From the NCBI RefSeq assembly GCF_030846775.1, contig NZ_CP132910.1:3847001-3911000 (forward strand): a stretch of 64,000 nt of DNA, written 5' to 3'. Each line of letters opens with the position of its first letter. Position 1 is the stretch's first letter. The DNA comes from Geothrix sp. 21YS21S-2 (GTDB lineage: Bacteria; Acidobacteriota; Holophagae; Holophagales; Holophagaceae). A program made the position numbers and the translations under genes. The notes under the pieces are model-generated. The model did no database searches, had not been told where the DNA came from, and was given only the letters and a program-made list of their open reading frames with translations. Below, piece after piece: positions 1-64,000 of this stretch.

Positions 1-107
1 ACCTGGGGGGTGCCCAGGCGCGGCCGGTCCAGGCGCACCCGGAGGGGCAGCCCCGTGGCGACGATGATCGTCGCGCCCAGCGCCAGCAGGAGTCCCCAGG
101 CCCTCAT
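1..107 (-). CDS. N-terminus of an unidentified exported protein, cut by the window edge
   Basis: Only the first 35 codons are in the window. The ATG at 107-105 overlaps the TGA of the preceding sulfatase gene (ATGA), so the two are almost certainly cotranscribed. The visible peptide begins MRAWGLLLALGATIIVATGL, a hydrophobic stretch that could be a signal peptide or membrane anchor, followed by basic and proline residues. Nothing more can be said about function. Its position after an LTA-synthase-like enzyme makes an envelope role possible, which is inference. Confidence 0.6.
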   Translation of the reverse strand, partial: MRAWGLLLALGATIIVATGLPLRVRLDRPRLGTPQ

Positions 108-2275
108 GGCCGCTCCTTCAGGGGCTTGTTGTGGGACAGCAGGAACTTCGACCACTGGTGGAACCCCTCGGCCAGCCCCCGCATGCGCGCGACGCGCCCC
201 GGCTCGGAGGCCGCAAGGTCCTCCGGGTCCCTGCGGTCGGTGCGGAAAAGCTGCGCGCGGCCCCCGGGATCCACGGTGAGGTACCAGTCGCCCTGCAGGA
301 GCCCGATGCGGGGGGGCCTGCGGAACGTGGTGAAGGCGAACGCGGCGGAGCGCTCCTGGAAGGCCGGGTCCAGGGCGTCCTTGCCCAGCGTGGCGGTGCG
401 CCACGGCACGCCCAGCAGGCTCGACAGGGTGGGCAGGAGGTCCATCTGGGTGGCCACGGCGTGCACGCGCCGCGGCTTGAGGAGGCCGGGGGCGTAGATG
501 AGGAGGGGCACGTTGTGGATGGCCAGCTTGAGGTCGCCGAAGCGCTTGTCGACGTCGTTGCGGAAGGCGTCGTCGAAGCGCGGGTCCTCGGTGCCCCGGG
601 GCAGGCCGTGGTCGCCCCACAGGACGAAGACGGTGTTGGCGAACCAGGGCTCCCGGCGCGCCCCCTCGAAGAACGCCTCCAGGCTGTAGTCCATGAGGCG
701 GACCGCGTTGAACTCGTCGTTGCCGGTGAACCCGCCCCTGGCCAGGCTCGCCGCGTCCCGTTCGGCCTTGCGGAAGTCCTTGAGATGCTTGGGTATCGTG
801 AAGGGCGGATGGTTGCCCGAGGTCTGGATGTAGCTCCAGAAGGGCGCGGGCTGGGCCCGGAGGTGCTCGCCGGCCTCCCGCAGGAGGTCGGCGTCGCTGA
901 TGCCCCACACGTCCACCACGGGGCTCCGGAACGAGCCTTCCTCGTGGATCTTCAGCCCCGGGAAGTTCTTCTTGAGCACGCCGCGGATCTGCGCCCAGTT
1001 GGCGCTGCCGCCCAGGAAGAAGGTCTTGGAATACGCGTCCAGCCCGGAGAGGACGGTGCCCTGGTCGAGGAGGAGCGGGTTGCGGGTGGCGTTCTCCACC
1101 GCGCTCACGTCGGGCACGCCGAAGAGCGTGGCGAACATGCTGCGGCTGGTGTTCTCCATGGCGACGTAGTACCGGTCGAAGAAGATGCCCTCGCGGCAGA
1201 GCTTGTCGAAGTACGGCGTGGGATCCAGGGGGTTGCCCTGGATGCCGGTCTTGAAGGAGGCGAAGCTCTCCAGCTGGATGAAGACCACGTTGGGCCGGAG
1301 GGCCGGGTCGATGAGGGGCCGCGGGACGCCTTCCCGGCGCAGGGTGGGCAGGCCCTCGGCGTCCACGGCCGCGGGGATGCCGAAGTAGGCCGCCATCGCG
1401 GGCGCCGTCTCCCGAACCTTCGCCAGGTCGTAGCCCCCGTCCATGTCCCGCCGCGTCTCCAGGAAGAACAGCACGGGGTTGAGGGCCAGGTGGGCCTGGA
1501 AGGCGCCCGGGAGCTCGAAGGCCTCCGCCCAGCGCAGCGGATACGCCGACCAGCGGCCCCACATGAGCGCCAGGAGGCCCAAGGCTGCCAGGGCGTGGAG
1601 AGCCTTCCGTCCGCGGGGGACGGGGGCCGTCAGCTCCAGCCTGCGCGCCACGGCCCGGAGGCCCCAGGCGGCCAGGGCCATGAAGGCGCCAAGGGCCAGG
1701 GCGATGCGGACCACGGGGTAGCTCTGCCAGACCATCTGCAGGCTGGTGCCGGCGTTCTCCAGGAACATCACCAGCGTGCCGTTGAGGCGGGTGTGGATGT
1801 AGGCGTACGCCACGAAATCGACCACGTAGGCCAGGAGCACGGCGACCAGGGCGGCCAGGGCGTAAGCGGCCCAGATGCGCCGGGCGGACCTCATGCCGAA
1901 GCCGTAGCCGCGGCAGAAGCCGTGGTGGAGGCCCGCCAGGACCAGGAACCCGTAGAGCCAGGCCCGGGCCTCCACGGTGTCGACCATGGCCACCAGGATG
2001 AGGCCGGCGTAGACGCACAGCGCCGCGGCCAGGGTCAGGGCCCCCAGGGCGGGGCGGGCCGGGCGCCCGGGGTCGCCGCCCTTGAGGAGGAGCAGCGCGG
2101 GCAGCAGGAGGATCGCCGCCAGGCGCGCGTCGAACTTCAGGCCGATGTAGAGGGCGTGCGGGGCGAAGCCTTCCGCTCCCCCGAAGCGCAGCAGGAAGGC
2201 CAGGCGCAGGAGCCCGAACAGGGCCGCGAGCAGCACGAGGAGGACGGCCAGGAGCCGGAGCTTGGTTCGGGGCAT
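104..2275 (-). CDS. LTA synthase family protein (membrane-anchored sulfatase/phosphotransferase fold)
   Basis: A 723-residue protein with about five hydrophobic segments in the first 250 residues and an extracytoplasmic alkaline-phosphatase/sulfatase domain from about residue 325. Visible landmarks are PNVVFIQLESF at the domain start (metal-binding Glu), ENTSRSMFATL near 374-384 with the Thr/Ser expected to be the catalytic nucleophile, and WGDHGLPRG near 552 (metal-binding Asp/His). Family members transfer phosphoglycerol or phosphoethanolamine groups to envelope glycans. In a diderm host the substrate is not predictable; an OpgB/EptA-like or LtaS-like role is inference. The ATG is preceded by an AGGAAGG Shine-Dalgarno. 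The MFS gene ends 30 nt upstream on the same strand. Confidence 0.85.
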   Translation of the reverse strand: MPRTKLRLLAVLLVLLAALFGLLRLAFLLRFGGAEGFAPHALYIGLKFDARLAAILLLPALLLLKGGDPGRPARPALGALTLAAALCVYAGLILVAMVDTVEARAWLYGFLVLAGLHHGFCRGYGFGMRSARRIWAAYALAALVAVLLAYVVDFVAYAYIHTRLNGTLVMFLENAGTSLQMVWQSYPVVRIALALGAFMALAAWGLRAVARRLELTAPVPRGRKALHALAALGLLALMWGRWSAYPLRWAEAFELPGAFQAHLALNPVLFFLETRRDMDGGYDLAKVRETAPAMAAYFGIPAAVDAEGLPTLRREGVPRPLIDPALRPNVVFIQLESFASFKTGIQGNPLDPTPYFDKLCREGIFFDRYYVAMENTSRSMFATLFGVPDVSAVENATRNPLLLDQGTVLSGLDAYSKTFFLGGSANWAQIRGVLKKNFPGLKIHEEGSFRSPVVDVWGISDADLLREAGEHLRAQPAPFWSYIQTSGNHPPFTIPKHLKDFRKAERDAASLARGGFTGNDEFNAVRLMDYSLEAFFEGARREPWFANTVFVLWGDHGLPRGTEDPRFDDAFRNDVDKRFGDLKLAIHNVPLLIYAPGLLKPRRVHAVATQMDLLPTLSSLLGVPWRTATLGKDALDPAFQERSAAFAFTTFRRPPRIGLLQGDWYLTVDPGGRAQLFRTDRRDPEDLAASEPGRVARMRGLAEGFHQWSKFLLSHNKPLKERP

Positions 2276-2305
2276 GGACGGCCTTCCTCTGGAGCTGTGG
2301 AAATT

Positions 2306-3496
2306 CTAACCCGCCAGGGCTGCGGATTCGCGCAAAAGGCGCCGGGAAAGAGGCAGGGCCGCCAGGGCGAAGAGGGCGGCCACGGCCCAGCCGAGGCGGT
2401 AGCCCTGGAGTCCCAGGTGCTGGCAGCCCCAGCCGATGACGCCGCCGATGAGCAGGGAGCCGATGCCGATGCCCGAATCGAAGGAGAACAGCGTCGTGCC
2501 GAACGCCGCGCCCCGGCGGTCGGGGTGGGTGATCTCCAGCACGTGCGCGTTGAGGAGCGTGTGGACCATGCTGTAGCCGCCACCGTAGAGGAGGGCCGAC
2601 AGGGCGTGCCGGCTGGCGCCTCCGGGCATCAGCGCGAGCAGGGCGAGGCCCGCCCCCGCGGCCAGGAGCATGCCGGGCAGGAGGCGCGTGGGGTGGTTCC
2701 CGAATCCGACGCGGGTCATGAAGATGCGCATGACCACCATGCCAACGGCCATGCAGGAGAGGAAGGCGGCATCCGTGGGCAGCACGCCGAACAGGGGCGG
2801 GAACCCCTGCTTGATGGCCTCCTGGGCCGTATAGGTGCCCAGGGCGCCGTAGCCCAGGGCCGTGGCGAAGAACACCATGCAGGGAGCCAGCAGGGTCCGG
2901 TCCGGCCACTGGAAGGCCGGCCGGCGCTCGAGGCGCACCTGGTCCGGGGGCAGGCTGAGGGACAGCACGCCCAGCACCACGAAGAGCGCCGCAAGGACCG
3001 CCGTCATGGCGGGGAAGCCCAGCCGCCCGTAGACCGCCAGGCCCACCACGGGGCCGAAGATCACGCCTCCGGGGCTGGCCAGCCCGTAGAGCGACATGCC
3101 GTCCGCCCTGCGATCCGCGGGCAGCACGTGCCCCAGCGTGGCCATGGTGGCCGTGAGCAGCCCGGACCACACCACCCCGTGGGGGAACGCCAGGGCGTAG
3201 AAGGCCCAGCGCGCGTGGAGCAGCCCGTAGGCGCCCAGGAACAGCCCGAAGCCCACGGCGCAGCCCACGACCATGCGCCGCTGCCCCACCCGGTCCCCGA
3301 AGGGTCCCGTGAACAGCGCCCCCAGGGCGGAACCGGCCGTGAAGGCCGTCATGAAGCGCCCGGACTCCGCGATGGTCGCCCCCAGCTCGAGGAGCCGCAG
3401 GGGCACGGTGGGGAAGAGCTGGAAGGCGGCGAAGAACGTGATGAACGTGATCGCGAAGACCAGGACGAAATGGCGGGTGAAGAGCCCGGACGTCAC
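2306..3496 (-). CDS. MFS transporter
   Basis: A 396-residue protein with about twelve hydrophobic segments, the normal size for the major facilitator superfamily. The loop GDRVGQRRM after the second helix matches the MFS motif A. The open frame runs further upstream, but the GTG at 3496 overlaps the stop of the upstream gene as GTGA and gives VTSGLFTRHFVLVF, a typical MFS amino end; upstream residues are a basic out-of-frame read of the neighbouring gene. It resembles drug/proton antiporters of the YfcJ/arabinose-efflux type. The substrate is unknown. Confidence 0.85.
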   Translation of the reverse strand: MTSGLFTRHFVLVFAITFITFFAAFQLFPTVPLRLLELGATIAESGRFMTAFTAGSALGALFTGPFGDRVGQRRMVVGCAVGFGLFLGAYGLLHARWAFYALAFPHGVVWSGLLTATMATLGHVLPADRRADGMSLYGLASPGGVIFGPVVGLAVYGRLGFPAMTAVLAALFVVLGVLSLSLPPDQVRLERRPAFQWPDRTLLAPCMVFFATALGYGALGTYTAQEAIKQGFPPLFGVLPTDAAFLSCMAVGMVVMRIFMTRVGFGNHPTRLLPGMLLAAGAGLALLALMPGGASRHALSALLYGGGYSMVHTLLNAHVLEITHPDRRGAAFGTTLFSFDSGIGIGSLLIGGVIGWGCQHLGLQGYRLGWAVAALFALAALPLSRRLLRESAALAG

Positions 3497-4014
3497 TTGG
3501 CGTCCGGCGCGTCCTTCCCGGCCAGGGCGTCCTGCTCGTCCTGGGGGAGGCGCCACACCCAGCGCCCCGTGGTGCGGTCGAAGATGTCGAAGCAGGCCAG
3601 CCAGTTCAGCAGGCCGGTGACCATGACGTACGAGGCGCCGTACTCCTGCACCAGGTTGCGCACGGGCTCCGTGCCCACGCCGCCGAAGAGGAAGCCGAAG
3701 ACGGCGTACACCGGGCCCGCCCCGGCCGTGGCCGCCGCGCCCAGGGTGGGCATCCACTGGAGGGGCACCAGCTGGGGCACGTAGACGCCGCCCTTGATGC
3801 CGTCCACCGCGCCGTACTGCAGCTGCAGGAAGCCCAGGACGAGGAAGACGACGGTGACGGAGAAGAGCGCCTTGGCCCGCCCCTTCTCGCCGATGAGCCA
3901 GTAGCCTAGGCCCGGCACGAGCCAGTTGAGGAGCACCGGCTTCCAGCAGGCGTTGAACGCCTTGGCGCCCCGCAGGGGGGCCGGCAGCTTGGGCAGGGGT
4001 TTGGCTTCGCTCAT
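3493..4014 (-). CDS. Small polytopic membrane protein, DUF6677-like
   Basis: A 173-residue protein with three or four hydrophobic segments. The motif NWLVPGLGYWLIGEKGRA near residue 30 is typical of short membrane proteins of the TM2/DUF6677 type found in acidobacteria and relatives; the family name is from memory and was not searched. The acidic, polar C-terminus DEQDALAGKDAPDAK is probably cytoplasmic. It overlaps the downstream MFS start by 4 nt, so the two are likely translationally coupled. Function unknown. Confidence 0.7.
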   Translation of the reverse strand: MSEAKPLPKLPAPLRGAKAFNACWKPVLLNWLVPGLGYWLIGEKGRAKALFSVTVVFLVLGFLQLQYGAVDGIKGGVYVPQLVPLQWMPTLGAAATAGAGPVYAVFGFLFGGVGTEPVRNLVQEYGASYVMVTGLLNWLACFDIFDRTTGRWVWRLPQDEQDALAGKDAPDAK

Positions 4015-4030
4015 CCGGCCATTCTAGCGG

Positions 4031-4076
4031 AAAACGGCCAGGAGCCCCAGGGCGGAAGGATCCGCCCGGGGGCTCC
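4031..4076 (-). terminator. Terminator of the rplY-pth-rpsF-rpsR operon
   Basis: An inverted repeat pairs 4041-4048 and 4050-4056 with 4061-4067 and 4069-4076 (15 bp with one A/G mismatch, loop AGGA). On the minus strand a TTTT run (4034-4031) follows about six bases later. It lies directly after the rpsR stop. The T run is short and offset, so this is a moderate rather than a classic intrinsic terminator. Confidence 0.6.
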
Positions 4077-4097
4077 CGGAGGCTTCGTTGGGATCTT

Positions 4098-4361
4098 CTA
4101 GTCCGTGGCGAAGGGCAGCAGGGCGATGTTGCGGGCCCGCTTGATGGCCTCGACCAGCATGCGCTGGTGGAGGGCGCACACGCCGCTGGTGCGGCGGGGC
4201 AGGACCTTGCCGCGCTCGGGGGTGAAGCCGCCGAGGGTCTTCACGTCCTTGTAGTCGATGAAGGTGGACTTCTCGACGCAGAACTTGCAGAACTTGCTGC
4301 GCCGACCGCCAAATACCTTCTTCTTCTTGGGCTTGCCTTTTCCGTCCGTGCGACGCTTCAT
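4098..4361 (-). CDS. rpsR: 30S ribosomal protein S18
   Basis: An 87-residue basic protein. The pattern CKFCVEK, then [33 protein letters not shown] matches S18, including a CxxC and a third Cys typical of the zinc-containing form. S18 binds S6 and the central domain of 16S rRNA in the small-subunit platform. Its ATG overlaps the rpsF stop (ATGA). The usual next gene, rplI, is absent; a terminator follows. Confidence 0.97.
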
Positions 4362-4747
4362 CCCATCACCTCTTCAAGGGAACGTTCCTTGATACCGGCC
4401 TGGGCCTTGCGGCGGCCTTCGCGCTCGTAGCGCACCTTCTGGCGCTCCGCGGCCTTGGTCTGCTCGTCCATGCGGACGGACAGGTACTTGATAACGGAGT
4501 CGTGGTTGCGGAAGCGCCGCTCGAGTTCGGCGATCAGGGTGGGACCCGCGTTCATGTCGAACAGGGTGTAGTAGCCCTCGCTGAACTTCTGCACTTCGTA
4601 GGCCAGCTTCTTGCGGCCCCACTTTTCGGTCTTGAGCAGCTCGCCATTCTGCTCGGCAATGATCCCCTCGAAGTGCTTCACAAGCTCTTCAGCCTGTTCG
4701 TCAGTCAACGTAGGGGAGGCGATGAAGATGGTCTCATAGCGACGCAT
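4358..4747 (-). CDS. rpsF: 30S ribosomal protein S6
   Basis: A 129-residue protein starting MRRYETIFI, the classic S6 opening, with the ferredoxin-like ribosomal S6 fold and a conserved [18 protein letters not shown] segment. S6 pairs with S18 in the 30S platform. Two adjacent ATG codons (4750 and 4747) follow AGGAGG; the second is preferred because the first abuts the ribosome-binding site. The C-terminal 25 residues are a charged tail. The 100-nt leader upstream (4748-4847) could hold an S6:S18 autoregulatory structure, as known for rpsF leaders. Confidence 0.96.
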
Positions 4748-4847
4748 CATTCCTCCTCGTGGATGTGAAGCCCCGACATGGTACCGGAGCAAGGAGGTCC
4801 CCAGGTGGGGACGCGAAAGATCAGCATCTCAGGAAAGGGCATGTTTA

Positions 4848-5411
4848 TCAAGCTGAAACCTTGAAGCCGGCGCGCCCGGCCAGGGCCCCGGTGTCCCCGG
4901 CCGCCGCCAGCATCGCCATGAATTCGGCGAAGGGTTCGTCCATCCGGTCGATGAGCGCCCACTCCTCGTCCGTCCACTCCCCCAGGACGAAGTCCACCAG
5001 GGGCCGGGGAAAGGGGCCGATGCCCAGGCGCAGGCGCGCGACGTCCTGGGTGCCCAGGTGGCTGAACACCGATTTCAGGCCGTTGTGGCCGCCGTCGCTG
5101 CCGGCGAGGCGGAACCGGCCCTCGCCCAGGGGGAGGTCCTTGTCGTCGTGCAGGAGGACCATGCGCGCGGGCTCGAAGCCGGCCTTCACGGCCTCGGCGC
5201 AGGCCTGGCCGCTGAGGTTCATGTAGGTGCCGGGCACCAGGGCCAGGAAGGGGTGGCCCAGACGATACAATGCTCCAGTGCCGAAGGTGTGCACGACCGC
5301 GGGGTGCGGGCAGTGCGCTTCCATCCAGCGCTGGAGCATGAGCCGTCCCAGGTTGTGCCGGGTGGCCGTGTAGGCCGCACCGGGGTTGCCCAGCGGGACG
5401 AGGACGAACAC
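4848..5411 (-). CDS. pth: Peptidyl-tRNA hydrolase
   Basis: A 187-residue protein, normal length for bacterial Pth. It opens MFVLVPLGNPGAAYTATRHN, with catalytic His19 and the nearby Asn, followed by a DDKDLPLGEGRFR segment with the second catalytic-site Asp near residue 92, and GSDGGHNGLKSV. It cleaves the ester bond of peptidyl-tRNA released by drop-off, recycling tRNA in the cytoplasm. The start lies one base after the rplY stop, so the two are cotranscribed, the common rplY-pth pairing. Confidence 0.96.
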   Translation of the reverse strand: MFVLVPLGNPGAAYTATRHNLGRLMLQRWMEAHCPHPAVVHTFGTGALYRLGHPFLALVPGTYMNLSGQACAEAVKAGFEPARMVLLHDDKDLPLGEGRFRLAGSDGGHNGLKSVFSHLGTQDVARLRLGIGPFPRPLVDFVLGEWTDEEWALIDRMDEPFAEFMAMLAAAGDTGALAGRAGFKVSA

Positions 5412-5412
5412 C

Positions 5413-6048
5413 CTACTTCTTGGCCTTGGCGGCAGGCGCGGCGGCGGCGGGGGCTGCGGCGGCGGCCTCGGGGGCGACCTCCTCCTCGGCCTTCTTGCCG
5501 ACCACGCAGCAGATCACGTTGTGCGCGTCGCCATGCACGGTCAGGTGGGAATCCAGGTTCAGCTGGTCCAGGCGCAGGGACTCGCCCACCTTGAGGTGGT
5601 CGACGTTGACGTCGATGTGCGCGGGGATGAAGCTGGGCAGGCACTCCACCTCGATCTCGCGGTGGGTGAAGTCCAGCAGGCCGCCTTCCTTGACGCCGAT
5701 GGGGGTGCCCTTGAGGACGATGCGGACCTTGACCTTGACCTTGTGGTCGGGGTCGACGCGCATGAGGTCCACGTGGACCAGGCGGCGGGTGACGGGGTCG
5801 CGCTGCACGTCCTTGATGATGACGTGGCGCTTGATCTCCGTGCCCTCGCGCTGGAGGTGGATGAGGGAGTTCATGCCGGTGTCGCTGGCGATGATGCGGG
5901 CCACGGTCTTGGGGCTGATCGCGATGGCCACGGGGGGCTCGTTGAGGCCGTAGATGACCGCGGGGATCATGCCCTGCTTGCGCAGGCCCTTGCTGGCGGC
6001 CTTGCCGATGCTCTCGCGGAGCGCGACTTGAATGATTTCCTGAGTCAT
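5413..6048 (-). CDS. rplY: 50S ribosomal protein L25, long CTC/TL5 form
   Basis: A 211-residue protein with an N-terminal L25 domain that binds 5S rRNA (res 1-95) and a C-terminal TL5/CTC beta domain (res 100-185). It ends in an alanine-rich, lysine-tipped tail. The segment KQGMIPAVIYGLNEPPVAI is typical. The ATG at 6048 follows a strong AGGAGG at the correct spacing. It is the first gene of a four-gene translation operon and is divergent from ppk1. Confidence 0.95.
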   Translation of the reverse strand: MTQEIIQVALRESIGKAASKGLRKQGMIPAVIYGLNEPPVAIAISPKTVARIIASDTGMNSLIHLQREGTEIKRHVIIKDVQRDPVTRRLVHVDLMRVDPDHKVKVKVRIVLKGTPIGVKEGGLLDFTHREIEVECLPSFIPAHIDVNVDHLKVGESLRLDQLNLDSHLTVHGDAHNVICCVVGKKAEEEVAPEAAAAAPAAAAPAAKAKK

Positions 6049-6236
6049 GGTTCCTCCTACCTGGCCGGTCGACGGCCCTCTCGTTGGGAAGGTGGGGTCC
6101 GACGGGACCCCGGATTGGGACGAAGGGCCAGATTACCCTGGATCGGCTCCCGGAGCCATCGGTAAGTGCCGGAAGGCCCCGTCCGTTCCATGGAATTTAC
6201 AAGCCGCCGGGAGCGAGACCGGGCATAATTTGACCC
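6049..6236. promoter_or_regulatory. Divergent intergenic region rplY / ppk1
   Basis: A 188-base gap separates two divergent genes. On the plus side, CATAAT (6224-6229) lies eight bases before the ppk1 ATG with no Shine-Dalgarno between them, which fits a -10 box for a leaderless or near-leaderless transcript. No convincing -35 was found at 16-18 bases. On the minus side only the rplY ribosome-binding site is clear. Confidence 0.4.
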
Positions 6237-8372
6237 ATGAGCCGACATGCGCCCCGACCGGAAAACATCCTCAACCGGGAGTTGAGCTGGTTGGCGTTCA
6301 ATGAAAGAGTCCTGGAAGAGGCGGAGGACCCGACGGTTCCTCTCCTTGAAAGAGTGAAATTCCTGGCCATCACCTCCAGCAACTGGGACGAATTCTTCAT
6401 GGTGCGGGTGGCGGGCATCTGGCGGCAGATCGACGCGGGCATCACGCAGCCCGGCGCCGACGGGCGCACCCCCCGGCAGATGCTGGAGGAGGTCTCCCGC
6501 CGCATCCACGACCTGGCCCACCGCCAGCACGAGCTCTTCCAGTACGTCATCAAGCCCCAGATGGTCCGGGAGGGCATCTTCATCCTCCAGGCCGACGAGC
6601 TGGATCCGGAGCAGCTCCGCTTCGTGCAGGACTACTTCGAGAACAACCTCCTGCCCCTCATCACGCCCCTGGCCGTGGACACGGGCCACCCCTTCCCGCG
6701 CCTGGGCAACCGCGCCCTGGTGCTCATGGCCGAGCTGGAGGCGGAGGAATACCTGGAGGAGGAGGCCTTCCCGGTCTCCGAACTGGCCGTCATCCCCATC
6801 CCCACCCCGGTCTCGGCCCGGTTCCTGCGGGTGCCCTCGGCCCCGGGGACCCACGCCTTCCTTATGCTCGAGGACGTGGTGCGCATGCACATCGCGCAGA
6901 TCTTCCACGGCTACGCCATCCGCAACTGCCACGCCCTGCGGGTGACCCGGGACTCGGACCTGCCGGTGGAGGAGGACCCCAACGAGGACCTGATGAAGAC
7001 TGTGGAGGAGCACCTGCGCAGCCGCCGGCGCGGGGCCGTGGTCCGCCTCCAGTACGAGGAGGCCCTGAGCTCCACCCTGCTGGACATGCTCATCGAGGAG
7101 CTGGAGCTCAGCCCCGAGGACCTCTACCCGAGCGAGGGCTTCGCGGCCTTCTCCGACCTGCTGCAGCTCTACGCGCAGCTGGACCTGCCCCACCTCAAGG
7201 ACGCGCCCATGCCGCCCCTGCCGGTGCCGCAGCTGGAGACGGCGCCCAACGTATTCGAGGCCATCGGCCGGCACGACATCCTCCTCATGCACCCCTACCA
7301 GAGCTTCGACGACAGCGTGGTGCGCTTCGTGCGGGAGGCCGCGGACGACCCCAAGGTGCTGGCCATCAAGATGACCCTCTACCGCATCAGCACCACCAGT
7401 CCCATCGCCGCGGCCCTGGAGCGCGCCGCGGAGCGGGGCAAGCAGGTGGCGGCCATCGTGGAGCTGCGGGCCCGCTTCGACGAGGAGGGCAACATCGCCT
7501 GGGCGAGGCGCCTGGAGAAGGCCGGCGTCCACGTGGTCTACGGGATGATCGCCTACAAGACCCACGGCAAGGCCTGCCTCGTCATCCGGCAGGAGCCCGA
7601 CGGCATCCGCCGCTACTGCCACCTGTCCACCGGGAACTACAACGAGCGCACCTCGCGCCTCTACAGCGACATCGGGATCTTCACCGCGCGCAAGGAGTTC
7701 GGCGAGGACCTCTCCAACCTCTTCAACGTGCTCACGGGCTACACGCGCCCGCCCGCGCTGCACAAGCTCATCATGGCCCCCCAGTACTTCCGCAACGCGC
7801 TCTACGCCCGCATCGACCGGGAGCGGGACCATTCCCGCGCCGGACGCCCCGCGCGGATGGTCCTCAAGATGAACGCCCTGGTGGACCCCCCCATGATCCA
7901 GCGGCTCTACGAGGCCAGCCAGGACGGCGTGCAGATCGACCTCCTGGTGCGGGGCACCTGCTGCCTGCGGCCCGGGGTGCCCGGGCTCTCCGACAACATC
8001 CGGGCGGTCTCCATCATCGACCGGTTCCTGGAGCACGCCCGGGTCTACCACTTCCACAACAACGGGGACTCCGAGACCCTCCTGGCCTCGGGCGACCTGA
8101 TGCAGCGCAACCTGGACAACCGGGTGGAGGTGGCGTTCCCCCTGGTCGACCCCCTGGTGGCCGCCCAGGTGGTCGAGATGCTCGAGCTCCAGATCCACGA
8201 CACCATCAAGGGCCGGGTGCTGGCCCAGGACGGCAGCGTGGCCCGCCGGGGGCTGGACCCCTCCTGGCCGCCGCTCCGGAGCCAGTACCGCAGCTACGAG
8301 CACGGCCTGCTGTCCAGCGGCATCAAGGCGCTCACCCAGAAGCTGCCGGACCTGAGGGACACCGACATCTGA
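6237..8372 (+). CDS. ppk1: Polyphosphate kinase 1
   Basis: A 711-residue protein, full length for PPK1, which reversibly polymerises the gamma-phosphate of ATP into polyphosphate. The N domain opens NRELSWLAFNERVLEEA. The two phospholipase-D-like C domains carry the key histidines: IAYKTHGKACL near residue 442 (the autophosphorylated His) and FLEHARVYHF near 599. The CLRPGVPGLSDNI segment is also diagnostic. The start is the first ATG before the conserved N domain and has no clear ribosome-binding site. mrp follows 51 nt downstream. There is no exopolyphosphatase gene beside it. Confidence 0.97.
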   Translation: MSRHAPRPENILNRELSWLAFNERVLEEAEDPTVPLLERVKFLAITSSNWDEFFMVRVAGIWRQIDAGITQPGADGRTPRQMLEEVSRRIHDLAHRQHELFQYVIKPQMVREGIFILQADELDPEQLRFVQDYFENNLLPLITPLAVDTGHPFPRLGNRALVLMAELEAEEYLEEEAFPVSELAVIPIPTPVSARFLRVPSAPGTHAFLMLEDVVRMHIAQIFHGYAIRNCHALRVTRDSDLPVEEDPNEDLMKTVEEHLRSRRRGAVVRLQYEEALSSTLLDMLIEELELSPEDLYPSEGFAAFSDLLQLYAQLDLPHLKDAPMPPLPVPQLETAPNVFEAIGRHDILLMHPYQSFDDSVVRFVREAADDPKVLAIKMTLYRISTTSPIAAALERAAERGKQVAAIVELRARFDEEGNIAWARRLEKAGVHVVYGMIAYKTHGKACLVIRQEPDGIRRYCHLSTGNYNERTSRLYSDIGIFTARKEFGEDLSNLFNVLTGYTRPPALHKLIMAPQYFRNALYARIDRERDHSRAGRPARMVLKMNALVDPPMIQRLYEASQDGVQIDLLVRGTCCLRPGVPGLSDNIRAVSIIDRFLEHARVYHFHNNGDSETLLASGDLMQRNLDNRVEVAFPLVDPLVAAQVVEMLELQIHDTIKGRVLAQDGSVARRGLDPSWPPLRSQYRSYEHGLLSSGIKALTQKLPDLRDTDI

Positions 8373-8423
8373 ATGCTGGGCGCGGGGCGGCCTTCATGGC
8401 AGTCTAATAGGCTGGAGACCGCC

Positions 8424-9452
8424 ATGGGAACGAGAATCAGTCGCGCCGCCATCTATGATGTCCTGAACGCCTACCAGATCCCCGGGGCCAACGCCAACCT
8501 GGTGGCCCTGAAGGCGGTCAAGGCCATCGACGTGGAGGAAGCGGAGGTCATCCTGCGCCTGCAGCTCCTGGACGCCTACCAGGACCGGGAGCAGGTGGTG
8601 CGCCAGGCGCTGGGCGGCGCCGTGGGCGCCATCGAGGGGGTGGAGAAGGTGACCATCTCCATCGAGTGGGAGCGCACCCCCCAGGCCGAATTCAAGAACC
8701 TGCTGCCCACCGTCAAGAAGTGCTACGTGATCGCCTCGGGCAAGGGCGGCGTGGGCAAGAGCACCGTCGCCTCCAACCTGGCCGTGGCCATGGCCGCGCT
8801 CGGCCACAAGGTGGGGCTCCTGGACGCCGACATCCACGGCCCCAGCATGGGCATGATGTTCGGCATCAAGGAGGGACCCGAGGCCACCCCCGAGGGCAAG
8901 ATCATCCCCGTGGAGAAGTTCGGCCTCAAGCTCATGTCCATCGCCTTCCTCATCGACGAGGACCGCCCGGTCATCTGGCGCGGGCCCATGCTCAACAAGG
9001 CCCTCACCCAGTTCCTGGGCGACGTGCTGTGGGGCGACCTGGACTTCCTCTTCATCGACCTGCCCCCCGGCACCGGCGACACCCAGATATCGCTGATCCA
9101 GAACGCCAAGGTGGACGGCGCGGTCATCGTGAGCACCCCGCAGGACGTGGCCTTCCTGGACGCGCGCAAGGCCATCGGCCTCTTCCAGACCGTCAAGGTG
9201 CCCATCACCGGCATCGTCGAGAACATGTCCAGCTTCCACTGTCCCAGCTGCCACGTGGAGACCCAGATCTTCGGCCACGGTGGCGTGAAGTCCGCCGCCC
9301 AGCGCCTGGGCCTGCCCTTCCTGGGCGAGGTCCCCATCGACCTGGAGATCCGCATCGGCGGGGACTCCGGGGTGCCGCTGGTGGCGGCGCATCCGGACAG
9401 CCCCCAGACCAAGGCGTTCATGGCGATGGCGCGGACCCTGGCGAAGGCATGA
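8424..9452 (+). CDS. mrp: Mrp/NBP35-family Fe-S cluster carrier ATPase
   Basis: A 342-residue protein with an N-terminal MIP18/DUF59 domain (res 1-90) and a P-loop ATPase. The deviant Walker A reads SGKGGVGKST near 105-114, typical of the Mrp/MinD group, and the cluster-bridging motif CPSC lies near 273-276. It assembles or ferries 4Fe-4S clusters to apoproteins. A supply of Fe-S proteins fits this genome, whose Hdr/Flx operon alone needs many clusters. The frame is open upstream, but ATG 8424 with GGAG just before it and the conserved N-terminus favour this start. Confidence 0.94.
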   Translation: MGTRISRAAIYDVLNAYQIPGANANLVALKAVKAIDVEEAEVILRLQLLDAYQDREQVVRQALGGAVGAIEGVEKVTISIEWERTPQAEFKNLLPTVKKCYVIASGKGGVGKSTVASNLAVAMAALGHKVGLLDADIHGPSMGMMFGIKEGPEATPEGKIIPVEKFGLKLMSIAFLIDEDRPVIWRGPMLNKALTQFLGDVLWGDLDFLFIDLPPGTGDTQISLIQNAKVDGAVIVSTPQDVAFLDARKAIGLFQTVKVPITGIVENMSSFHCPSCHVETQIFGHGGVKSAAQRLGLPFLGEVPIDLEIRIGGDSGVPLVAAHPDSPQTKAFMAMARTLAKA

Positions 9453-9456
9453 AAAA

Positions 9457-9483
9457 GGGCCGGCCCCGTTCCGGGGCCGGCCC
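9457..9483 (-). terminator. Intrinsic terminator of the BON-domain gene
   Basis: A perfect 12-bp GC stem (9457-9468 with 9472-9483) and a TTC loop lie between convergent mrp and the BON gene. On the minus strand the stem is followed at once by TTTTT (9456-9452). On the plus strand no T run follows. It therefore mainly ends the minus-strand transcript and overlaps the mrp stop. Confidence 0.85.
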
Positions 9484-9494
9484 ATGCCGCCAGG

Positions 9495-10271
9495 CTAGGA
9501 TTTCTTGACGGTCATCTTGTTGTGCACCGACTTGACGCCGTTGATGTCCTCGGCGAGCTTGCTCACGAGGGCCTTCTCGGCGTCGTTGGCGGCCTCGCCG
9601 TGGAGGGTCACCACGCCGTCCTTGGTGACGACCTTGGTGGCCAGGACATGGGTGGCCTTGTGGAAGAGGAGGGTGGTCTTCACCTGGGCCGTGATGGAGG
9701 TGTCGTCGATCTTCTCGCCGACGGTCGCCTTGGCGGCCTTGGGGGTGTTGAGGACGACCAGGTCGTTGCGCACTTCGGTGACCCCGTCCACGTCCTTGGC
9801 ATATTCCCCGGTGAGCCGCTTCTGGGCCTCGTTGTCGGCATTGCCGGTCAGGGTGACGACGCCCTTCTCGGTCTTGACGGTGGTCGCGGAGGCGCTCACG
9901 TGGGTGTGGAAGGCCAGGGCCGTCATCACCTTCATGCTGATCCAGGCGTCGGAGCGGGCGGCGGGCTGTTCACCGGCGATCGTGAGCTTGTTGACCACGC
10001 TCTTGACGCCCGGCAGGGACGCCACGGTCTCCTCGGCCAGGGACTTGTCGAAGTCCTGGGTCACGGTGCCCGTGAGGGTGACGACGCCCTTGTCGCTGTC
10101 CACCTTGATGGTGTCGGCCTTCAGGTAGGTCTTGAAGTTGTAGCTGTTCTTGGCGGAGGCCTCGATCTTGTTGTCCATGTCGGAGGCCAGGAGCGGGGCG
10201 CCTCCCGTGACGAGCAGGATGGCGGCGGTGCCCATGATGGCGGCGGCGGGGTTCAGTCTGGACATTCTCAT
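9495..10271 (-). CDS. Periplasmic protein with three BON domains
   Basis: A 258-residue protein with a signal peptide (res 1-33, ending near PLLAS) and three consecutive BON domains at about 38-108, 115-185 and 193-257. Each carries the KVxTxxGVVTLxG signature. OsmY-like BON proteins bind phospholipid surfaces or proteins in the periplasm and respond to envelope stress in relatives. An upstream in-frame ATG exists at 10295, but ATG 10271 has AAGGA at good spacing. The next gene upstream on this strand is the YXWGXW protein, and a terminator follows this one. Confidence 0.88.
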   Translation of the reverse strand: MRMSRLNPAAAIMGTAAILLVTGGAPLLASDMDNKIEASAKNSYNFKTYLKADTIKVDSDKGVVTLTGTVTQDFDKSLAEETVASLPGVKSVVNKLTIAGEQPAARSDAWISMKVMTALAFHTHVSASATTVKTEKGVVTLTGNADNEAQKRLTGEYAKDVDGVTEVRNDLVVLNTPKAAKATVGEKIDDTSITAQVKTTLLFHKATHVLATKVVTKDGVVTLHGEAANDAEKALVSKLAEDINGVKSVHNKMTVKKS

Positions 10272-10334
10272 GGTTCGGTTCCTTATGGCTTGCATGGAGG
10301 TGGCGGGGTTCCCTCGGAGCTCGGGACGCGGGCG

Positions 10335-11390
10335 TCAGGGCTTGGGATGATCTTCCCGTTCCCGGCCGTGGCCGGGATCCGGGTGAGGTGCGGGCTGGGC
10401 GTGGGGCGCCTCCCGGTGGGGCGGGTCGAGGTTGGGGCGCTCCCGGGCAGGCCCGGGATCCCGCTGAGGCTGGCCATTCGGGCGGGGGAGGACCGGGCGC
10501 TCAGGGTGGGGCGGGGCGGGCGCTTCCCGGCGGGGGGGGTCGGGGCGGGGCCGGGGCGGGTCCAGGGCGGGGCGCTCCCGGGGCGCAGCCTGGGCGGCAG
10601 GCGGCTGGCGGGGCTGGGCGGGACGTTGGGCATGGGATGGGCCGTGGGCCGGTTCTGCGTTGGGCCGCTTGGGCTCAGGCCGCCTTTCGGGGGGCGCCTT
10701 GGCGGGAACGGAGGACCCGGGCGTGAAATCGGCCGGTCTGCCGGTGGCGGCCACGGGGGGCCTGCCATGGTTGGCGGAATTGCGGAGGTCCCTGTTCTGG
10801 CTGGCGCCCCTGTCATGGCGGTCCTGGTCGGGCGTGGGGGGTTCGTGGCGCTCGGCGCCGGCGGCGCGCTCCTGGCGGGTGGGTGCGGCCCGGAGGCCGC
10901 CGGGACCGCCATTGAAGGCGGTCTTCACGGTACGCGTCCGCACCGGCTGGCTGTACACACGGGAGGTCCGCCGGGCGTCCACGGTGGTCACGGACCGGTT
11001 GTACCGGACGTGCCCGCCCTCCCAGCGACCGCCCTGGTAGCCGGATCCACTGTAGCCATGGCCGTAGTTGATGCCGCCGTAGAAGCCCACGTGGGTGGCC
11101 CAGTAGCCGGAATGGAACAGGAACCAGCCGCCCTCCCAACCCCAATAGCCGGGGGTCCAGAGGAGGCCCGGGGCGGGCGCCATGACCCAGGTGCCGGGAA
11201 CCCAGTAGTAGTCGTCACCCTCATAGGCCCAGTAGCCGGGCGTCCATACGGAATCGTCCAGGGGGACGGAGGGCTGATCATAGTAGGGAAGGGGCGGGGG
11301 GCTGACCTGGACCCGGAGGGTGATCTGGGCCGAAAGGACAAAGGGGGCTGTGAGGGCGAAGGCGAGCGAAGCGGGGATGAGCATTCTCAC
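10335..11390 (-). CDS. Exported YXWGXW-repeat protein with long Pro/Arg-rich tail
   Basis: A 351-residue protein with a signal peptide (res 1-21, cut near LSAQ). About four aromatic repeats of the form WTPGYW...Y.W lie between residues 48 and 105, the YXWGXW family pattern. The remaining about 190 residues are low-complexity, rich in Pro, Arg, His and Ala, and probably disordered. The function of the family is unknown; it is common in acidobacterial and proteobacterial envelopes. GTG 11390 is chosen because AAGGAG sits seven bases upstream; ATG 11384 is an alternative. Confidence 0.8.
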   Translation of the reverse strand: MRMLIPASLAFALTAPFVLSAQITLRVQVSPPPLPYYDQPSVPLDDSVWTPGYWAYEGDDYYWVPGTWVMAPAPGLLWTPGYWGWEGGWFLFHSGYWATHVGFYGGINYGHGYSGSGYQGGRWEGGHVRYNRSVTTVDARRTSRVYSQPVRTRTVKTAFNGGPGGLRAAPTRQERAAGAERHEPPTPDQDRHDRGASQNRDLRNSANHGRPPVAATGRPADFTPGSSVPAKAPPERRPEPKRPNAEPAHGPSHAQRPAQPRQPPAAQAAPRERPALDPPRPRPDPPRREAPAPPHPERPVLPRPNGQPQRDPGPARERPNLDPPHREAPHAQPAPHPDPGHGREREDHPKP

Positions 11391-11449
11391 GGGAGAACTC
11401 CTTGGTCCTCCCAGGCTGCATCATCCGTTCCAGGATTCGATCCCCCACC

Positions 11450-11463
11450 ATATCAACTGATAT
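11450..11463. promoter_or_regulatory. ATATCA-AC-TGATAT palindrome upstream of the YXWGXW gene
   Basis: Perfect 6-bp arms around two bases lie 60 nt before the GTG start at 11390, in an A/T-rich patch of an otherwise GC-rich gap (11391-11529). It may be an operator or part of the promoter. No binding protein can be named. Confidence 0.35.
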
Positions 11464-11529
11464 GTTTAGGCGGCGCGCCCTGGTCCGCATCTGGTCAATC
11501 GAAATGAAGGATCCCGCCTCTCAATTCGA

Positions 11530-12753
11530 TCAGGTGATGAGGTCGCTCAACCCGGCCGGGTCCGGCTCGATCGCGGCCGTCCAATCGGGCACGCGCTCCC
11601 GGAGCCCCAGGCTGGTCAGGTAGGCCTCGTCCAGCTTGGCGGTGGAGAAGATCTCGTGCTCGGGGTCGGAGCTCAGGAGGCTGTCGGCGATGTGGACGCC
11701 CAGGGCGGGCGTGAAGGCGGCGGTGTCCTGGAGGGTGGGCTGGTGGTGCCAGGCCGCGGCCTGGACCACGGCGTGGGGGAGCCCCCAGAGGCCCAGCAGG
11801 TAGCCGCCCACCTCGCCGTGGGTGGCGCCCAGCACGTGGTACTCGGCGGTCTCCAGGTCCGAGCCGCCGCTGCGGCCGAGATCCAGGACCCGGGCATACT
11901 CGTCCGGGAACCGGGAGGCCAGCACCAGGATCCCCACGTCGTGGAGGAGCCCGGCGGTGAAGTACTCGGCGGAGGCGGACCGCCCCAGCCCCTGCGCCTC
12001 CGCGATCTGCTTGGTGGCCGAGGCGACGGCGACGCTGTGGCGCCAGAGGTGGGCCAGCCCGAAGCTGGGGAAGCGGAAGGCCCCGGCCTGGCTGAAGAGC
12101 CCGTGGGCCAGCACCAGGGAGCGCAGGAGGTCGATGCCCAGGATGGAGACGGCCTCGGCGGGGGTGGACACCGTCTGGCGGAGGCTGAAGAAGGCGGAAT
12201 TCGACAGCTTGAGGATCATGGCGGTCATGGCCATGTCCCTGCCGATGGCCGCGCCCAGGTCCTCCAGGGTGGCCCGCTCCGAGCCCATGAGGCGGGTGAT
12301 CTCCTGGTACAGCGCGGGCACGCTGGGCAGCCGCCCGATGCGCGCCACCAGCTCCTTGGCGTGGTCGTTGTGCACCTGGGAGCCCAGGTGGAAGGTGCGG
12401 CGCAGGACGGACTTCAGGAAGGCCGGGTCGCAGGGCTTGCCCAGGAACTGGTGGGCCCGGTCCACGACGTCCGTGGTCAGCTTGCGGTCCTCGCAGGAGG
12501 AAAGGACGAAGCGCAGGGTGGCGGGGTAGCGCACCATGACCTTCTGCAGGAGCTGGGCGCCGTTCATGCCCGGCATCCAGAGATCGGAGACCACGACGTG
12601 GAACGGGGACTGCTCGAAGGCCTCCAGGGCGGCCTCGCCGCTGCCCACGAAGGACATGGCCCACACGGGCGCCATGTCCTTCAGGGACTCCCGAAGGAGG
12701 TCCCGGAGGACGGGGTCGTCCTCGACGAAGAGGATCCGCTTGCGTTCGCCCAT
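11530..12753 (-). CDS. Response regulator with HDOD output domain
   Basis: A 407-residue protein. The REC domain (res 1-120) opens GERKRILFVEDDP with the acidic pair, has VVSDLWMPGMNG with the phospho-acceptor Asp near 53, and ends near LGKP. The HDOD domain (about 135-335) has the family pattern, including ILKLSNSAFF, EAVSILGIDLLRSLVL and HSVAVA. HDOD proteins are non-catalytic HD-fold signalling modules linked to motility, c-di-GMP or cell-cycle control. ATG 12753 has GGAGGG upstream; residues before it in the open frame are not conserved. The glycosyltransferase gene lies 41 nt upstream on the same strand. Confidence 0.9.
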   Translation of the reverse strand: MGERKRILFVEDDPVLRDLLRESLKDMAPVWAMSFVGSGEAALEAFEQSPFHVVVSDLWMPGMNGAQLLQKVMVRYPATLRFVLSSCEDRKLTTDVVDRAHQFLGKPCDPAFLKSVLRRTFHLGSQVHNDHAKELVARIGRLPSVPALYQEITRLMGSERATLEDLGAAIGRDMAMTAMILKLSNSAFFSLRQTVSTPAEAVSILGIDLLRSLVLAHGLFSQAGAFRFPSFGLAHLWRHSVAVASATKQIAEAQGLGRSASAEYFTAGLLHDVGILVLASRFPDEYARVLDLGRSGGSDLETAEYHVLGATHGEVGGYLLGLWGLPHAVVQAAAWHHQPTLQDTAAFTPALGVHIADSLLSSDPEHEIFSTAKLDEAYLTSLGLRERVPDWTAAIEPDPAGLSDLIT

Positions 12754-12794
12754 GCCCTCCTCTCCCGGTGAAGCCTGATGGACGTCCCGGCGGG

Positions 12795-13757
12795 TCAATC
12801 CTGGCCGGGTTCCCTGTGGTGCTGCTTCTTTACGACGTAGCGGGGACGGTCCCGCACTTCCTGGTAGATCCGCCCAATGTACTCGCCCAGGAGCCCGAAG
12901 GCCAGGAACTGGGCGCCCACGAAGAAGAAAAGCACCGCGAACAGGGTGAAGACCCCGCCCACGGACCCCTCCGGGTGCAGGATCCGGTAGACCATGAGCG
13001 CGATGCCGAAGCCGATGCCCAGGAGGGAGATGGCCACCCCCAGGACGCTGAGCATCTGGAGGGGCAGCAGGGAGAAGCTGGTGAGCAGGTCGAACTGGAG
13101 GTTGATGAGCTTCCAGAAGCCGTACTTGGAGTCCCCGGCGGCCCTTTCGGCATGCCCCACGGGCACCTCGGCGATGCGCTTGGCGAAGCTGTTGGCCAGG
13201 GCCGGGATGAAGCTGGAGCGCTCCTTGCACAGGAGCATGGCGTCCACGATCTCGCGCCGGTAGGCCCGGAGCATGCAGCCGTAGTCGTGGAGCCGCACGC
13301 CGGTGGTCCTGCGGGTGACGGCGTTGACGATCTTGCTGGGCATGGTGCGGAAGAAGCTGTCGTTGTCGGTGCGGCCCTGGCGCCAGCCGCCCACCACGTC
13401 GAAGCCCTCCTCGATCTTGGCCACCAGCTTGGGGATCTCCTCGGGCGGGTTCTGGAGGTCGGCGTCCATGGTCACCACCACCTCCCCGGAGGCCACGGCG
13501 AAGGCCCCGAAGATGGCCGAATGCTGGCCGTAATTCCGGTTGAACTCCACCACCGTCACCCGGGGCTCCCCGGCGGCGATGTCCAGGAGCATGTCCAGGG
13601 ACCGGTCCCGGCTCCCGTCGTCGGTGAACACGACCTCCCAGGTTTTCCCGGGGCCGGGCCAGTTCTCGTTCAGCACCTTGGACAGTCTCGCCCAAAGGTT
13701 GGTAATATTTGCTTCTTCGTTATAGATGGGAATTACGATACTGAGATAGGAAACCAT
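12795..13757 (-). CDS. Family 2 glycosyltransferase, GtrB/DPM1-like
   Basis: A 320-residue protein. The GT-A domain begins YLSIVIPIYNEEANI, has FTDDGSRDRS, the metal-binding MDADLQNPPEE near 95 and the GWRQGRTDNDSFF segment. Two C-terminal hydrophobic helices (about 232-258 and 267-292) anchor it in the inner membrane. Such enzymes load a sugar onto undecaprenyl phosphate at the cytosolic face for O-antigen, lipid A or glycan modification. The sugar is not predictable. Start ATG 13757 gives the conserved N-terminus. The gene is divergent from the OmpR regulator. Confidence 0.9.
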   Translation of the reverse strand: MVSYLSIVIPIYNEEANITNLWARLSKVLNENWPGPGKTWEVVFTDDGSRDRSLDMLLDIAAGEPRVTVVEFNRNYGQHSAIFGAFAVASGEVVVTMDADLQNPPEEIPKLVAKIEEGFDVVGGWRQGRTDNDSFFRTMPSKIVNAVTRRTTGVRLHDYGCMLRAYRREIVDAMLLCKERSSFIPALANSFAKRIAEVPVGHAERAAGDSKYGFWKLINLQFDLLTSFSLLPLQMLSVLGVAISLLGIGFGIALMVYRILHPEGSVGGVFTLFAVLFFFVGAQFLAFGLLGEYIGRIYQEVRDRPRYVVKKQHHREPGQD

Positions 13758-13816
13758 CCGGGACTCCGATTGGCACCATTCTAACCTCAACACCCGGGGA
13801 CCTGCAGGAGCCCGAA

Positions 13817-14536
13817 ATGAATGAACCCAAGATCCTCCTGGTAGAAGACGAGCTCAGTCTCGCCGAAGGGATCAAGCTCAACCTCGAGCTCGAAGGCCTT
13901 CCGTGCACCTGGGTCACCCGCGGCGACGACGCCCTCAAGCGCATCCTGGCCGGGCAGTACGAGCTGGTGATCCTGGACGTGATGCTGCCGGGCATGGACG
14001 GCTTCACCGTCTGCCAGAAGGTCCGCGAGGCCAAGAACTACACGCCCATCCTCTTCCTCACCGCCAAGAACACCGAGGACGACCGGGTCCGGGGCTTCGA
14101 GACCGGGGGCGACGACTACCTGGGCAAGCCCTTCCAGGTGACCGAGCTGCTCCTGAGGATCCGGGCGATCCTGCGCCGGGAGGACTGGTACCGGAACCGG
14201 AGCCTCAGCGGCCGCCAGCGGTTCGGGGAGTACTGGGTGGACTTCGAGAACTTCTGCGGGGAGGGCCCCCACGGCTCCTTCGTGCTGGGCGTCAAGGAGT
14301 GCATGATCCTCAAGCTCCTCATGGAGCAGTCCGGCCAGGTGGTGAGCCGCACCGACATCCTGGACAAGGTCTGGGGCGAGGAGACCTACCCCACCACGCG
14401 CACCGTGGACAACTTCATCGTCCGCATCCGCCGCGCCATGGAGAAGGACGCCCACGCCCCCCGGTGGGTCCACACCGTGCGCAGCGTGGGCTACCTCTTC
14501 GACCCCGAAGGCACGCCCAGGCGCGGAGAGGAGTAG
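13817..14536 (+). CDS. OmpR/PhoB-family response regulator
   Basis: A 239-residue protein with REC (res 1-120: ILLVEDELS, VILDVMLPGMDGF with the acceptor Asp near 55, FLTAKN, LGKPF) and a C-terminal winged helix (about 135-235) ending HTVRSVGYLFD, typical of PhoB-like DNA binding. An insertion of about ten residues sits between the domains. No dedicated kinase is adjacent on the same side; the PAS kinase two genes on is a candidate partner. The CAP gene follows after 21 nt. Confidence 0.93.
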   Translation: MNEPKILLVEDELSLAEGIKLNLELEGLPCTWVTRGDDALKRILAGQYELVILDVMLPGMDGFTVCQKVREAKNYTPILFLTAKNTEDDRVRGFETGGDDYLGKPFQVTELLLRIRAILRREDWYRNRSLSGRQRFGEYWVDFENFCGEGPHGSFVLGVKECMILKLLMEQSGQVVSRTDILDKVWGEETYPTTRTVDNFIVRIRRAMEKDAHAPRWVHTVRSVGYLFDPEGTPRRGEE

Positions 14537-14557
14537 AATCCCCCCACGGGGGTGACC

Positions 14558-15190
14558 ATGTTCCGTTTCCTGGCGGCCGCGACACTGTCGTCTCTCTGCC
14601 TCTGGGGCCAGCCCGTCCCGCGCTCCACTCCCGACGAGATCGCCGTGGTGCGGGAGATCAACAAGATCCGCAGGTTCCCCAGGGAGTACGCCAAGTATCT
14701 GAGGGCCCTGGGTCTGCGCTTCGAAGGCACCCTCTGGCGGCTCGCGGAGCACGTGCCCATCCGCACCAGCGAGGGACGGGCGGCGGTGATCGAGGCCGCC
14801 GAATTCCTGGAGCAGGTGGAGCCGGTGATGGAGCTCATCGCCTACAGCGAGGAGCTCCACCTGGCCGCCCGGGACCACGTGCTCGACCAGGGGCCCACGG
14901 GCGAGACCGGCCACGCCGGCACCGACGGGTCCCGGCCCGGCCAGCGCATGAGGCGGTACGGCGACCCCGAGTCCCTCACCGGGGAGGTGATCAACTACGG
15001 CCTGGAGACGCCCCGCATGACCGTGATCCAGCTGGTCATCGACGACGGCGTGAAGGACCGCGGCCACCGCCGCAGCCTTTTCAACCCGAAGTTCCGGGTG
15101 GCCGGGGCGGCCATCGGGGAGCACAAGGGCTACGGCACCATGGTGGTGGTGGACCTGGCCGACGCCTTGACGCCCAAACAAAAGCCCTGA
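14558..15190 (+). CDS. Secreted CAP/SCP-domain protein
   Basis: A 210-residue protein with a short signal peptide (res 1-17, ending LCLWGQ) and a CAP domain. EIAVVREINKIRRFPREYAKYL, the AARDHVLDQGPTGETGHAG segment with the CAP histidine, and DRGHRRSLFNPKFRVAGAAIG are visible family landmarks. Bacterial CAP proteins are secreted and of mostly unknown role. ATG 14558 is preferred over GTG 14552 because the former begins the signal peptide cleanly. It is sandwiched between regulators, so cotranscription is likely. Confidence 0.82.
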   Translation: MFRFLAAATLSSLCLWGQPVPRSTPDEIAVVREINKIRRFPREYAKYLRALGLRFEGTLWRLAEHVPIRTSEGRAAVIEAAEFLEQVEPVMELIAYSEELHLAARDHVLDQGPTGETGHAGTDGSRPGQRMRRYGDPESLTGEVINYGLETPRMTVIQLVIDDGVKDRGHRRSLFNPKFRVAGAAIGEHKGYGTMVVVDLADALTPKQKP

Positions 15191-15220
15191 TGGTAGGGTA
15201 GAAGTCTCTGCGGATCGTCC

Positions 15221-17182
15221 ATGCCCTTCCTGGCCCTCGTCATCGGTCTCCTGCTGGGCGCGGCCCTGGCGGGGCTGGCCCTGGCCCGCAGGAGGGCCCC
15301 GGCGGAGCCCGCGGGAATCCCGGCGGTGCTGGAGAGGTGCGCCATGGGCGCCGTGCTCATCCGGGACCGCAAGGTGGTCTGGGCCAACGCCCGGTGCGCC
15401 GGGCTCCTGGGCGCGGACGCCGAGTCCCTTGCCGGGGTGGACACCCGGGGCTGGCACCAGGACGACGCGGCCTTCGAGCAGTTCGGCCGGGTCATCGAGG
15501 GCTTCGCGGAGCCGGGTTCGGCCTTCCGGGGCGAAGTGCGCCTGCGCCGCGTGGACGGAAGCCCCTTCTGGGCCTACCTGGTGGGGGGACCGGTGGCGCC
15601 GGGGCGCCCGGAGCAGGGGGTCCTCTGGTTCCTGGAGGACGTGTCGGACCGGGTGGAGGCCCAGATGGACCTCTCGGAGGTCCTCTCCCTGAACCAGAAG
15701 CTCATCGCCGCCTCGCCCATGGGCATCATGCTCTACCGGGACGCCGACGGGGCCTGCGTGCTGACCAACGAGGCCGCCGCCCGGATCCTCAACGGCAGTC
15801 CCGGCGAGATCCTCAAGCAGAACTTCAGGCGCCTGAAGTCCTGGAAGGAGTCCGGCCTCCGGGAGGCCGCGGACCGTGCCCTGGCCACAGGCGCCGACCA
15901 GACCGTGGAAGCCCATTTCACCTCCAGCTTCGGCAAGGAGGTATGGATCGTCGCCCACCTCGTCCCCTTCACGAGCCGCGGGGAGCGCCTCCTCCTGCTG
16001 CTGGGCGACGACGTGTCCGAGAAGATCGAGGCCACCCGGGCCCTGCGCGCCAGCGAGGAGAAGTACCGGGTGGTGGTGGAGACCCTCAACGAGGGCCTGG
16101 CCCTGGTGGATTCCTCGGGCGCCCTCACCTTCTGCAACCAGCGCCTGGCGGAGATGGGGGGCTACGCGCCCGGGGAGATGCTGGGCAGGCACTACTCGGC
16201 CTTCGTTCCCGAGGCGCACCTCCCCTTCCTGACGGCGAAGGCCATCCTGCAGCAGCCGGCGGCTTCGGAGACCTTCGAGGTGGGCCTGCGGCGCCGGGAC
16301 GGATCCGACCTGGACGCCCGGGTGTCGCTGGCCTCGGTGCACGACGCCCAGGGAGCGATCTCGGCGCTGGCCATCCTGGTCACGGACATCTCCATCCGCA
16401 AGCGGGTGGAGCGGGAGCGGGAGCGCCTCATGGCCGAGCTGGAGCAGAAGAACAAGGAGCTGGAGACCCTGCTCTACGTGGCTTCCCACGACCTGCGGAG
16501 CCCGCTGGTGAACATCCAGGGCTTCAGCCAGCGCCTGGCCCGGTCCCTGGAGGAACTGCGCAAGGCCCAGGAAGGGGCCGGGTCCCTGGAGGCCTTCGCC
16601 GAGGCCGCCAGGCCCCACCTGCAGGAGCGGATGCCCTCCTCGCTCGAGTTCATCCGCGCCTCCGGCATCCGCATGGACGCCATCATCAACGGCCTGCTCA
16701 CCCTCTCGCGGGCGGGCCGCATGGTGCTCCGCACCGGGCCCCTGGACATGAACGCGGTGCTGGCCTCCTGCTCGAAGACGCTGGCCTACCAGTTCGAGAG
16801 CGCGGAGGGCGCCCTGCAGGTGGAGGACCTTCCCCCCTGCAGGGCCGACTCGGCCCAGGCCACCCAGATCGTCTCCAACCTCCTGGACAACGCCGTGAAG
16901 TACCGCCACGGCGACCGTCCGCTGCGGGTGCGCGTCTCCGGCCGGGTGGCGGGGGAATCGTGCGAGTACTGCGTGGAGGACAACGGCGTGGGCATCTCCG
17001 GCGAACACCAGGAGCGCATCTGGGAGATCTTCCAGCGGCTGGACCCCCAGGGTCCCGTCCCGGGGGAGGGGCTGGGCCTCACCCTGGTGCGGCGGATGGC
17101 GGAGCGCAACGGGGGCCGGGTGCGGGTGGAATCCACGCCCGGCGAGGGCTCCCGGTTCTTCCTCGAACTTCCCCGCGGGTGA
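15221..17182 (+). CDS. Membrane-anchored multi-PAS sensor histidine kinase
   Basis: A 653-residue protein. It has one N-terminal membrane helix (res 1-22), then three PAS modules at roughly 35-145, 150-265 and 280-400, then a HisKA dimerisation domain with ASHDLRSPLVNIQGF near residue 425 (acceptor His in HDLRSP) and a HATPase_c domain with NLLDNAVKYR, VEDNGVGIS and GLGLTLVRRM. The input signals are unknown. The CheY-like regulator begins four bases after its stop, so that is its most likely partner. Confidence 0.93.
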   Translation: MPFLALVIGLLLGAALAGLALARRRAPAEPAGIPAVLERCAMGAVLIRDRKVVWANARCAGLLGADAESLAGVDTRGWHQDDAAFEQFGRVIEGFAEPGSAFRGEVRLRRVDGSPFWAYLVGGPVAPGRPEQGVLWFLEDVSDRVEAQMDLSEVLSLNQKLIAASPMGIMLYRDADGACVLTNEAAARILNGSPGEILKQNFRRLKSWKESGLREAADRALATGADQTVEAHFTSSFGKEVWIVAHLVPFTSRGERLLLLLGDDVSEKIEATRALRASEEKYRVVVETLNEGLALVDSSGALTFCNQRLAEMGGYAPGEMLGRHYSAFVPEAHLPFLTAKAILQQPAASETFEVGLRRRDGSDLDARVSLASVHDAQGAISALAILVTDISIRKRVERERERLMAELEQKNKELETLLYVASHDLRSPLVNIQGFSQRLARSLEELRKAQEGAGSLEAFAEAARPHLQERMPSSLEFIRASGIRMDAIINGLLTLSRAGRMVLRTGPLDMNAVLASCSKTLAYQFESAEGALQVEDLPPCRADSAQATQIVSNLLDNAVKYRHGDRPLRVRVSGRVAGESCEYCVEDNGVGISGEHQERIWEIFQRLDPQGPVPGEGLGLTLVRRMAERNGGRVRVESTPGEGSRFFLELPRG

Positions 17183-17186
17183 CCCC

Positions 17187-17618
17187 ATGCCTACCGTCCA
17201 GCCCTTCGAGAACGTGACCATCCTCATCGCCGAGGACGACGAGGGCCATGCCGTCCTGATCCGGGAGCACCTCCAGGAGGCGGGGGTGACCGGCCCCATC
17301 CTGCGCTTCCGGGACGGGCAGGAGGTGCTGGACTACTTCCAGGGCCCCGGACGCGGGGGCCGGAACCTCCTGCTCCTGGACATCAACATGCCGCGGGTGG
17401 GGGGCGTGGAGGTCCTGCGCCGTCTCAAGGCGGATCCGGGCACCCGCCGGACCCCGGTCATCATGCTCACCACCACCGACGATCCCCGGGAAGTGGCGGT
17501 CTGCTATGATGCCGGGTGCAACTTCTACGTCACCAAGCCCAGGAATTTCGAGGACTTCTCCGCGGCCCTCACCAACCTGGGACGGTTCCTTCAGGTAATC
17601 CAGGTGGCCGACCCATGA
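17187..17618 (+). CDS. Single-domain response regulator, Rcp1-like
   Basis: A 143-residue protein consisting only of a REC domain. AEDDEGH, LLLLDINMPRVGG (acceptor Asp near 65) and YVTKP (conserved Lys) are visible. The long alpha1-beta2 region and LRRLKADPGTRRTPVIMLTTTDD pattern resemble cyanobacterial phytochrome-associated Rcp1-type regulators. It lacks an output domain. Its stop overlaps the start of the hybrid kinase (ATGA), so the three signalling genes form one operon. Confidence 0.93.
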   Translation: MPTVQPFENVTILIAEDDEGHAVLIREHLQEAGVTGPILRFRDGQEVLDYFQGPGRGGRNLLLLDINMPRVGGVEVLRRLKADPGTRRTPVIMLTTTDDPREVAVCYDAGCNFYVTKPRNFEDFSAALTNLGRFLQVIQVADP

Positions 17619-19150
17619 CCGAGCCAACCCTCATCCTGCTGGTGGAGGACGACCAGGGCCTCACCGAACTGGTGAGGGAGGAGATCCTCCAGCGCGGGTG
17701 GGACTTCCTTCACGCCGCCACGGGCCGGGCCGCCCTGGAGATCCTGGCCGCCCGGCGACCCGGCCTGGTGCTCCTGGACTTCTCCCTCCCCGACATGACG
17801 GCCGTGGAGATCCTGGAGCGGGCCGACATGCCCCCCTTCATCGTCACCACCGGCAGCGGCGACGAGCGCATCGCCGTGGAGATGATGAGGAAGGGCGCCC
17901 TGGACTACCTGGTCAAGGACGCCCATTTCCTCGGGGCCCTGCCCGGCGCCGTGGAGCGGGCCCTGCACGCGGTGGAGGTGGAGCGCCAGCTGCGCGAGGC
18001 GCAGGAGCAGCTCAAGGCCGCCGACGCCGTCCTGCGCAACGCCCAGAAGATGGAGAGCCTGGGCCGAATGGCCGGGGGCATCGCCCACGACTTCAACAAC
18101 CTGTTCCAGGCCATCCAGGGCAACCTGGAAGTGGCCTCCATGGAGACCACGGCCCCCGGGGCGGCCCGCGCCGCCGTGGCCCGGGCCCTCAAGGTCCTGG
18201 CGAAGGCCTCGGTGCTCGCCCACCGCATGCTGGACGTCTCGGGCAAGGGCTTCCGCCGGTCCGACACGCTGGACCTCAACCGCATGGTCCAGGACTGCCT
18301 CGCGGGCCGCGGCGGCGCGGGCATCCGCTTCGAGGCGGGTCCCGGGCTCCCCCTGGTCGAAGGGGATTCCGGGCAGCTGTGCGAAGTGCTCGACGGCCTC
18401 GTGGCCAACGCGCGGGAGGCGCAGGGCGGGGCGGAGGGGACCATCCGCATCTCCACCCGGCTCCAGGACATGGGGGAGGGCGACCCCGCCTCCGGGCACT
18501 GGATCCACCTTCCCGCCAGCGCGGGCCCCCTGGTGTGCCTGGCCATCGAGGACGCCGGTTCCGGCATGACCCGGGAGGTCCTGGACCGGGCCTTCGACCC
18601 CTTCTTCTCCACCTACCGCCCCGGCCGGGGCCTGGGCCTCTCCACCGCCCTGGGCATCCTCAAGGGCCACGGCGCCGGCCTCTGGGTGCGTTCCTCCCCC
18701 GGAAGGGGCACCACGATCCGCCTCCTCTTCCCTCCCGCCGCCGCCCCGGCCCAGGAAGCCGCGGCCGTCCCCGCCCCCAGCGGGAAGCGGGCCATCCTCC
18801 TCGTGGACGACGACGAGGACCTGCAGGAGACCCTGGCCGAATACCTGCGGGAGAACCTCGGCTACACCGTCTTCCAGGCCCGCGACGGCCTCGAGGCGGT
18901 GGAGGTCCACCGCCGGGAGCGGGCCAGCCTGGGCCTCATCCTCATGGACGCCACCATGCCCCGCATGAGCGGCCCCGACGCCTTCCGCGCCATCCGGGAG
19001 GAGGACCCCGGGGCCCGGGCCATCCTGTGCAGCGGCTTCTCCGAGGAGGCCGGCACCAAGGTGGCGCGGGAGTACGGGTTCCTGGAGTTCCTCAAGAAGC
19101 CCTTCCCGCTGCAGGTGCTGCAGGAGCACATCGCGCGGGTGGTGGGCTAG
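17615..19150 (+). CDS. REC-histidine kinase-REC hybrid sensor protein
   Basis: A 511-residue soluble protein. An N-terminal REC (res 1-120, VLLDFSLPDMTA) is followed by a coiled coil, a HisKA-like segment with GGIAHDFNNLFQAIQGNLE near 155, HATPase_c (VANAREAQGG, EDAGSGMT, GRGLGLSTALGI) and a C-terminal REC (about 385-508, LILMDATMPRMSG, LKKPF). The HDFNN kinase box is the NtrB-like type. Acting downstream of the preceding regulator by phosphorelay is inference from overlap and order. Confidence 0.92.
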   Translation: MTEPTLILLVEDDQGLTELVREEILQRGWDFLHAATGRAALEILAARRPGLVLLDFSLPDMTAVEILERADMPPFIVTTGSGDERIAVEMMRKGALDYLVKDAHFLGALPGAVERALHAVEVERQLREAQEQLKAADAVLRNAQKMESLGRMAGGIAHDFNNLFQAIQGNLEVASMETTAPGAARAAVARALKVLAKASVLAHRMLDVSGKGFRRSDTLDLNRMVQDCLAGRGGAGIRFEAGPGLPLVEGDSGQLCEVLDGLVANAREAQGGAEGTIRISTRLQDMGEGDPASGHWIHLPASAGPLVCLAIEDAGSGMTREVLDRAFDPFFSTYRPGRGLGLSTALGILKGHGAGLWVRSSPGRGTTIRLLFPPAAAPAQEAAAVPAPSGKRAILLVDDDEDLQETLAEYLRENLGYTVFQARDGLEAVEVHRRERASLGLILMDATMPRMSGPDAFRAIREEDPGARAILCSGFSEEAGTKVAREYGFLEFLKKPFPLQVLQEHIARVVG

Positions 19151-19153
19151 ACA

Positions 19154-20491
19154 TCATGCATCGGCCCGGTTGCGGGGCTTGAAATAGCGGTACGTCTCCA
19201 GAGGTTCGACGGCCCGGTACACCGCGCCTGACCGGGGGGCGAGATCCAGGGCCACGCTGGACGTGCGCACGGTCACCTCGCCCGCCTGGCCCAGCGCGTC
19301 CCGCAAGGGAACCCCATCGGGCCAGTGGGGATAGGGGATCAGCAGTTTCGCCCGCAGGGGGTCGGAGGCGGCGTTGACGACCACCAGGGCGGCCTCGCCC
19401 GGTTGTTCGGTATACCGCAGGAATACCAGGGCGTTGCCGGGCAGGCGGTCGCCGAGCACCTTCACGTCGCCGGACATCAGCTCGGGGCTGCCCCGCCGCA
19501 GGGCGATGAGCTTCCGGGTCCAGGCCAGCCTGCCGCGGTCCCAGCGGGCCGGGTCCCACACCATGGGCCGGCGGTTGTCGGGGTCGGCGCCCCCCTCCAT
19601 GCCGACCTCCTCGCCGTAGTAGACCAGGGGCACGCCCGGGAGGGTCATCTGGGCCAGCTGGGCGAGGTCGATGCCGCCGGCGTCGGCCAGGGCGCTGCGA
19701 AGGCGGGGCGTGTCGTGGCTGGAGAGCATGTTCCAGGAGCGGAGCGCACCGTCCAGGCCCCACCCTTCCCGCACGTCCGCAACCGCCCGGTTGGCCTGGA
19801 CCGCGCCGATCTCCCCGTTCAGCCAGGAGAGCAGGGCGTTCTGGTGGTAGTAGTTCATCGTGCCGTGGAAACCCCGGCACCAGCCGCCGCCGTAGCCGAA
19901 CACCTCCCCGATCAGCAGGCACCGGGGCCACCGCTCCCGCACCCGCGCGGCCAGGTCCTCCGCCACCGCCAGGCCCACGTCCTGGGCCACGTCGAAGCGC
20001 AGGCCGTCCACGCCCAGGTCCAGCCAGCGCTCGACGACGCTGCCGGGTCCCCGGTACAGGCGGTCCAGCACGGCGCCTTCGGCGAGGTCCAGTTCGGGCA
20101 TTCCCCGGAACCCCTTCCAGCACTGGTACCGCCCGTCCGGAAGGAACGTGAAGAAGCCCCGGTACGCCGGGTCCCCGGCGAGGGCCGCACGGAACCAGGG
20201 GTGCCGGTCCGAGACGTGGTTGAGCACCAGGTCCAGCACCAGGTGCATGCCCCGCCCGTGCAGCCCGGCCAGGAGGCGCTCCAGGGCGGGCTCGCCGCCC
20301 AAGGCGGGGTCCACGGCGGAAAGGTCCGTGGCGTCGTACCGGTGGTCGGTCGGTGCCGGGACGATGGGCGTCAGGTAGACCGTGGTCACGCCCAGGCCGG
20401 CCAGGTGGTCCAGGTGTTCCGTGACACCCTCCAGGCCCCCGAAGGCTTCGGGGAAGACCTGGTAGACCACCTGGCGTGCCAGAGCGTCCAT
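19154..20491 (-). CDS. Alpha-amylase-family glycoside hydrolase (GH13)
   Basis: A 445-residue protein. The four GH13 conserved regions are visible: LVLNHVSDRH, GLRFDVAQD (Asp nucleophile), LLIGEVFGYG (Glu acid/base) and LSSHDTPRL (transition-state Asp). It starts directly in the barrel (VVYQVFPEAFGG) with no signal peptide and a short C-terminal beta domain, resembling cytoplasmic cyclomaltodextrinase or neopullulanase-like enzymes. It acts on alpha-glucans or maltodextrins; exact specificity is not clear. Its ATG lies one base after the htpG stop, so they may be cotranscribed. Confidence 0.9.
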   Translation of the reverse strand: MDALARQVVYQVFPEAFGGLEGVTEHLDHLAGLGVTTVYLTPIVPAPTDHRYDATDLSAVDPALGGEPALERLLAGLHGRGMHLVLDLVLNHVSDRHPWFRAALAGDPAYRGFFTFLPDGRYQCWKGFRGMPELDLAEGAVLDRLYRGPGSVVERWLDLGVDGLRFDVAQDVGLAVAEDLAARVRERWPRCLLIGEVFGYGGGWCRGFHGTMNYYHQNALLSWLNGEIGAVQANRAVADVREGWGLDGALRSWNMLSSHDTPRLRSALADAGGIDLAQLAQMTLPGVPLVYYGEEVGMEGGADPDNRRPMVWDPARWDRGRLAWTRKLIALRRGSPELMSGDVKVLGDRLPGNALVFLRYTEQPGEAALVVVNAASDPLRAKLLIPYPHWPDGVPLRDALGQAGEVTVRTSSVALDLAPRSGAVYRAVEPLETYRYFKPRNRADA

Positions 20492-20492
20492 G

Positions 20493-22361
20493 CTAGGCCC
20501 TGAGGGCGTCCTTCATCATCAGGTCGTTGAGGCGCTTCACGAAGGCGGTGGGGTCCGCCAGGCGGGAGCCCTCGGCCAGGAGGGCCTGGTCGTGCAGGAG
20601 GCGGCCGTAGGCCTCGATGCGGGGATCGGTCATGTCCTTCGTGTAGATCTCCAGGAGGCCCTTGACCACGGGGTGCTCCGGGTTCAGCTCCAGGACCCGC
20701 TCCTGGGGCGCGGCGCCCTGGCCCAGCTTCTGGAGCAGGCGCTCCATGTGGGGGTCCATAGCGTCCTCGTCCGCGGTGAGGCAGGAGGCGCTCTCCTTGA
20801 GCCGGCGGGTGAGGCGCACGTCGCGCAGGCCCCCGATGAGGCCCTTGAGCAGGCCCAGGAGGGGCTTGAAGGCCTCCGTGGCAGCCTCCTCCTTCTTCTT
20901 CTCCTCGGGCTCCAGCTCCGGCTGGTGGCGGTCCGCGGCCTTGAAGGCCAGGCCCTTGTAGTCGGGAAGCGTGGGGAACACGAAGGCGTCGATGGGATCG
21001 GTGAGCAGCAGCACGTCCCAGCCGCGGTGGCGGTAGGCCTCCAGGGCCGGCGCGTGCTCGAGCACCGCGCGGTCCTCGCCGGCGAGGAAGAAGATGTCCT
21101 TCTGGTCCTCGGGCTTGGCTTCCACGTACTGGGCCAGGGTGGTGGTCTTGCCGGCCGGGGTCTTCAGGGTGCCCACCAGGAGCAGGTCGCAGAGCTGCTC
21201 GCGGTTGGCGAAGTCCCGGGCCAGGCCCTCCTTGAGGAAGGGGCCCAGCTCCTTGAAGACGCCCTCGTAGGCCTCGGGGTCGTTTGCCTTGAGGTCGTTG
21301 AGGGCCTGGAAGACGTTCTTCACCAGGCTCTTCTGGATCTTCTCAAGCAGGGGGTTGTGCTGGAGGAGCTCGCGGCTCACGTTCAGGGGCAGGTCGGAGC
21401 AGTCCACCACGCCCTTCACGAACCGCAGGTAGGGCGGCAGCAGGGCCTCGCAGTGGTCCATGATCTGCACGCGGTTGATGTAGAGCCGGGGCCCCACCTT
21501 GGGCTCGGCGAACTGGAGGTCCCAGGACTTGCGCTTGGGGATGTAGAGCAGGGCCTTGAATTCCAGCGTGCCTTCCGCGGCGTAGTGGATCACCTTCGCC
21601 GGGGCGTCGAAGTCGCCGGAGATCTGCTTGTAGAAGGCCTCGTGCTCCTCGGGGGTCACGTCCACCTTGCTGCGCAGCCAGAGCGCCTTGCGGGAGTTGA
21701 GGGTCTCCTCCTCCGTCTTCCCTTCGCCCTTCTCCACGTCCATGACCACCGGGTGCTCGATGAAGTCGGAGAACTGCTTGACGATGGCGCGGAGGCGGTA
21801 CTCGGTCAGGAACTCCCCCTCGTCCTCCTTGAGGTGGAGCACGACGTCGGTGCCGCGCCCCGCGCGCTCCGCGGGGTCCACCGTGAATTCGCCCAGCCCG
21901 TCGGATTCCCACCGCATCGCCCCCGCCGCGCCGGCGGCGCGGGAGACGACGGTCACCTTGTCGGCCACCATGAAGGCGGAGTAGAACCCCACGCCGAACT
22001 GCCCGATGAGCCCGGGCTTGGCGGCGGCGTCGGCCTGCTTGAGGCTGTCCAGGAAGGCCTTGGTGCCGGACTTGGCGATGGTGCCCAGGTTCTCCACCAG
22101 GGCGTCGTGGTCCATGCCGATGCCGTTGTCCGAGACGGTGAGGGTGCGGGCCTCCTTGTCCACGGAAAGGCGGATCTTCCATTCCCGGTCGCCCTCCAGG
22201 AGGGGATCGTTCTGCAGGGAATTGAAGCGGATCTTGTCGATGGCGTCGCTGGCGTTGCTGATCAGCTCGCGGAGGAAGATCTCCTTGTGGGAGTAGAGGC
22301 TGTGGGTGATGAGGTTGAGGATCTGCTGCAGTTCGCTCTTGAAGGCGTGCTTTTCGGACAT
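20493..22361 (-). CDS. htpG: Molecular chaperone HtpG (Hsp90)
   Basis: A 622-residue protein of normal HtpG length. The N-terminal ATPase domain shows LRELISNASDAIDKIR, DNGIGMD and GQFGVGFYSAFMVAD. The middle domain has LYINRVQIMD, FVKGVVDCSDLPLNVSRE and the C-terminal dimerisation domain ends the protein. It is an ATP-dependent chaperone in the cytoplasm. A GGAG lies before the ATG. No heat-shock sigma promoter could be identified with confidence. Confidence 0.97.
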   Translation of the reverse strand: MSEKHAFKSELQQILNLITHSLYSHKEIFLRELISNASDAIDKIRFNSLQNDPLLEGDREWKIRLSVDKEARTLTVSDNGIGMDHDALVENLGTIAKSGTKAFLDSLKQADAAAKPGLIGQFGVGFYSAFMVADKVTVVSRAAGAAGAMRWESDGLGEFTVDPAERAGRGTDVVLHLKEDEGEFLTEYRLRAIVKQFSDFIEHPVVMDVEKGEGKTEEETLNSRKALWLRSKVDVTPEEHEAFYKQISGDFDAPAKVIHYAAEGTLEFKALLYIPKRKSWDLQFAEPKVGPRLYINRVQIMDHCEALLPPYLRFVKGVVDCSDLPLNVSRELLQHNPLLEKIQKSLVKNVFQALNDLKANDPEAYEGVFKELGPFLKEGLARDFANREQLCDLLLVGTLKTPAGKTTTLAQYVEAKPEDQKDIFFLAGEDRAVLEHAPALEAYRHRGWDVLLLTDPIDAFVFPTLPDYKGLAFKAADRHQPELEPEEKKKEEAATEAFKPLLGLLKGLIGGLRDVRLTRRLKESASCLTADEDAMDPHMERLLQKLGQGAAPQERVLELNPEHPVVKGLLEIYTKDMTDPRIEAYGRLLHDQALLAEGSRLADPTAFVKRLNDLMMKDALRA

Positions 22362-22492
22362 GCGGGGGGCTCCGGGGGGAAAATTTCTTTGTACCAGAAT
22401 CGCGCAGAATCTTCGATAGGGGTTGGATCAATGCGCGTCCGGGCAAAGCCCCTCCGCTCCGGAGCCGGGTGTCCATCCGCAGGGAGGGCAGG

Positions 22493-22882
22493 TCAGGTGG
22501 GCATGCCGAACATGTCGATGAACGGCGTGCTGTTCATCGCTGCGAACTTCAAGTATGTCTCCAGTTCCACGACAAACGTGCCCGGGAGGTCCGTGAACTC
22601 CAGGCCGACGTCCATGAACTCCTTCCCGTGGTGCCGGGCCCGGTGGCTCCACACCACCTTGCCCTTGACGGGCTGCCGGGGCACGCCGGGATGGCTCAGG
22701 CGCAGGGCCTCCACCACGGTGCCCGGCTTAAGGGGCCCCAGTTCGGCCAGGGGGATCCGGACGCCGCAGCCGCGGGACCCCAGATCGGGAACGTCCTCGT
22801 CCGCCCAGCCCCGGTCGCCCAGGCTGAACTGCGCCGTGCAGATGTTTTCCGTCGATATGCGGGGATGCAGCCTCTTCTCCAT
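22493..22882 (-). CDS. PilZ-domain protein
   Basis: A 129-residue single-domain protein. It begins MEKRLHPRISTE, in which the R(x3)R-like c-di-GMP signature is only partly kept (KRLHPR), and has DLGSRGCGVRIP matching the D/NxSxxG motif, then a barrel ending with GLEFTDL. It is a likely c-di-GMP receptor, though the missing arginine spacing makes ligand binding uncertain. ATG 22882 is chosen because it begins the PilZ motif with GGAGG upstream. Confidence 0.8.
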   Translation of the reverse strand: MEKRLHPRISTENICTAQFSLGDRGWADEDVPDLGSRGCGVRIPLAELGPLKPGTVVEALRLSHPGVPRQPVKGKVVWSHRARHHGKEFMDVGLEFTDLPGTFVVELETYLKFAAMNSTPFIDMFGMPT

Positions 22883-23015
22883 GGTGGCCTCCGTGTCCCG
22901 CAAGGCTCCCTGGCCCCCGCCGGTTTTCCGTGCGCGCCGGGGGTGGAACCTCGCGTTACCAATATAGGCAATGGGAAGAAATCGGCCATCAATGGCAAAT
23001 GGCCACAACGGAAAA

Positions 23016-23035
23016 GAGGGGGCGGCCGCCCCCTC
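23016..23035 (-). terminator. Terminator after the S9C-type peptidase gene
   Basis: A perfect 20-bp palindrome (arms of 10) is followed on the minus strand by TTTT (23015-23012), 24 nt after the stop of the peptidase gene. This fits an intrinsic terminator. The gap 22883-23058 holds no other recognisable element. Confidence 0.75.
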
Positions 23036-23058
23036 CTTCCCGTTCCGCCCCCGTCCAG

Positions 23059-25107
<2,049 letters not shown>

Positions 25108-25209
25108 GCTTCCTCCTGGCCATTCCCTCGGGATGGCATCGTTATATGATACTGCGAACGGCCTCCCGCTCCAGTGTCCAGGGGCGGACCCGTCTCCCCG
25201 GAGTCCACC
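25108..25209. promoter_or_regulatory. Divergent promoter region between two S9 peptidase genes
   Basis: A 102-base gap. CGTTATATGATACTG (25140-25154) is the only A/T-rich patch and offers -10-like hexamers on both strands. No operator is evident. The two peptidases are likely to be coexpressed from it. Confidence 0.4.
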
Positions 25210-27318
25210 ATGCGGCCGATCGCCTTTGCCCTGCTCCTCCTTGCCGGTTCCGGATGGGGGGGCTCGGCGCCTCCGCCCGTCACGGAGACGCTTCACGGGG
25301 TGACGATCCGGGACGGCCACCGCTGGCTGGAGAACGGCCAGGACCCCGCGGTCGTGGCCTGGAGCGCGGAGCGGAACGCGCGGGCCCGGGCGGTCCTGGA
25401 CGGGCTGCCGGGGGTGCAGATCCTGCGCAGGCGCATCACCGCCCTGATGATGAACCGCCCGCCCAGCCTGGGCGGCCTGGTGTGGCGGCCGGGGCGCATC
25501 TTCGCCCTGCGCCACGACCCCGCCCACCGCCAGCAGCCCGACCTGGTGGTGCTGGGCTCCATCGCTCCGGGCGCCCAGCCCCGGGTGCTCCTGGACCTGA
25601 TGGCCCTCGACCCCACCGGCGGCACCGCCATCGACTGGTTCGTGCCGTCCCTGGACGGCGCCAAGGTGGCCGTGTCCCTGTCCCGGGGCGGCAGCGAGGA
25701 GGGGACGCTCCACGTGTACGACACCGCCACCGGCAAGGAGACCGGGGACGTCATCCCGCGGGTCCAGGTCGGGACCGGAGGCGGGAGCCTGGCCTGGGCC
25801 AGGGACGGCCTGGGGTTCTGGTACACCCGGTATCCGCGCAAGGGGGAAAGGCCGGCCGCGGACCTGGACTTCTTCCAGCAGGTCCACTTCCACCGCCTGG
25901 GCACCGCTGATTCCGCGGACGCCCACGAGGTGGGCAGGGCCTTCCCGCGCATCGCCGAGACCCGCCTGGCCTCCTCCGAGGACGGCAGGGCCCAGTTCGC
26001 CCTGGTGGAGAAGGGCGACGGCGGGGACTACGCCCTCTGGCTGCGCCACGCCGGGCGCTGGTCCCAGGTGGCCCGCGAGGAGGACGGCATCATCGACGCG
26101 CAGTTCGGCCGCGACGGCGCCCTCTGGCTCCTCAGCAAGAAGGACGCGCCCCGCCACAAGGTGCTGCGCATGCCCCTGGCGAACCCGGTCCTGGCCAAGG
26201 CCAGGGTCGTGATCCCGCAGCAGGAGGGCATCCTCACCGAACTGGCCCCCGGCAGGACCCGGGTCTACGTGGCGGAACTGCTGGGCGGCCCCTCCCGGGT
26301 GCGCCAGTTCGACCTCAAGGGCCGGGAGCTCCCCGGGACGATCCCCGCGCCCCCGGTCTCGACGAACGCCGGGCTCCAGTCCCTGGAAGGCGATGACGTC
26401 TTCTTCTTCTCGACGGGCTTCACCCGCCCCATGGAAGGACTCGTTTACCGGGCCGCGGCCGGCCGCCTCGAGCCCACCCTGGTGCGGACCACGCCCCTGG
26501 CCGACTTCGGCGACGCGGAGGTCATCCGGGAGGAGGCGACGTCCAAGGACGGCACGCGCATCCCCATGTTCATCCTCCAGCCCAAGGGCACCCGAAGGGA
26601 CGGCAAGGCTCCCACCCTGGTCACCGGCTACGGGGGCTTCGGCGTCAGCACCCAGCCCTACTACAGCGACCTGGCCCATGTGCTCCTCGAACAGGGCGTC
26701 GTCCAGGTGCACACCGCCCTGCGGGGCGGCGGGGAGTTCGGGGAGGCCTGGCACGACGCCGGCCGCCTGACCCGGAAGCAGAACGTCTTCGACGACTTCA
26801 TCGCCTGCGCGGAGCGGATGGTCCAGCTGGGCTACACGACCCCGTCGCGCCTGGCCATCGAAGGCGGCTCCAACGGCGGCCTGCTCATGGGCGCGGCCCT
26901 GACCCAGCGGCCCGACCTCTTCCGCGCCGTGGTCTCCCACGTGGGCATCTACGACATGATCCACGTGGAGGACTCGCCCAACGGGCAGTTCAACACGACG
27001 GAGTTCGGCACGGTGAAGGACCCTGAGCAGTTCAAGGCCATGTACGCCTACTCCCCCTACCACCGCGTGAAGGACGGCGTCGCCTACCCCTCCGTGCTCT
27101 TCCTCACCGGCGCCAACGACCCCCGGGTGGACCCCATGCAGTCGCGCAAGATGGCCGCCAGGCTGCAGGAGGCCAATCCAGGCGGGGAGGTGCTGTTGCG
27201 CACCAGCGCCGACACCGGCCACGGCATCGGGTCCCCCCTTTCCGCCCGGATCGCCATCGCGGTGGACGTGGACGCATGGCTCCTCAAGGCGCTGGGCGTG
27301 GACGTGAAGGAAAACTAG
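25210..27318 (+). CDS. Prolyl oligopeptidase family S9A peptidase, exported
   Basis: A 702-residue protein with a signal peptide (res 1-18), an N-terminal seven-bladed propeller and a C-terminal hydrolase domain. It opens with VTETLHGVTIRDGHRWLE, close to the S9A pattern of DPYRWLE. Catalytic triad: Ser in EGGSNGGLL, Asp in ANDPRVDP, His in DTGHGIGS. It cleaves short peptides after proline. Start ATG 25210 begins the signal peptide. The adjacent divergent gene belongs to a different S9 subfamily, so the pair probably covers different peptide ends. Confidence 0.93.
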   Translation: MRPIAFALLLLAGSGWGGSAPPPVTETLHGVTIRDGHRWLENGQDPAVVAWSAERNARARAVLDGLPGVQILRRRITALMMNRPPSLGGLVWRPGRIFALRHDPAHRQQPDLVVLGSIAPGAQPRVLLDLMALDPTGGTAIDWFVPSLDGAKVAVSLSRGGSEEGTLHVYDTATGKETGDVIPRVQVGTGGGSLAWARDGLGFWYTRYPRKGERPAADLDFFQQVHFHRLGTADSADAHEVGRAFPRIAETRLASSEDGRAQFALVEKGDGGDYALWLRHAGRWSQVAREEDGIIDAQFGRDGALWLLSKKDAPRHKVLRMPLANPVLAKARVVIPQQEGILTELAPGRTRVYVAELLGGPSRVRQFDLKGRELPGTIPAPPVSTNAGLQSLEGDDVFFFSTGFTRPMEGLVYRAAAGRLEPTLVRTTPLADFGDAEVIREEATSKDGTRIPMFILQPKGTRRDGKAPTLVTGYGGFGVSTQPYYSDLAHVLLEQGVVQVHTALRGGGEFGEAWHDAGRLTRKQNVFDDFIACAERMVQLGYTTPSRLAIEGGSNGGLLMGAALTQRPDLFRAVVSHVGIYDMIHVEDSPNGQFNTTEFGTVKDPEQFKAMYAYSPYHRVKDGVAYPSVLFLTGANDPRVDPMQSRKMAARLQEANPGGEVLLRTSADTGHGIGSPLSARIAIAVDVDAWLLKALGVDVKEN

Positions 27319-27508
27319 GACCATTTGGAAAGCCCGGGGCTTCCTGGACAAGGGATGAACGGGGCAGCTCAAGGCGAGAAGATCCCCATCCATCCCCTAA
27401 ATCCGATTCATCCTGTTTCAGCAGGGCGAGTGCAGGAATGGGTCGGCGAATGCAGGTAGCCTGCGCGCCTTCTCCTTCCTGGCTGGCCGGTCCTTTCCTT
27501 GGGTTTCC
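27319..27508. other. 190-base gap between convergent genes
   Basis: The gap separates the end of the S9A peptidase from the end of the acetyltransferase gene. I see no convincing open frame and no strong hairpin. Confidence 0.5.
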
Positions 27509-28012
27509 CTACGGGGCCAGGAACGTCTTTTCCATTTCCAGGAACCGGATGAGGGTCCCCTCGAAGTCCAGGGTCCGGGTCCCTGCCGGGGCATAGCCCA
27601 GGCCGGCATAGAAGCGAAGCGCGCGCCCGTTCCCCTCATAGACCACGAGCCAGGACGACGCCACCCCCCGGCGGAGCATGGCCTCCTCCCCGGCGGCCAT
27701 GAGCTGTTTGCCGGCGCCGCCCTGGATGAGGTCCGGATCGATGTAGAGCTTCTGGGTCTGCCAGCGATCCGGGCTTTCCGCCTTCAGCTTCAGGAAGCCT
27801 TCGATCCGGTCGCCCTCCGCGACGAAGTAGACGTTGGCGGGCTTGGCGAGGCTGGCGGCGATCTTCGCCACCGAGTAGGTCGCGTCCAGATAGCGGTCCA
27901 GGACCTCCTTGCGGGGGTAGAGGTGGCCGAAGGCCCACACGAAGCTGCGGCGGCCGATGGCGGCGATGGCTTCGGCGTCGGTGGCGAGGGCGGGGCGGAT
28001 GGTGCGGGTCAT
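27509..28012 (-). CDS. GNAT-family N-acetyltransferase
   Basis: A 167-residue protein with the GNAT fold: TIRPALATDAEAIAAI at the N-terminus, the LYIDPDLIQGGAGKQLMAAGEE segment carrying the acetyl-CoA-binding Q/RxxGxG/A-like loop, and ENGRALRFYAGLGYAPAG. It transfers an acetyl group to an unknown amine. The open frame extends upstream but ATG 28012 begins the conserved strand. It is a stand-alone gene. Confidence 0.85.
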   Translation of the reverse strand: MTRTIRPALATDAEAIAAIGRRSFVWAFGHLYPRKEVLDRYLDATYSVAKIAASLAKPANVYFVAEGDRIEGFLKLKAESPDRWQTQKLYIDPDLIQGGAGKQLMAAGEEAMLRRGVASSWLVVYEGNGRALRFYAGLGYAPAGTRTLDFEGTLIRFLEMEKTFLAP

Positions 28013-28088
28013 GGGAGTCCGATCGGGCCGGTGGCGGCCCTCCCAAGGTAGGGGCGGGTGGCACCTGTCCACAACCCGGTTCTTGCGG

Positions 28089-28928
28089 CTAGTACTCGGC
28101 CGGCAGGCTGTTCAACTGCTCAAGCGTATACACCGGCCCGTCCTTGCAGACATAGCTGCTGCCCGTGTTGCACCGGCCGCACTTGCCCAGCCCGCACTTC
28201 ATGCGGTTCTCCAGGGTCGTGAAGATGGCCTCCGGGGGGAAACCCAGCTTGGCCAGCACGGGCAGCGTGAGCTTGATCATGATGGGCGGGCCGCACACCA
28301 GGGCGATGGTGTTGTCGGGGCTGGGGTTGAGGGCCTCCACCACGGGGGGGACGAAGCCCACCTTGCCGGTCCAGCCGGGGACGTCGCCCCCGGGGTCCAC
28401 GGTGACCACCAGGTTCACGTCGGGACGGGCCTCCCATTCCTTGAGCTCGTCCTTGTACACCAGGTCGGCGACGCTGCGGGCGCCGTAGACGATGGTGATG
28501 TCCTTGAACCAGTCCCGCAGGTCCAGGCAGTTCCAGATGACGCTGCGCAGCGGGGGCAGGGCGATGCCGCCGGCGATGAAGACCAGGTTCTTCCCCTTCC
28601 ACTGCTCGATGGGAAAGCGGTTGCCGTAGGGGCCCCGGAAGCCCACCACGTCGCCCTCCTCCTTGTCGGCCAGGGCCGCGGTGACCCGGCCCGCCTCGCG
28701 GAAGGTGCATTCGATGTAGCCCTTGCGGGTGGGGGAGGAGGCGATGCAGAAGGTGGACTCGCCTTCGCCGAAGGCGCTGTAGAGGCCGAACTGGCCGGTC
28801 TCGAAGCTGAAGGCCGCGGCGGCGGCCGCATCCATGAACTCCAGCCGGAAGGTCTTCACGGCGGGGGCTTCCTCCGTGATCTTCGCGATGCGCATGAGGT
28901 GGGGGAGGTAGATGTTGGTGTCGGTCAT
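28089..28928 (-). CDS. flxA: FlxA: FAD/NAD(P)-binding subunit of the Flx-Hdr complex
   Basis: A 279-residue ferredoxin-reductase-like protein. It has an FAD domain (res 1-110), a NAD(P)-binding domain (FIAGGIALPPLRSVIW near 125, CGPPIMIKLTLPVLAKLGF near 215) and a C-terminal 2Fe-2S site, MKCGLGKCGRCNTGSSYVC. This is the HydG/SulfhydrogenaseG family. As FlxA in Desulfovibrio it is thought to oxidise NADH and pass electrons into HdrA. It is the last gene of the hdrCBA-flxDCBA operon, 13 nt after flxB. The gene name rests on gene order and domains. Confidence 0.88.
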   Translation of the reverse strand: MTDTNIYLPHLMRIAKITEEAPAVKTFRLEFMDAAAAAAFSFETGQFGLYSAFGEGESTFCIASSPTRKGYIECTFREAGRVTAALADKEEGDVVGFRGPYGNRFPIEQWKGKNLVFIAGGIALPPLRSVIWNCLDLRDWFKDITIVYGARSVADLVYKDELKEWEARPDVNLVVTVDPGGDVPGWTGKVGFVPPVVEALNPSPDNTIALVCGPPIMIKLTLPVLAKLGFPPEAIFTTLENRMKCGLGKCGRCNTGSSYVCKDGPVYTLEQLNSLPAEY

Positions 28929-28941
28929 GGTCGTGTCTCCC

Positions 28942-29943
28942 TCAGGCCTGGGCCGCTTCCGCCAGGTGTTCCTGGAGGTTCATGTCCACGGGGCATGCCC
29001 GGGTGCACTTGCCGCACCCGACGCAGCCGAGCATGTCGTAGCGCTCGGGGTAGTACGAGAACTTGTGGTAGACCCGCTGGCGCCAGCGCTGGGCCTGGGT
29101 CTCGCGGGGGTTGTGGCCGGAGGCGTGGAGGGTGAACATGTGGCCGCCGCAGGAGTCCCAGGTGCGCAGGCGGTGGCCGCCCTTGGCGTCGGACTCCTCG
29201 ACGATGTCGAAGCACACGCAGGTGGGGCAGACGTAGGCGCAGGCGCCGCAGCCCACGCAGCGCAGGCTCTGCTCGACCCAGATGCCGTCCTCGAACCGGT
29301 CCTTGAGCCGCCTCGTGAGGCCGGGCTGGTCGAAGGCGACCGGCACGTCCACGACCTTCTTCTCGAGGCCGGGGTCGGCCTTGAAGGCCTCTGGGGCCAG
29401 GGCCGCCATGGCCTTGCCCTTCTCCGTCAGGACCTCGGCCAGGAAGCCGCCGTCCACGGGCGTCAGCAGGATGTCGCTGCCCGCGGTGGAGCCGGGTCCG
29501 CCGCCGACGCTGGTGCAGAAGCAGGCGTCGTCCTTCCTCGTGCAGGCCACGCCGATGACGGCCAGGGCCTCCATGCGGGCGTTGAAGAAGCGGTCGCGGG
29601 TGTCCCAGTTGAACACCGCGTCCAGGGCCCTGAAGCCGGAGGCCTCGCAGGGGCGGACGCCGAAGAGGACGGTGGGCAGGGCATGGGGCTCGGCGTCCAC
29701 CAGGTCCACCGACTTGGAGCCGGTGGTGAAGCTCATGAGCCGCTCCACCTTGGGAAAGGCGGCCTCCTTGGCGGAGAGGATGGTCTGGAGGTAGTCCTTG
29801 GCCACGTCGGCGGGCTTGTCCACGGGATTGAGTTCGGTGCGCCCGTCCCGGTCCGTGGGGGCCAGGATCCGGCGGCCGTCCTTGGCCAGGGCCGCGAACA
29901 GCGTGTCGAGGGATGCTTGGGGGAGGAAGAAGTTGTCTGCCAT
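28942..29943 (-). CDS. flxB: FlxB: 4Fe-4S dicluster electron-transfer subunit
   Basis: A 333-residue protein of the HydB/sulfhydrogenase beta type. The two C-terminal 4Fe-4S motifs are RCVGCGACAYVCPTCVC near 232 and LGCVGCGKCTRACPV near 310. An N-terminal region is like the coenzyme F420 hydrogenase/beta family. It would relay electrons between FlxA and the Hdr part. Its ATG lies six bases after the flxC stop. Confidence 0.85.
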   Translation of the reverse strand: MADNFFLPQASLDTLFAALAKDGRRILAPTDRDGRTELNPVDKPADVAKDYLQTILSAKEAAFPKVERLMSFTTGSKSVDLVDAEPHALPTVLFGVRPCEASGFRALDAVFNWDTRDRFFNARMEALAVIGVACTRKDDACFCTSVGGGPGSTAGSDILLTPVDGGFLAEVLTEKGKAMAALAPEAFKADPGLEKKVVDVPVAFDQPGLTRRLKDRFEDGIWVEQSLRCVGCGACAYVCPTCVCFDIVEESDAKGGHRLRTWDSCGGHMFTLHASGHNPRETQAQRWRQRVYHKFSYYPERYDMLGCVGCGKCTRACPVDMNLQEHLAEAAQA

Positions 29944-29949
29944 GGCACC

Positions 29950-30741
29950 CTACCGGATGAAGGTCTCTTTGTCGTCGGGACGGAAGGTGGACAGGGCGTA
30001 GTCCAGCTTCGAGCTGGCCCCGGCCCTCTGGCCGAACTGGTGGTGCACGCTCTCTTCGCAGTTGAAGGTGAGGAGGTGGATGGGGATGCCCACGGGGCAG
30101 GCCCGGCCGCAGTCTCCGCACTCCACGCAGCGCCCCGCCAGGTGCATGGCGCGCACCATGTGGTACTCCAGGTTGCCCAGCGCGTGGCTGGCCACCGGCA
30201 CCCACTGGGGGCGGTTGCAGTCCATGGTGCAGTGGCCGCAGTAGCACATGGGGCAGCTGTTGCGGCAGGCGTAGCACTTCACGCAGCGGCTCAGCTCGCC
30301 CTGCCAGAAGGCCCAGCGCTGGGCCCGGTCCATCTTCGAGAGGCGCTCCAGGATCTCGCGGTCCCTGGCGGGGAGCTCCTTGGCCGAGGTGGCCAGGTGC
30401 TCCTCGATGGCCTGGGCCGAGGCGAGCTCCACGGTGCCGTCCCCGGCCAGGGCGAGGACGTTCTCCTCCTTGACCTGGCGCTCGGCCATGAGCTGGAGGA
30501 TGGCGCGCAGGGTGTCGGGCCGGGCGGTGATGGCCACGCGCCCGAGCTTCCTGATCTCGGGGCGGGTGAGGTAGGTGGCGAGGTTCTGCGCGCAGGCCTC
30601 GTCGAAGACGAGGCGATCGGCCTTTTCGGCCTTCTTGACGAAGGCCGGGCGCCGGGCGCCCATGGTGCCCTGCTCGTAGCCGATGACGGCCTTGACGTCG
30701 CCGCTTTCCAGGAGCTGCCGGGATTTTTCTCTCAGGTCCAT
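29950..30741 (-). CDS. flxC: FlxC: ferredoxin-like 4Fe-4S subunit
   Basis: A 263-residue protein. One cysteine cluster reads RCVKCYACRNSCPMCYCGHC near 150 and another VECGDCGRACPVG near 205. The N-terminal third (ESGDVKAVIGYEQGT) is typical of this family. It is the FlxC partner in the seven-gene cluster. ATG 30741 is used; GTG 30747, overlapping the flxD stop as GTGA, is equally possible and would add two residues. Confidence 0.85.
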   Translation of the reverse strand: MDLREKSRQLLESGDVKAVIGYEQGTMGARRPAFVKKAEKADRLVFDEACAQNLATYLTRPEIRKLGRVAITARPDTLRAILQLMAERQVKEENVLALAGDGTVELASAQAIEEHLATSAKELPARDREILERLSKMDRAQRWAFWQGELSRCVKCYACRNSCPMCYCGHCTMDCNRPQWVPVASHALGNLEYHMVRAMHLAGRCVECGDCGRACPVGIPIHLLTFNCEESVHHQFGQRAGASSKLDYALSTFRPDDKETFIR

Positions 30742-30743
30742 GG

Positions 30744-31187
30744 TCACTCCACGCCGGTCAGGGCGAGTTCCTTGTATTCGGTGTAGGGGCCCAGCTCCCG
30801 GACGGTGGTGGTGACTTCGTTCACCAGTTCCGCCCAGCGGGCCCCCTCGGCGGCCGACACCCAGGAGAAGGTCACCCTGCGCGTATCGATGCCCATGAAG
30901 TCCATGAGGTTGCGGTAGATCATCCAGCGCCTCCGGGCGTGGTAGTTGCCGGAGGTGTAGTGGCAGTCGTTGGGGTGGCAGCCGGAGACGATCACGCCGT
31001 CCGAGCCCCGGGAGAAGGCCTTGGCCAGCAGCATGAAGTCGATGCGGCCCGTGCAGGGCAGGCGCAGCACCCGGACGTTGGACTGGTACTTGATGCGGCT
31101 GGTGCCGGTGAGGTCGGCGCCGGCGTACGTGCACCAGTTGCAGACGAAGGCGGTGATCTTGGGTTCGAAGGGTTCGGTCATTTTCAT
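30744..31187 (-). CDS. flxD: FlxD/MvhD-like iron-sulfur subunit
   Basis: A 147-residue protein of the methyl-viologen-reducing hydrogenase delta family. CNWCTYAGADLTG, VRVLRLPCTGRID, DGVIVSGCHPNDCHY are the conserved cysteine stretches of the 2Fe-2S protein MvhD, which in methanogens links hydrogenase to HdrA. No hydrogenase large subunit is nearby, so here it should bridge FlxABC to HdrA. The gene is four bases from hdrA. Confidence 0.92.
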   Translation of the reverse strand: MKMTEPFEPKITAFVCNWCTYAGADLTGTSRIKYQSNVRVLRLPCTGRIDFMLLAKAFSRGSDGVIVSGCHPNDCHYTSGNYHARRRWMIYRNLMDFMGIDTRRVTFSWVSAAEGARWAELVNEVTTTVRELGPYTEYKELALTGVE

Positions 31188-31191
31188 CCCC

Positions 31192-33183
31192 TCAGAGGGT
31201 CATGAGTTCGGCGAATATCTGTTCGTTGCTGAAGCCCTGGATGTCGATGGCCTTGGTGCGGCAGGTCGACACGCAGGTGCCGCAGCCCTGGCAGAGGCCG
31301 GCGTTCACCTTGGCGAGGGTCTTGATCAGCGTGCCGTCCCGGCCGCGGATCTCCTCGGCCTCGATGGCCTGGTAGGGGCAGGCGCTCTGGCACAGGAAGC
31401 AGCCCACGCAGTAGGAGAACGTGGGCGCCGGAAGGCGGTTCACCACGGCCACCACGGGTTCGCGGGTGAGCTCGTCCCGGCTGAAGAGGCAGGCCACCTT
31501 GGCGGCGGCGCCCGAGGCCTGGGCCACGGTCTCGGGGATGTCCCGCGGGGCCTGGCAGGCCCCGGCCAGGTAGATGCCGGCGGTGTTGGTCTCCACGGGC
31601 TTGAGCTTGGGGTGGCTCTCCGCGAAGAAGTGGTAGGGGTCGTAGCTCACGTGGAGCTTCTGGGCCAGCTCCTCGGAGCCGTCCTGGGCCTGCACGGCGG
31701 TGGCCAGCACCACCATGTCGGCCTTGATCTCCACCGGCTCGCCGCCCAGGAGGGTGTCGGCGCCCTTGACGATGAGCTGGCCGTCCTCCTCGTAGATGCG
31801 CGAGACCCGGCCGCGGATGTACTTCACGTCGTCCTCTTCGATGGCCCGGCGCACGAACTCGTCGTAGTCCTTGCCGCCGCTGCGGATGTCCATGTAGAAG
31901 ACGTAGGCCTTCCCGTGGTGCATCTTGTGCTTGTAGAGCATGGCGTGCTTGGCGGTATACATGCAGCAGATCTTCGAGCAGTAGGGCACGCCCTTGGCCC
32001 GGTCCCGGCTGCCCGAGCAGGCCACGAAGACGATGGTCTCGGGCGCCTTGCCGTCGCTGGGGCGCTTCATGGCGCCCAGGGTGGGGCCCGAGGCGGAGGC
32101 GAGGCGCTCGAACTGCAGGCCGTCGATGACGTCCGCGTACTTCCCGTAGCCGTACTCCGGGAACTTGTCGGTGCGCATGACCTTGAAGCCCGTGGCCAGC
32201 ACGATGGCGCCCACGTCCAGGGTGACCAGCTCGTCCTGCTGGTCGAAGCGGATGGCGCCGGTGGGGCACATCTTCTCGCACACCTTGCACTTGCCGGACT
32301 TGTAGAAGGTGCAGTTGTCCTTGTCGATGACGGGCTTGTTGGGCACGGCCTGGGGGAAGGGGACGTAGATGGCGCTGCGCTTGCCCAGGCCCTCGTTGAA
32401 CTCGTCGGGGATCTTCTTCTGGGGGCACTTGGTGATGCACATGCCGCAGCCGGTGCAGAGCTTCTCGTCCAGCTGGCGGGCCTTCTTGCGGATGGTGGCC
32501 TTGAAGTTGCCGATGAAGCCCTCCAGCTTCTCCAGCTCCGCGTAGGTCATGAGGGTGATGTTGGGGTGGCGCGCGGCCTCCACCATCCTCGGCGTGAGGA
32601 TGCACTGGGAGCAGTCCAGGGTGGGGAAGGTCTCCGAGAGCTGGCTCATGTGGCCGCCGATGGAGGGGGACTTCTCCACCAGCACGACCTTGTGGCCGGC
32701 GTTGGCGATGTCGAGCGCCGCCTGGATCCCGGCGATGCCGCCGCCCAGCACAAGGGCGCGCTTGGTGACCGGCACGCGGATGGGCAGGAGGGGCGTGTTG
32801 TGCTTGACCTTCTCCACCATGACCCGGATGAGGTCGGCGGCCTTGTCGGTGGTGGCATCAACCTTCTCGTGCACCCAGGAGCAGTGCTCGCGGAGGTTGG
32901 CCATCTCGCAGAGGTAGGGGTTCAGCCCGGCCTCCTCCACGGCGTTGCGGAAGGTGGGCTCGTGCATGCGCGGGGAGCAGGCCGCCACCACCACGCCGGT
33001 GAGGTTGTGCTCCTTGATGGCCTCCTTGATCATGGTCTGGCCGGGGTCCGAGCACATGTACTTGTAGTCCACGCTGTGGACGACGCCCGGGACGTTCCTC
33101 GTGCACTCCGCCACCTTGGCGCAGTCGACGGTGGCGCCGATGTTCTCTCCGCAGTGGCAGGTGAATACGCCGATACGTGACAT
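31192..33183 (-). CDS. hdrA: HdrA: FAD and Fe-S subunit of heterodisulfide-reductase-like complex
   Basis: A 663-residue protein. It opens IGVFTCHCGENIG (N-terminal Fe-S cysteine segment), has a Rossmann FAD site in LVLGGGIAGIQAALDIA near 147, the LDCSQCILTP cysteine pair, a ferredoxin insertion with CTGCGMCITKCP near 240 and CKVCEKMCPTG, and two more 4Fe-4S motifs at the C-terminus (YCVGCFLCQSACPY, LCQGCGTCVSTC). HdrA is the flavin-based electron-bifurcating subunit in characterised complexes. No selenocysteine or frameshift is evident. Confidence 0.95.
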   Translation of the reverse strand: MSRIGVFTCHCGENIGATVDCAKVAECTRNVPGVVHSVDYKYMCSDPGQTMIKEAIKEHNLTGVVVAACSPRMHEPTFRNAVEEAGLNPYLCEMANLREHCSWVHEKVDATTDKAADLIRVMVEKVKHNTPLLPIRVPVTKRALVLGGGIAGIQAALDIANAGHKVVLVEKSPSIGGHMSQLSETFPTLDCSQCILTPRMVEAARHPNITLMTYAELEKLEGFIGNFKATIRKKARQLDEKLCTGCGMCITKCPQKKIPDEFNEGLGKRSAIYVPFPQAVPNKPVIDKDNCTFYKSGKCKVCEKMCPTGAIRFDQQDELVTLDVGAIVLATGFKVMRTDKFPEYGYGKYADVIDGLQFERLASASGPTLGAMKRPSDGKAPETIVFVACSGSRDRAKGVPYCSKICCMYTAKHAMLYKHKMHHGKAYVFYMDIRSGGKDYDEFVRRAIEEDDVKYIRGRVSRIYEEDGQLIVKGADTLLGGEPVEIKADMVVLATAVQAQDGSEELAQKLHVSYDPYHFFAESHPKLKPVETNTAGIYLAGACQAPRDIPETVAQASGAAAKVACLFSRDELTREPVVAVVNRLPAPTFSYCVGCFLCQSACPYQAIEAEEIRGRDGTLIKTLAKVNAGLCQGCGTCVSTCRTKAIDIQGFSNEQIFAELMTL

Positions 33184-33193
33184 CGCAGGCTCC

Positions 33194-34048
33194 TCAGACG
33201 GCCGCTGGGGTCATGACGGCGGGCACCATGTGCCGCTGCAGCCCCAGCTGGTTGGCGTCGATGCCCATCGCCAGGCCGAGGGCCTGGGTGATGAACAGGA
33301 CGGGGATCGTGTGGTCGGCGCCCAGGTGGGCGTTGATTTCGGGCCGGCGCATGTCCAGGTTGGACTGGCACATGGGGCAGGCCACGACGATCGCCTCGGC
33401 GCCGTGCTTGACGGCGTTGTCGACGATCTTCCCGCTCATCTTCGCCACCAGGTCGGTGCGGGTGACGGAGAAGGCCGCCCCGCAGCACTCGGTCTTGAAG
33501 TTCCACTCCTGGGGCGCCGCGCCCGCGGCGGCCATGAGGCGGTCCATGGACCGGGGGTCCTCGGCGCGGTCGAACTTCAGCACCTTGGGGGGCCGGACCA
33601 GGAGGCACCCGTAGTAGCACGCCACCTTGTGGGCGAAGGGCTTCGTGATCTTCCCGGGGATGACGTCGCTGAACCGGTCCAGCACCTCGAGGATGTTCAC
33701 GATGCGCACCTTGCCGGTGACGGGCTGCTCGATGATGGCCTCGATCTCCCGGGCCAGGGCGGGGTCCTTCTCGAGGGTGTCCCGGGCCGTGGACAGGCGG
33801 TTGTAGCAGGCCGCGCAGGGGGCCAGGATCTCGGTGAGGCCCGCGGCCTCGGCCTGGGCCAGGATGCGCGCGGGCAGGGCCAGGGCGAGCCTGTGGTCCA
33901 GCACGTGGGCGCTCGACGCCCCGCAGCAGTTCCAGTCGGGGACGTGCACCAGCTCGAGGCCCAGGGCGGGGGCCAGGGCCCTGACGGATTCGTCGAACTC
34001 CCTTGAGGAGCCGAGGAGGGAGCACCCGGGGTAGTAGCCGATCTTCAT
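33194..34048 (-). CDS. hdrB: HdrB: CCG-domain heterodisulfide-reductase-like subunit
   Basis: A 284-residue protein with two CCG domains (WNCCGASSAH with CAACYNRL; ACYYGCLLVRP with ECCGAAFS and CPMCQSNLD). These cysteines bind the non-cubane 4Fe-4S clusters that reduce a disulfide in methanogen HdrB. In bacteria the disulfide is unknown; DsrC has been proposed in sulfate reducers, but no dsrC is in this window. The gene lies between hdrA and hdrC with 4 to 10 base gaps. Confidence 0.95.
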   Translation of the reverse strand: MKIGYYPGCSLLGSSREFDESVRALAPALGLELVHVPDWNCCGASSAHVLDHRLALALPARILAQAEAAGLTEILAPCAACYNRLSTARDTLEKDPALAREIEAIIEQPVTGKVRIVNILEVLDRFSDVIPGKITKPFAHKVACYYGCLLVRPPKVLKFDRAEDPRSMDRLMAAAGAAPQEWNFKTECCGAAFSVTRTDLVAKMSGKIVDNAVKHGAEAIVVACPMCQSNLDMRRPEINAHLGADHTIPVLFITQALGLAMGIDANQLGLQRHMVPAVMTPAAV

Positions 34049-34052
34049 GGGG

Positions 34053-34625
34053 TCACCTCTTCTTTCCCAGCGTGAGCTGGAAGATCCGTTTCATGCCGCT
34101 GCGGCCCTTGATGAAGTGGGGCAGGAGGGGGAGCTTGCCGCGCACGTACATCTTCGGGGCCAGCCCCACGTCCTTCATGAGGTGGCGGCTGCGCAGCTTG
34201 TAGTCGGCCACCAGGCCGATTTCATAGAGGCGGCCGGTGACGCGGATGGAGTCCAGGAAGGCGCGGTGGAAGGCCAGGATGTCCCTGCTCCTGGGATGGG
34301 CCAGGTCCAGGGCGAGGGAGGCCTCGCGGACGTAGTCCATGACCTTGGCCACCTCCACCTCCTGGGGGCAGCGGGTGGAGCAGGTCTCGCAGGCCAGGCA
34401 CAGCCAGATGGCCTCGCTCTCCAGGACCCGGCGGTCCAGTTCGGGCCGTTCCAGCTGGAGGAGGCGCAGGGTCTGGCAGGAGGTGTTGTCCATGTCCTCG
34501 GCCACCGGGCAGCCCGCGGCGCACTTGCCGCACTGGTAGCAGTGGTTGAGGTTGATGCCCAATTCATGGCGCAGGCGGGAGGCGAGGGAATCCCCTGGGG
34601 CGGGTGCATGGTGAGCACTGGACAT
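34053..34625 (-). CDS. hdrC: HdrC: 4Fe-4S subunit of heterodisulfide-reductase-like complex
   Basis: A 190-residue protein with two 4Fe-4S motifs, CYQCGKCAAGCPV near residue 28 and CLACETCSTRCP near 68, and a helical C-terminus. It links HdrB to HdrA. ATG 34625 has AAGGAG upstream at six bases and is preferred over an in-frame upstream start. It is the first gene of the operon hdrC-hdrB-hdrA-flxD-flxC-flxB-flxA. Confidence 0.93.
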   Translation of the reverse strand: MSSAHHAPAPGDSLASRLRHELGINLNHCYQCGKCAAGCPVAEDMDNTSCQTLRLLQLERPELDRRVLESEAIWLCLACETCSTRCPQEVEVAKVMDYVREASLALDLAHPRSRDILAFHRAFLDSIRVTGRLYEIGLVADYKLRSRHLMKDVGLAPKMYVRGKLPLLPHFIKGRSGMKRIFQLTLGKKR

Positions 34626-34701
34626 GGGCGTCTCCTTCGTCGTGAGAAGATGACTTCGTTTTCCCCAAGTACCTGCTTGGATCCGTCCTGGGGAATGAGG
34701 G

Positions 34702-34726
34702 ATCAAGGGGTGGGGGGACCCTTGAT
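34702..34726. promoter_or_regulatory. Inverted repeat upstream of hdrC
   Basis: ATCAAGGG (34702-34709) and CCCTTGAT (34719-34726) form perfect 8-bp arms around a nine-base G-rich centre, 77 bases before the hdrC ATG and 99 before psd. It could be an operator for the redox operon or a transcript hairpin. It does not match the Rex consensus. Confidence 0.4.
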
Positions 34727-34788
34727 TATCGCTGATATTCGGGCACGGGAGTCCGGAATGTGACCCCTATCAATAAAAAAAGATCGAA

Positions 34789-34824
34789 TATAACATGACT
34801 AATCAGGTAGGTTAATTTGTCACT
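34789..34824 (+). promoter_or_regulatory. A/T-rich candidate promoter of psd
   Basis: The stretch from 34770 to 34824 is strongly A/T-rich in a GC-rich genome. TATAAC (34789-34794) is a good -10 candidate, and AGGTAGG (34805-34811) is a possible but distant ribosome-binding site before ATG 34825. No clear -35 was found. Confidence 0.35.
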
Positions 34825-35769
34825 ATGTGGAAAATGAAGCTCCGCCCCAGGTCCCGCCGGACCGCCGTCCTGATCCTGGGCTGCGCCCTGGGCGTGATAA
34901 CTTGGTTGGCAATGACTTCCTGGCCCCTTTCCCTTTCCCTCCTGCGCGTCTACCCCAAGAAGCTCGGCTCCGCCGCGGCGGGGTGGGCCGCCGGCCGCAC
35001 CCTCCCGGGAGGCCTCCGGGAGGCCGTCCTGGGCCGCTTCGTGCGGGCCTACGGCCTGGACATGGCCGAAGCCGAGCGTCCCCTGGCCGACTACCCCAGC
35101 CTCCAGGCCCTCTTCACGAGGCGCCTGAAGCCCGGCCTGAGGCCCCAGGCCCCGGAGGCCCCGGGCTGCGTCAACAGCCCCGTGGACGGCCTCCTCATCG
35201 CCTCCGGCCGCATCCAGGCCGGCCGGGCCATCCAGGCCAAGGGCCTCCCCTACGGCATCGGCGAGCTCCTCAAGCACGACCCCGGCGCGGCCCGCTTCGA
35301 GGGGGGCCACTACCTGACCCTCTACCTGTCCCCCAGGGACTACCACCGCATCCACGTTCCCATCCGCGGGCTGGTGACCGCCGTGGGCCGGGTGGAGGGG
35401 GAGCTCTGGCCCGTGAACGACGCCAGCACCACCCATGTCCCCCGCCTCTACGAGCGCAACCGCCGGGCCACCTGGGTGGCCCTGGGCGCGGGCCCCGACG
35501 AGGGGCTGGAGGTGGCCGCGGTGGCGGTGGGCGCCACCCACGTGGGGGGCGTGATCATCGACGGGCGGTGGCTCAGCGGCCGGACCCTCCCCCGGGACGG
35601 GTCGCTGCCCGTGGACCTCCTGCCCTGCGCCCCCGGGGACGACCTGGGCACGTTCCAGTTCGGGAGCACCGTGGTGCTGCTCATCGGCGGGCCCGGCGCG
35701 GCCCGGTGGGAGCCTGCCCTGACGGCGGGACCGGTGCGGGTGGGCCAGCGCCTGGGGCTGTTCCGGTGA
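34825..35769 (+). CDS. psd: Phosphatidylserine decarboxylase
   Basis: A 314-residue proenzyme with one N-terminal membrane segment. It has VNSPVDGLL, YLSPRDYHRIHVP (conserved His) and, near the end, FQFGSTVVLL. The GS within this motif is where family members self-cleave to form the pyruvoyl group. It converts phosphatidylserine to phosphatidylethanolamine at the inner membrane. No pssA lies beside it. Its stop overlaps the scpB GTG, so the two are coupled. Confidence 0.93.
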   Translation: MWKMKLRPRSRRTAVLILGCALGVITWLAMTSWPLSLSLLRVYPKKLGSAAAGWAAGRTLPGGLREAVLGRFVRAYGLDMAEAERPLADYPSLQALFTRRLKPGLRPQAPEAPGCVNSPVDGLLIASGRIQAGRAIQAKGLPYGIGELLKHDPGAARFEGGHYLTLYLSPRDYHRIHVPIRGLVTAVGRVEGELWPVNDASTTHVPRLYERNRRATWVALGAGPDEGLEVAAVAVGATHVGGVIIDGRWLSGRTLPRDGSLPVDLLPCAPGDDLGTFQFGSTVVLLIGGPGAARWEPALTAGPVRVGQRLGLFR

Positions 35770-36428
35770 CGGACGGCAACGAGATCTTCCAGGATTCCGA
35801 GCCCCTGTGGGAGGCCGGCGGGGACCTGCCCGGCGCCCTGGAGGCGGTGCTGGTGGCCAGCGGCGAGGTGCTGGACATGGCGCGGCTGAAGGAGCTGACG
35901 GGACTGGGCGAAGGCACCATCCGGCTGGGCCTGGAGAAGCTCGCGGAGCGGCTGGTGCCGCCCCGGGGCCTGCGGCTGCTGGAGGTGGGGGGAGGTTGGC
36001 GCCTGGCGGCGGCGCCGGAGTACCAGGCGATGATCAGCCGCCTGGTGACCATCACCCGCAGCGGCAAGCTCACCCCCGCCCAGATCGAGACCCTGGCCAT
36101 CATCGCCTACCGCCAGCCGGTGACCATCCCCGAGATCAACGAGCTGCGCGGCGTCACCAGCTGCTCCACCCAGGTCAAGAGCCTGGCCGAGCGCGAGCTC
36201 ATCACCCCCGCCGGCCGCAAGGCGGTGGTGGGCCGGCCCATGATGTGGGCCACCACCATGAAGTTCCTGGTCCACTTCGGCCTGCGGAGCCTCAACGACC
36301 TGCCCCGGCTGGGGGACTTCGGCGAGGCGAACCTGGAGGCCCTGGCCCTGGCGCGCCTGGAGCCGCCCCTGCCCGAGGGCGGGCTGTTCGACGGCGTCGA
36401 GGAAGAACCCGGGGAGACCGATGACTGA
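35766..36428 (+). CDS. scpB: Segregation and condensation protein ScpB
   Basis: A 220-residue protein with two winged-helix domains. LEAVLVASGEVL, the hallmark SGKLTPAQIETLAIIAYRQPVTIPEINELRG and VGRPMMWATTMKFLVHFGL are diagnostic. It is the kleisin-associated subunit of the Smc-ScpAB condensin. The GTG at 35766 overlaps the psd stop by 4 nt. scpA is not in the window, which is slightly unusual. Confidence 0.95.
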   Translation: MTDGNEIFQDSEPLWEAGGDLPGALEAVLVASGEVLDMARLKELTGLGEGTIRLGLEKLAERLVPPRGLRLLEVGGGWRLAAAPEYQAMISRLVTITRSGKLTPAQIETLAIIAYRQPVTIPEINELRGVTSCSTQVKSLAERELITPAGRKAVVGRPMMWATTMKFLVHFGLRSLNDLPRLGDFGEANLEALALARLEPPLPEGGLFDGVEEEPGETDD

Positions 36429-37269
36429 CGACGTCTACAAGGGCTGGACCCGGCCCGGCCCCAGGCCCCCCGGGGGCGTCGAGCCCGAGGAGGGCGAGAC
36501 CCTGGACTTCATCACCGGCCACTACCGGCTCTTCCAGTACCGGCGCGGCCACCGCTTCTCCACGGACGACATCCTCACCGCCTGGTACGGCACCACCTGG
36601 TGCCCGAGGCCGGCCCGGGTGGCGGATCTGGGCTCGGGCATCGGCAGCGTGGCCACCTCCGTGGCCTGGCGCTGCCCCGGCGCCCGGATCCACACCGTGG
36701 AGGCCCAGGCCATCTCCGCGCGCCTGGCCCGCAAGAGCGTGGCCTACAACGGCCTCCAGGACCGCTACACCATCCACGAAGGGGACCTGCGGGACCCGGA
36801 CCTGTTCGCGGGGGAGGAACCCTTCGACCTGGTGCTGGGTTCGCCGCCCTACTGGCCCGTGGGCTCCAAGGCCGAGGCCGCGCATCCCCAGGCCATTCCG
36901 GCCCGGCTGGAGGTGCGGGGGGACATCGGGGACTACGCCAAGGCCGCCGCGCGCATCCTGGCGCCGGGGGGGCTCTTCGCGTGCGTGTTCCCCTCCGACC
37001 AGATCGACCGCGCCGAGAAGGCCTACCGGGAAGCGGAGCTCCTCCTCATGCGCCGGCAGGACGTGGTGTTCAAGGAGGGGGAGCCGTACGGCATCGCGCT
37101 GTTCGCCGGGTGCCGGAAAGGTGACCTGCCGGAGGGGTTCGGGGAGGCCGCGGGGTTCCCGGTGGTGGCGCCCCCCGTGACCATCCGCAGGTGCGACGGC
37201 AGCGTGGATCCGTCCATCGCCATGGTCCGCCTGGCCATGGGCTTCCCCCCCGGCCTCGCCCTGGGGTGA
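36421..37269 (+). CDS. TrmN6-like N6-adenine methyltransferase
   Basis: A 282-residue SAM-dependent methyltransferase. LDFITGHYRLFQYRRGHRFSTDDILTAWYG opens the family that methylates A37 of tRNA-Val. The SAM-binding loop is VADLGSGIGSV near 62 and the catalytic N/SPPY motif is VLGSPPYW near 137. The N-terminal 20 residues are a proline-rich extension. It overlaps scpB by 8 nt. Assignment to tRNA rather than rRNA or protein is by family resemblance. Confidence 0.82.
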   Translation: MTDDVYKGWTRPGPRPPGGVEPEEGETLDFITGHYRLFQYRRGHRFSTDDILTAWYGTTWCPRPARVADLGSGIGSVATSVAWRCPGARIHTVEAQAISARLARKSVAYNGLQDRYTIHEGDLRDPDLFAGEEPFDLVLGSPPYWPVGSKAEAAHPQAIPARLEVRGDIGDYAKAAARILAPGGLFACVFPSDQIDRAEKAYREAELLLMRRQDVVFKEGEPYGIALFAGCRKGDLPEGFGEAAGFPVVAPPVTIRRCDGSVDPSIAMVRLAMGFPPGLALG

Positions 37270-37327
37270 AACGGCACGGGAATTCCTTGGTAACCTCTAG
37301 CTGTCATCAATCCCTCCGAGGCGCCCC

Positions 37328-38098
37328 ATGGATCGTGGAACCCTGATCGGCCTGCTCCTGGGCCTTGGCCTGCTGGTGCTGGCCATCTCCCTGGGGCCCA
37401 ATCCCCGGTACTTCATCCACCCGGAGAGCATGATCGTGGTGGTCGGGGGGGTCATCGCCTCCACCCTCATCCGGTTCCCCCTGGGAGCCGTGCGCGGCGC
37501 CTTCGGCGTGGCCACCCAGGCCTTCTTCACCCACCCCGCCGCCCACCAGGAGATCGTCAACGAGCTGGTGGGCCTGTCCCAGCGGGCCCGTCGGGAGGGC
37601 GTCCTGGGCCTGGAGCGGCACATGCCCGCGGACCCCTTCATGCAGGCCGGCATCCGCATGGTGGTGGACCGGGTGGACCGGGACCACATCAGCGACGTGC
37701 TGAGCCAGGAGATCTTCGCCACCCAGGAGCGCCACGGCCTGGGCCAGGAGATCTTCCGCTTCATCGCCACCGCCGCCCCCAGCTTCGGCATGGTGGGCAC
37801 CCTCATCGGCATGGTGCACCTCTTCGCGAGCCTGAAGGACCCCAGCGGCATCGGCCTGGGAATGGCGCTTTCCCTCCTGTCCACCCTCTACGGCGCGGTC
37901 ATCGCCTACCTCTTCGCCCTGCCCATCTCGGGCAAGCTGGAGCTCCGCAGCCGGGAGGAGGCCCAGCGCAAGCGCCTCATCCTCGAGGGCGTCCTGGGCA
38001 TCGCCGACGAGATGAACCCCGGCCAGCTGGAGGAGCAGCTCAACGCCTCCCTGGCGCCCCGGTTCAAGACCCGCAGGGCCGGAGCCCCCCGTGGCTAA
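37328..38098 (+). CDS. motA: Flagellar motor stator protein MotA
   Basis: A 256-residue inner-membrane protein with four hydrophobic segments (about 5-22, 32-52, 150-172, 183-205) and a charged cytoplasmic loop between helices 2 and 3, the MotA/PomA layout. IATAAPSFGMVGTLIGMVHLF and GIGLGMALSLLSTLYGAVIA are the conserved proton-channel helices. With MotB it forms the ion-driven stator. The motB start overlaps its stop. Confidence 0.92.
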   Translation: MDRGTLIGLLLGLGLLVLAISLGPNPRYFIHPESMIVVVGGVIASTLIRFPLGAVRGAFGVATQAFFTHPAAHQEIVNELVGLSQRARREGVLGLERHMPADPFMQAGIRMVVDRVDRDHISDVLSQEIFATQERHGLGQEIFRFIATAAPSFGMVGTLIGMVHLFASLKDPSGIGLGMALSLLSTLYGAVIAYLFALPISGKLELRSREEAQRKRLILEGVLGIADEMNPGQLEEQLNASLAPRFKTRRAGAPRG

Positions 38099-38756
38099 GA
38101 TCCTGAGCCGGTCCCAGCGCCGGAAGGACGACTACGAGGGCCTGTGGTTCATCACCTTCGCGGACCTCATGGTGCAGCTCATGGCCTTCTTCGCCGTGAT
38201 CTATTCCTTCACCTCCCAGGACCAGCGCAAGGTGCAGGAGGTGCTCCTGGCCCTCCAGCACGAGCTGGGCGCCAAGGGGGAGGGCGTCCTCCCCGGCCAC
38301 ACCGGCATCGCCCCCGAGCGCGCCGCGGACCTGGAGAAGCTCCTCAACGACCTCAAGCCCGTCGAGGGCCAGGACCACGGCGTGAAGATGCAGGTGGTGC
38401 GCTTCCGGGGAGGCCTCCTCTTCAGCGAGGGCGGATCGGCCTTCGACCCCAGCTTCGAGCCCATGATGAAGCGCATCTCCGAGATCGCCCTCCAGTACCC
38501 CGGCTACACCCTTGTGTGCGAGGGCCACACCGCCCAGGACGAGCAGGGCCGGGCCAAGGGCCAGGACGCCCTGGACCTCAGCTCCCAGCGGGCCCAGGCC
38601 GCGGTGCGCCACCTGGTCGCCCTGGGCATGGACCCCGCCCTCCTGGCTGCCGAAGCGCACGGCGACTCCCAGCTGGAAGGCAACCCCGACACCCCCGAGG
38701 GCAGGGCCCTGCAAAGGCGGGTGAAATTCCGCTTCCAGCGCGTATCCGAACGCTGA
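38091..38756 (+). CDS. motB: MotB-type stator subunit with OmpA-like domain
   Basis: A 221-residue protein. One membrane helix (FADLMVQLMAFFAVIYSF, with the ion-carrying Asp in FADLM) follows a short cytoplasmic N-terminus. The OmpA/MotB peptidoglycan-binding domain occupies about 100-218 (YTLVCEGHTA, LSSQRAQAAVRHL). GTG 38091 overlaps motA by 8 nt. The FADL Asp and pairing with MotA favour flagellar or gliding-type stator use over a Tol/Exb role. No other motility genes are in the window. Confidence 0.9.
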   Translation: MAKILSRSQRRKDDYEGLWFITFADLMVQLMAFFAVIYSFTSQDQRKVQEVLLALQHELGAKGEGVLPGHTGIAPERAADLEKLLNDLKPVEGQDHGVKMQVVRFRGGLLFSEGGSAFDPSFEPMMKRISEIALQYPGYTLVCEGHTAQDEQGRAKGQDALDLSSQRAQAAVRHLVALGMDPALLAAEAHGDSQLEGNPDTPEGRALQRRVKFRFQRVSER

Positions 38757-38760
38757 AACG

Positions 38761-38798
38761 TCCCACGGCCGTTCCGCGAAAGCGGAACGGCCGTGGGA
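38761..38798. terminator. 17-bp perfect hairpin between motB and yebC
   Basis: TCCCACGGCCGTTCCGC (38761-38777) pairs perfectly with 38782-38798 around a GAAA tetraloop. It lies five bases after the motB stop and 26 before the convergent yebC stop. It probably ends both transcripts, though neither side has a T run, so it may act by stabilising 3' ends. Confidence 0.7.
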
Positions 38799-38823
38799 AC
38801 CCTGGCGCGGGAGCGGGTAGGCG

Positions 38824-39555
38824 CTACTCCTCGGGTTCGTCGTAGTCGGCGTTGGTCCAGACGTTCTGGACGTCGTCGTTGTCCTCGAGCAGGTCGATGA
38901 GCTTCAGGAAGGATTTCAGCTTGTCGTTGTTCATGTCCACCCGCACCGCCGAGGTGCGGATGATCTTGGCTTCCAGCACGGGGAGCTTGGCGGCGTCCAC
39001 GGCGTCCTTCACGGCCTGGTAGGCGGCGGGGTCGGTGCTGATGATCCAGGCCCCCTCCTCGCCCTGCACGTCGTCGGCGCCGGCCTCCAGGGCCACCTCC
39101 ATGACGGTGTCCTCGGCCACTTCGCCGTCCACGACGATCTGGCCCTGCTTGGTGAACATGTAGGACACGGAGTTGGCCGCGCCCAGCTCGTTGCCGAACT
39201 TGGAGAAGTAGCTGCGGATCTCGGGGGTGGTGCGGTTCTTGTTGTCGGTGAGGGCCTCCACGATGATGGCCGCGCCGCCGGGGCCGTAACCCTCGTAGAG
39301 CACTTCCTCGTAGGTCACGCCCTCAAGCTCGCCGGTGCCCTTCTTGATGGCGCGCTCCCAGTTGTCCTTGGGCATGTTGCTGCCCTTGGCGGTATCCACC
39401 GCCAGGCGCAGCCGGGGGTTGGCGGCCACATCCCCGCCTCCCAGGCGGGCCGCGACCGTGATCTCCTTGAGGATCCGGGTGAAGACCTTGCCCCGCTTGG
39501 CGTCAGCGGCGCCCTTCTTGTGCTTGATCGTGGACCATTTGCTGTGGCCTGACAT
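38824..39555 (-). CDS. yebC: YebC/PmpR-family protein
   Basis: A 243-residue protein. It opens MSGHSKWSTIKHKKGAADAKR, diagnostic of the family, with GYGPGGAAIIVEALTDNKNRT in the middle. YebC proteins act on translation of difficult sequences such as polyproline, or regulate transcription in some bacteria. The host has many proline-rich proteins, which fits a translation role, but that is inference. Confidence 0.96.
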   Translation of the reverse strand: MSGHSKWSTIKHKKGAADAKRGKVFTRILKEITVAARLGGGDVAANPRLRLAVDTAKGSNMPKDNWERAIKKGTGELEGVTYEEVLYEGYGPGGAAIIVEALTDNKNRTTPEIRSYFSKFGNELGAANSVSYMFTKQGQIVVDGEVAEDTVMEVALEAGADDVQGEEGAWIISTDPAAYQAVKDAVDAAKLPVLEAKIIRTSAVRVDMNNDKLKSFLKLIDLLEDNDDVQNVWTNADYDEPEE

Positions 39556-39579
39556 GGAATACTCCGAAAAAGGGAAAGG

Positions 39580-40299
39580 TCAGCCTCTCATCGAGCGCTT
39601 GGAGATCCGGGCGAAGGGGGGTGGTTCCTGCCGGATGATGGGCCGCTCGAGCATGAATTGGTACCACTGTTCGCCGTAGAGTTTCATTTTCATGGGTTTG
39701 TTGTTCTGAAGGCAGGTGCGCTGGGCCGCGAGACGCTCGTCTCCTTGGCAGATCGCCAGGCCCTTGTTGACCACCTCGATGGCCTTGTCCCGGTCCTTCA
39801 TCTCGTTCAGGACGTAGGCATAGACCGCGTAGAGGAGGCTCTCCTTCTTGCCGGCCTTGAGGGCCAGGGTGAAGGTCTCCCTGGCCAGCTTCTTCTCGCC
39901 GCGCTTCCACTGGAGGATCCCCAGCATGGCCTTGGCGATGTAGTGCTGGTAGCTGGCGGTGCGCAGGAGGGGCTCGGCCTCGTCGTTCTTCTTGCGGACG
40001 TACTGCACGACCCCGATCTGGCCGTCGATGGAGCCCTTGACCATGAACTGCCAGCGGGAGAGGGCGTAGCCCTCCTTCATCACCTCGATGGCGGGGTCGA
40101 ACTGCTGTTTCTTCATGAGTTCGCCGGCGCGGTTGAAGATCGCCTCCAGTTGGTTCTGCACCTGGCGCGAACGCCAGATGAAGAGCGCGATCCCGCACGC
40201 CAGTCCCAGGGGGACCCCGATCCACAGCGTCACTCTGAGCGGGAGGAGGATCAGGACCACGCCGATGGCGGCGCCAAGGCCCATTAGAAGATTCAGCAC
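39580..40299 (-). CDS. Membrane-anchored TPR-like protein of unknown function
   Basis: A 239-residue protein with one or two N-terminal hydrophobic helices (res 5-45), then helical repeats resembling TPRs (RAGELMKKQQFDPAIEVMKEGYALS, AKAMLGILQWKRGEKKLARETFTLALKAG). GTG 40299 is chosen because GGAG lies five bases upstream; ATG 40284 is an alternative. It sits between yebC and ybeY. It is probably a scaffold at the inner membrane. Confidence 0.65.
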   Translation of the reverse strand: MLNLLMGLGAAIGVVLILLPLRVTLWIGVPLGLACGIALFIWRSRQVQNQLEAIFNRAGELMKKQQFDPAIEVMKEGYALSRWQFMVKGSIDGQIGVVQYVRKKNDEAEPLLRTASYQHYIAKAMLGILQWKRGEKKLARETFTLALKAGKKESLLYAVYAYVLNEMKDRDKAIEVVNKGLAICQGDERLAAQRTCLQNNKPMKMKLYGEQWYQFMLERPIIRQEPPPFARISKRSMRG

Positions 40300-40377
40300 A
40301 GGGGCTCCAGTCCAAGGCCGCAAAACGGCCGAACGTCTATCTTACAAGGGATCCGCGCCCTCTTCCAGGCTCGGTTT

Positions 40378-41109
40378 TCAGCCCAGCACGCCGGACCGGA
40401 GGGGAGGACGCTTGCGGCGCACGACCCGCTTGGGGGCCGCGGCCGCCTCGACCGCCTTGCGGGGGCGGCCCGGGGCCCGCTTGGGCTTCTCGGCGGCCTT
40501 GCGGGGGGCCTTCTCCGCCTTCTTGGCGGGCTTGACCTTCTTGGCGGCCTCCTTGCGGACCAGGGCGTGGGCCGCTCGGCCGGTCACCACCACCCGGCTG
40601 CCGTCCTTGAGGCGCTTGACCTTGCTGCCGGGTTTGCGGCCGCGCTTGACGGCCATGGGCAGGGGCTCGGCCTCCAGGAACTCCCGCTCCAGTTCGGCCT
40701 GCAGGGCCAGCATCTCGCCGCCGTCCTGCTCGTGGTCGTGGCCGCAGAGGTGCAGGAAGCCGTGGATGATCAGGGTCTCGACCTCCCGCCGCCGGCTGAC
40801 GCCCAGCTTCTTGGCCATCTTCTCGGCCATGGGCAGGCTGACGACCAGATCTCCTAGGTGCTGGAAGGCGCCTTTTTCCGGGTTTGCCGGGAAGCTGAGG
40901 ACATCTGTCGTCTGATTGATGTCGCGGTGTTCCCTGTTCAGCTTCCGCATCGCGCGGTCGTCGAGGTACGAGATGGATATGCCTTCGGCTTTCGGTGCCA
41001 GGCGGTCGCGGAGCTTGAGCAATAGATCCCCGAGGGAGCGGTCACCGGGGCCCCTGAGCTTGCTGCGGCTGGACCAATCAATCTTAAAAGGTTTTTGTGC
41101 GGCGCTCAT
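40378..41109 (-). CDS. ybeY: Endoribonuclease YbeY with a long basic, AT-hook-like tail
   Basis: A 243-residue protein. The first 155 residues are a complete YbeY, a zinc RNase for 16S rRNA 3'-end maturation and 70S quality control. The metal site is in HGFLHLCGHDHEQDGG. The last about 80 residues are Lys/Ala/Pro/Arg-rich and hold AT-hook-like cores (KRGRKPGS near 165 and APGRPRKA near 220), resembling histone-H1-like tails. Ordinary YbeY proteins end near 155. ATG 41109 has GAGG upstream. A promoter lies at 41147-41175. Confidence 0.92.
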   Translation of the reverse strand: MSAAQKPFKIDWSSRSKLRGPGDRSLGDLLLKLRDRLAPKAEGISISYLDDRAMRKLNREHRDINQTTDVLSFPANPEKGAFQHLGDLVVSLPMAEKMAKKLGVSRRREVETLIIHGFLHLCGHDHEQDGGEMLALQAELEREFLEAEPLPMAVKRGRKPGSKVKRLKDGSRVVVTGRAAHALVRKEAAKKVKPAKKAEKAPRKAAEKPKRAPGRPRKAVEAAAAPKRVVRRKRPPLRSGVLG

Positions 41110-41146
41110 ATGGTCCTCGCTCAAAGAGAGTCTTCAAGATCTGTCC

Positions 41147-41175
41147 AGTATTTGTGCCCTTAATACCATTGTCAA
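41147..41175 (-). promoter_or_regulatory. Sigma-70-type promoter of ybeY
   Basis: On the minus strand a perfect TTGACA (41175-41170) is followed after 17 bases by AATACT (41152-41147, four of six to TATAAT), 38 bases before the ybeY ATG. The -35 is one arm of a 9-bp inverted repeat, ATTGTCAAT (41168-41176) and ATTGACAAT (41189-41197). Confidence 0.55.
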
Positions 41176-41348
41176 TACCGTCACTGAAATTGACAATTTC
41201 CCCTGAATATCTTGGGAACCTAAACCTCTAATTGCGCACGCAATGAGCCAAGGGCTATCCAGGGATTTTCCAGGCGATCCATGCTGTAAGTAATGTGAAT
41301 ACGGCAAAATCCTGGTCATGTGTCGAGGCAGAAGTGTATTTTGTAGGA

Positions 41349-41927
41349 ATGGAACCGCTACTCCCCGATTGGATGAAGGAACCCGTCACACAGTACCTGG
41401 ATCTTCTGGATCGATGGAGCCGTACCCACGCGCTGACATCCCTGGAGATGGAAGAACGGTTTGAAGAATTGATCCTGGATTCGGCCGTCCTCCTGCCCTT
41501 CCTGGACACCCTGGGGCCGGGGAGCAAGGTCGCGGATTTCGGCACGGGGATGGGCATCCCCGCGATCGTCCTGGCCTTGGGGCGGCCCGACCTGACGGTC
41601 TTCGCCCTGGACAAGTCCAGGAAGAAGATCGCCTTCGTGAAGCAGGCGGCCCTGGAGCTGGGCCTGACGAACCTGCGGCCCCTGGCGGGCCGGGCGGAGG
41701 AGCTCCCGCCCCTGGGCGCCCACCTGGGCGTGGCCAAGGCCGTGGGCACCCTGGACCTCCTCCTGGGCTGGTGGGAGCGCCACGGTGTCCCTGGAGCCCC
41801 CTTCCTGGCCCTCAAGGGCGCCCCCGAGGAGGCCCCGGCCGGGTACGCCCTGGCGGCGCACGGCTACCGCCTGCCGACGCGGGGCCGGCGGGCGGTGCTG
41901 GAGCTGCGCAGGGCCGTCAGCGGGTGA
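41349..41927 (+). CDS. rsmG: 16S rRNA (guanine527-N7)-methyltransferase
   Basis: A 192-residue RsmG. VTQYLDLLDRWSRTHALTSL at the N-terminus, the SAM-binding VADFGTGMGIPAIVLAL near 55 and AVGTLDLLLGWW are family features. It methylates G527 of the 530 loop, using SAM. ATG 41349 begins the conserved helices; GTG 41295 lies upstream in frame. Its end overlaps the end of the convergent LysM gene by 11 nt. Confidence 0.85.
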   Translation: MEPLLPDWMKEPVTQYLDLLDRWSRTHALTSLEMEERFEELILDSAVLLPFLDTLGPGSKVADFGTGMGIPAIVLALGRPDLTVFALDKSRKKIAFVKQAALELGLTNLRPLAGRAEELPPLGAHLGVAKAVGTLDLLLGWWERHGVPGAPFLALKGAPEEAPAGYALAAHGYRLPTRGRRAVLELRRAVSG

Positions 41928-43095
41928 CGATGTCGCCCACGAAGACCTCTTCCTTGCTGCGGAGGATGCGGCAGGTGGCCGTGCCCTCCTCGGTGCGCAC
42001 CACCATCAGCTGGCCCAGGAAGTAGTTGGTGGAGGGCTGGGCCGCGTCCTTGACGGGGTCGCCCGTGATGGTCGAGCTGTCGAGGGGACGGCGACGGGCG
42101 GTGATGAGGATGTCGCCCACCTTGAAGCCCTGGTTGGCGCCCTGGTCGATGATGACCATGTCCCCGGCCGCGGCGACCGGGCGGTCCTCGCGCAGGAAGA
42201 TGATCTTGGCCAGGGGTTCCTTGAGGGGCACGGGACTGGCCACGTCCTTGCGCAGGTTGGCCACGATGTTGGCCGGCTCGGAGAAGGGCACCGCGTAGGC
42301 GCCTTCATAGATGCCGTCGAGGGCGTGCTCGATGATGGCCACGGAGGAATCCGGGTAGAGCGTGGTCACGCGGATGACCCCCTGCTGCTGAAGCACGTCG
42401 CCCATCTTCGTGCGGTGGGTGATGTCGTCGGGGTGGTAGAAGCCCTTCGCGAGCACCTTGGTCACCACGAGCCTGTCCCCGGCCTTGATGCCCTGGTTGG
42501 AGCCGCCGTTGAAGTAGATCGTGTCGCCGTCCGAGAGGATGCCGCGGGTGCGGTCCTGGTGGCCGTGGATGAGGAAGCCGCCGGCGTTCTTGAAGTAGGC
42601 GTCGGCGCCCTTGGCGGAGATGAAGGGCAGCTGGATGAAGTCCTGGAAGGAGTACGCGTACTCGTCCAGCGTCGGCTTGGGCCGGCTGCGCAGGTCGGGC
42701 TTGAGGGTGGAGACCTCGTAGGGGGCGGCGTCGCTTTCCTTGCCCGGGGCCACGGCGGAGCGGGAGGCGTCGACGATGAGGGGGTCGCCGGGGTAGATCC
42801 AGTGCGGGTCCTTGACCCACTTGTTGAGCTCCCAGATCTGCGGCCAGGAGAAGGGGTTGCCCAGATACTTGTTGCCCAGGTCCCACAGGGTGTCGCCCTT
42901 CTCGACGATGTGCACCTTGAAGCCTTCGGGAGGGGTGATCTCCTTGGGATAGTCCCAGCGGGAGGAGTGGGCGGCGACCTTGATGGGTTCCGCGGTGGTC
43001 TTGCCGGGCTGCTTGGCAGCGGGCTCCTGGGCCGACAGCCCCATGGCCAGGCAAGAGATGACCGCAAACGCATGGAGCCTTGTCCGCTTATGCAT
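41917..43095 (-). CDS. Exported LysM-domain protein
   Basis: A 392-residue protein with a signal peptide (res 1-23, MGLSAQ). A LysM domain at about 58-110 reads VHIVEKGDTLWDLGNKYLGNPFSWPQIWELNK and ends at WIYPGD, a peptidoglycan-binding fold. The remaining 270 residues include a predicted beta-rich repeat pattern (GDRLVV, GDIL) similar to outer-membrane or envelope LysM proteins of unknown role. Start ATG 43095 has GGGAG seven bases upstream. Confidence 0.82.
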   Translation of the reverse strand: MHKRTRLHAFAVISCLAMGLSAQEPAAKQPGKTTAEPIKVAAHSSRWDYPKEITPPEGFKVHIVEKGDTLWDLGNKYLGNPFSWPQIWELNKWVKDPHWIYPGDPLIVDASRSAVAPGKESDAAPYEVSTLKPDLRSRPKPTLDEYAYSFQDFIQLPFISAKGADAYFKNAGGFLIHGHQDRTRGILSDGDTIYFNGGSNQGIKAGDRLVVTKVLAKGFYHPDDITHRTKMGDVLQQQGVIRVTTLYPDSSVAIIEHALDGIYEGAYAVPFSEPANIVANLRKDVASPVPLKEPLAKIIFLREDRPVAAAGDMVIIDQGANQGFKVGDILITARRRPLDSSTITGDPVKDAAQPSTNYFLGQLMVVRTEEGTATCRILRSKEEVFVGDIVTR

Positions 43096-43205
43096 CAGGT
43101 TCTCCCGGGAAGGTTGGTTGGGATTATAGGACATGGTATGGGTTGGTGCCTTTAATATTATGCACTGCCTTCAGGCCCCTGGGAAAATGGCGAATGAAAA
43201 AACCG

Positions 43206-43928
43206 TCAATTGGCCTCGGGGGCGGCTCCGGGGCCGCGGAAATAGATGATCCAGGCCTGGCTCCCGCCCATGGGGATGGGCGCCTGGGCGTAGCGGGCGA
43301 TGCGCCCCGAGCGTCCGACCAGTTCCAGGAACATGCTCCGGAGGTCCTCGGCGGGGCCCAGGACGACGTGGAGGGTGCGCCAGCCCAGGGCATGGCCGTC
43401 GAGGATCCGCTCCTTGAGGCGCTCCTCGGCGTCGTTGCGTCCGTGGCCCTTGAGATCCAGGGTGCCGTCCACGTCGATGGCCATGCCAGCGGCCAGGTTG
43501 ATCTGCACGGGCTGGGCGGGCGGGGGCTCGGGGAGCGGGGTCTCCAGGGGCTCGGGCACCTTCAGGGCCGGCGGAGGCGCGGGCAGTTTCACCGGCGGCG
43601 GCTCGGGTTTCGGCTCGGGCCTGGGCGCCGGTTTGGGCGCGAGCTGGGTGGCCGGAAGGGCGACCATGCCCTTCAGCTCGCCCATGGCGGAGGCGAAATC
43701 CAGGCCCGGCTCGGCCGGGGCCGGCGGGGCCGCGGGGGCCGGGGCGGCGGGGGCGGTGATGGAGGGGGCGGCCTTGGGCCGCTTGCCCATGGCGCTCAGG
43801 AAGACGGCATCCTCCTCCTCCATGGGCTTGAATTCCGTCGGCTTGGGCTTGGGAGGCGGCGCCTTTGGGGGCGCCGGGTCCTCCGCCAGGGATTTCTTCA
43901 GCTTTTCGAGATCCTTCTTCCAGACCAT
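43206..43928 (-). CDS. Proline-rich protein with C-terminal Smr-like domain
   Basis: A 240-residue protein. Residues 1-20 form a charged helix (KKDLEKLKKSLAE) often seen ahead of Smr domains. Residues 20-150 are a Pro/Ala-rich linker, and residues 155-230 (VDGTLDLKGHGRNDAEERLKERI ... LHVVLG) look like a diverged Smr fold. Smr domains bind or cut nucleic acid, such as stalled ribosome mRNA; the usual H-G motif is changed here. ATG 43928 with GGAG six bases upstream is preferred to ATG 43940. Function unproven. Confidence 0.6.
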   Translation of the reverse strand: MVWKKDLEKLKKSLAEDPAPPKAPPPKPKPTEFKPMEEEDAVFLSAMGKRPKAAPSITAPAAPAPAAPPAPAEPGLDFASAMGELKGMVALPATQLAPKPAPRPEPKPEPPPVKLPAPPPALKVPEPLETPLPEPPPAQPVQINLAAGMAIDVDGTLDLKGHGRNDAEERLKERILDGHALGWRTLHVVLGPAEDLRSMFLELVGRSGRIARYAQAPIPMGGSQAWIIYFRGPGAAPEAN

Positions 43929-44090
43929 GACCGACTCCATTTTTTCTAGGTTAGCTCCCTCCGTCGCAGAGTTGCCACACCTGAAGCAAAATGCCCCACG
44001 GATTCGGGGGAGGAGGACCGGATAACCTGAATGCTGGTGGGAAATTCAACCTGGCATGGAATTGGATGCTCTAAGCACCTGGAGGCTCAC

Positions 44091-44711
44091 ATGAAATTCT
44101 GGATCCCTGCAGCAACGACCCTCGCCCTGGCCATGGGCGGCCCCCTCGCCGCCCAGGAACCCCATTTCGGGATCGGCGTGACGGTGGGCGTTCCCACCGG
44201 CGCCTTCAACAGCACGACCTACGGCTCGGGCATCCGGGAGTCCTACGACTCGGCCCTGGGCCTGCAGTTCACCGCCAGCTTCCCCGTGGACCGCTCCCTG
44301 GCGTGGCGACTGAACCTCTCGGGCCAGACCTTCTCGGGCCACGTGGACGAGCCGGGCCAGTTCCGCGTCAACACCCAGGACGCCATGTTCAGCATCGGCG
44401 GTGACGCGCAGATCTTCGTGGGCGGAGGCAATGCCCAGCGGCACCTCGGCACCTACCTCATCGGCGGCCTCGCGCTGGACCTGGAGCGCTTCACCGCCAG
44501 CCTCGACGATCCCAGCTTCTACGCCGACACCGTCACCAACAAGAGCCGCCTGGGCCTGAACGTGGGCATCGGGCACAGCATGCGCTACGTGGGCCGGTGG
44601 CGGTGGAACTTCGAGGCCACCTACCACAAGACCCTGACCAGCCACGACACCGGCGCGGGCGACCCGCCGGCGGCCGACTTCATCCGACTGGGCGCGGGGG
44701 TCGTCTTCTAG
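44091..44711 (+). CDS. Outer-membrane beta-barrel family protein
   Basis: A 206-residue protein with a signal peptide (res 1-20, PLAAQ). It has alternating hydrophobic strands with tyrosine/phenylalanine (FGIGVTVGVPTGAFNS, LQFTASFPVDRSLAWRLNLSG) and ends in ...LGAGVVF with a terminal Phe, the standard Bam signal. This is the OmpA-like/Opacity porin-type eight-strand barrel layout. GGAGG precedes the ATG. Ligand unknown. Confidence 0.72.
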   Translation: MKFWIPAATTLALAMGGPLAAQEPHFGIGVTVGVPTGAFNSTTYGSGIRESYDSALGLQFTASFPVDRSLAWRLNLSGQTFSGHVDEPGQFRVNTQDAMFSIGGDAQIFVGGGNAQRHLGTYLIGGLALDLERFTASLDDPSFYADTVTNKSRLGLNVGIGHSMRYVGRWRWNFEATYHKTLTSHDTGAGDPPAADFIRLGAGVVF

Positions 44712-44713
44712 CT

Positions 44714-45586
44714 TTATGCCTTGGCCTTGGGCCTGCGCTTCTTGCGGGGCGCGGCCTTGGCCTTGGGGGTGGGGGGACCCTCGTCCTTGCCCATGAGGCC
44801 GTTCACGAGCCGCTTGCAGTCGTTGCTCTCAGGATCCAGGCGCAGGAGCCTGCGGGCATAGGCCAGGCGTTCGGGCAGCGGCTTGGCGTCGTCACCCTTC
44901 ACCTGCTCCAGCTTGTCGGCGACGTAGGCCTCGGCCGAGCCCTTGCGGGTGAGGTCCGCCTTCTCCTTGGCCAGGAAGCCCTGCCATTCGGCGAGGGAGG
45001 CGGCGTACACCTCCTGCTCCTTGCGCAGCTGCTCGGTCAGGGTGTCGATCTCCTTGAGGGAGCGCTCGCTCGAGGCGATGGCGTTGCGGTACTCGTCCAG
45101 CTGGGCCCGGATCTGGGTGCGGGTCTTGATCTGGTCGGAGGTGAGCCCGCCCAGGGTGTCCATGTCCGCGAGGCGCTGGTCGAGCTTGGCCACCTCGGCG
45201 CGCCAGGTCTTGAGGTTCTCCTCGTGCTGCTTGCGGATGCGGCCGAAGGTCCCCTCCGCGGCCGCCACGTTGTCCGCGGCGGCGCGGGAGGCCTTCTGCA
45301 GGTGGCCCACGGCGTCCTCCCAGGCCCCTTCCAGGACGCAGGACCGGGCCGCGAGGCTCATGACGGCCACCATGGCGTGCATGGCGTTGTAGTCCGAGGG
45401 GTTCACGGCGGGGCCGTCCTGGGCGAGGACGGCTTCCGTGGCCTTGCGCACGGGGGCCGAAACCCCCTTGGCCAGGTTCTCCTCCCAGGCCGCGCGGTTG
45501 TCCTTGAACTTCTCCGGCAGGTTCTGGCCGAGCAGCGGGAGGGACAGGGCAAGCAGGGAAGGGAGGAGGGCCTGGGCCTTCGCCAT
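44714..45586 (-). CDS. Exported coiled-coil protein with basic tail
   Basis: A 290-residue protein with a signal peptide (res 1-20), a helical domain and a long coiled coil about 110-220 (FGRIRKQHEENLKTWRAEVAKLDQRLADM...). It ends in a KAAPRKKRRPKAKA basic tail. Not recognised as a named family. It overlaps the upstream gene's stop by one base (TGATG) and has the same layout as it: signal peptide, helical repeats, coiled coil, basic tail. The two are probably a diverged pair. Confidence 0.6.
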   Translation of the reverse strand: MAKAQALLPSLLALSLPLLGQNLPEKFKDNRAAWEENLAKGVSAPVRKATEAVLAQDGPAVNPSDYNAMHAMVAVMSLAARSCVLEGAWEDAVGHLQKASRAAADNVAAAEGTFGRIRKQHEENLKTWRAEVAKLDQRLADMDTLGGLTSDQIKTRTQIRAQLDEYRNAIASSERSLKEIDTLTEQLRKEQEVYAASLAEWQGFLAKEKADLTRKGSAEAYVADKLEQVKGDDAKPLPERLAYARRLLRLDPESNDCKRLVNGLMGKDEGPPTPKAKAAPRKKRRPKAKA

Positions 45587-46680
45587 CACTTGGCCTTCTT
45601 GCCCTTGGCGGCGGCCTTCTTCTCCGCGGGGAAGGGATCCTGGTCCGCGCGGACGCGGTCGATGATCTCGTTCACCTTGCTCTCGGTGGCCGTGCCCATC
45701 ACGTTGTGGCGGAGGCGGAAGAGGAAGTTCAGCTTGTCCTGCTTGGACGCCCGCGACTCGTAGTTGGCCTTGGTCTTCATGACGTTCTCGAAGTAGGTCA
45801 GGCGCTTCTCGTCGTACTTGGGACCGCTGGTCTCCTTGACGACCTTGCCCTTGACCTTGACGTCGGCGACGCCCTTGGCGATCTCCTCGGACTCGTCCTT
45901 GAGGCTCTTCTGGAAGGACGCGATCTTGGGGGCGCAGGCGTCGTACTCGGCCTTGGTGGCGTCGATGTTCTCCTGGATGGCCTTGATGGCCTTGGGGCCG
46001 TTGGCGATGTTGGCCTGCCACTGCTTGTACGCCGCGAGATCCTGCTGCTCCTGGGGCGTGACGGACTTGGCCTCCAGCTCCTGGAACCGGGGGAGGTTGG
46101 CCTTCAGGTACTTGGCGGCCTCGTTCTTCTCGGCGGGGGTCTTGGGGTTGTTGTAGACCTTGTCCTTGGCCAGGAAGGCCTGGTACTCGGCCTCCTCGGC
46201 GGCGTTCCGGCCGGCCTTGGCGTTGATGGCGGCGATGCGGGCGGCGCCGTCGGCCACGCCCTTCTGGGCCTGCTCGATGGCCTGGGTCCAGCTGGCCTGG
46301 AGCGGGGTCAGGGCCTCCTTGGTGCTTTCGTAGTTGACCTTGGCGCAGGCCTGGGCCTTGAGGAGGTAGTCCAGGGTCTTCTCCCACTCCCCGGCCATGG
46401 CCGCGGCCTTGACGTTCAGGAGGTAGAGGCGGGTGAGGCCGCTGAAGGAGAGGGAGGCCTGCATCGCCGCGCCGGGACCGCTCTTGTCGAAGGCGGGCAG
46501 GGTCGCGGGCAGGAGGGGTTCGGCCTTCTGGAGCGCCTCGACGGGATGGAAGTCCTTGAGGAGCTCCTCCACGGCGGGCGTCTGGGCCTTGAGGACCGCG
46601 GCATAGTCGATGGCGGCGGGGGTCTGCGCCACGAGGGCGGCGGGGACCAGGGCCATGGTCAGGAACGGATTGATTCGCAT
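45586..46680 (-). CDS. Exported helical coiled-coil protein, partner of the downstream gene
   Basis: A 364-residue protein with a signal peptide (res 1-20, ALVAQ). Helical regions resemble tetratricopeptide-like repeats near 75-120 (SLSFSGLTRLYLLNVKAAAMAGEWEKTLDYLLKAQ, the same motif type as in the next gene), then a coiled coil and a KKAAAKGKKAK tail. ATG 46680 has GGAG upstream. Not assigned to a family. Confidence 0.6.
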   Translation of the reverse strand: MRINPFLTMALVPAALVAQTPAAIDYAAVLKAQTPAVEELLKDFHPVEALQKAEPLLPATLPAFDKSGPGAAMQASLSFSGLTRLYLLNVKAAAMAGEWEKTLDYLLKAQACAKVNYESTKEALTPLQASWTQAIEQAQKGVADGAARIAAINAKAGRNAAEEAEYQAFLAKDKVYNNPKTPAEKNEAAKYLKANLPRFQELEAKSVTPQEQQDLAAYKQWQANIANGPKAIKAIQENIDATKAEYDACAPKIASFQKSLKDESEEIAKGVADVKVKGKVVKETSGPKYDEKRLTYFENVMKTKANYESRASKQDKLNFLFRLRHNVMGTATESKVNEIIDRVRADQDPFPAEKKAAAKGKKAK

Positions 46681-46704
46681 GAGGGCTCCAATCAAGGGAA
46701 GAAA

Positions 46705-47214
46705 TCAGGGTACCCGATTTGGCGGTCCGGCATCGACCTTGAGGTTGTTCCATGAAACATCTATAGAAGCGGTGAGCCGGTACCGGGGCCTCAGCAGGCC
46801 CACCCGGATGTCCTCGGCGACGGGCAGGGCATAGTACCTGGGGGCTCCGGAGGGCGGGACCACCTTCAGCATCACCAGGTCCCAGGTGCCCCTGGGAATG
46901 TAGTCGCGGACCCACCGGCGGCGGGCGATGGGGACGCGCAGCAGGGGCAGGGTGGCCGTTCCGGAGGCCGGAAGGGCAAGGTCCGCGAAGGCCCCCTGGC
47001 CCGACCAGGCCGCTCCCGGCCACGCCTTCCGGGGGCCCGCCCAGGCCTGCAGCCGGGACCCCCCGGGGGCGCCCGGGACGGTCAGCACCACCTGCAAGGA
47101 GGCCAGGTCGGTGCGCGAGGGGTTCTCCCACAGCGCCAGGGCCCCGGCGCTAAGGACCAGGAGGGCCGACCAGAGGGCGTAGTACCATCGGCGGCGGTGG
47201 TGGATCGGGTCCAT
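46705..47214 (-). CDS. Membrane-anchored protein of unknown function
   Basis: A 169-residue protein with a short basic N-terminus and one hydrophobic helix (res 10-30), followed by a predicted beta-rich extracytoplasmic domain (VVLTVPG, DLVMLKVVPPSG). No family recognised. It ends 24 bases before the coiled-coil gene and its start is three bases after the stop of the next upstream gene, so it is in the same operon run. Confidence 0.6.
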   Translation of the reverse strand: MDPIHHRRRWYYALWSALLVLSAGALALWENPSRTDLASLQVVLTVPGAPGGSRLQAWAGPRKAWPGAAWSGQGAFADLALPASGTATLPLLRVPIARRRWVRDYIPRGTWDLVMLKVVPPSGAPRYYALPVAEDIRVGLLRPRYRLTASIDVSWNNLKVDAGPPNRVP

Positions 47215-47217
47215 GGA

Positions 47218-47778
47218 CTAGTCCTTGAAGGTCAGGTTGGGGCTCTTTTCCAGGATGACCAGGACCAGCCGCTCCAGCTCGTCGACCATGAGCAGCTTCA
47301 GGGTGGTCCGGGCATTGGCCGCCGCCAGGTCGGAGGGGGGCTCCAGGGGCGGCAGGCCCCCCTTGAGGAGGAAGAAGATCCGCCCCTTCTCCATGCGGGC
47401 GACGTACTTCCAGGGCAGGTGCCCTGCCCCCAGACGGCGCGCCAGTTGCCGCGGGAGCCCCTGGTGCTCCACCGTGACCCCCATTTCGTCCACCAGGACG
47501 TGGGTGCCCTCGATGAGCACGAGTCCCAGGGTGGAGAAGAGCAGCAGGAGCCCTCCCAGGAGGCAGAGCAGCACCGAGATGATCAGCACCAGCCAGATGC
47601 GCGTGGTGGGCTCGCCCAGGGCCAGGGCCTGGTGGAGGATGGTGGTCAGCCCCTGCACCGCGTCCACCAGCATGTTCATGGCCCGCAGCCCCACGAGCCA
47701 GGACCCCGCGCAAAGGAGCACGGCCAGGGCGCGCTGGGCGACGCTGGGACGGAAGACCAGGGGGGAGGTGGTGGACAT
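47218..47778 (-). CDS. Two-helix membrane protein, possibly PH-like
   Basis: A 186-residue protein with two strong hydrophobic segments (about 15-40 and 62-90) and a C-terminal soluble part with alternating strands (THVLVDEMGVTVEHQGLP, YVARMEKGRIFFLL) that resemble bacterial PH-like domains. No certain family. It sits three bases downstream of pyrF. Confidence 0.6.
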   Translation of the reverse strand: MSTTSPLVFRPSVAQRALAVLLCAGSWLVGLRAMNMLVDAVQGLTTILHQALALGEPTTRIWLVLIISVLLCLLGGLLLLFSTLGLVLIEGTHVLVDEMGVTVEHQGLPRQLARRLGAGHLPWKYVARMEKGRIFFLLKGGLPPLEPPSDLAAANARTTLKLLMVDELERLVLVILEKSPNLTFKD

Positions 47779-47781
47779 GGA

Positions 47782-48501
47782 CTAGGCGCCGGCCATGTCG
47801 AGCAGGATCCCCTGGGCCGCGGCGGCCGGGTCCGGGGCCTGGGTGATGGGCCGGCCCACCACCAGCCACGTGGCGCCCGCGCGAAGGGCCTGGGCGGGCG
47901 TGACCACGCGGGCCTGGTCCTGGGTGGCGACCCCCCCGGGGCGGATGCCCGGGGTCAGGCGATGGAAGTCGGCGCCGCAGGCGTCGCGCACCTGGGCGGC
48001 CTCGTGGGCCGAGCACACCACGCCGTCGCAGCCGCACTCCTTGGCCAGCCGGGCCAGGTGCAGGGCGAGGTCGCCGGGCTCGGCGGTGGAGCCCAGGCGG
48101 GCCAGGGCCTCCCGGTCCAGGCTCGTCAGCACGGTCACGCCCAGGAGCCTCGTACGCCCTCCGCGCTGGCGGTGGGCCTTCACGGCCTGGGCCGCCGCCT
48201 CGATCATGGCCGGGCCGCCCTGGGTGTGGATGGTCACCAGGGACGGATCCAGGGGCAGCAGGGCCTCCATGGCCCGGTGGACGGTGTTGGGGATGTCGTG
48301 GAGCTTCAGGTCCAGGAACACCGGGCCGGCCTTCTGCACCTCCCGCACGAAGCCCGGGCCCTCGGCGCAGAACAGCTCGAGCCCCACCTTGAACATTCCG
48401 GCCCTGCCCGAGAGGGCCCGGGCCAGGGCCAGCGCCTCCGCGCCCGTGGGGACGTCCAGGGCCACGACGAGCCGGTCGATGATGGATTGGGCCACGTTCA
48501 T
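47782..48501 (-). CDS. pyrF: Orotidine 5'-phosphate decarboxylase
   Basis: A 239-residue TIM-barrel enzyme, last step of UMP synthesis. VALDVPTGAEALALA, FLDLKLHDIPNTVHRA (the catalytic DxKxxD-type cluster) and LTPGIRPGG are family motifs. It is the group I type. The ATG has no strong ribosome-binding site. It begins an operon with the membrane-protein genes to its right-to-left side. Confidence 0.95.
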   Translation of the reverse strand: MNVAQSIIDRLVVALDVPTGAEALALARALSGRAGMFKVGLELFCAEGPGFVREVQKAGPVFLDLKLHDIPNTVHRAMEALLPLDPSLVTIHTQGGPAMIEAAAQAVKAHRQRGGRTRLLGVTVLTSLDREALARLGSTAEPGDLALHLARLAKECGCDGVVCSAHEAAQVRDACGADFHRLTPGIRPGGVATQDQARVVTPAQALRAGATWLVVGRPITQAPDPAAAAQGILLDMAGA

Positions 48502-48549
48502 GCACTCACCCCCGCTAGGAGCATTCTGTCAGATCCCGCGGCGCCCGCA

Positions 48550-50496
48550 TCAACCGATCCCCGCCCCCTGCAGCAGCCCGGTGATGGCGCCCACCACCAT
48601 CTGGGCCCAGTAGTGGAAGCCCCGGCGCAGCGGTTTGGCCGAATAGCTGGCATGGAGCCGGTCCTTGAGCATGGGGTAGTTCCCGTCCGGGTCCAGGACG
48701 GCGGCGGTCACGGGGCTTTCGAACTCGAAGGTCGCCCAGCGGTCCTGGCCGTCCCAGGTGAGGCGCCGCTCGGAGCGGTCCTCCAGCCGCACCCAGAGGG
48801 TGACGGGGACGCGGATCCCGCCCCGGCGCTCAAGCGTGATCACGCCGCGCCTTCCGGGCGCCGCGGGCTGGGGCGCGGCGAACACCGCCCCCTTGGGGGA
48901 ATCCATCCAGCCGCCCTCCAGGACCTCGCGCACGTCGACCTTGGCGATGGCGATGTCCAGCACCTCCGTGCCGTCCAGCCAGTCCCTCCAGAAGGAGGTG
49001 AGATCCCGCCCCGTGACGCGTTCGGCCACGCGCCGGAAATCCCGGCCCGTGGGGTGGCGGAAGGCGAACTCCCGCGCGTAGGTCTGCATCACCTGCTCCA
49101 TCTGGGGCCGGCCGATCATGGCCTCGAGCTGGGCCAGCACCATGGCGGGCTTGGCATAGGAGGCCACCGCGTAGGACATGAAGCTCCGGGTCAGGAAGCT
49201 CGGCCGGGTGACGGGGTCCATGGACGGCTCCAGCCAGTATTCGAGATGCTCGACGGCGTCGGTGCCCACCTGGAATCTGCGGCTGCTGTGGATGCTCTGG
49301 TAGCCGCGCTCCATGGCCCGCTGGGTGAACCAGGTGGTGAACCCCTCGTCCAGCCAGGCCTCCTCCACCTCGTTGGAGGCCACCATGCCGTAGAACCACT
49401 GGTGGCCGATCTCGTGGACGGTGGTCATCTCCGGGTCGAACCGGACCGAGAGGGGGTCGAAACGCTTCGAGGAGGCCGTCACCAGGGTGGGGTATTCCAT
49501 GCCGTTGGCGCCCCTGGCCTCCTTCGGCACGTCCACCACCGTGAGCACGGGGTAGGGGTAGGGGAAGAACCACTCGGCGCCGTGGCGCAGGGCGACCCGC
49601 GCGGCGAACATCTGCCGCTCGAGGTTGGTCTTGTTCTCGGGCTGGTAGTAGCAGAAGACCTGGACGCCCCGGTACTCGAAGCTCTTGAAGCTCCAGCTGC
49701 GCGAGGGCATCACCGCCCAGGCGAAGTCGTGCACGTCCTCCGCGTGGAGCTTCCAGATGACGTTGAGCTTGCGCTTGGGGTCCGGGGTGACGTCGTCCTG
49801 GGTCCTGAAGTTCGTCTGGGCGCCCACGTGCGCCAGCAGGAGCGCGTTGGGCAGGGACAGCTCCACGTCGTAGGTGCCGAAGTCGGCGTAGAACTCGGTA
49901 CGGGCGTGATAGGCCGAGCAGGTCCACCGGTCGCCCTCGTAGACGCCGGCCTTGGGGAACCACTGGGCCCCCATGAGGAAGTTCCCCGTGCCGTCCCCGC
50001 TCCACCCCGTGCGCGCCAGGGCCCTGGGGAACCGGCTCTCCCAGGCCACCTCCAGGCGGATCGTCTCCCCCGGCGCCACGGGGCGGCCCAGGCGCACCCA
50101 GTAGACGGTCTCGTCCTCCCCGAAGTGCCCGTCCAGGGCCCTGCCGTCCATGGCCACCGACCGCAGCCGGCAGTATCCGTAGTTCCTGGGGTCCCGGGCG
50201 TCGAACCCCCGGAATTCCGGATCGCCCAGGGCCTCCTTGGCGAAGATCGTCTGCGGCCCCTTGAAGGCGTTGAGGTACAGGTGCAGCGGGAACTCCGCCG
50301 TGGGCGCCGTGCCGGTGTTGCGCCAGGATATGGTCTCCCGCCCCTCCAGCGCCTTCCCAGGCCAGTCCAGCGCAGCCTCGATGCGATAATTTGCGATTCT
50401 GGACGACTTGGGCTTATCGAACCAGTGCCCCGGATCGAAGGCCCCCAGGCTCCAGCACCCCAACGCCACCACCGCCATTTTCACCAGTCGCTGCAT
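48550..50496 (-). CDS. M1-family zinc aminopeptidase-like protein, exported
   Basis: A 648-residue protein with a signal peptide or anchor (res 1-20). The zinc motif is VHEIGHQWFYGMVASNEVEEAWLDEGF (HExxH-x18-E), near residue 352, and the exopeptidase GAMEN-like site is NGMEYPTL near 330. The C-terminal hydrophobic helix (FHYWAQMVVGAITGLLQ) could be a membrane anchor. It resembles M1 peptidases of bacterial cell envelopes. Ends 48 nt upstream of pyrF. Confidence 0.9.
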   Translation of the reverse strand: MQRLVKMAVVALGCWSLGAFDPGHWFDKPKSSRIANYRIEAALDWPGKALEGRETISWRNTGTAPTAEFPLHLYLNAFKGPQTIFAKEALGDPEFRGFDARDPRNYGYCRLRSVAMDGRALDGHFGEDETVYWVRLGRPVAPGETIRLEVAWESRFPRALARTGWSGDGTGNFLMGAQWFPKAGVYEGDRWTCSAYHARTEFYADFGTYDVELSLPNALLLAHVGAQTNFRTQDDVTPDPKRKLNVIWKLHAEDVHDFAWAVMPSRSWSFKSFEYRGVQVFCYYQPENKTNLERQMFAARVALRHGAEWFFPYPYPVLTVVDVPKEARGANGMEYPTLVTASSKRFDPLSVRFDPEMTTVHEIGHQWFYGMVASNEVEEAWLDEGFTTWFTQRAMERGYQSIHSSRRFQVGTDAVEHLEYWLEPSMDPVTRPSFLTRSFMSYAVASYAKPAMVLAQLEAMIGRPQMEQVMQTYAREFAFRHPTGRDFRRVAERVTGRDLTSFWRDWLDGTEVLDIAIAKVDVREVLEGGWMDSPKGAVFAAPQPAAPGRRGVITLERRGGIRVPVTLWVRLEDRSERRLTWDGQDRWATFEFESPVTAAVLDPDGNYPMLKDRLHASYSAKPLRRGFHYWAQMVVGAITGLLQGAGIG

Positions 50497-50537
50497 GTGT
50501 TCCCTCGGATCGGCCTTGAGATTAGCGCAATCCGTCT

Positions 50538-50566
50538 TTGCATTGGTGCCCCGCCGGTGATATGCT
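50538..50566 (+). promoter_or_regulatory. Promoter of the initiator tRNA
   Basis: TTGCAT (50538-50543) and TATGCT (50561-50566) are separated by 17 bases and lie 11 bases before the tRNA 5' end. Both match sigma-70 hexamers in part. This is the only promoter-like pair in the 81-base gap before the tRNA. Confidence 0.5.
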
Positions 50567-50577
50567 AACTATTCCGG

Positions 50578-50654
<77 letters not shown>

Positions 50655-50658
50655 ATAG

Positions 50659-50696
50659 AGGCCCGAAACCATTAGGTTTCGGGCTTCAGTGTTTTG
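50659..50696 (+). terminator. Intrinsic terminator after tRNA-fMet
   Basis: GCCCGAAACC (50661-50670) and GGTTTCGGGC (50675-50684) pair perfectly around ATTA. The stem is extended by A-T and G-T pairs and followed by TTCAGTGTTTT. It begins 5 bases after the tRNA. Confidence 0.85.
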
Positions 50697-51168
50697 CGGG
50701 TGCCCGAAAATACTGGGTTCCCAGGTGCTCATTCGCGAAGAATGGCACTGGGAGTGGGTCCATGAAGTTTTTAATTTTTACATAATTAATTAATTTGACT
50801 TAAAACGTACTTAAAACATACCTGTAACGGACCAACGCCTCTCCGGGGGGGTACCCAAAAGGGAACTGGCCCTGGTCCCACTCTCCTCCAAATGGAGACG
50901 TTTGGGGCAGGTGGGCGAAGTCCAAAGGGCCATGGATGATGGGATGGCCAAGACGCCTTGAAACCCATGCCTAGCCTGCCTTTTGGAGCGTGTCAATCCC
51001 CAAGGTGGATCAGATCTTCTGACCAGCAGGCCGTCCTTTAGCTTCAATCCCTCGGCCTTCGGTTGAACGTTGTGTCGAAGGACAGCGCGATAAGCCCCTC
51101 GGCGAGGATTGTGACTCCACCGTAAGTGACATCCTCATATTGGATGGAAGAACACTATCCTCAGCCCT
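50697..51168. other. 472-base non-coding left flank of the island
   Basis: No gene is supported here. The segment 50767-50820 is strongly A/T-rich and contains two tandem 11-base units, ACTTAAAACGT and ACTTAAAACAT (50798-50819). Their place near a tRNA 3' end is where recombinase arm sites lie in integrative elements, but no integrase is visible in the window. Confidence 0.5.
50798..50819. repeat. Two tandem 11-base repeats near the tRNA
   Basis: ACTTAAAACGT (50798-50808) and ACTTAAAACAT (50809-50819) differ at one base. Seven bases upstream the run TAATTAATTAAT continues the A/T-rich tract. Possible arm-type recombinase sites or an origin-like element; this is inference. Confidence 0.45.
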
Positions 51169-52638
51169 TCACGAACTACTTTCATCGTCAGAATTTTTGT
51201 ATTGCCAGCCTAAGGCCTTCGCCAGCTTCCGGCCCTGGCATACCTTCCCTGGACCCAGACCTTGGAACCATGCCCGAACTTCCTCCGTGTTGCGCACTGC
51301 ATAGCTGAGCACCGGGCTCTCATTCGGTCCAGGGCCGGCTTTCCATTCCAGGCACATCCAATGGGCCGGGCCGAAAGGCAAGACAGCCCAAGCACCACCC
51401 TGGGTTAACCTGACCACCGCTGGCGAATCCCCGGTTGATGCAGCCTTGATGCCGTCTATGCGTTCCACCTGGTCCAGGAACGCCTCCCAGGCCCGCAGGG
51501 GATGCTTCTTGTCTCGGCCATGGAACGCCAGGCGTGTGGCCACCGATTCCTCGCGCCCGTAGCGCAATTCGAAGGTGGCCGGAGGCGAGGCCAGGCTGGC
51601 CTTGGCCCGGAATTCAAGGGCCTTCCTGGCTGCGGTCGCCACCTTCTTGCTGGGATCCCGCATCAGGTGCACCAGCAGCGCCTCTGCTTCGGCGCCCGGC
51701 ACGTCTATGAGGGCCTTGGCCGTGGCCCACCGGGTCAGGGCATGGGCCTCATCGTCGGCCAGGCGTTCCAGAATCGGCAGCATCTCAAAGGTTGCCCGTC
51801 CTTCCATGGCGCGGGCCACATAGTTACGCACGTCAGTATCGCTGTCGTTCGCGTGCGCCAGCAGCCTGGCCAGCACTTCCGGCGCGGGATGTCGGTGGAG
51901 CAGGCTCGCCGCAATGGTCCGGACAAAAGGGTCCGGGTCCTCCAGCCCGGTGAGGATCCGGGGAAGGGCTCGCGCGTCCTGTTCGAGGAATTTGCCCAGA
52001 GCGTCCAGGGCCGCCGTGCGCACCTTCCCGGAAACGTCTTGGCTGATTTCAAGGAGCGGTTCCACGGCCGCCGGGGCCGGCAGCCAGGAACACCACCGGG
52101 CCACGTGGGCCCGGACAGCCGGGACCGGGTCGAACCTCAGGTCCATCGCCTCCTCGGGCCGGATGGGGTCCTTCTCCGGGTAGTACAAGCAATCAGAGGC
52201 AGCTTCCCGGACCGAATCATCCGGATCCCGCAGCAGTTCCAGGAACCGCTCCCGGGTTTCGGGGAGTTCCTGAGCAGCCAGCCCGGGCGCGGCGTCAGCC
52301 CGCACTGCGGGCACTGGGTCCCGGGACAGCGAAAGCAGCAGCGCAGAACAATCCTTCCGTTCGTCCACCAGCCCCCAAGCAAGGGCCTGCCGGACCTCGG
52401 GGGAAGGATCCCCCACCATTTCCTGGAGCTTCCGCTGGGCCTCCATGAACCCGCGGCTGAGCAGCGGAACCAGGGCCTTGACTCCGAAGGCCCGGTAGCC
52501 GGGATCAGGGTCGTTCGCAAGCCGGTTGGCCACCTGCAGGGCCTCAACGTGGTTCGCGTGGGAACCGATGCTGTAGCCCCGGTGCTGGTGGTACTCGTAG
52601 CTAGGCGGCTTGCTCAGGAGTTCGAAATAGATCTCCAT
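51169..52638 (-). CDS. HEAT-repeat protein, island gene
   Basis: A 489-residue protein built of about nine HEAT repeats (LSRDPVPAVRADAAPGLA, LRDPDDSVREAASDCLY, LEDPDPFVRTIAASLLHRHP, LMRDPSKKVATAARKALEF and others) and a C-terminal 110-residue domain without repeats (FELRYGREESVATRLAFHGRD ...). HEAT repeats mediate protein interactions. ATG 52638 opens MEIYFELLSKPPSYEYHQHRG; there is no good ribosome-binding site and upstream in-frame residues exist, so the start is uncertain. Common in defence islands but function unknown. Confidence 0.7.
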   Translation of the reverse strand: MEIYFELLSKPPSYEYHQHRGYSIGSHANHVEALQVANRLANDPDPGYRAFGVKALVPLLSRGFMEAQRKLQEMVGDPSPEVRQALAWGLVDERKDCSALLLSLSRDPVPAVRADAAPGLAAQELPETRERFLELLRDPDDSVREAASDCLYYPEKDPIRPEEAMDLRFDPVPAVRAHVARWCSWLPAPAAVEPLLEISQDVSGKVRTAALDALGKFLEQDARALPRILTGLEDPDPFVRTIAASLLHRHPAPEVLARLLAHANDSDTDVRNYVARAMEGRATFEMLPILERLADDEAHALTRWATAKALIDVPGAEAEALLVHLMRDPSKKVATAARKALEFRAKASLASPPATFELRYGREESVATRLAFHGRDKKHPLRAWEAFLDQVERIDGIKAASTGDSPAVVRLTQGGAWAVLPFGPAHWMCLEWKAGPGPNESPVLSYAVRNTEEVRAWFQGLGPGKVCQGRKLAKALGWQYKNSDDESSS

Positions 52639-52773
52639 GGGCGTGGGTTCGCGGGTCTCATCCTGGCCCACCGGTTCACCCGCGTAGGTTCCTTGCCATC
52701 TCGTCCTTCGCCACCCGAATCCCAGGATGCCGCTCCTTCCGGTGGAAGAATGACGGAGCCGCAGGGTCAGTTC

Positions 52774-52803
52774 AAGTGCCCGGGGACAGGCACGGTGTCC
52801 TTT
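52774..52803. repeat. REP-like palindromic element
   Basis: GTGCC (52776-52780) and GGCAC (52789-52793) and, overlapping, GGACA (52784-52788) and TGTCC (52796-52800) form nested inverted repeats. The sequence GGGGACAGGCACGGTGTCC resembles short repetitive extragenic elements moved by RAYT-type transposases. Single copy in this window, so the assignment is from pattern only. Confidence 0.4.
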
Positions 52804-52915
52804 GCGTCCCACTTGTCACCATTCTTGGTTACGGTGCCACAATCCCCCTTTAACCTCGACCACGAGGACGGATGCTGATCGCCTTCTTTGTCCTCTGGAG
52901 TGCCATAATTCACAC

Positions 52916-53383
52916 ATGAAAAACCAAGCCGCAGTGATGAAGATCCTACGAGAGGCCAAGGCGTTGGCCCAGCAATACCGGGCGTTGACGGGGAAACCAC
53001 TCGGGATCACGGGCGAGGTGGCGGAATTCGAGGCCGCGCGAATCCTCGACCTCCAACTAACCGAGGCCAGACAAGCGGGCTATGACGCCACCGAAACCCG
53101 GCGGGGACGCCCGTTCCGAGTTCAGATCAAAGGTCGCTGCATTCTGCCGGGGGCCAAGCCTGGACAGCGGCTTGGGGCGATCGATATCTCCAAGGATTGG
53201 GATGCCGTCCTTTTGGTGCTGCTGAACGAGGACTTCGAGGCGACCGAGATTCATGAGGCGCTCCGCGCGAACGTCATCTCCGCATTGGAAGCGCCAGGTT
53301 CCGTCGCCAGGAATGAAAGGCATTCGCTCGGCGTGGCCAAATTCAAATCGATAGGCACTCAGCGTTGGCCCAAACCCAAGTAA
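52916..53383 (+). CDS. DUF6998-like protein, possible PD-(D/E)xK nuclease fold
   Basis: A 155-residue protein. The segment RALTGKPLGITGEVAEFEAARIL, then AGYDATE and FRVQIKGRC is a family pattern I associate with DUF6998. The order E ... D ... QxK matches a PD-(D/E)xK nuclease core, so a nuclease role is possible, but this is inference. It begins 278 nt from the HEAT gene, on the opposite strand. ATG 52916 is preferred; residues upstream of it are not conserved. Confidence 0.6.
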   Translation: MKNQAAVMKILREAKALAQQYRALTGKPLGITGEVAEFEAARILDLQLTEARQAGYDATETRRGRPFRVQIKGRCILPGAKPGQRLGAIDISKDWDAVLLVLLNEDFEATEIHEALRANVISALEAPGSVARNERHSLGVAKFKSIGTQRWPKPK

Positions 53384-53462
53384 TTAAACCCGGCTTCGAG
53401 GACAATCTTGCGGTTGCGCTGGCGAGCCAGTCCACGGAGAACGGGCGCTCCCGGTAGATGCA

Positions 53463-54242
53463 TCAGAGGGACCGTTTCCTGGCCACTGTTCGCTTCGGTA
53501 AGACGACCTCATCGGCGAATTCGTAATAAACCCTACCGGCGTTCCTGTAGGCTACCATTCCATAACTTATGACGGCGCCCTGCCAGCCACGCGGGAAGAG
53601 CTTGATCGCTGTGCGGAACAACTCTAGGGCAGTTTTTGGCACCCTCGAGAGGTCGACCGGGATTCGGCCTATCGCCGATTCCAATCTCTGATGTCTAAAT
53701 ACGAACGGCAGTTCCGATTTCATCTTAGTAAAAAGTGATTGTACGGTTTCCAGGTCGGAAACTGATGTCAATGTGAAATTGGCAATAATTGGAAAGTTTC
53801 TATCGAAATAACCGGGTTCTGTGTTGTCCCTGTTCTTTCCAGGATCTTTCGGACCGAATCCACCGCCATTCCACATCTGATGATTATAAGTTTCATTATA
53901 TATCATTAACATGAGACCTTCGTTCGCCGCCGTGCTCATAGATTTGTCTAGATAGATAGCTTTATATCCAATCTGATTCAAATCTATGTTAAGGCGTCCA
54001 CTTAATTTTTCGTGATGCTGGCTAAGACGATCATAGATATCATTGGCTTTACCGACATACATTGGCAACTTTTTGTAATACACTACGTAAACTCCCTGAA
54101 GACTTTGATTGCTCGTTTGAAAATCCCTAAGTGCCGTCAGGGAATCCGGATTGAGCACTGTGACTCCAAGGTTCGTCTCCAGCTCTGCGTAGAGCTGCTC
54201 TGAGATCGTCTTGAGGAAATCGAAGGAGAAGTGCTTGTGCAT
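53463..54242 (-). CDS. GIY-YIG nuclease-fold protein
   Basis: A 259-residue protein of clearly lower G+C than its neighbours, a sign of recent transfer. The GIY-YIG core is GVYVVYYKKLPMYVGKANDIYDRLSQHHEK (res 55-90), with the conserved arginine-like position in YDRL and a later Glu in AANEGLMLMIY (res 124-129). This is the layout of restriction enzymes and mobile endonucleases of the GIY-YIG superfamily. ATG 54242 has no clear ribosome-binding site and a longer start is possible. No methylase of its own lies beside it. Confidence 0.72.
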   Translation of the reverse strand: MHKHFSFDFLKTISEQLYAELETNLGVTVLNPDSLTALRDFQTSNQSLQGVYVVYYKKLPMYVGKANDIYDRLSQHHEKLSGRLNIDLNQIGYKAIYLDKSMSTAANEGLMLMIYNETYNHQMWNGGGFGPKDPGKNRDNTEPGYFDRNFPIIANFTLTSVSDLETVQSLFTKMKSELPFVFRHQRLESAIGRIPVDLSRVPKTALELFRTAIKLFPRGWQGAVISYGMVAYRNAGRVYYEFADEVVLPKRTVARKRSL

Positions 54243-54547
54243 GCACCAAGTATGCCCAAAATGGTTCGCGCATACACTTGGGGCCAAGGCAAATATAGCC
54301 GTTGGTCTCCTGAGTCATGTGGACCTGGACGCGTTGCCACTCAAGGTTGCCCGTGGCGAGACGAATGGGAAGCATCCTCTTTCCAATTCAATTGGAGTGC
54401 CTGGAGGGGCTCGGGCCCGGGTTAATGGGGTCGGCGCGGTGATGCCATGTGGACAACAATTCCTTTACCCATTACGTCGATTTGAAGGCCATCAAGCGGG
54501 GGGTAACTCCGGGTGCGGCTCCCGGATGACACGGCTTCGCCTTCCTC
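54243..54547. other. 305-base gap between GIY-YIG gene and multiubiquitin operon
   Basis: A short in-frame segment on the minus strand (54375-54243) reads plausible residues but has no known family and runs into the GIY-YIG gene out of frame, so it could be a remnant. I support no gene and see no strong hairpin. Confidence 0.4.
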
Positions 54548-54985
54548 TCACGAGCCATTGGCCCATTCCTTTAATTTCTGCCATAGCCCGCGCTTCTGCT
54601 TCCTTGCTCCAGGCCGGCCCGCAGCCGCTTCGGCACTGAGATCCATGAAGAATGCCTCCTTCGCCTGGCGGTCATGCTCCCTGCCTTCCACGATCGCAGA
54701 TGGTGACATCCTTTGGGCCCAGACCACCTGGTTGCACCGGATCCAGTAGTGGGATTGGCATTTGAATCCCCAATTGCCGATAGACGGATATAGTGAGACG
54801 CCCCTGCCGTCGAAGATCAGTGTCCAGTCCGTGGGCCTGATGGGTGTGACCACCACGTTCCCGCAGCCGCAGCAGCATTTGTGAGAGGCTGTCGCGAAGC
54901 GCATGGATATGTATATCTCCCCGTCCAGCAGGGCCTCTGGGATGAATTCAACGAACTTGTGGCTGAGGGCGGTTGCTCGCGTCAC
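54548..54985 (-). CDS. DUF6527-like putative zinc protein of the multiubiquitin operon
   Basis: A 145-residue protein. FVEFIPEALLDGEIYISMRFATASHKCCCGCGNVVVTP and then SPSIGNWGFKCQSHYWI match a family I associate with DUF6527. The cysteines (CCCGC near 37-41) with C-x2-H (near 76-79) suggest one zinc site. GTG 54985 overlaps the ThiF stop as GTGA, so it is translated with the E1-like gene. Role unknown; candidates are E2/E3-like carrier, peptidase or substrate adaptor. The C-terminal 30 residues are basic and less conserved. Confidence 0.75.
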   Translation of the reverse strand: MTRATALSHKFVEFIPEALLDGEIYISMRFATASHKCCCGCGNVVVTPIRPTDWTLIFDGRGVSLYPSIGNWGFKCQSHYWIRCNQVVWAQRMSPSAIVEGREHDRQAKEAFFMDLSAEAAAGRPGARKQKRGLWQKLKEWANGS

Positions 54986-56166
54986 TCTGGGCGGTCCTCG
55001 TTGAGAAGCAAATTGCCGTCAATGGTGTATTGGCAATGGTGCTCCTGCTTGAGGTCCCGGTAGAAGCCAAACATTTTTTTCCACTTGATTACCGCCAGCG
55101 CGGCATTGAGGGCGTTGAGGTCGGCGATCTGGATGTTCCGGTCATACTCGTTCCCCCCATCCGCATCAGAGAAGGAGACCCGCCCACGCAGATGGTCCCG
55201 CCGGGCCGGGGTGCTGGTGGTCACTCGTAGGATCCCTCCCAGTGCACCTTCCGCCTCAACCACCCCCATGCCCACGTCGATGAACGGAATTTCGAGGGCC
55301 TCCAGCTTCTCGACGAGCGCTTTTTTGATGGGGCCGCTATCCAGGCAGAGGAAGACAAAGTCCATTCCCTGGAGGCAATCGATATTCTCGTTCTCCAGGT
55401 AGGCCTGGTGATCTATCAGCCCACGGTGCATCCGTGAATAGATCTCCGTGAGATAGGCCGTCTTCCGGGGCCGTTGACGGAGTTGCTCGAGGGTGGGGGC
55501 GCCTGGGGCCCGGAAGGCGTTGTGGGAGAAGAACGTGTCCCCATCGAAGAGGTGGACCTCCCTGACCGGGGTCTTGGCCACCAGGTCGAGGACATAGGAC
55601 CCTGTACCGCCTAACCCGACAATTGCGACCTTCCCTAGCTCCAGCTTCTTGGTTATCAGGGCGATTCCGGCGCGGCTGGAGGCGGTGTCAATGTAATTGA
55701 ACACCGACTCATCCACTTCGGGCTCGACGAGGGCGGAGGTTTTCGCCGAGACCGTGTGATCGAGCCGCCACGCCGGCCCCGATAGGATGTCCACATAGGC
55801 TGATACTTTGGCGTGGAAGTCCGGGTAGAACCCCGATGGCTGCGGCTTGGCTGAGAAACAACGGTCCACAACGACCCCTTCCGCGAGGGTCTGGGGCCCG
55901 GCTGGGTTTTTGATTTTTTCTATCTCGGTTCCGTCTTCGAAACAAGGCTGCTCGCCGGCGAAGTAGGCCACGTGGTCCTCCGGCCTAGCGGTTTCATCCC
56001 CGGCCAGGTTGAGCTTCATCACCAGCGTGCCGCGGAGGATCTCCCTGCGCGAGTTGACGTAAGGGACGTTCTTCACCAACAGGTGGCCTGACTTGATTCG
56101 AAGGCTGTACCCTTCCTCCCACAGGTTTTTGAGGTCTTGGCTACGATTTATCAGTTGTCGTGACAT
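54982..56166 (-). CDS. E1-like (ThiF) adenylating enzyme with DUF6791-type N-domain
   Basis: A 394-residue protein. The N-domain (res 1-160) has HLLVKNVPYVNSRREILRGTLV and HVAYFAGEQPC. The ThiF/E1 fold follows, with the nucleotide motif VAIVGLGGTGSYVLDLVAKTP near 178, then HLFDGDTFFSHNAFRAPGAP (the DxDxxxxxNxxR Mg-ATP motif), and LCLDSGPIKKAL. It should adenylate the C-terminus of a ubiquitin-like protein. The catalytic Cys is not certain; C97 (in EQPC) and C272 (in FLCLDS) are candidates. It overlaps the multiubiquitin gene by 26 nt and ends in the overlap with the DUF6527-like gene. Confidence 0.85.
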   Translation of the reverse strand: MSRQLINRSQDLKNLWEEGYSLRIKSGHLLVKNVPYVNSRREILRGTLVMKLNLAGDETARPEDHVAYFAGEQPCFEDGTEIEKIKNPAGPQTLAEGVVVDRCFSAKPQPSGFYPDFHAKVSAYVDILSGPAWRLDHTVSAKTSALVEPEVDESVFNYIDTASSRAGIALITKKLELGKVAIVGLGGTGSYVLDLVAKTPVREVHLFDGDTFFSHNAFRAPGAPTLEQLRQRPRKTAYLTEIYSRMHRGLIDHQAYLENENIDCLQGMDFVFLCLDSGPIKKALVEKLEALEIPFIDVGMGVVEAEGALGGILRVTTSTPARRDHLRGRVSFSDADGGNEYDRNIQIADLNALNAALAVIKWKKMFGFYRDLKQEHHCQYTIDGNLLLNEDRPE

Positions 56167-56620
56167 TGAAGATCATCTCCTTCTTGATGTGGACGGATTG
56201 GCCCTCCTTCAAGGATCCTTCGCGGTTTTCGCGCGGGCCGTCCTCATAGGAGATGGTGAATAAGATGTTCGGCCCAGACGGGATGGGGTTGAAGGCGAGG
56301 GCGACAAGTTGGTCGAACGAAATCATCGGCCCGGTCGTCATCTTCGCAGTCCCGTTCACGAAGATTTGGACCTCCTTGACCCGTTTTGGCCCGGTGTGGA
56401 AATGATCGTCCTCCTGGAGGTGGAAGGGTTCAGGGCCGTTGGCGATGGGCTGGTCCTCCTCGTCCCCCCTGACCTCGCGGAAAAGGACGAGCCCCTCCGC
56501 CACCTGGCCGAGCCGGTAAAGGGCCTCACCGGTGGTGGGACTGGAGGCATGGTATGGGGATTGGTCGATGTGGATCCTGACCTGATGGGGTTGTACCGAT
56601 TCTGAGCCGGTTTCATGCAT
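56141..56620 (-). CDS. Multiubiquitin protein: two tandem ubiquitin-like domains
   Basis: A 159-residue protein with two beta-grasp domains, about 12-78 and 82-157. Repeat 1 runs from VRIHIDQSPYHASSPTTGEALYRL to EPFHLQEDDHF; repeat 2 from VQIFVNGTAKMTTGPMISFDQL to EGSLKEGQSVHIKKEMIFNV. This is the bacterial multiubiquitin pattern. The C-terminus is TTTDKS with no diglycine, so if conjugated, the chemistry must differ or the tail must be processed. ATG 56620 has GGAG seven bases upstream. First gene of the three-gene operon. Confidence 0.85.
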   Translation of the reverse strand: MHETGSESVQPHQVRIHIDQSPYHASSPTTGEALYRLGQVAEGLVLFREVRGDEEDQPIANGPEPFHLQEDDHFHTGPKRVKEVQIFVNGTAKMTTGPMISFDQLVALAFNPIPSGPNILFTISYEDGPRENREGSLKEGQSVHIKKEMIFNVTTTDKS

Positions 56621-56710
56621 GGCGGTTCTCCGTTAGGTGGCGGTCGAGGGGCGCGTGAGCTTGGCGGGGTGGTGGTGGCTAAGGGGCTGGCATTCCGATC
56701 TCCAAACAAA

Positions 56711-56754
56711 GCATACGTCAGCTTACGAAGCTTACAAGGGGTACAAAAAAATTT
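56711..56754 (-). promoter_or_regulatory. Promoter and operator of the multiubiquitin operon
   Basis: On the minus strand TTGTAA and TATGCT, 16 bases apart, make a fair sigma-70 promoter. They overlap a 20-base sequence (56719-56738) that reappears, with three differences, at 57809-57828 in front of the XRE gene. Four GCTTAC/GTAC-like half-sites are spaced about ten bases apart. About 90 bases of leader follow to the ATG. Confidence 0.6.
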
Positions 56755-56757
56755 ATC

Positions 56758-57447
56758 CTATCCGCCGTCCCCGAGGGGGTAAAGGGTGTTCAGCCTGATT
56801 CGGGAAACGGCGGGATTCACGTCGAAGATCTCGGCGAGGGACCTGACCGCGTCTTCCCGCAGTGACTCCGGGACGGTCACCTCTGTAAGCTCACCAGGGC
56901 GGATGAGGAAAGGCTCCAACGCGGTTCGGAGGGTCCGGCGCGGCAGCAGGAGGGCGCCGATCGACTTGTTGGCCTGGAGTTCCCACCAACGGCCGTCATA
57001 GGTCTGGCGAATTTGTCGCTCCGCGTCTCGACAGAGCACCTTGGTCGCCGAGACGTCGGGATCCCGCCCGAACAAGGAGAGACCGACGTCCTTGAATGCG
57101 AACAGATGGGCATGCATGAGGCAGTGCCCCGCCTCGTGGGCGAGCGTCGAGTTGAGTCGGCGCTCCAACGGTTTTTCTCCGTTGCCCACCAGGTGATTCC
57201 CAACATGGACGCTCCGAACCCCTGTGTCGGTGAATAGGGTGTAGCCGAGCACCCCGGCCGGAAGGTCCTCGTAGACAGGGGACACCCCGAAACGTTTCTC
57301 AATAAAACGTTCAACCCGTATCGGTTCCGGATTGGATGGAAGCAAGCCTACGGCCAGGAGCGCCTCCTCACACATTTGGTCGATCTCCCAGTCGCTGAAG
57401 TGCGGACGCTCCAGGAAGGGGCTCCCTCGTCCGTGGAACGTCCTCAT
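56758..57447 (-). CDS. ImmA/IrrE-family metallopeptidase
   Basis: A 229-residue protein. The zinc motif HEAGH is in NSTLAHEAGHCLMHAHLF near 106-110, with an N-terminal FSDWEIDQMCEEALLAVGL segment typical of the family. ImmA/IrrE peptidases cleave XRE-type repressors to switch on mobile elements or stress genes. ATG 57447 overlaps the XRE stop (ATGA). The cognate repressor is the gene in front of it; the targets are probably the two operator sites. Confidence 0.85.
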   Translation of the reverse strand: MRTFHGRGSPFLERPHFSDWEIDQMCEEALLAVGLLPSNPEPIRVERFIEKRFGVSPVYEDLPAGVLGYTLFTDTGVRSVHVGNHLVGNGEKPLERRLNSTLAHEAGHCLMHAHLFAFKDVGLSLFGRDPDVSATKVLCRDAERQIRQTYDGRWWELQANKSIGALLLPRRTLRTALEPFLIRPGELTEVTVPESLREDAVRSLAEIFDVNPAVSRIRLNTLYPLGDGG

Positions 57448-57803
57448 TTTTTCCTCTCCCCGGGGTCGGAGGGGGGAAGTTGATTCTTTAGGATCTTCAA
57501 TTGCTCTTCGACGGGAAGCTCGATGAGTTTCCGGAAGGCGACCCCAAGGGCCGGGTGGGCGTTGGCGATACGTCGCATCTCCTCCACTGGAGGTCGGCTG
57601 TCGTATTGTTGGAGATCCTTGATGGTGGTCTCGAGCGCGTCCGCGAGGTTGACCAAGGTCTTCTCGGATGGAAACCGCCGCCCGAGTTCCACATCGGAAA
57701 GGAACGCCGCAGACGCCTCGCCTACTTTTTTGGAAAGCTCGCGGAGGGAGAGATCCTTGCCTTCCCTCAGTTCCCGGATTCGATCGCCAAGGGTTTTTAC
57801 CAT
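57444..57803 (-). CDS. XRE-family HTH repressor
   Basis: A 119-residue protein. The HTH (res 6-60) reads DRIRELREGKDLSLRELSKKVGEASAAFLSDVELGRRFPS with typical XRE spacing and continues to an oligomerisation or ImmA-recognition region. The ATG 57803 has no ribosome-binding site; the promoter -35 TTGACA (57837-57832) and a TAAGCT -10 at 16 bases put the start of transcription about at the ATG, so the message may be leaderless. It is followed by ImmA/IrrE. Confidence 0.85.
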   Translation of the reverse strand: MVKTLGDRIRELREGKDLSLRELSKKVGEASAAFLSDVELGRRFPSEKTLVNLADALETTIKDLQQYDSRPPVEEMRRIANAHPALGVAFRKLIELPVEEQLKILKNQLPPSDPGERKK

Positions 57804-57806
57804 GAT

Positions 57807-57837
57807 GTAAGCTTACGTTGCGTACAAGTATTGTCAA
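57807..57837 (-). promoter_or_regulatory. Promoter and operator of the XRE-ImmA operon
   Basis: TTGACA (57837-57832) and TAAGCT lie 16 bases apart. The 20-base sequence 57809-57828 between and over them is shared with the multiubiquitin promoter, and GTAAGCTTAC (57807-57816) is a perfect 10-base palindrome. Binding there would block the XRE promoter, a normal autoregulation layout. Confidence 0.65.
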
Positions 57838-57881
57838 GGCCAAGCGGGAACGTTGGAGCCTGGGGTCCATGTCTGCTCAAA

Positions 57882-59744
57882 TCAGGTGGTAATCTTCGCC
57901 ATCTCCTCCGGGAAGGCGTCGAACAGGCTGACCAATCGGTCTTGTGCGGGCGGCTTAGGGTGGACCGGTTCCGCAGGGACCGCGATCGTCGGAAGCGCGA
58001 TGTTGGATTCGCCACGCCGGATCTTCTCGATGCGTGCGCGGAAGAGGTTACAGAACGGATGCGTCGGCCGTCCGTTCGAAGGCAAACTCAATCCGCCTGA
58101 TGCGTATTCATGCTTGTGGTCGTACTGGACGCCCTGTTTCAGGTCGACCACCCCATCACAAATTTCGCAACGGATAGCGGATCCCAGCAGCGCCCGGACG
58201 TTGATTTCCGACCTAATTCCCCGGCTGAAGGCGCGGCTCTTCCCGGATCCGTTCTCGGCGCCTTTACCAGGGCCACCGAGAATCCGGATGGCCTCGGCGT
58301 CCACTTGGTCGTCAGAATCGGCCGCCTTCGCCAGCAGCATCTCCACCAGTTTCTCGATCGTGTCTGAGATGGGAATGGCCGATTTGAACCCGGCCCCGGC
58401 ATTGTGCTGGATCTGGGCGAACGGGTCTTTGTAATCGATTAGGATCCTTTCAAGCCGCCCCCGCACGGATGAGAAGGCAATCTTTCGCTCCCTGATCTGG
58501 TCCTCGTCACCGCGCAACAACCAGTAACACCAGCCATAGAAAAGGCCACGGACATAGCCGCCCTTCTTGTTATACCAATAAATCAATGGAGCCACGGAGA
58601 GTGTCGTCGATCCGTGGCTACGATCGGTAAAATGCGAGATCGACGTTTCGATTCGTGTCAACAGGGAATCCGTCTCTGCGATGAGCTCACCAACGTCGTC
58701 GGTAATGCTCCTTTCCATCATTTGGACGTACTTTTCCTCGTCGACGGGATGCCGCTCTGAAAGCAATGGCACGATCTCGATGAGATTCTGATGTCTGCGT
58801 GAATCGGCGGAGGTCACGACCAACGGAACGTTGATGTCGACGATCTTGGCATCGAAGGGTGGGATGAAAAGCGCCTTGCTGATGTCTCCGCACCGTTTGG
58901 AGAATTTGCTAAGTTTTGACGACGCCTCGCCGGCCAGGTTCAACGAAGGCGCCGGCATCGGCCAGTAGTGCCCTGCCGCACCGTCGTTGGCGATCGACAT
59001 GATCGTGCGGCAAATGCCCCCCTTGCGGTATTCAATCAACAACTGTTCGGTGGGATCGAGAGGAGCCCCCTGCCGGTTGATGTCCAGGAATGAGGCCTCC
59101 GCAGCCGCGTAATCCCCTTCCTCCCATTGGGCGTGAAGGGTACGGTTAGCCCTGGTCATCGCCCGCAGAAATTGGGCTCTTGCCGCTAGGGTTTCTGGCA
59201 GATCCACTTTGGGCGCGCCTCCGCGGTCGGCGACCTCGTCCCATTCCTTCAACGCCGCGCAGAATTCCTGGAAATGGCCGATCCTCTCGCCGACGCAGCG
59301 CCGGGTCGTCTGGGCCGTCGTGATGATCTCCTCGTAGTTCTCACAGTGTGCGTAGAAGTCGTTAGCCGCCCTGTCCCCCCAGTCGTCGACCATCCAGGCC
59401 CGCAGAACAGACAACCGGTGTGCCCCATCGAGGACGTACACCTGCCCGGTTTCTTTGCTTCTCCAGAGGATGATCGACGGGATGATCCGTCTATGGACGA
59501 CCGAATCGAGGAACTTCACGCAATCCTCGGTATCCCAAGCGCAGGTCGCACGCTGGAAGTCCGGTTTGCGCAAGCTCGTGAACCAACCTTCCTTTATGTC
59601 GTCGAACCGGATGCTCGGATCTGGTCGGCCGTCGAATGGGTCGATGGGAGAGTCCTCCGCAACCAACGCCTGATACCGCAGGCTCTGCCGGCGGATGAAG
59701 TGGTCGAGATGAACGCGCGGACCCTTGGCGGCAAATTTGGCCAT
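57882..59744 (-). CDS. DUF262-like/ParB-fold protein with C-terminal HNH domain
   Basis: A 620-residue protein. The N-domain has KPDFQRATCAW, then HRRIIPSIILW and VYVLDGAHRLSVLRAW, the DUF262/ParB-like hallmark with DGAHR replacing DGQQR. An HNH site lies near 530-575: CEICDGV, YDHKHEYASGG and THPFCN. The arrangement resembles type IV or modification-dependent enzymes (GmrSD-like) and DUF262-HNH defence proteins. ATG 59744 has GGAGG upstream. It lies between the XRE gene and Vsr. Target unknown. Confidence 0.7.
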   Translation of the reverse strand: MAKFAAKGPRVHLDHFIRRQSLRYQALVAEDSPIDPFDGRPDPSIRFDDIKEGWFTSLRKPDFQRATCAWDTEDCVKFLDSVVHRRIIPSIILWRSKETGQVYVLDGAHRLSVLRAWMVDDWGDRAANDFYAHCENYEEIITTAQTTRRCVGERIGHFQEFCAALKEWDEVADRGGAPKVDLPETLAARAQFLRAMTRANRTLHAQWEEGDYAAAEASFLDINRQGAPLDPTEQLLIEYRKGGICRTIMSIANDGAAGHYWPMPAPSLNLAGEASSKLSKFSKRCGDISKALFIPPFDAKIVDINVPLVVTSADSRRHQNLIEIVPLLSERHPVDEEKYVQMMERSITDDVGELIAETDSLLTRIETSISHFTDRSHGSTTLSVAPLIYWYNKKGGYVRGLFYGWCYWLLRGDEDQIRERKIAFSSVRGRLERILIDYKDPFAQIQHNAGAGFKSAIPISDTIEKLVEMLLAKAADSDDQVDAEAIRILGGPGKGAENGSGKSRAFSRGIRSEINVRALLGSAIRCEICDGVVDLKQGVQYDHKHEYASGGLSLPSNGRPTHPFCNLFRARIEKIRRGESNIALPTIAVPAEPVHPKPPAQDRLVSLFDAFPEEMAKITT

Positions 59745-59812
59745 TGGCTTGACCTCCGACTCGTCGAGGAACTGGGTACACCGAAGATACCACCGGTCGG
59801 GAAAGCCCACAG

Positions 59813-60271
59813 CTACACAGGCCCCCCCGGGAGCCTGGCTGAAGGGGGGCCGAGGAATTCTACCAGTCGGTGGCCAACAGCCTCCGGTTGTTTAAGTTCG
59901 CACTCCCAGACGACCATGAACTCCCACCCCAAGGCCACGAGGTTTCGCTCGGCCAGGAGATCCCTTTCCTGGTTCCGACGTCGCTTCTCCTCCCAGAATG
60001 CGACGTTTGTCCTGGGTAGCCTGGTCCCATTGGGACACGTGTGCCCGTGCCAGAAACACCCGTGGACCCAGACAACCTTCCTCCGCCCCGTGAACGCTAA
60101 GTCGGGCGAGCCTGGCAAGGTCCGCAGGCGCAAACGATAGCGGTACCCCATCGCGTGGAGCAACCGTCGGACGGTAAGTTCGGGGCGGGTGTCCTGCGAA
60201 CGGACCCGTGACATCACCCAACTCCGGAACCCGTCCTCCCCCGGCTTGGGTCTTCCTCCCGTCCTAACCAT
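59813..60271 (-). CDS. vsr: Very-short-patch repair endonuclease Vsr
   Basis: A 152-residue protein. WVMSRVRSQDTRPELTVRRLLHAMGYRYRL and PGSPDLAF...KVVWVHGCFWHGHTC are diagnostic. Vsr nicks T/G mismatches created when a 5-methylcytosine deaminates and so repairs the sites of its partner methylase. It is beside the Eco29kI-like restriction pair, whose methylase makes 5-methylcytosine. It is divergent from the restriction gene. Confidence 0.95.
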   Translation of the reverse strand: MVRTGGRPKPGEDGFRSWVMSRVRSQDTRPELTVRRLLHAMGYRYRLRLRTLPGSPDLAFTGRRKVVWVHGCFWHGHTCPNGTRLPRTNVAFWEEKRRRNQERDLLAERNLVALGWEFMVVWECELKQPEAVGHRLVEFLGPPSARLPGGPV

Positions 60272-60341
60272 AGGATTGAGGATCGATCCCCCTCTTGTGG
60301 CGCGCAAGAGGATATCGGTCGCTGGGGCGCGGGCTGGTGGT

Positions 60342-60354
60342 ATGTTTAAAACAT
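60342..60354. promoter_or_regulatory. 13-base palindrome over the restriction gene start
   Basis: ATGTTT-A-AAACAT (60342-60354) is perfectly symmetrical and overlaps the ATG at 60353. TATGTT (60341-60346) may be the -10 of a leaderless message. Restriction genes are often held down by such a site; no C protein gene is evident. Confidence 0.45.
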
Positions 60355-61186
60355 GAACAAATTAAAAACGGGTTCTATTCCTCTGGTTGACTGGGCCGAG
60401 GGCCTTGAGGCCCTCCTACTCCCAATTCCGACCTCGGAAAGCGAACTCACTGCGGATCAGTTGTCGAAGGTCCGCCGAAACGTGTCGCGGACGATTGAGC
60501 GGCTGTCCGAACTTGCCCGCGCATGGGACCCGGTCCGCCTACCATCGACGATTTTCAATCCTTCCGATCCGGCGATCATGGGGCCGATGATCGGGCTTGC
60601 CCTGCTGGCTCAACCAAGGGTTCCCCTCGGAAAGGTCGGTAGGTTCTATGGGTCCGGCGTCTATGCCATCTATTATCGCGGGGATTTTGACGCCTACAAT
60701 CCGCTCAAAGGGGCAGAGCACCCGATCTACGTCGGCAAGGCCGACCCGAAGGACCCCAAAGCGGACTCGCCGATCCTCCAGGGCACCAAGCTCGCCGACC
60801 GCCTTGGGGAGCACGCCAGGAACATCGGCAGGGCCTCCAATCTGAACTTGGAGGACTTCGAATGCCGCCACCTGGTCGTCGTCAGCGGCTGGCAGGGATC
60901 CGCTGAAACCTTCCTCATCCGGCTATACGAGCCGGTTTGGAACAGTGAGACTGGGATCTGCTATGGCCTGGGCAAGCACGGGGACGCTAGCACGACCCGC
61001 GCCAACAAACGTTCTCCATGGGATACCCTTCATCCAGGCCGGACTTGGGCGGCCAATGGGGACCAGGGGGACCAACACTCGGAGGTGTCGATCCGGGCCC
61101 GGATCGCGAAACACCTGCAGGAACACCCGCCCCTCTGGACCATCGAGGAAGGAGTCGAACGTTTTTTCGCCGCTCTCCGGGCTTGA
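60353..61186 (+). CDS. Eco29kI-like type II restriction endonuclease (GIY-YIG fold)
   Basis: A 277-residue protein. The GIY-YIG core is GVYAIYYRGDF...HPIYVGKAD near 102-131, followed by LADRLGEHARNIG (the catalytic Arg region) and the later ETFLIRLYEPVWN (metal-binding Glu). The N-terminal 90 residues are helical. Close in layout to Eco29kI, which cuts within CCGCGG; the site here is unproven. The methylase gene is convergent with it, 10 bases away. Start is ATG 60353. Confidence 0.88.
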   Translation: MNKLKTGSIPLVDWAEGLEALLLPIPTSESELTADQLSKVRRNVSRTIERLSELARAWDPVRLPSTIFNPSDPAIMGPMIGLALLAQPRVPLGKVGRFYGSGVYAIYYRGDFDAYNPLKGAEHPIYVGKADPKDPKADSPILQGTKLADRLGEHARNIGRASNLNLEDFECRHLVVVSGWQGSAETFLIRLYEPVWNSETGICYGLGKHGDASTTRANKRSPWDTLHPGRTWAANGDQGDQHSEVSIRARIAKHLQEHPPLWTIEEGVERFFAALRA

Positions 61187-61196
61187 GCAGGGCCCC

Positions 61197-62378
61197 TCAG
61201 GCCGACATCAAGTGCGCCTTCACGCTTGAGGCCACCGCGAGGGCGAGGTTAACCGGGACTGCGTTCCCGAGTTGCCGCATCACTTCGCCCCACGCCCCGC
61301 GGAAGACATACTCGTCCGGGAAGGTCTGAAGCCTGGCGCTCTCCCGGACAGTAAAGTAGCGCACCCCCCCGTCCGCTCCGAGGAGCATGTTCTCGCCGCC
61401 GGGGACGCCGTGCCCTCCGGCCTTCAAGGTTTTCGCCGGAGCGTCCCAAGGGCTGCCCGTGTGCCCTGGATAAGAGCGTGCCCCGGGGTTGAACAGGTGG
61501 TTGTGGAAGGTCTCCCCGCCGTTCCCGCGAGTGGGGTCTGGAAGGTCGGCAATTGCGTCGCGGACAGTCTTCCAGGCCTCCCCTGATGGACAGCCCTCGC
61601 CCCTCAAACGGTCCAATCGCGCTTTGATGGCCTCGGGACACTTGGGACGGCGCCTTTTGGCGACCTCGTGTCGTTCCCAATACTCGCCCGTGACCCACTG
61701 GTCCCAGATGAGCCTCTCCTCGTTATGGGTCGGGCTCGGGAATGACCAGGCCGGGAACTGATCCTCGCGAAACCCGACGATAACAACCCGTTCACGACGT
61801 TGCGGAACGCCGTAATCCGCGGCGTTCAAGAGGCGGAACACCACTTGGTAGTTCAACCCCGACCTCCGGCCCTTCCCGGTGTGATGGCGCTCCAGTCTCT
61901 TCAGGTGGTCGGGCCATTCCTCGCCCTCCCGCTTGACTATCTCCGGGTGAGTGAGTTGGAGGATGATGTACCCGAAGTAGCTGGCGAACGACTGACGCAG
62001 CAATCCTTTCACGTTCTCCACCATGAAGCCCTTCGGCTTCAGTTCTCGGACCGCCCGGACCGCCTCTGGAAACATGTCCCGCTCATCCTCGTGCCCGCGA
62101 TGCTTACCGCCAAGGGAGAACGGCTGGCACGGGGGGCCCCCGGCTACGAGGTCGATGCCTTCACCAAGGAGCGAGTAGTCGTATTTGCGGACATCGCATT
62201 CAACGACCTCCCAATCACGCACCAGTTCTACCTTGCGGCGCTTGTTCTCACGGATGGTCTCACAGGCATCCGGGTTCCATTCCAGCACCGCTTCGTGGTG
62301 AAATCCGGCCTTAGCGGTTCCGATGGCCAAGCCACCGGCACCGGCGAAAAGTTCGATCGCTCTCACAGCACTCCCCAT
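61197..62378 (-). CDS. C5-cytosine DNA methyltransferase of the restriction system
   Basis: A 393-residue enzyme. Motif I is AIELFAGAGGLAIG, motif IV with the catalytic Cys is GGPPCQPFSLGG near 82-88, motif VI MVENVKGL, motif VIII NAADYGVPQRRERVVIVGF, and motif X GEVMRQLGNAVPVNLA. The target-recognition domain lies between about 235 and 330. It protects host DNA from the linked restriction enzyme. Confidence 0.95.
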   Translation of the reverse strand: MGSAVRAIELFAGAGGLAIGTAKAGFHHEAVLEWNPDACETIRENKRRKVELVRDWEVVECDVRKYDYSLLGEGIDLVAGGPPCQPFSLGGKHRGHEDERDMFPEAVRAVRELKPKGFMVENVKGLLRQSFASYFGYIILQLTHPEIVKREGEEWPDHLKRLERHHTGKGRRSGLNYQVVFRLLNAADYGVPQRRERVVIVGFREDQFPAWSFPSPTHNEERLIWDQWVTGEYWERHEVAKRRRPKCPEAIKARLDRLRGEGCPSGEAWKTVRDAIADLPDPTRGNGGETFHNHLFNPGARSYPGHTGSPWDAPAKTLKAGGHGVPGGENMLLGADGGVRYFTVRESARLQTFPDEYVFRGAWGEVMRQLGNAVPVNLALAVASSVKAHLMSA

Positions 62379-62441
62379 CGTCGCGGTTGATTCATTCTAC
62401 TCCCCAAGAAGGTGCCGGACCAACGCCTGCCCTTAGGCGAT

Positions 62442-62723
62442 TCACCTTCTCCCATGCCCGCCCCCGTCCGTCTGGTGCGCTGGAACGTCCGAACCACTCC
62501 GATGCTTGGCTTTGGGCTCAGGCGGTTCAGTTGCCGAAGGGTTCCCTGTTTCCTTGGTCCACTCTTCCATGATCTTGCACCGGCTGAATGCCTGTTTGAC
62601 AAGGCGGTCGACGAGGTTCCCGACCGTGATCCGTTCCATCGCAGCCTTTACCCGCAAGATCGACATCGTCTCCGAATCGATTGTGCATTGCAGCATTTCA
62701 CGCCCATCGGGAATCCTTGCCAT
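62442..62723 (-). CDS. Small protein, possible ribbon-helix-helix
   Basis: A 93-residue protein. REMLQCTIDSETMSILRVKAAMERITVGNLVDRLVKQAF looks like a ribbon-helix-helix DNA-binding unit, with a polar, unstructured second half. ATG 62723 has GGAGG about eight bases upstream. It is 63 bases from the methylase gene. A possible regulator; not proven. Confidence 0.5.
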   Translation of the reverse strand: MARIPDGREMLQCTIDSETMSILRVKAAMERITVGNLVDRLVKQAFSRCKIMEEWTKETGNPSATEPPEPKAKHRSGSDVPAHQTDGGGHGRR

Positions 62724-62768
62724 CCCACTGACCTCCATTTGGTCAATGACCAGTATGAAGTTATGTAG

Positions 62769-63290
62769 TCAGTGTTTCAAGTCCTCCTCAGGTTGCTGCG
62801 GCCCTGCAAGGCGTCGTATTTTGTCCAAATGCTCTTGCCGGAACCAGCCGAGAATCCCTTTGCGCTGGTCGCCTTGGTAGTAGACCCGCTCGCCGAGAAT
62901 GTAGTCCAAATACAGGCGGGCTCCGGAATGGTGGGTGAACGGGCCGTCGGCCCATCCTCCTCCCCACATCCATGAGGGCAGTAGATCCACGACCTCCACC
63001 TGCCAGCCGAGGGCTTGTCGTGGTCCCTTGGGTTCCTGGGCGGCAAAGGCGGCCAGCGCAAGCTCTGCCATCAGAAGCCCATAACTTCCGTCGTCCTCTG
63101 GATCACGTTCGGTTCCATGTGAGGACGAATGCACGGAGAGATGCCTCACCAGGGGCCAGTGGATACGGCAGGTGCTGGAGATCGTCTGGTGGTCCGTGCC
63201 GGTCATGTCAGCGTTGTCCAGGATGGGGCATTTACAACCGAGTGCCCGGGCCTCAGGGCTTCCAGGGGGAGGTGGCATGGGACAGGTCAT
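62769..63290 (-). CDS. Phage-type protein of unknown function
   Basis: A 173-residue protein. Near its N-terminus MPPPPGSPEARALGCKCPILDNA resembles a short proline/cysteine segment often found in phage and prophage proteins. The remainder has hydrophobic and tryptophan-rich stretches (WQVEVVDLLPSWMWGGGW). Its role is unknown. ATG 63290 has GGAG eight bases upstream; ATG 63278 is possible. It supports a mobile origin of the island. Confidence 0.55.
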   Translation of the reverse strand: MTCPMPPPPGSPEARALGCKCPILDNADMTGTDHQTISSTCRIHWPLVRHLSVHSSSHGTERDPEDDGSYGLLMAELALAAFAAQEPKGPRQALGWQVEVVDLLPSWMWGGGWADGPFTHHSGARLYLDYILGERVYYQGDQRKGILGWFRQEHLDKIRRLAGPQQPEEDLKH

Positions 63291-63309
63291 TTAGGTGACT
63301 CCACTTCGG

Positions 63310-63346
63310 CTCCGGCGGCCCAGCCTTGGGCCACCGGAGTATTTTT
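63310..63346 (+). terminator. Terminator-like hairpin in the 63,291-63,413 gap
   Basis: CTCCGGCGGCCCA (63310-63322) pairs with TGGGCCACCGGAG (63327-63339) with one C/A mismatch, and TATTTTT follows on the plus strand. No plus-strand gene ends here, so it may terminate an antisense or unannotated transcript. It is the only clear structure in the gap. Confidence 0.55.
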
Positions 63347-63413
63347 GGCCGCGCTGTTCACTCGTGGTAGCAAAGATATTTCGAGGCAAGCCTCCTTTGG
63401 GGGGCTCGCATTG

Positions 63414-64000
63414 TCAACCCAGTTCGAACACCTCCATGGATTCCAGCGCCATGAGGCGACCTTCATGGAGAGTGGCGGCCCGTCCTTCCCTGAGCAAGGT
63501 CTTGGCCCTGATGGTCAGGATCTTCTCCTGGAGTTCTTCACCGTGGAACTCATCCTCCAAGGCTCCCTTGAGGGCGTAGTACCAGGCGGTTTCCTTGCCG
63601 TCCACAGCATTGGGGCCGGGCTTTTCATTGAGTGACCGGATCTTCTGGGTTTCGGGAAAGGGCACGCCTTCCATCCACCCATCAAGCGCTTCAGGGTTGA
63701 GCCAGAGCGTAAAGCCCTCCTTGTCGAAGATTGCCAAGGGGTAGAACCTCCCGGTCGAGTACCCCCCAGCGGGAGTCAGGATGGGCACGGCCACCACGTG
63801 TACAACCTGGTGGGCACGGGCAAGAGCAGCCCACGTGGCTCCAGCCTCCTTCAGGAACTTGCACTGGACGGTCGAAGGGGAGGAGAACTTGCTCCCAAAC
63901 ATGAGTTGCATGAAGGAAAAGCCTGAGTTGAACCGGCCAGCGATCTGGTAAAAGGGCGAATCAACCTCCCTGACCCTCACCTCGATCTCCACGCCGCCCC
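63414..64000 (-). CDS. Unidentified island protein, possibly cut by the window edge
   Basis: About 193 residues are visible. GTG 63992 is in frame but the frame stays open to the window edge, so the gene may continue beyond it. Predicted mixed alpha/beta with FMQLMFGSKFSSPSTVQCKFLKEAGATWAALARAHQVVHVVAVPIL. No family recognised. It is on the same strand as the two small genes to its left, so it may be part of one transcript. Confidence 0.55.
   Translation of the reverse strand, partial: GGVEIEVRVREVDSPFYQIAGRFNSGFSFMQLMFGSKFSSPSTVQCKFLKEAGATWAALARAHQVVHVVAVPILTPAGGYSTGRFYPLAIFDKEGFTLWLNPEALDGWMEGVPFPETQKIRSLNEKPGPNAVDGKETAWYYALKGALEDEFHGEELQEKILTIRAKTLLREGRAATLHEGRLMALESMEVFELG

Follow-up and report, generated by a model that had tools for sequence, protein, structure and literature searches.

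A multiubiquitin, DUF6791-ThiF and DUF6527 operon of Geothrix sp. 21YS21S-2: a type 6e relative of Bub with a candidate serine/tyrosine-based conjugation route

The operon and its occurrence

In the window analysed here, a 64,000-nucleotide stretch of the Geothrix sp. 21YS21S-2 genome, the minus strand at 54548-56620 carries three open reading frames that overlap by 26 and 4 nt and encode a Multi_ubiq protein (Ubl), a DUF6791-ThiF (E1-like) protein and a DUF6527 protein. Judged from its sequence, this operon is of a known but uncharacterised and well conserved type, a member of the domain-X subset of type 6e and a sister to the Bub system. The two-unit Ubl, an adenylation domain of the E1 kind that retains its catalytic residues, the fused DUF6791 and the DUF6527 can be read directly, with Pfam matches in all three proteins too strong for chance. 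The best explanation, which we hold with modest confidence, is that of a self-contained Ubl conjugation operon of the type 6e domain-X kind, which would be serine/tyrosine-based and induced by DNA damage. No assay of any such trio operon was found in the literature.

Much of what the first-pass annotation had proposed for this locus is borne out, namely the two tandem ubiquitin-like units, the ThiF/E1 enzyme with an extra N-domain, the putative zinc protein, the missing diglycine and the lack of a separate E2 or JAB gene beside the operon. Its view that the combination is undescribed is superseded, as this is already type 6e of Iyer et al. 2006 (PMC1779556) and structures of the sister Bub system have been solved; it also overlooked a capH/capP-like pair adjoining the operon. 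The new points concern the shared Tyr341, an invariant Ser105 together with a weak link to E2 enzymes, the invariant terminal serine of the Ubl, the mutual exclusion of DUF6791 and Prok-E2_E, and a predicted CapH operator.

A tblastn search with the E1 matched 117 plasmid records, and the annotated plasmid neighbourhoods belong to Pseudomonadota (including Acinetobacter and Rhizobium), Bacteroidota, Bacillota, Actinomycetota and Cyanobacteriota. The order multiubiquitin - ThiF - DUF6527 is kept in nearly all of them, and DUF6527 turns out to be the constant third gene of plasmid trio operons that the first pass had suggested looking for in a neighbourhood survey. The Ubl/E1 overlap of 26 nt recurs in nearly all annotated relatives and measures 41 nt in two (L035 and L037); no relatives were found in viral contigs. 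Among about 297 genomes of Acidobacteriota, the window's phylum, DUF6791 occurred in 8, Prok-E2_E in 10 and DUF6527 in 18. No genome of this survey combined DUF6791 with Prok-E2_E, and DUF6527 was present in 8/8 of the DUF6791 genomes. The source genome itself gave no match to the E2 family E (PF14462, Prok-E2_E) or to Prok-JAB, beside the operon or elsewhere.

Two versions of the system exist, each with a Ubl, an E1 and usually DUF6527, and DUF6791 occupies in one the place that E2 and JAB take in the other. The fuller version is exemplified by a Mesorhizobium plasmid operon (L038) encoding Multi_ubiq, Prok-E2_E, JAB-ThiF, a phosphotransferase-like protein and DUF6527; the E1 encoded there is related to Citrobacter BubCD (1e-33), and the E2-E family to BubB (4e-31). 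In operons of the same E1 family as the one studied here, a separate E2 and a JAB are consistently absent, which argues that nothing is simply missing at this locus. The earlier concern that homologues might regularly include both enzymes thus applies to the JAB-E1 sister family, which has them, and not to the operon's own family. The constancy of the trio across phyla led us to reject the idea of a broken Bub operon that had lost its E2 and JAB.

The operon lies within a defence-type island, whose further genes at 57882-62378 encode a GmrSD-N protein with an HNH-like end (57882-59741, minus strand), Vsr (59813-60307, minus), an Eco29kI-like restriction enzyme (60353-61186, plus) and a C5 DNA methyltransferase (61197-62378, minus); a GIY-YIG protein (53463-54248, minus) and a DUF6998 protein (52832-53383, plus) are also encoded nearby. 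On four plasmids (L002, L005, L027, L033) the trio is placed between genes for a UvrD-helicase and a PD-(D/E)XK or RecB-like nuclease on the same strand, flanks hinting at a link to DNA repair or DNA damage. In the Bradyrhizobium pNK6d operon (L037:3974-5157) the E1 is split into two reading frames by a frameshift.

The three proteins and the adjoining regulators

The Ubl gene (56141..56620, minus strand, 159 aa) has a Pfam match to Multi_ubiq (PF14452, E 8e-16) at residues 84-157, its second unit (56150..56371), which is also matched by the PDB entry 9cd2, 'ZDHYS365 multi-ubiquitin domain protein', at E 4.5e-8. The first half has no Pfam match of its own. Its unit, approximately residues 13-76 (56393..56584), was recognised by hhalign, in which the profile of the first-half segment aligned with the second half at a score of 27.1 and a probability of 64.6%, with 60 shuffles giving a mean of 10.1 and a best of 21.8; the starts of strand 1 and of the helix are in register in the two units. 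By these profile comparisons the Ubl is a protein of two beta-grasp units, one in each half.

In place of a diglycine tail the Ubl ends in FNVTTTDKS. Its last codon, TCG (56144-56146), falls within the overlap of Ubl tail and E1 start (56141..56166), and a terminal serine is found in 32/32 distinct related Ubls of trio operons, encoded in every one by TCN with variation of the third base and of the stop codon. In the E1 frame the T of this codon falls on a wobble base and yet is invariant, which indicates that selection acts on the Ubl; conservation of the terminal serine is nonetheless coupled to the overlap with the E1 frame, and this counts against the best explanation. Trio Ubls are unfused in every case. 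The C-termini of JAB-type Ubls are variable, several ending in Gly, and several of these proteins are fused to E2, so that cutting would be needed. The trio may do without a JAB because its Ubls are never fused and their final C-terminus is already made.

Pfam divides the E1-like protein (54982..56166, minus, 394 aa) into DUF6791 (PF20590, residues 10-161, 4e-52; 55684..56139) and ThiF (PF00899, residues 172-309, 2e-11; 55240..55653), and NCBIfam assigns it to the named family PRK06153.1-4 at 1e-166. Identity to relatives in many phyla is mostly 39-63%, falling to 31-38% in the most distant. The adenylation motif GxGGxG lies at residues 184-189, and 29-30 of 30 trio E1s retain G184, G187, G189, D208, D210, R219, K235 and D276. 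In the AF2 model, whose quality is poor except in the N-domain and the ThiF core, the ThiF domain reaches a VIA Z of ~12 to ThiF, SUMO E1 and BubCD. The trio E1 matches BubCD at E 1.3e-17 and shows a partial resemblance to MccB, TcdA and ThiF. Across the 30 trio E1s no cysteine is invariant, the best being C75 (24/30) and C274 (17/30). A tyrosine, Tyr341 (codon 55144..55146), occupies an alignment column kept in 29/30 trio E1s and 11/12 JAB-type E1s, the two exceptions having no aligned tail there. It aligns with the BubCD tyrosine that is phenylalanine in the Y370F construct (PDB 9eav), and the mutation of Tyr370 in a solved complex suggests a catalytic or transfer role for that residue.

The N-terminal DUF6791 has the invariant residues H65, S105, K120 and Y124, and K107 is also conserved; Ser105 (codon 55852-55854) is present in 30/30. 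The AF2 model, built with six sequences, gives this domain a pLDDT of ~80-90 and the topology helix - four strands - loop - helix. In hhalign DUF6791 aligns collinearly with Prok-E2_E, residues 9-83 with 9-82, a weak match (E 0.02, 2% probability) that extends under a permissive setting to 1-135 with 1-127, again weakly. The score was 18.2 (reversed control, 11.5), and 2/150 block shuffles did as well (P ~0.01-0.02); a DUF6527 control reached a similar 18.0 in an alignment of 15 columns, and a score of this size is by itself no proof of homology. PDB profile searches with DUF6791 returned no E2 and nothing relevant, and the fold-comparison lists of the E1 model were filled by its ThiF domain. 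BubB-type E2s have a conserved serine in [WF]SxH, replaced by cysteine in an archaeal (Natrinema) Prok-E2_E (L067:2944-3486), a swap expected of a nucleophile; Ser105 of DUF6791 sits in [FL]SxK(P). The suggestion that the E1 N-domain could supply the E2 function is a possible one, weakly supported by the hhalign result, and we regard an E2-like DUF6791 as about evenly balanced, leaning towards yes. As to the companion suggestion of a peptidase, the DUF6791 profile shows no similarity to the JAB segment.

The third gene (54548..54985, minus, GTG start, 145 aa) matches DUF6527 (PF20137, residues 32-90, E 2e-23). Almost every one of 48 sequences from both operon types keeps C37, C41, P67, S68, C76 and H79, and the signature C37-x3-C41-x34-C76-x2-H79 is of the four-ligand type. 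These residues look like a zinc site and not like an E2, and an adaptor or E3-like factor is the favoured role. A moderate AF2 model (pLDDT 75) had no PDB match at E <= 0.001, with VIA Z <= 3.5, and no sequence relative of DUF6527 was found in the PDB. The C-terminus of trio DUF6527 proteins (54548-54600 in the window) is a cationic tail rich in tryptophan, with LWQKLKEWANGS and LWRKLKKWLL as examples, which may bind membrane or a partner and is absent from phage copies. Lone DUF6527 cores, 40-47% identical to that of the window over the aligned part, occur in Erwinia phage pEa_SNUABM_29 (L073:2492-2758), Burkholderia phage FLC9 (L074:2465-2776) and Dulem virus 40 (L075:2498-2779), and could serve as a counter-defence decoy or an unrelated purpose. 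No Ubl or E1 was found in the phage genome collection, and a supposed homologous gene pair beside the phage copies was rejected, the genes being unrelated. DUF6527 genes without a Ubl operon around them also exist, one in an arsenate-reductase-like neighbourhood (L055:1474-1845) and others in apparent prophage regions (L061, L062).

Directly upstream of the Ubl gene and on the same strand lie a capH-like gene for an HTH repressor (57444..57803, PADLOC E 2e-11) and, overlapping it by ATGA, a capP-like gene for an HEXXH (ImmA/IrrE, M78) peptidase with the motif HEAGH (56758..57447, PADLOC E 5e-9). Upstream of capH and again upstream of the Ubl gene stands an 18-nt element whose two copies agree at 15/18 positions (shuffles, 0.00 expected) and which is a candidate CapH operator: TTGTAAGCTTCGTAAGCT 5' of the Ubl gene (56720..56737, minus) and TTGTACGCAACGTAAGCT 5' of capH (57810..57827, minus), the latter continuing into the palindrome GTAAGCTTAC. 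The regulators are on the operon's strand here and divergent in plasmid relatives, some of which have WYL (CapW-like) proteins or HTH+ImmA pairs. CapH+CapP or CapW accompany 219/544 Bub operons and act on DNA damage, and protection against phage by Bub had not been demonstrated (PMC13373217). The operon is probably switched on by DNA damage.

Proposed mechanism and rival explanations

DNA damage, for instance by a phage, would yield single-stranded DNA and activate the CapP-like peptidase, which would cut the CapH-like repressor and free the promoter. The E1 domain would adenylate the Ubl at the free carboxylate of its terminal serine. The Ubl could then pass via Tyr341, the counterpart of BubCD Tyr370, to the fused DUF6791 by a hydroxyl chemistry common with Bub, a route proposed because no conserved cysteine is available for a thioester. 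DUF6791 would do the work of an E2 in cis, most likely through a Ser105 oxyester, and hand the Ubl to target amines. With the Ubl made unfused and bearing its final C-terminus, a JAB would be dispensable, and DUF6527, instead of being an E2 or JAB, would come into play once the Ubl is activated, in the role of a zinc adaptor or E3-like factor. The most specific form of this proposal, in which a serine-dependent E2-like DUF6791 and the E1 activate and conjugate a Ser-ended Ubl entirely by Tyr/Ser ester chemistry in one polypeptide and without a JAB, is offered tentatively, as a possibility somewhat short of probable.

The position of DUF6791 at the E1 N-terminus, where BubCD has its JAB, could mean that the domain is a peptidase or a regulatory JAB analogue trimming or removing the Ubl, with conjugation left to the E1 directly or to DUF6527. 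Iyer et al. proposed a JAB-like domain X (PMC1779556), and the conserved H65, S105, K107 and K120 could be catalytic. This reading is unlikely, however: the DUF6791 profile aligned with the JAB segment over 7 columns only, no HxH-D metal motif appears in the DUF6791 alignment, and unfused trio Ubls make processing unnecessary.

The terminal serine might instead be activated with no protein conjugation at all, in the manner of MccB or ThiF, the adenylate leading to a modified Ubl or a signal with no target. The cysteine-free trio E1, its partial resemblance to MccB, TcdA and ThiF, and the invariance of the serine agree with this, and in the case of MccB the adenylated C-terminal residue is Asn rather than Gly. 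We nevertheless consider it improbable, as Tyr341 and the E1 core are common to BubCD, and Bub reportedly conjugates proteins, according to the title of Ye et al. (2026), as cited in PMC13373217. The idea of the first-pass annotation that the zinc protein supplies the missing E2 or peptidase fares worst and is highly doubtful. DUF6527 is always part of the trio, with an invariant Ser68 besides its putative zinc ligands, but it is shared by operons equipped with their own E2 and JAB and turns up alone in phages and at other loci.

If the reading of DUF6791 as a serine E2 is true, the operon would represent a minimal one-enzyme ubiquitination pathway. The questions it poses are whether an E1 with no conserved cysteine passes a Ser-ended Ubl via Tyr341 and Ser105, and whether one fused domain replaces both E2 and JAB. 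The trio is widespread and the Bub structures are newly solved, so that sharp predictions are testable at once. The answer would reveal the minimum parts of a ubiquitin-like pathway and assign functions to DUF6791 and DUF6527.

Relation to known systems

In type 6e of Iyer et al. a polyUbl is accompanied by an E2/RWD protein that is inactive, by a fusion of JAB to E1 and by a protein that binds metal; one subset has on its E1 an uncharacterised 'domain X' instead of JAB, guessed to be JAB-like (PMC1779556). This subset, with its polyUbl of 1-3 repeats, its E1 with a non-JAB N-domain and its metal-binding protein, has the parts of the operon described here, where ubiquitin-like repeats, such an E1 and a predicted four-ligand metal-binding partner were found together. 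From the architecture we infer that X of that type corresponds to DUF6791 and Y to DUF6527. The published zinc signature, C-x3-C-x35-38-H-x2-C, differs in ligand order from the C-x3-C-x34-C-x2-H found here.

Bub consists of the Ubl BubA, the E2 BubB and BubCD, in which D104 aligns in a JAB motif, marking it as JAB plus E1. Bub structures (PDB 9ea4, 9ea5, 9ea8, 9eae, 9eav) include solved E1-E2-Ubl complexes, one titled BubCD(D104A/Y370F)-BubB-BubA(155-229). The intermediates of Bub are reported to be serine oxyesters, not thioesters. The Ubl family, an E1 with the conserved tyrosine, the DUF6527 partner and regulators of the CapH/CapP or CapW kind are common to both systems; at the Geothrix locus a Multi_ubiq Ubl and a BubCD-related ThiF E1 are present, and the family-E E2 and E1-fused JAB are absent. 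The trio thus departs from Bub in having DUF6791 fused to the E1 instead of a separate E2 (Prok-E2_E) and JAB, and a Ser-ended, always unfused Ubl. The protein of PDB 9cd2 belongs to the trio Ubl family and has the same TDKS end, whereas at 222 aa versus 159 aa it has a longer N-terminal part; among the annotated matches to its C-terminal unit are trio-type plasmid operons. The E2-E1 fusion Cap2 of CBASS resembles the trio E1 in the layout of an N-terminal transfer domain fused to an E1, but a conserved catalytic cysteine is absent from the trio E1, no JAB Cap3 accompanies it, and Cap2 matches only the start of its ThiF domain. Bil (BilA-D) likewise combines a Ubl and an E1 in a defence context, and differs in having a separate E2, a JAB and a Gly-type tail (PMC11354881).
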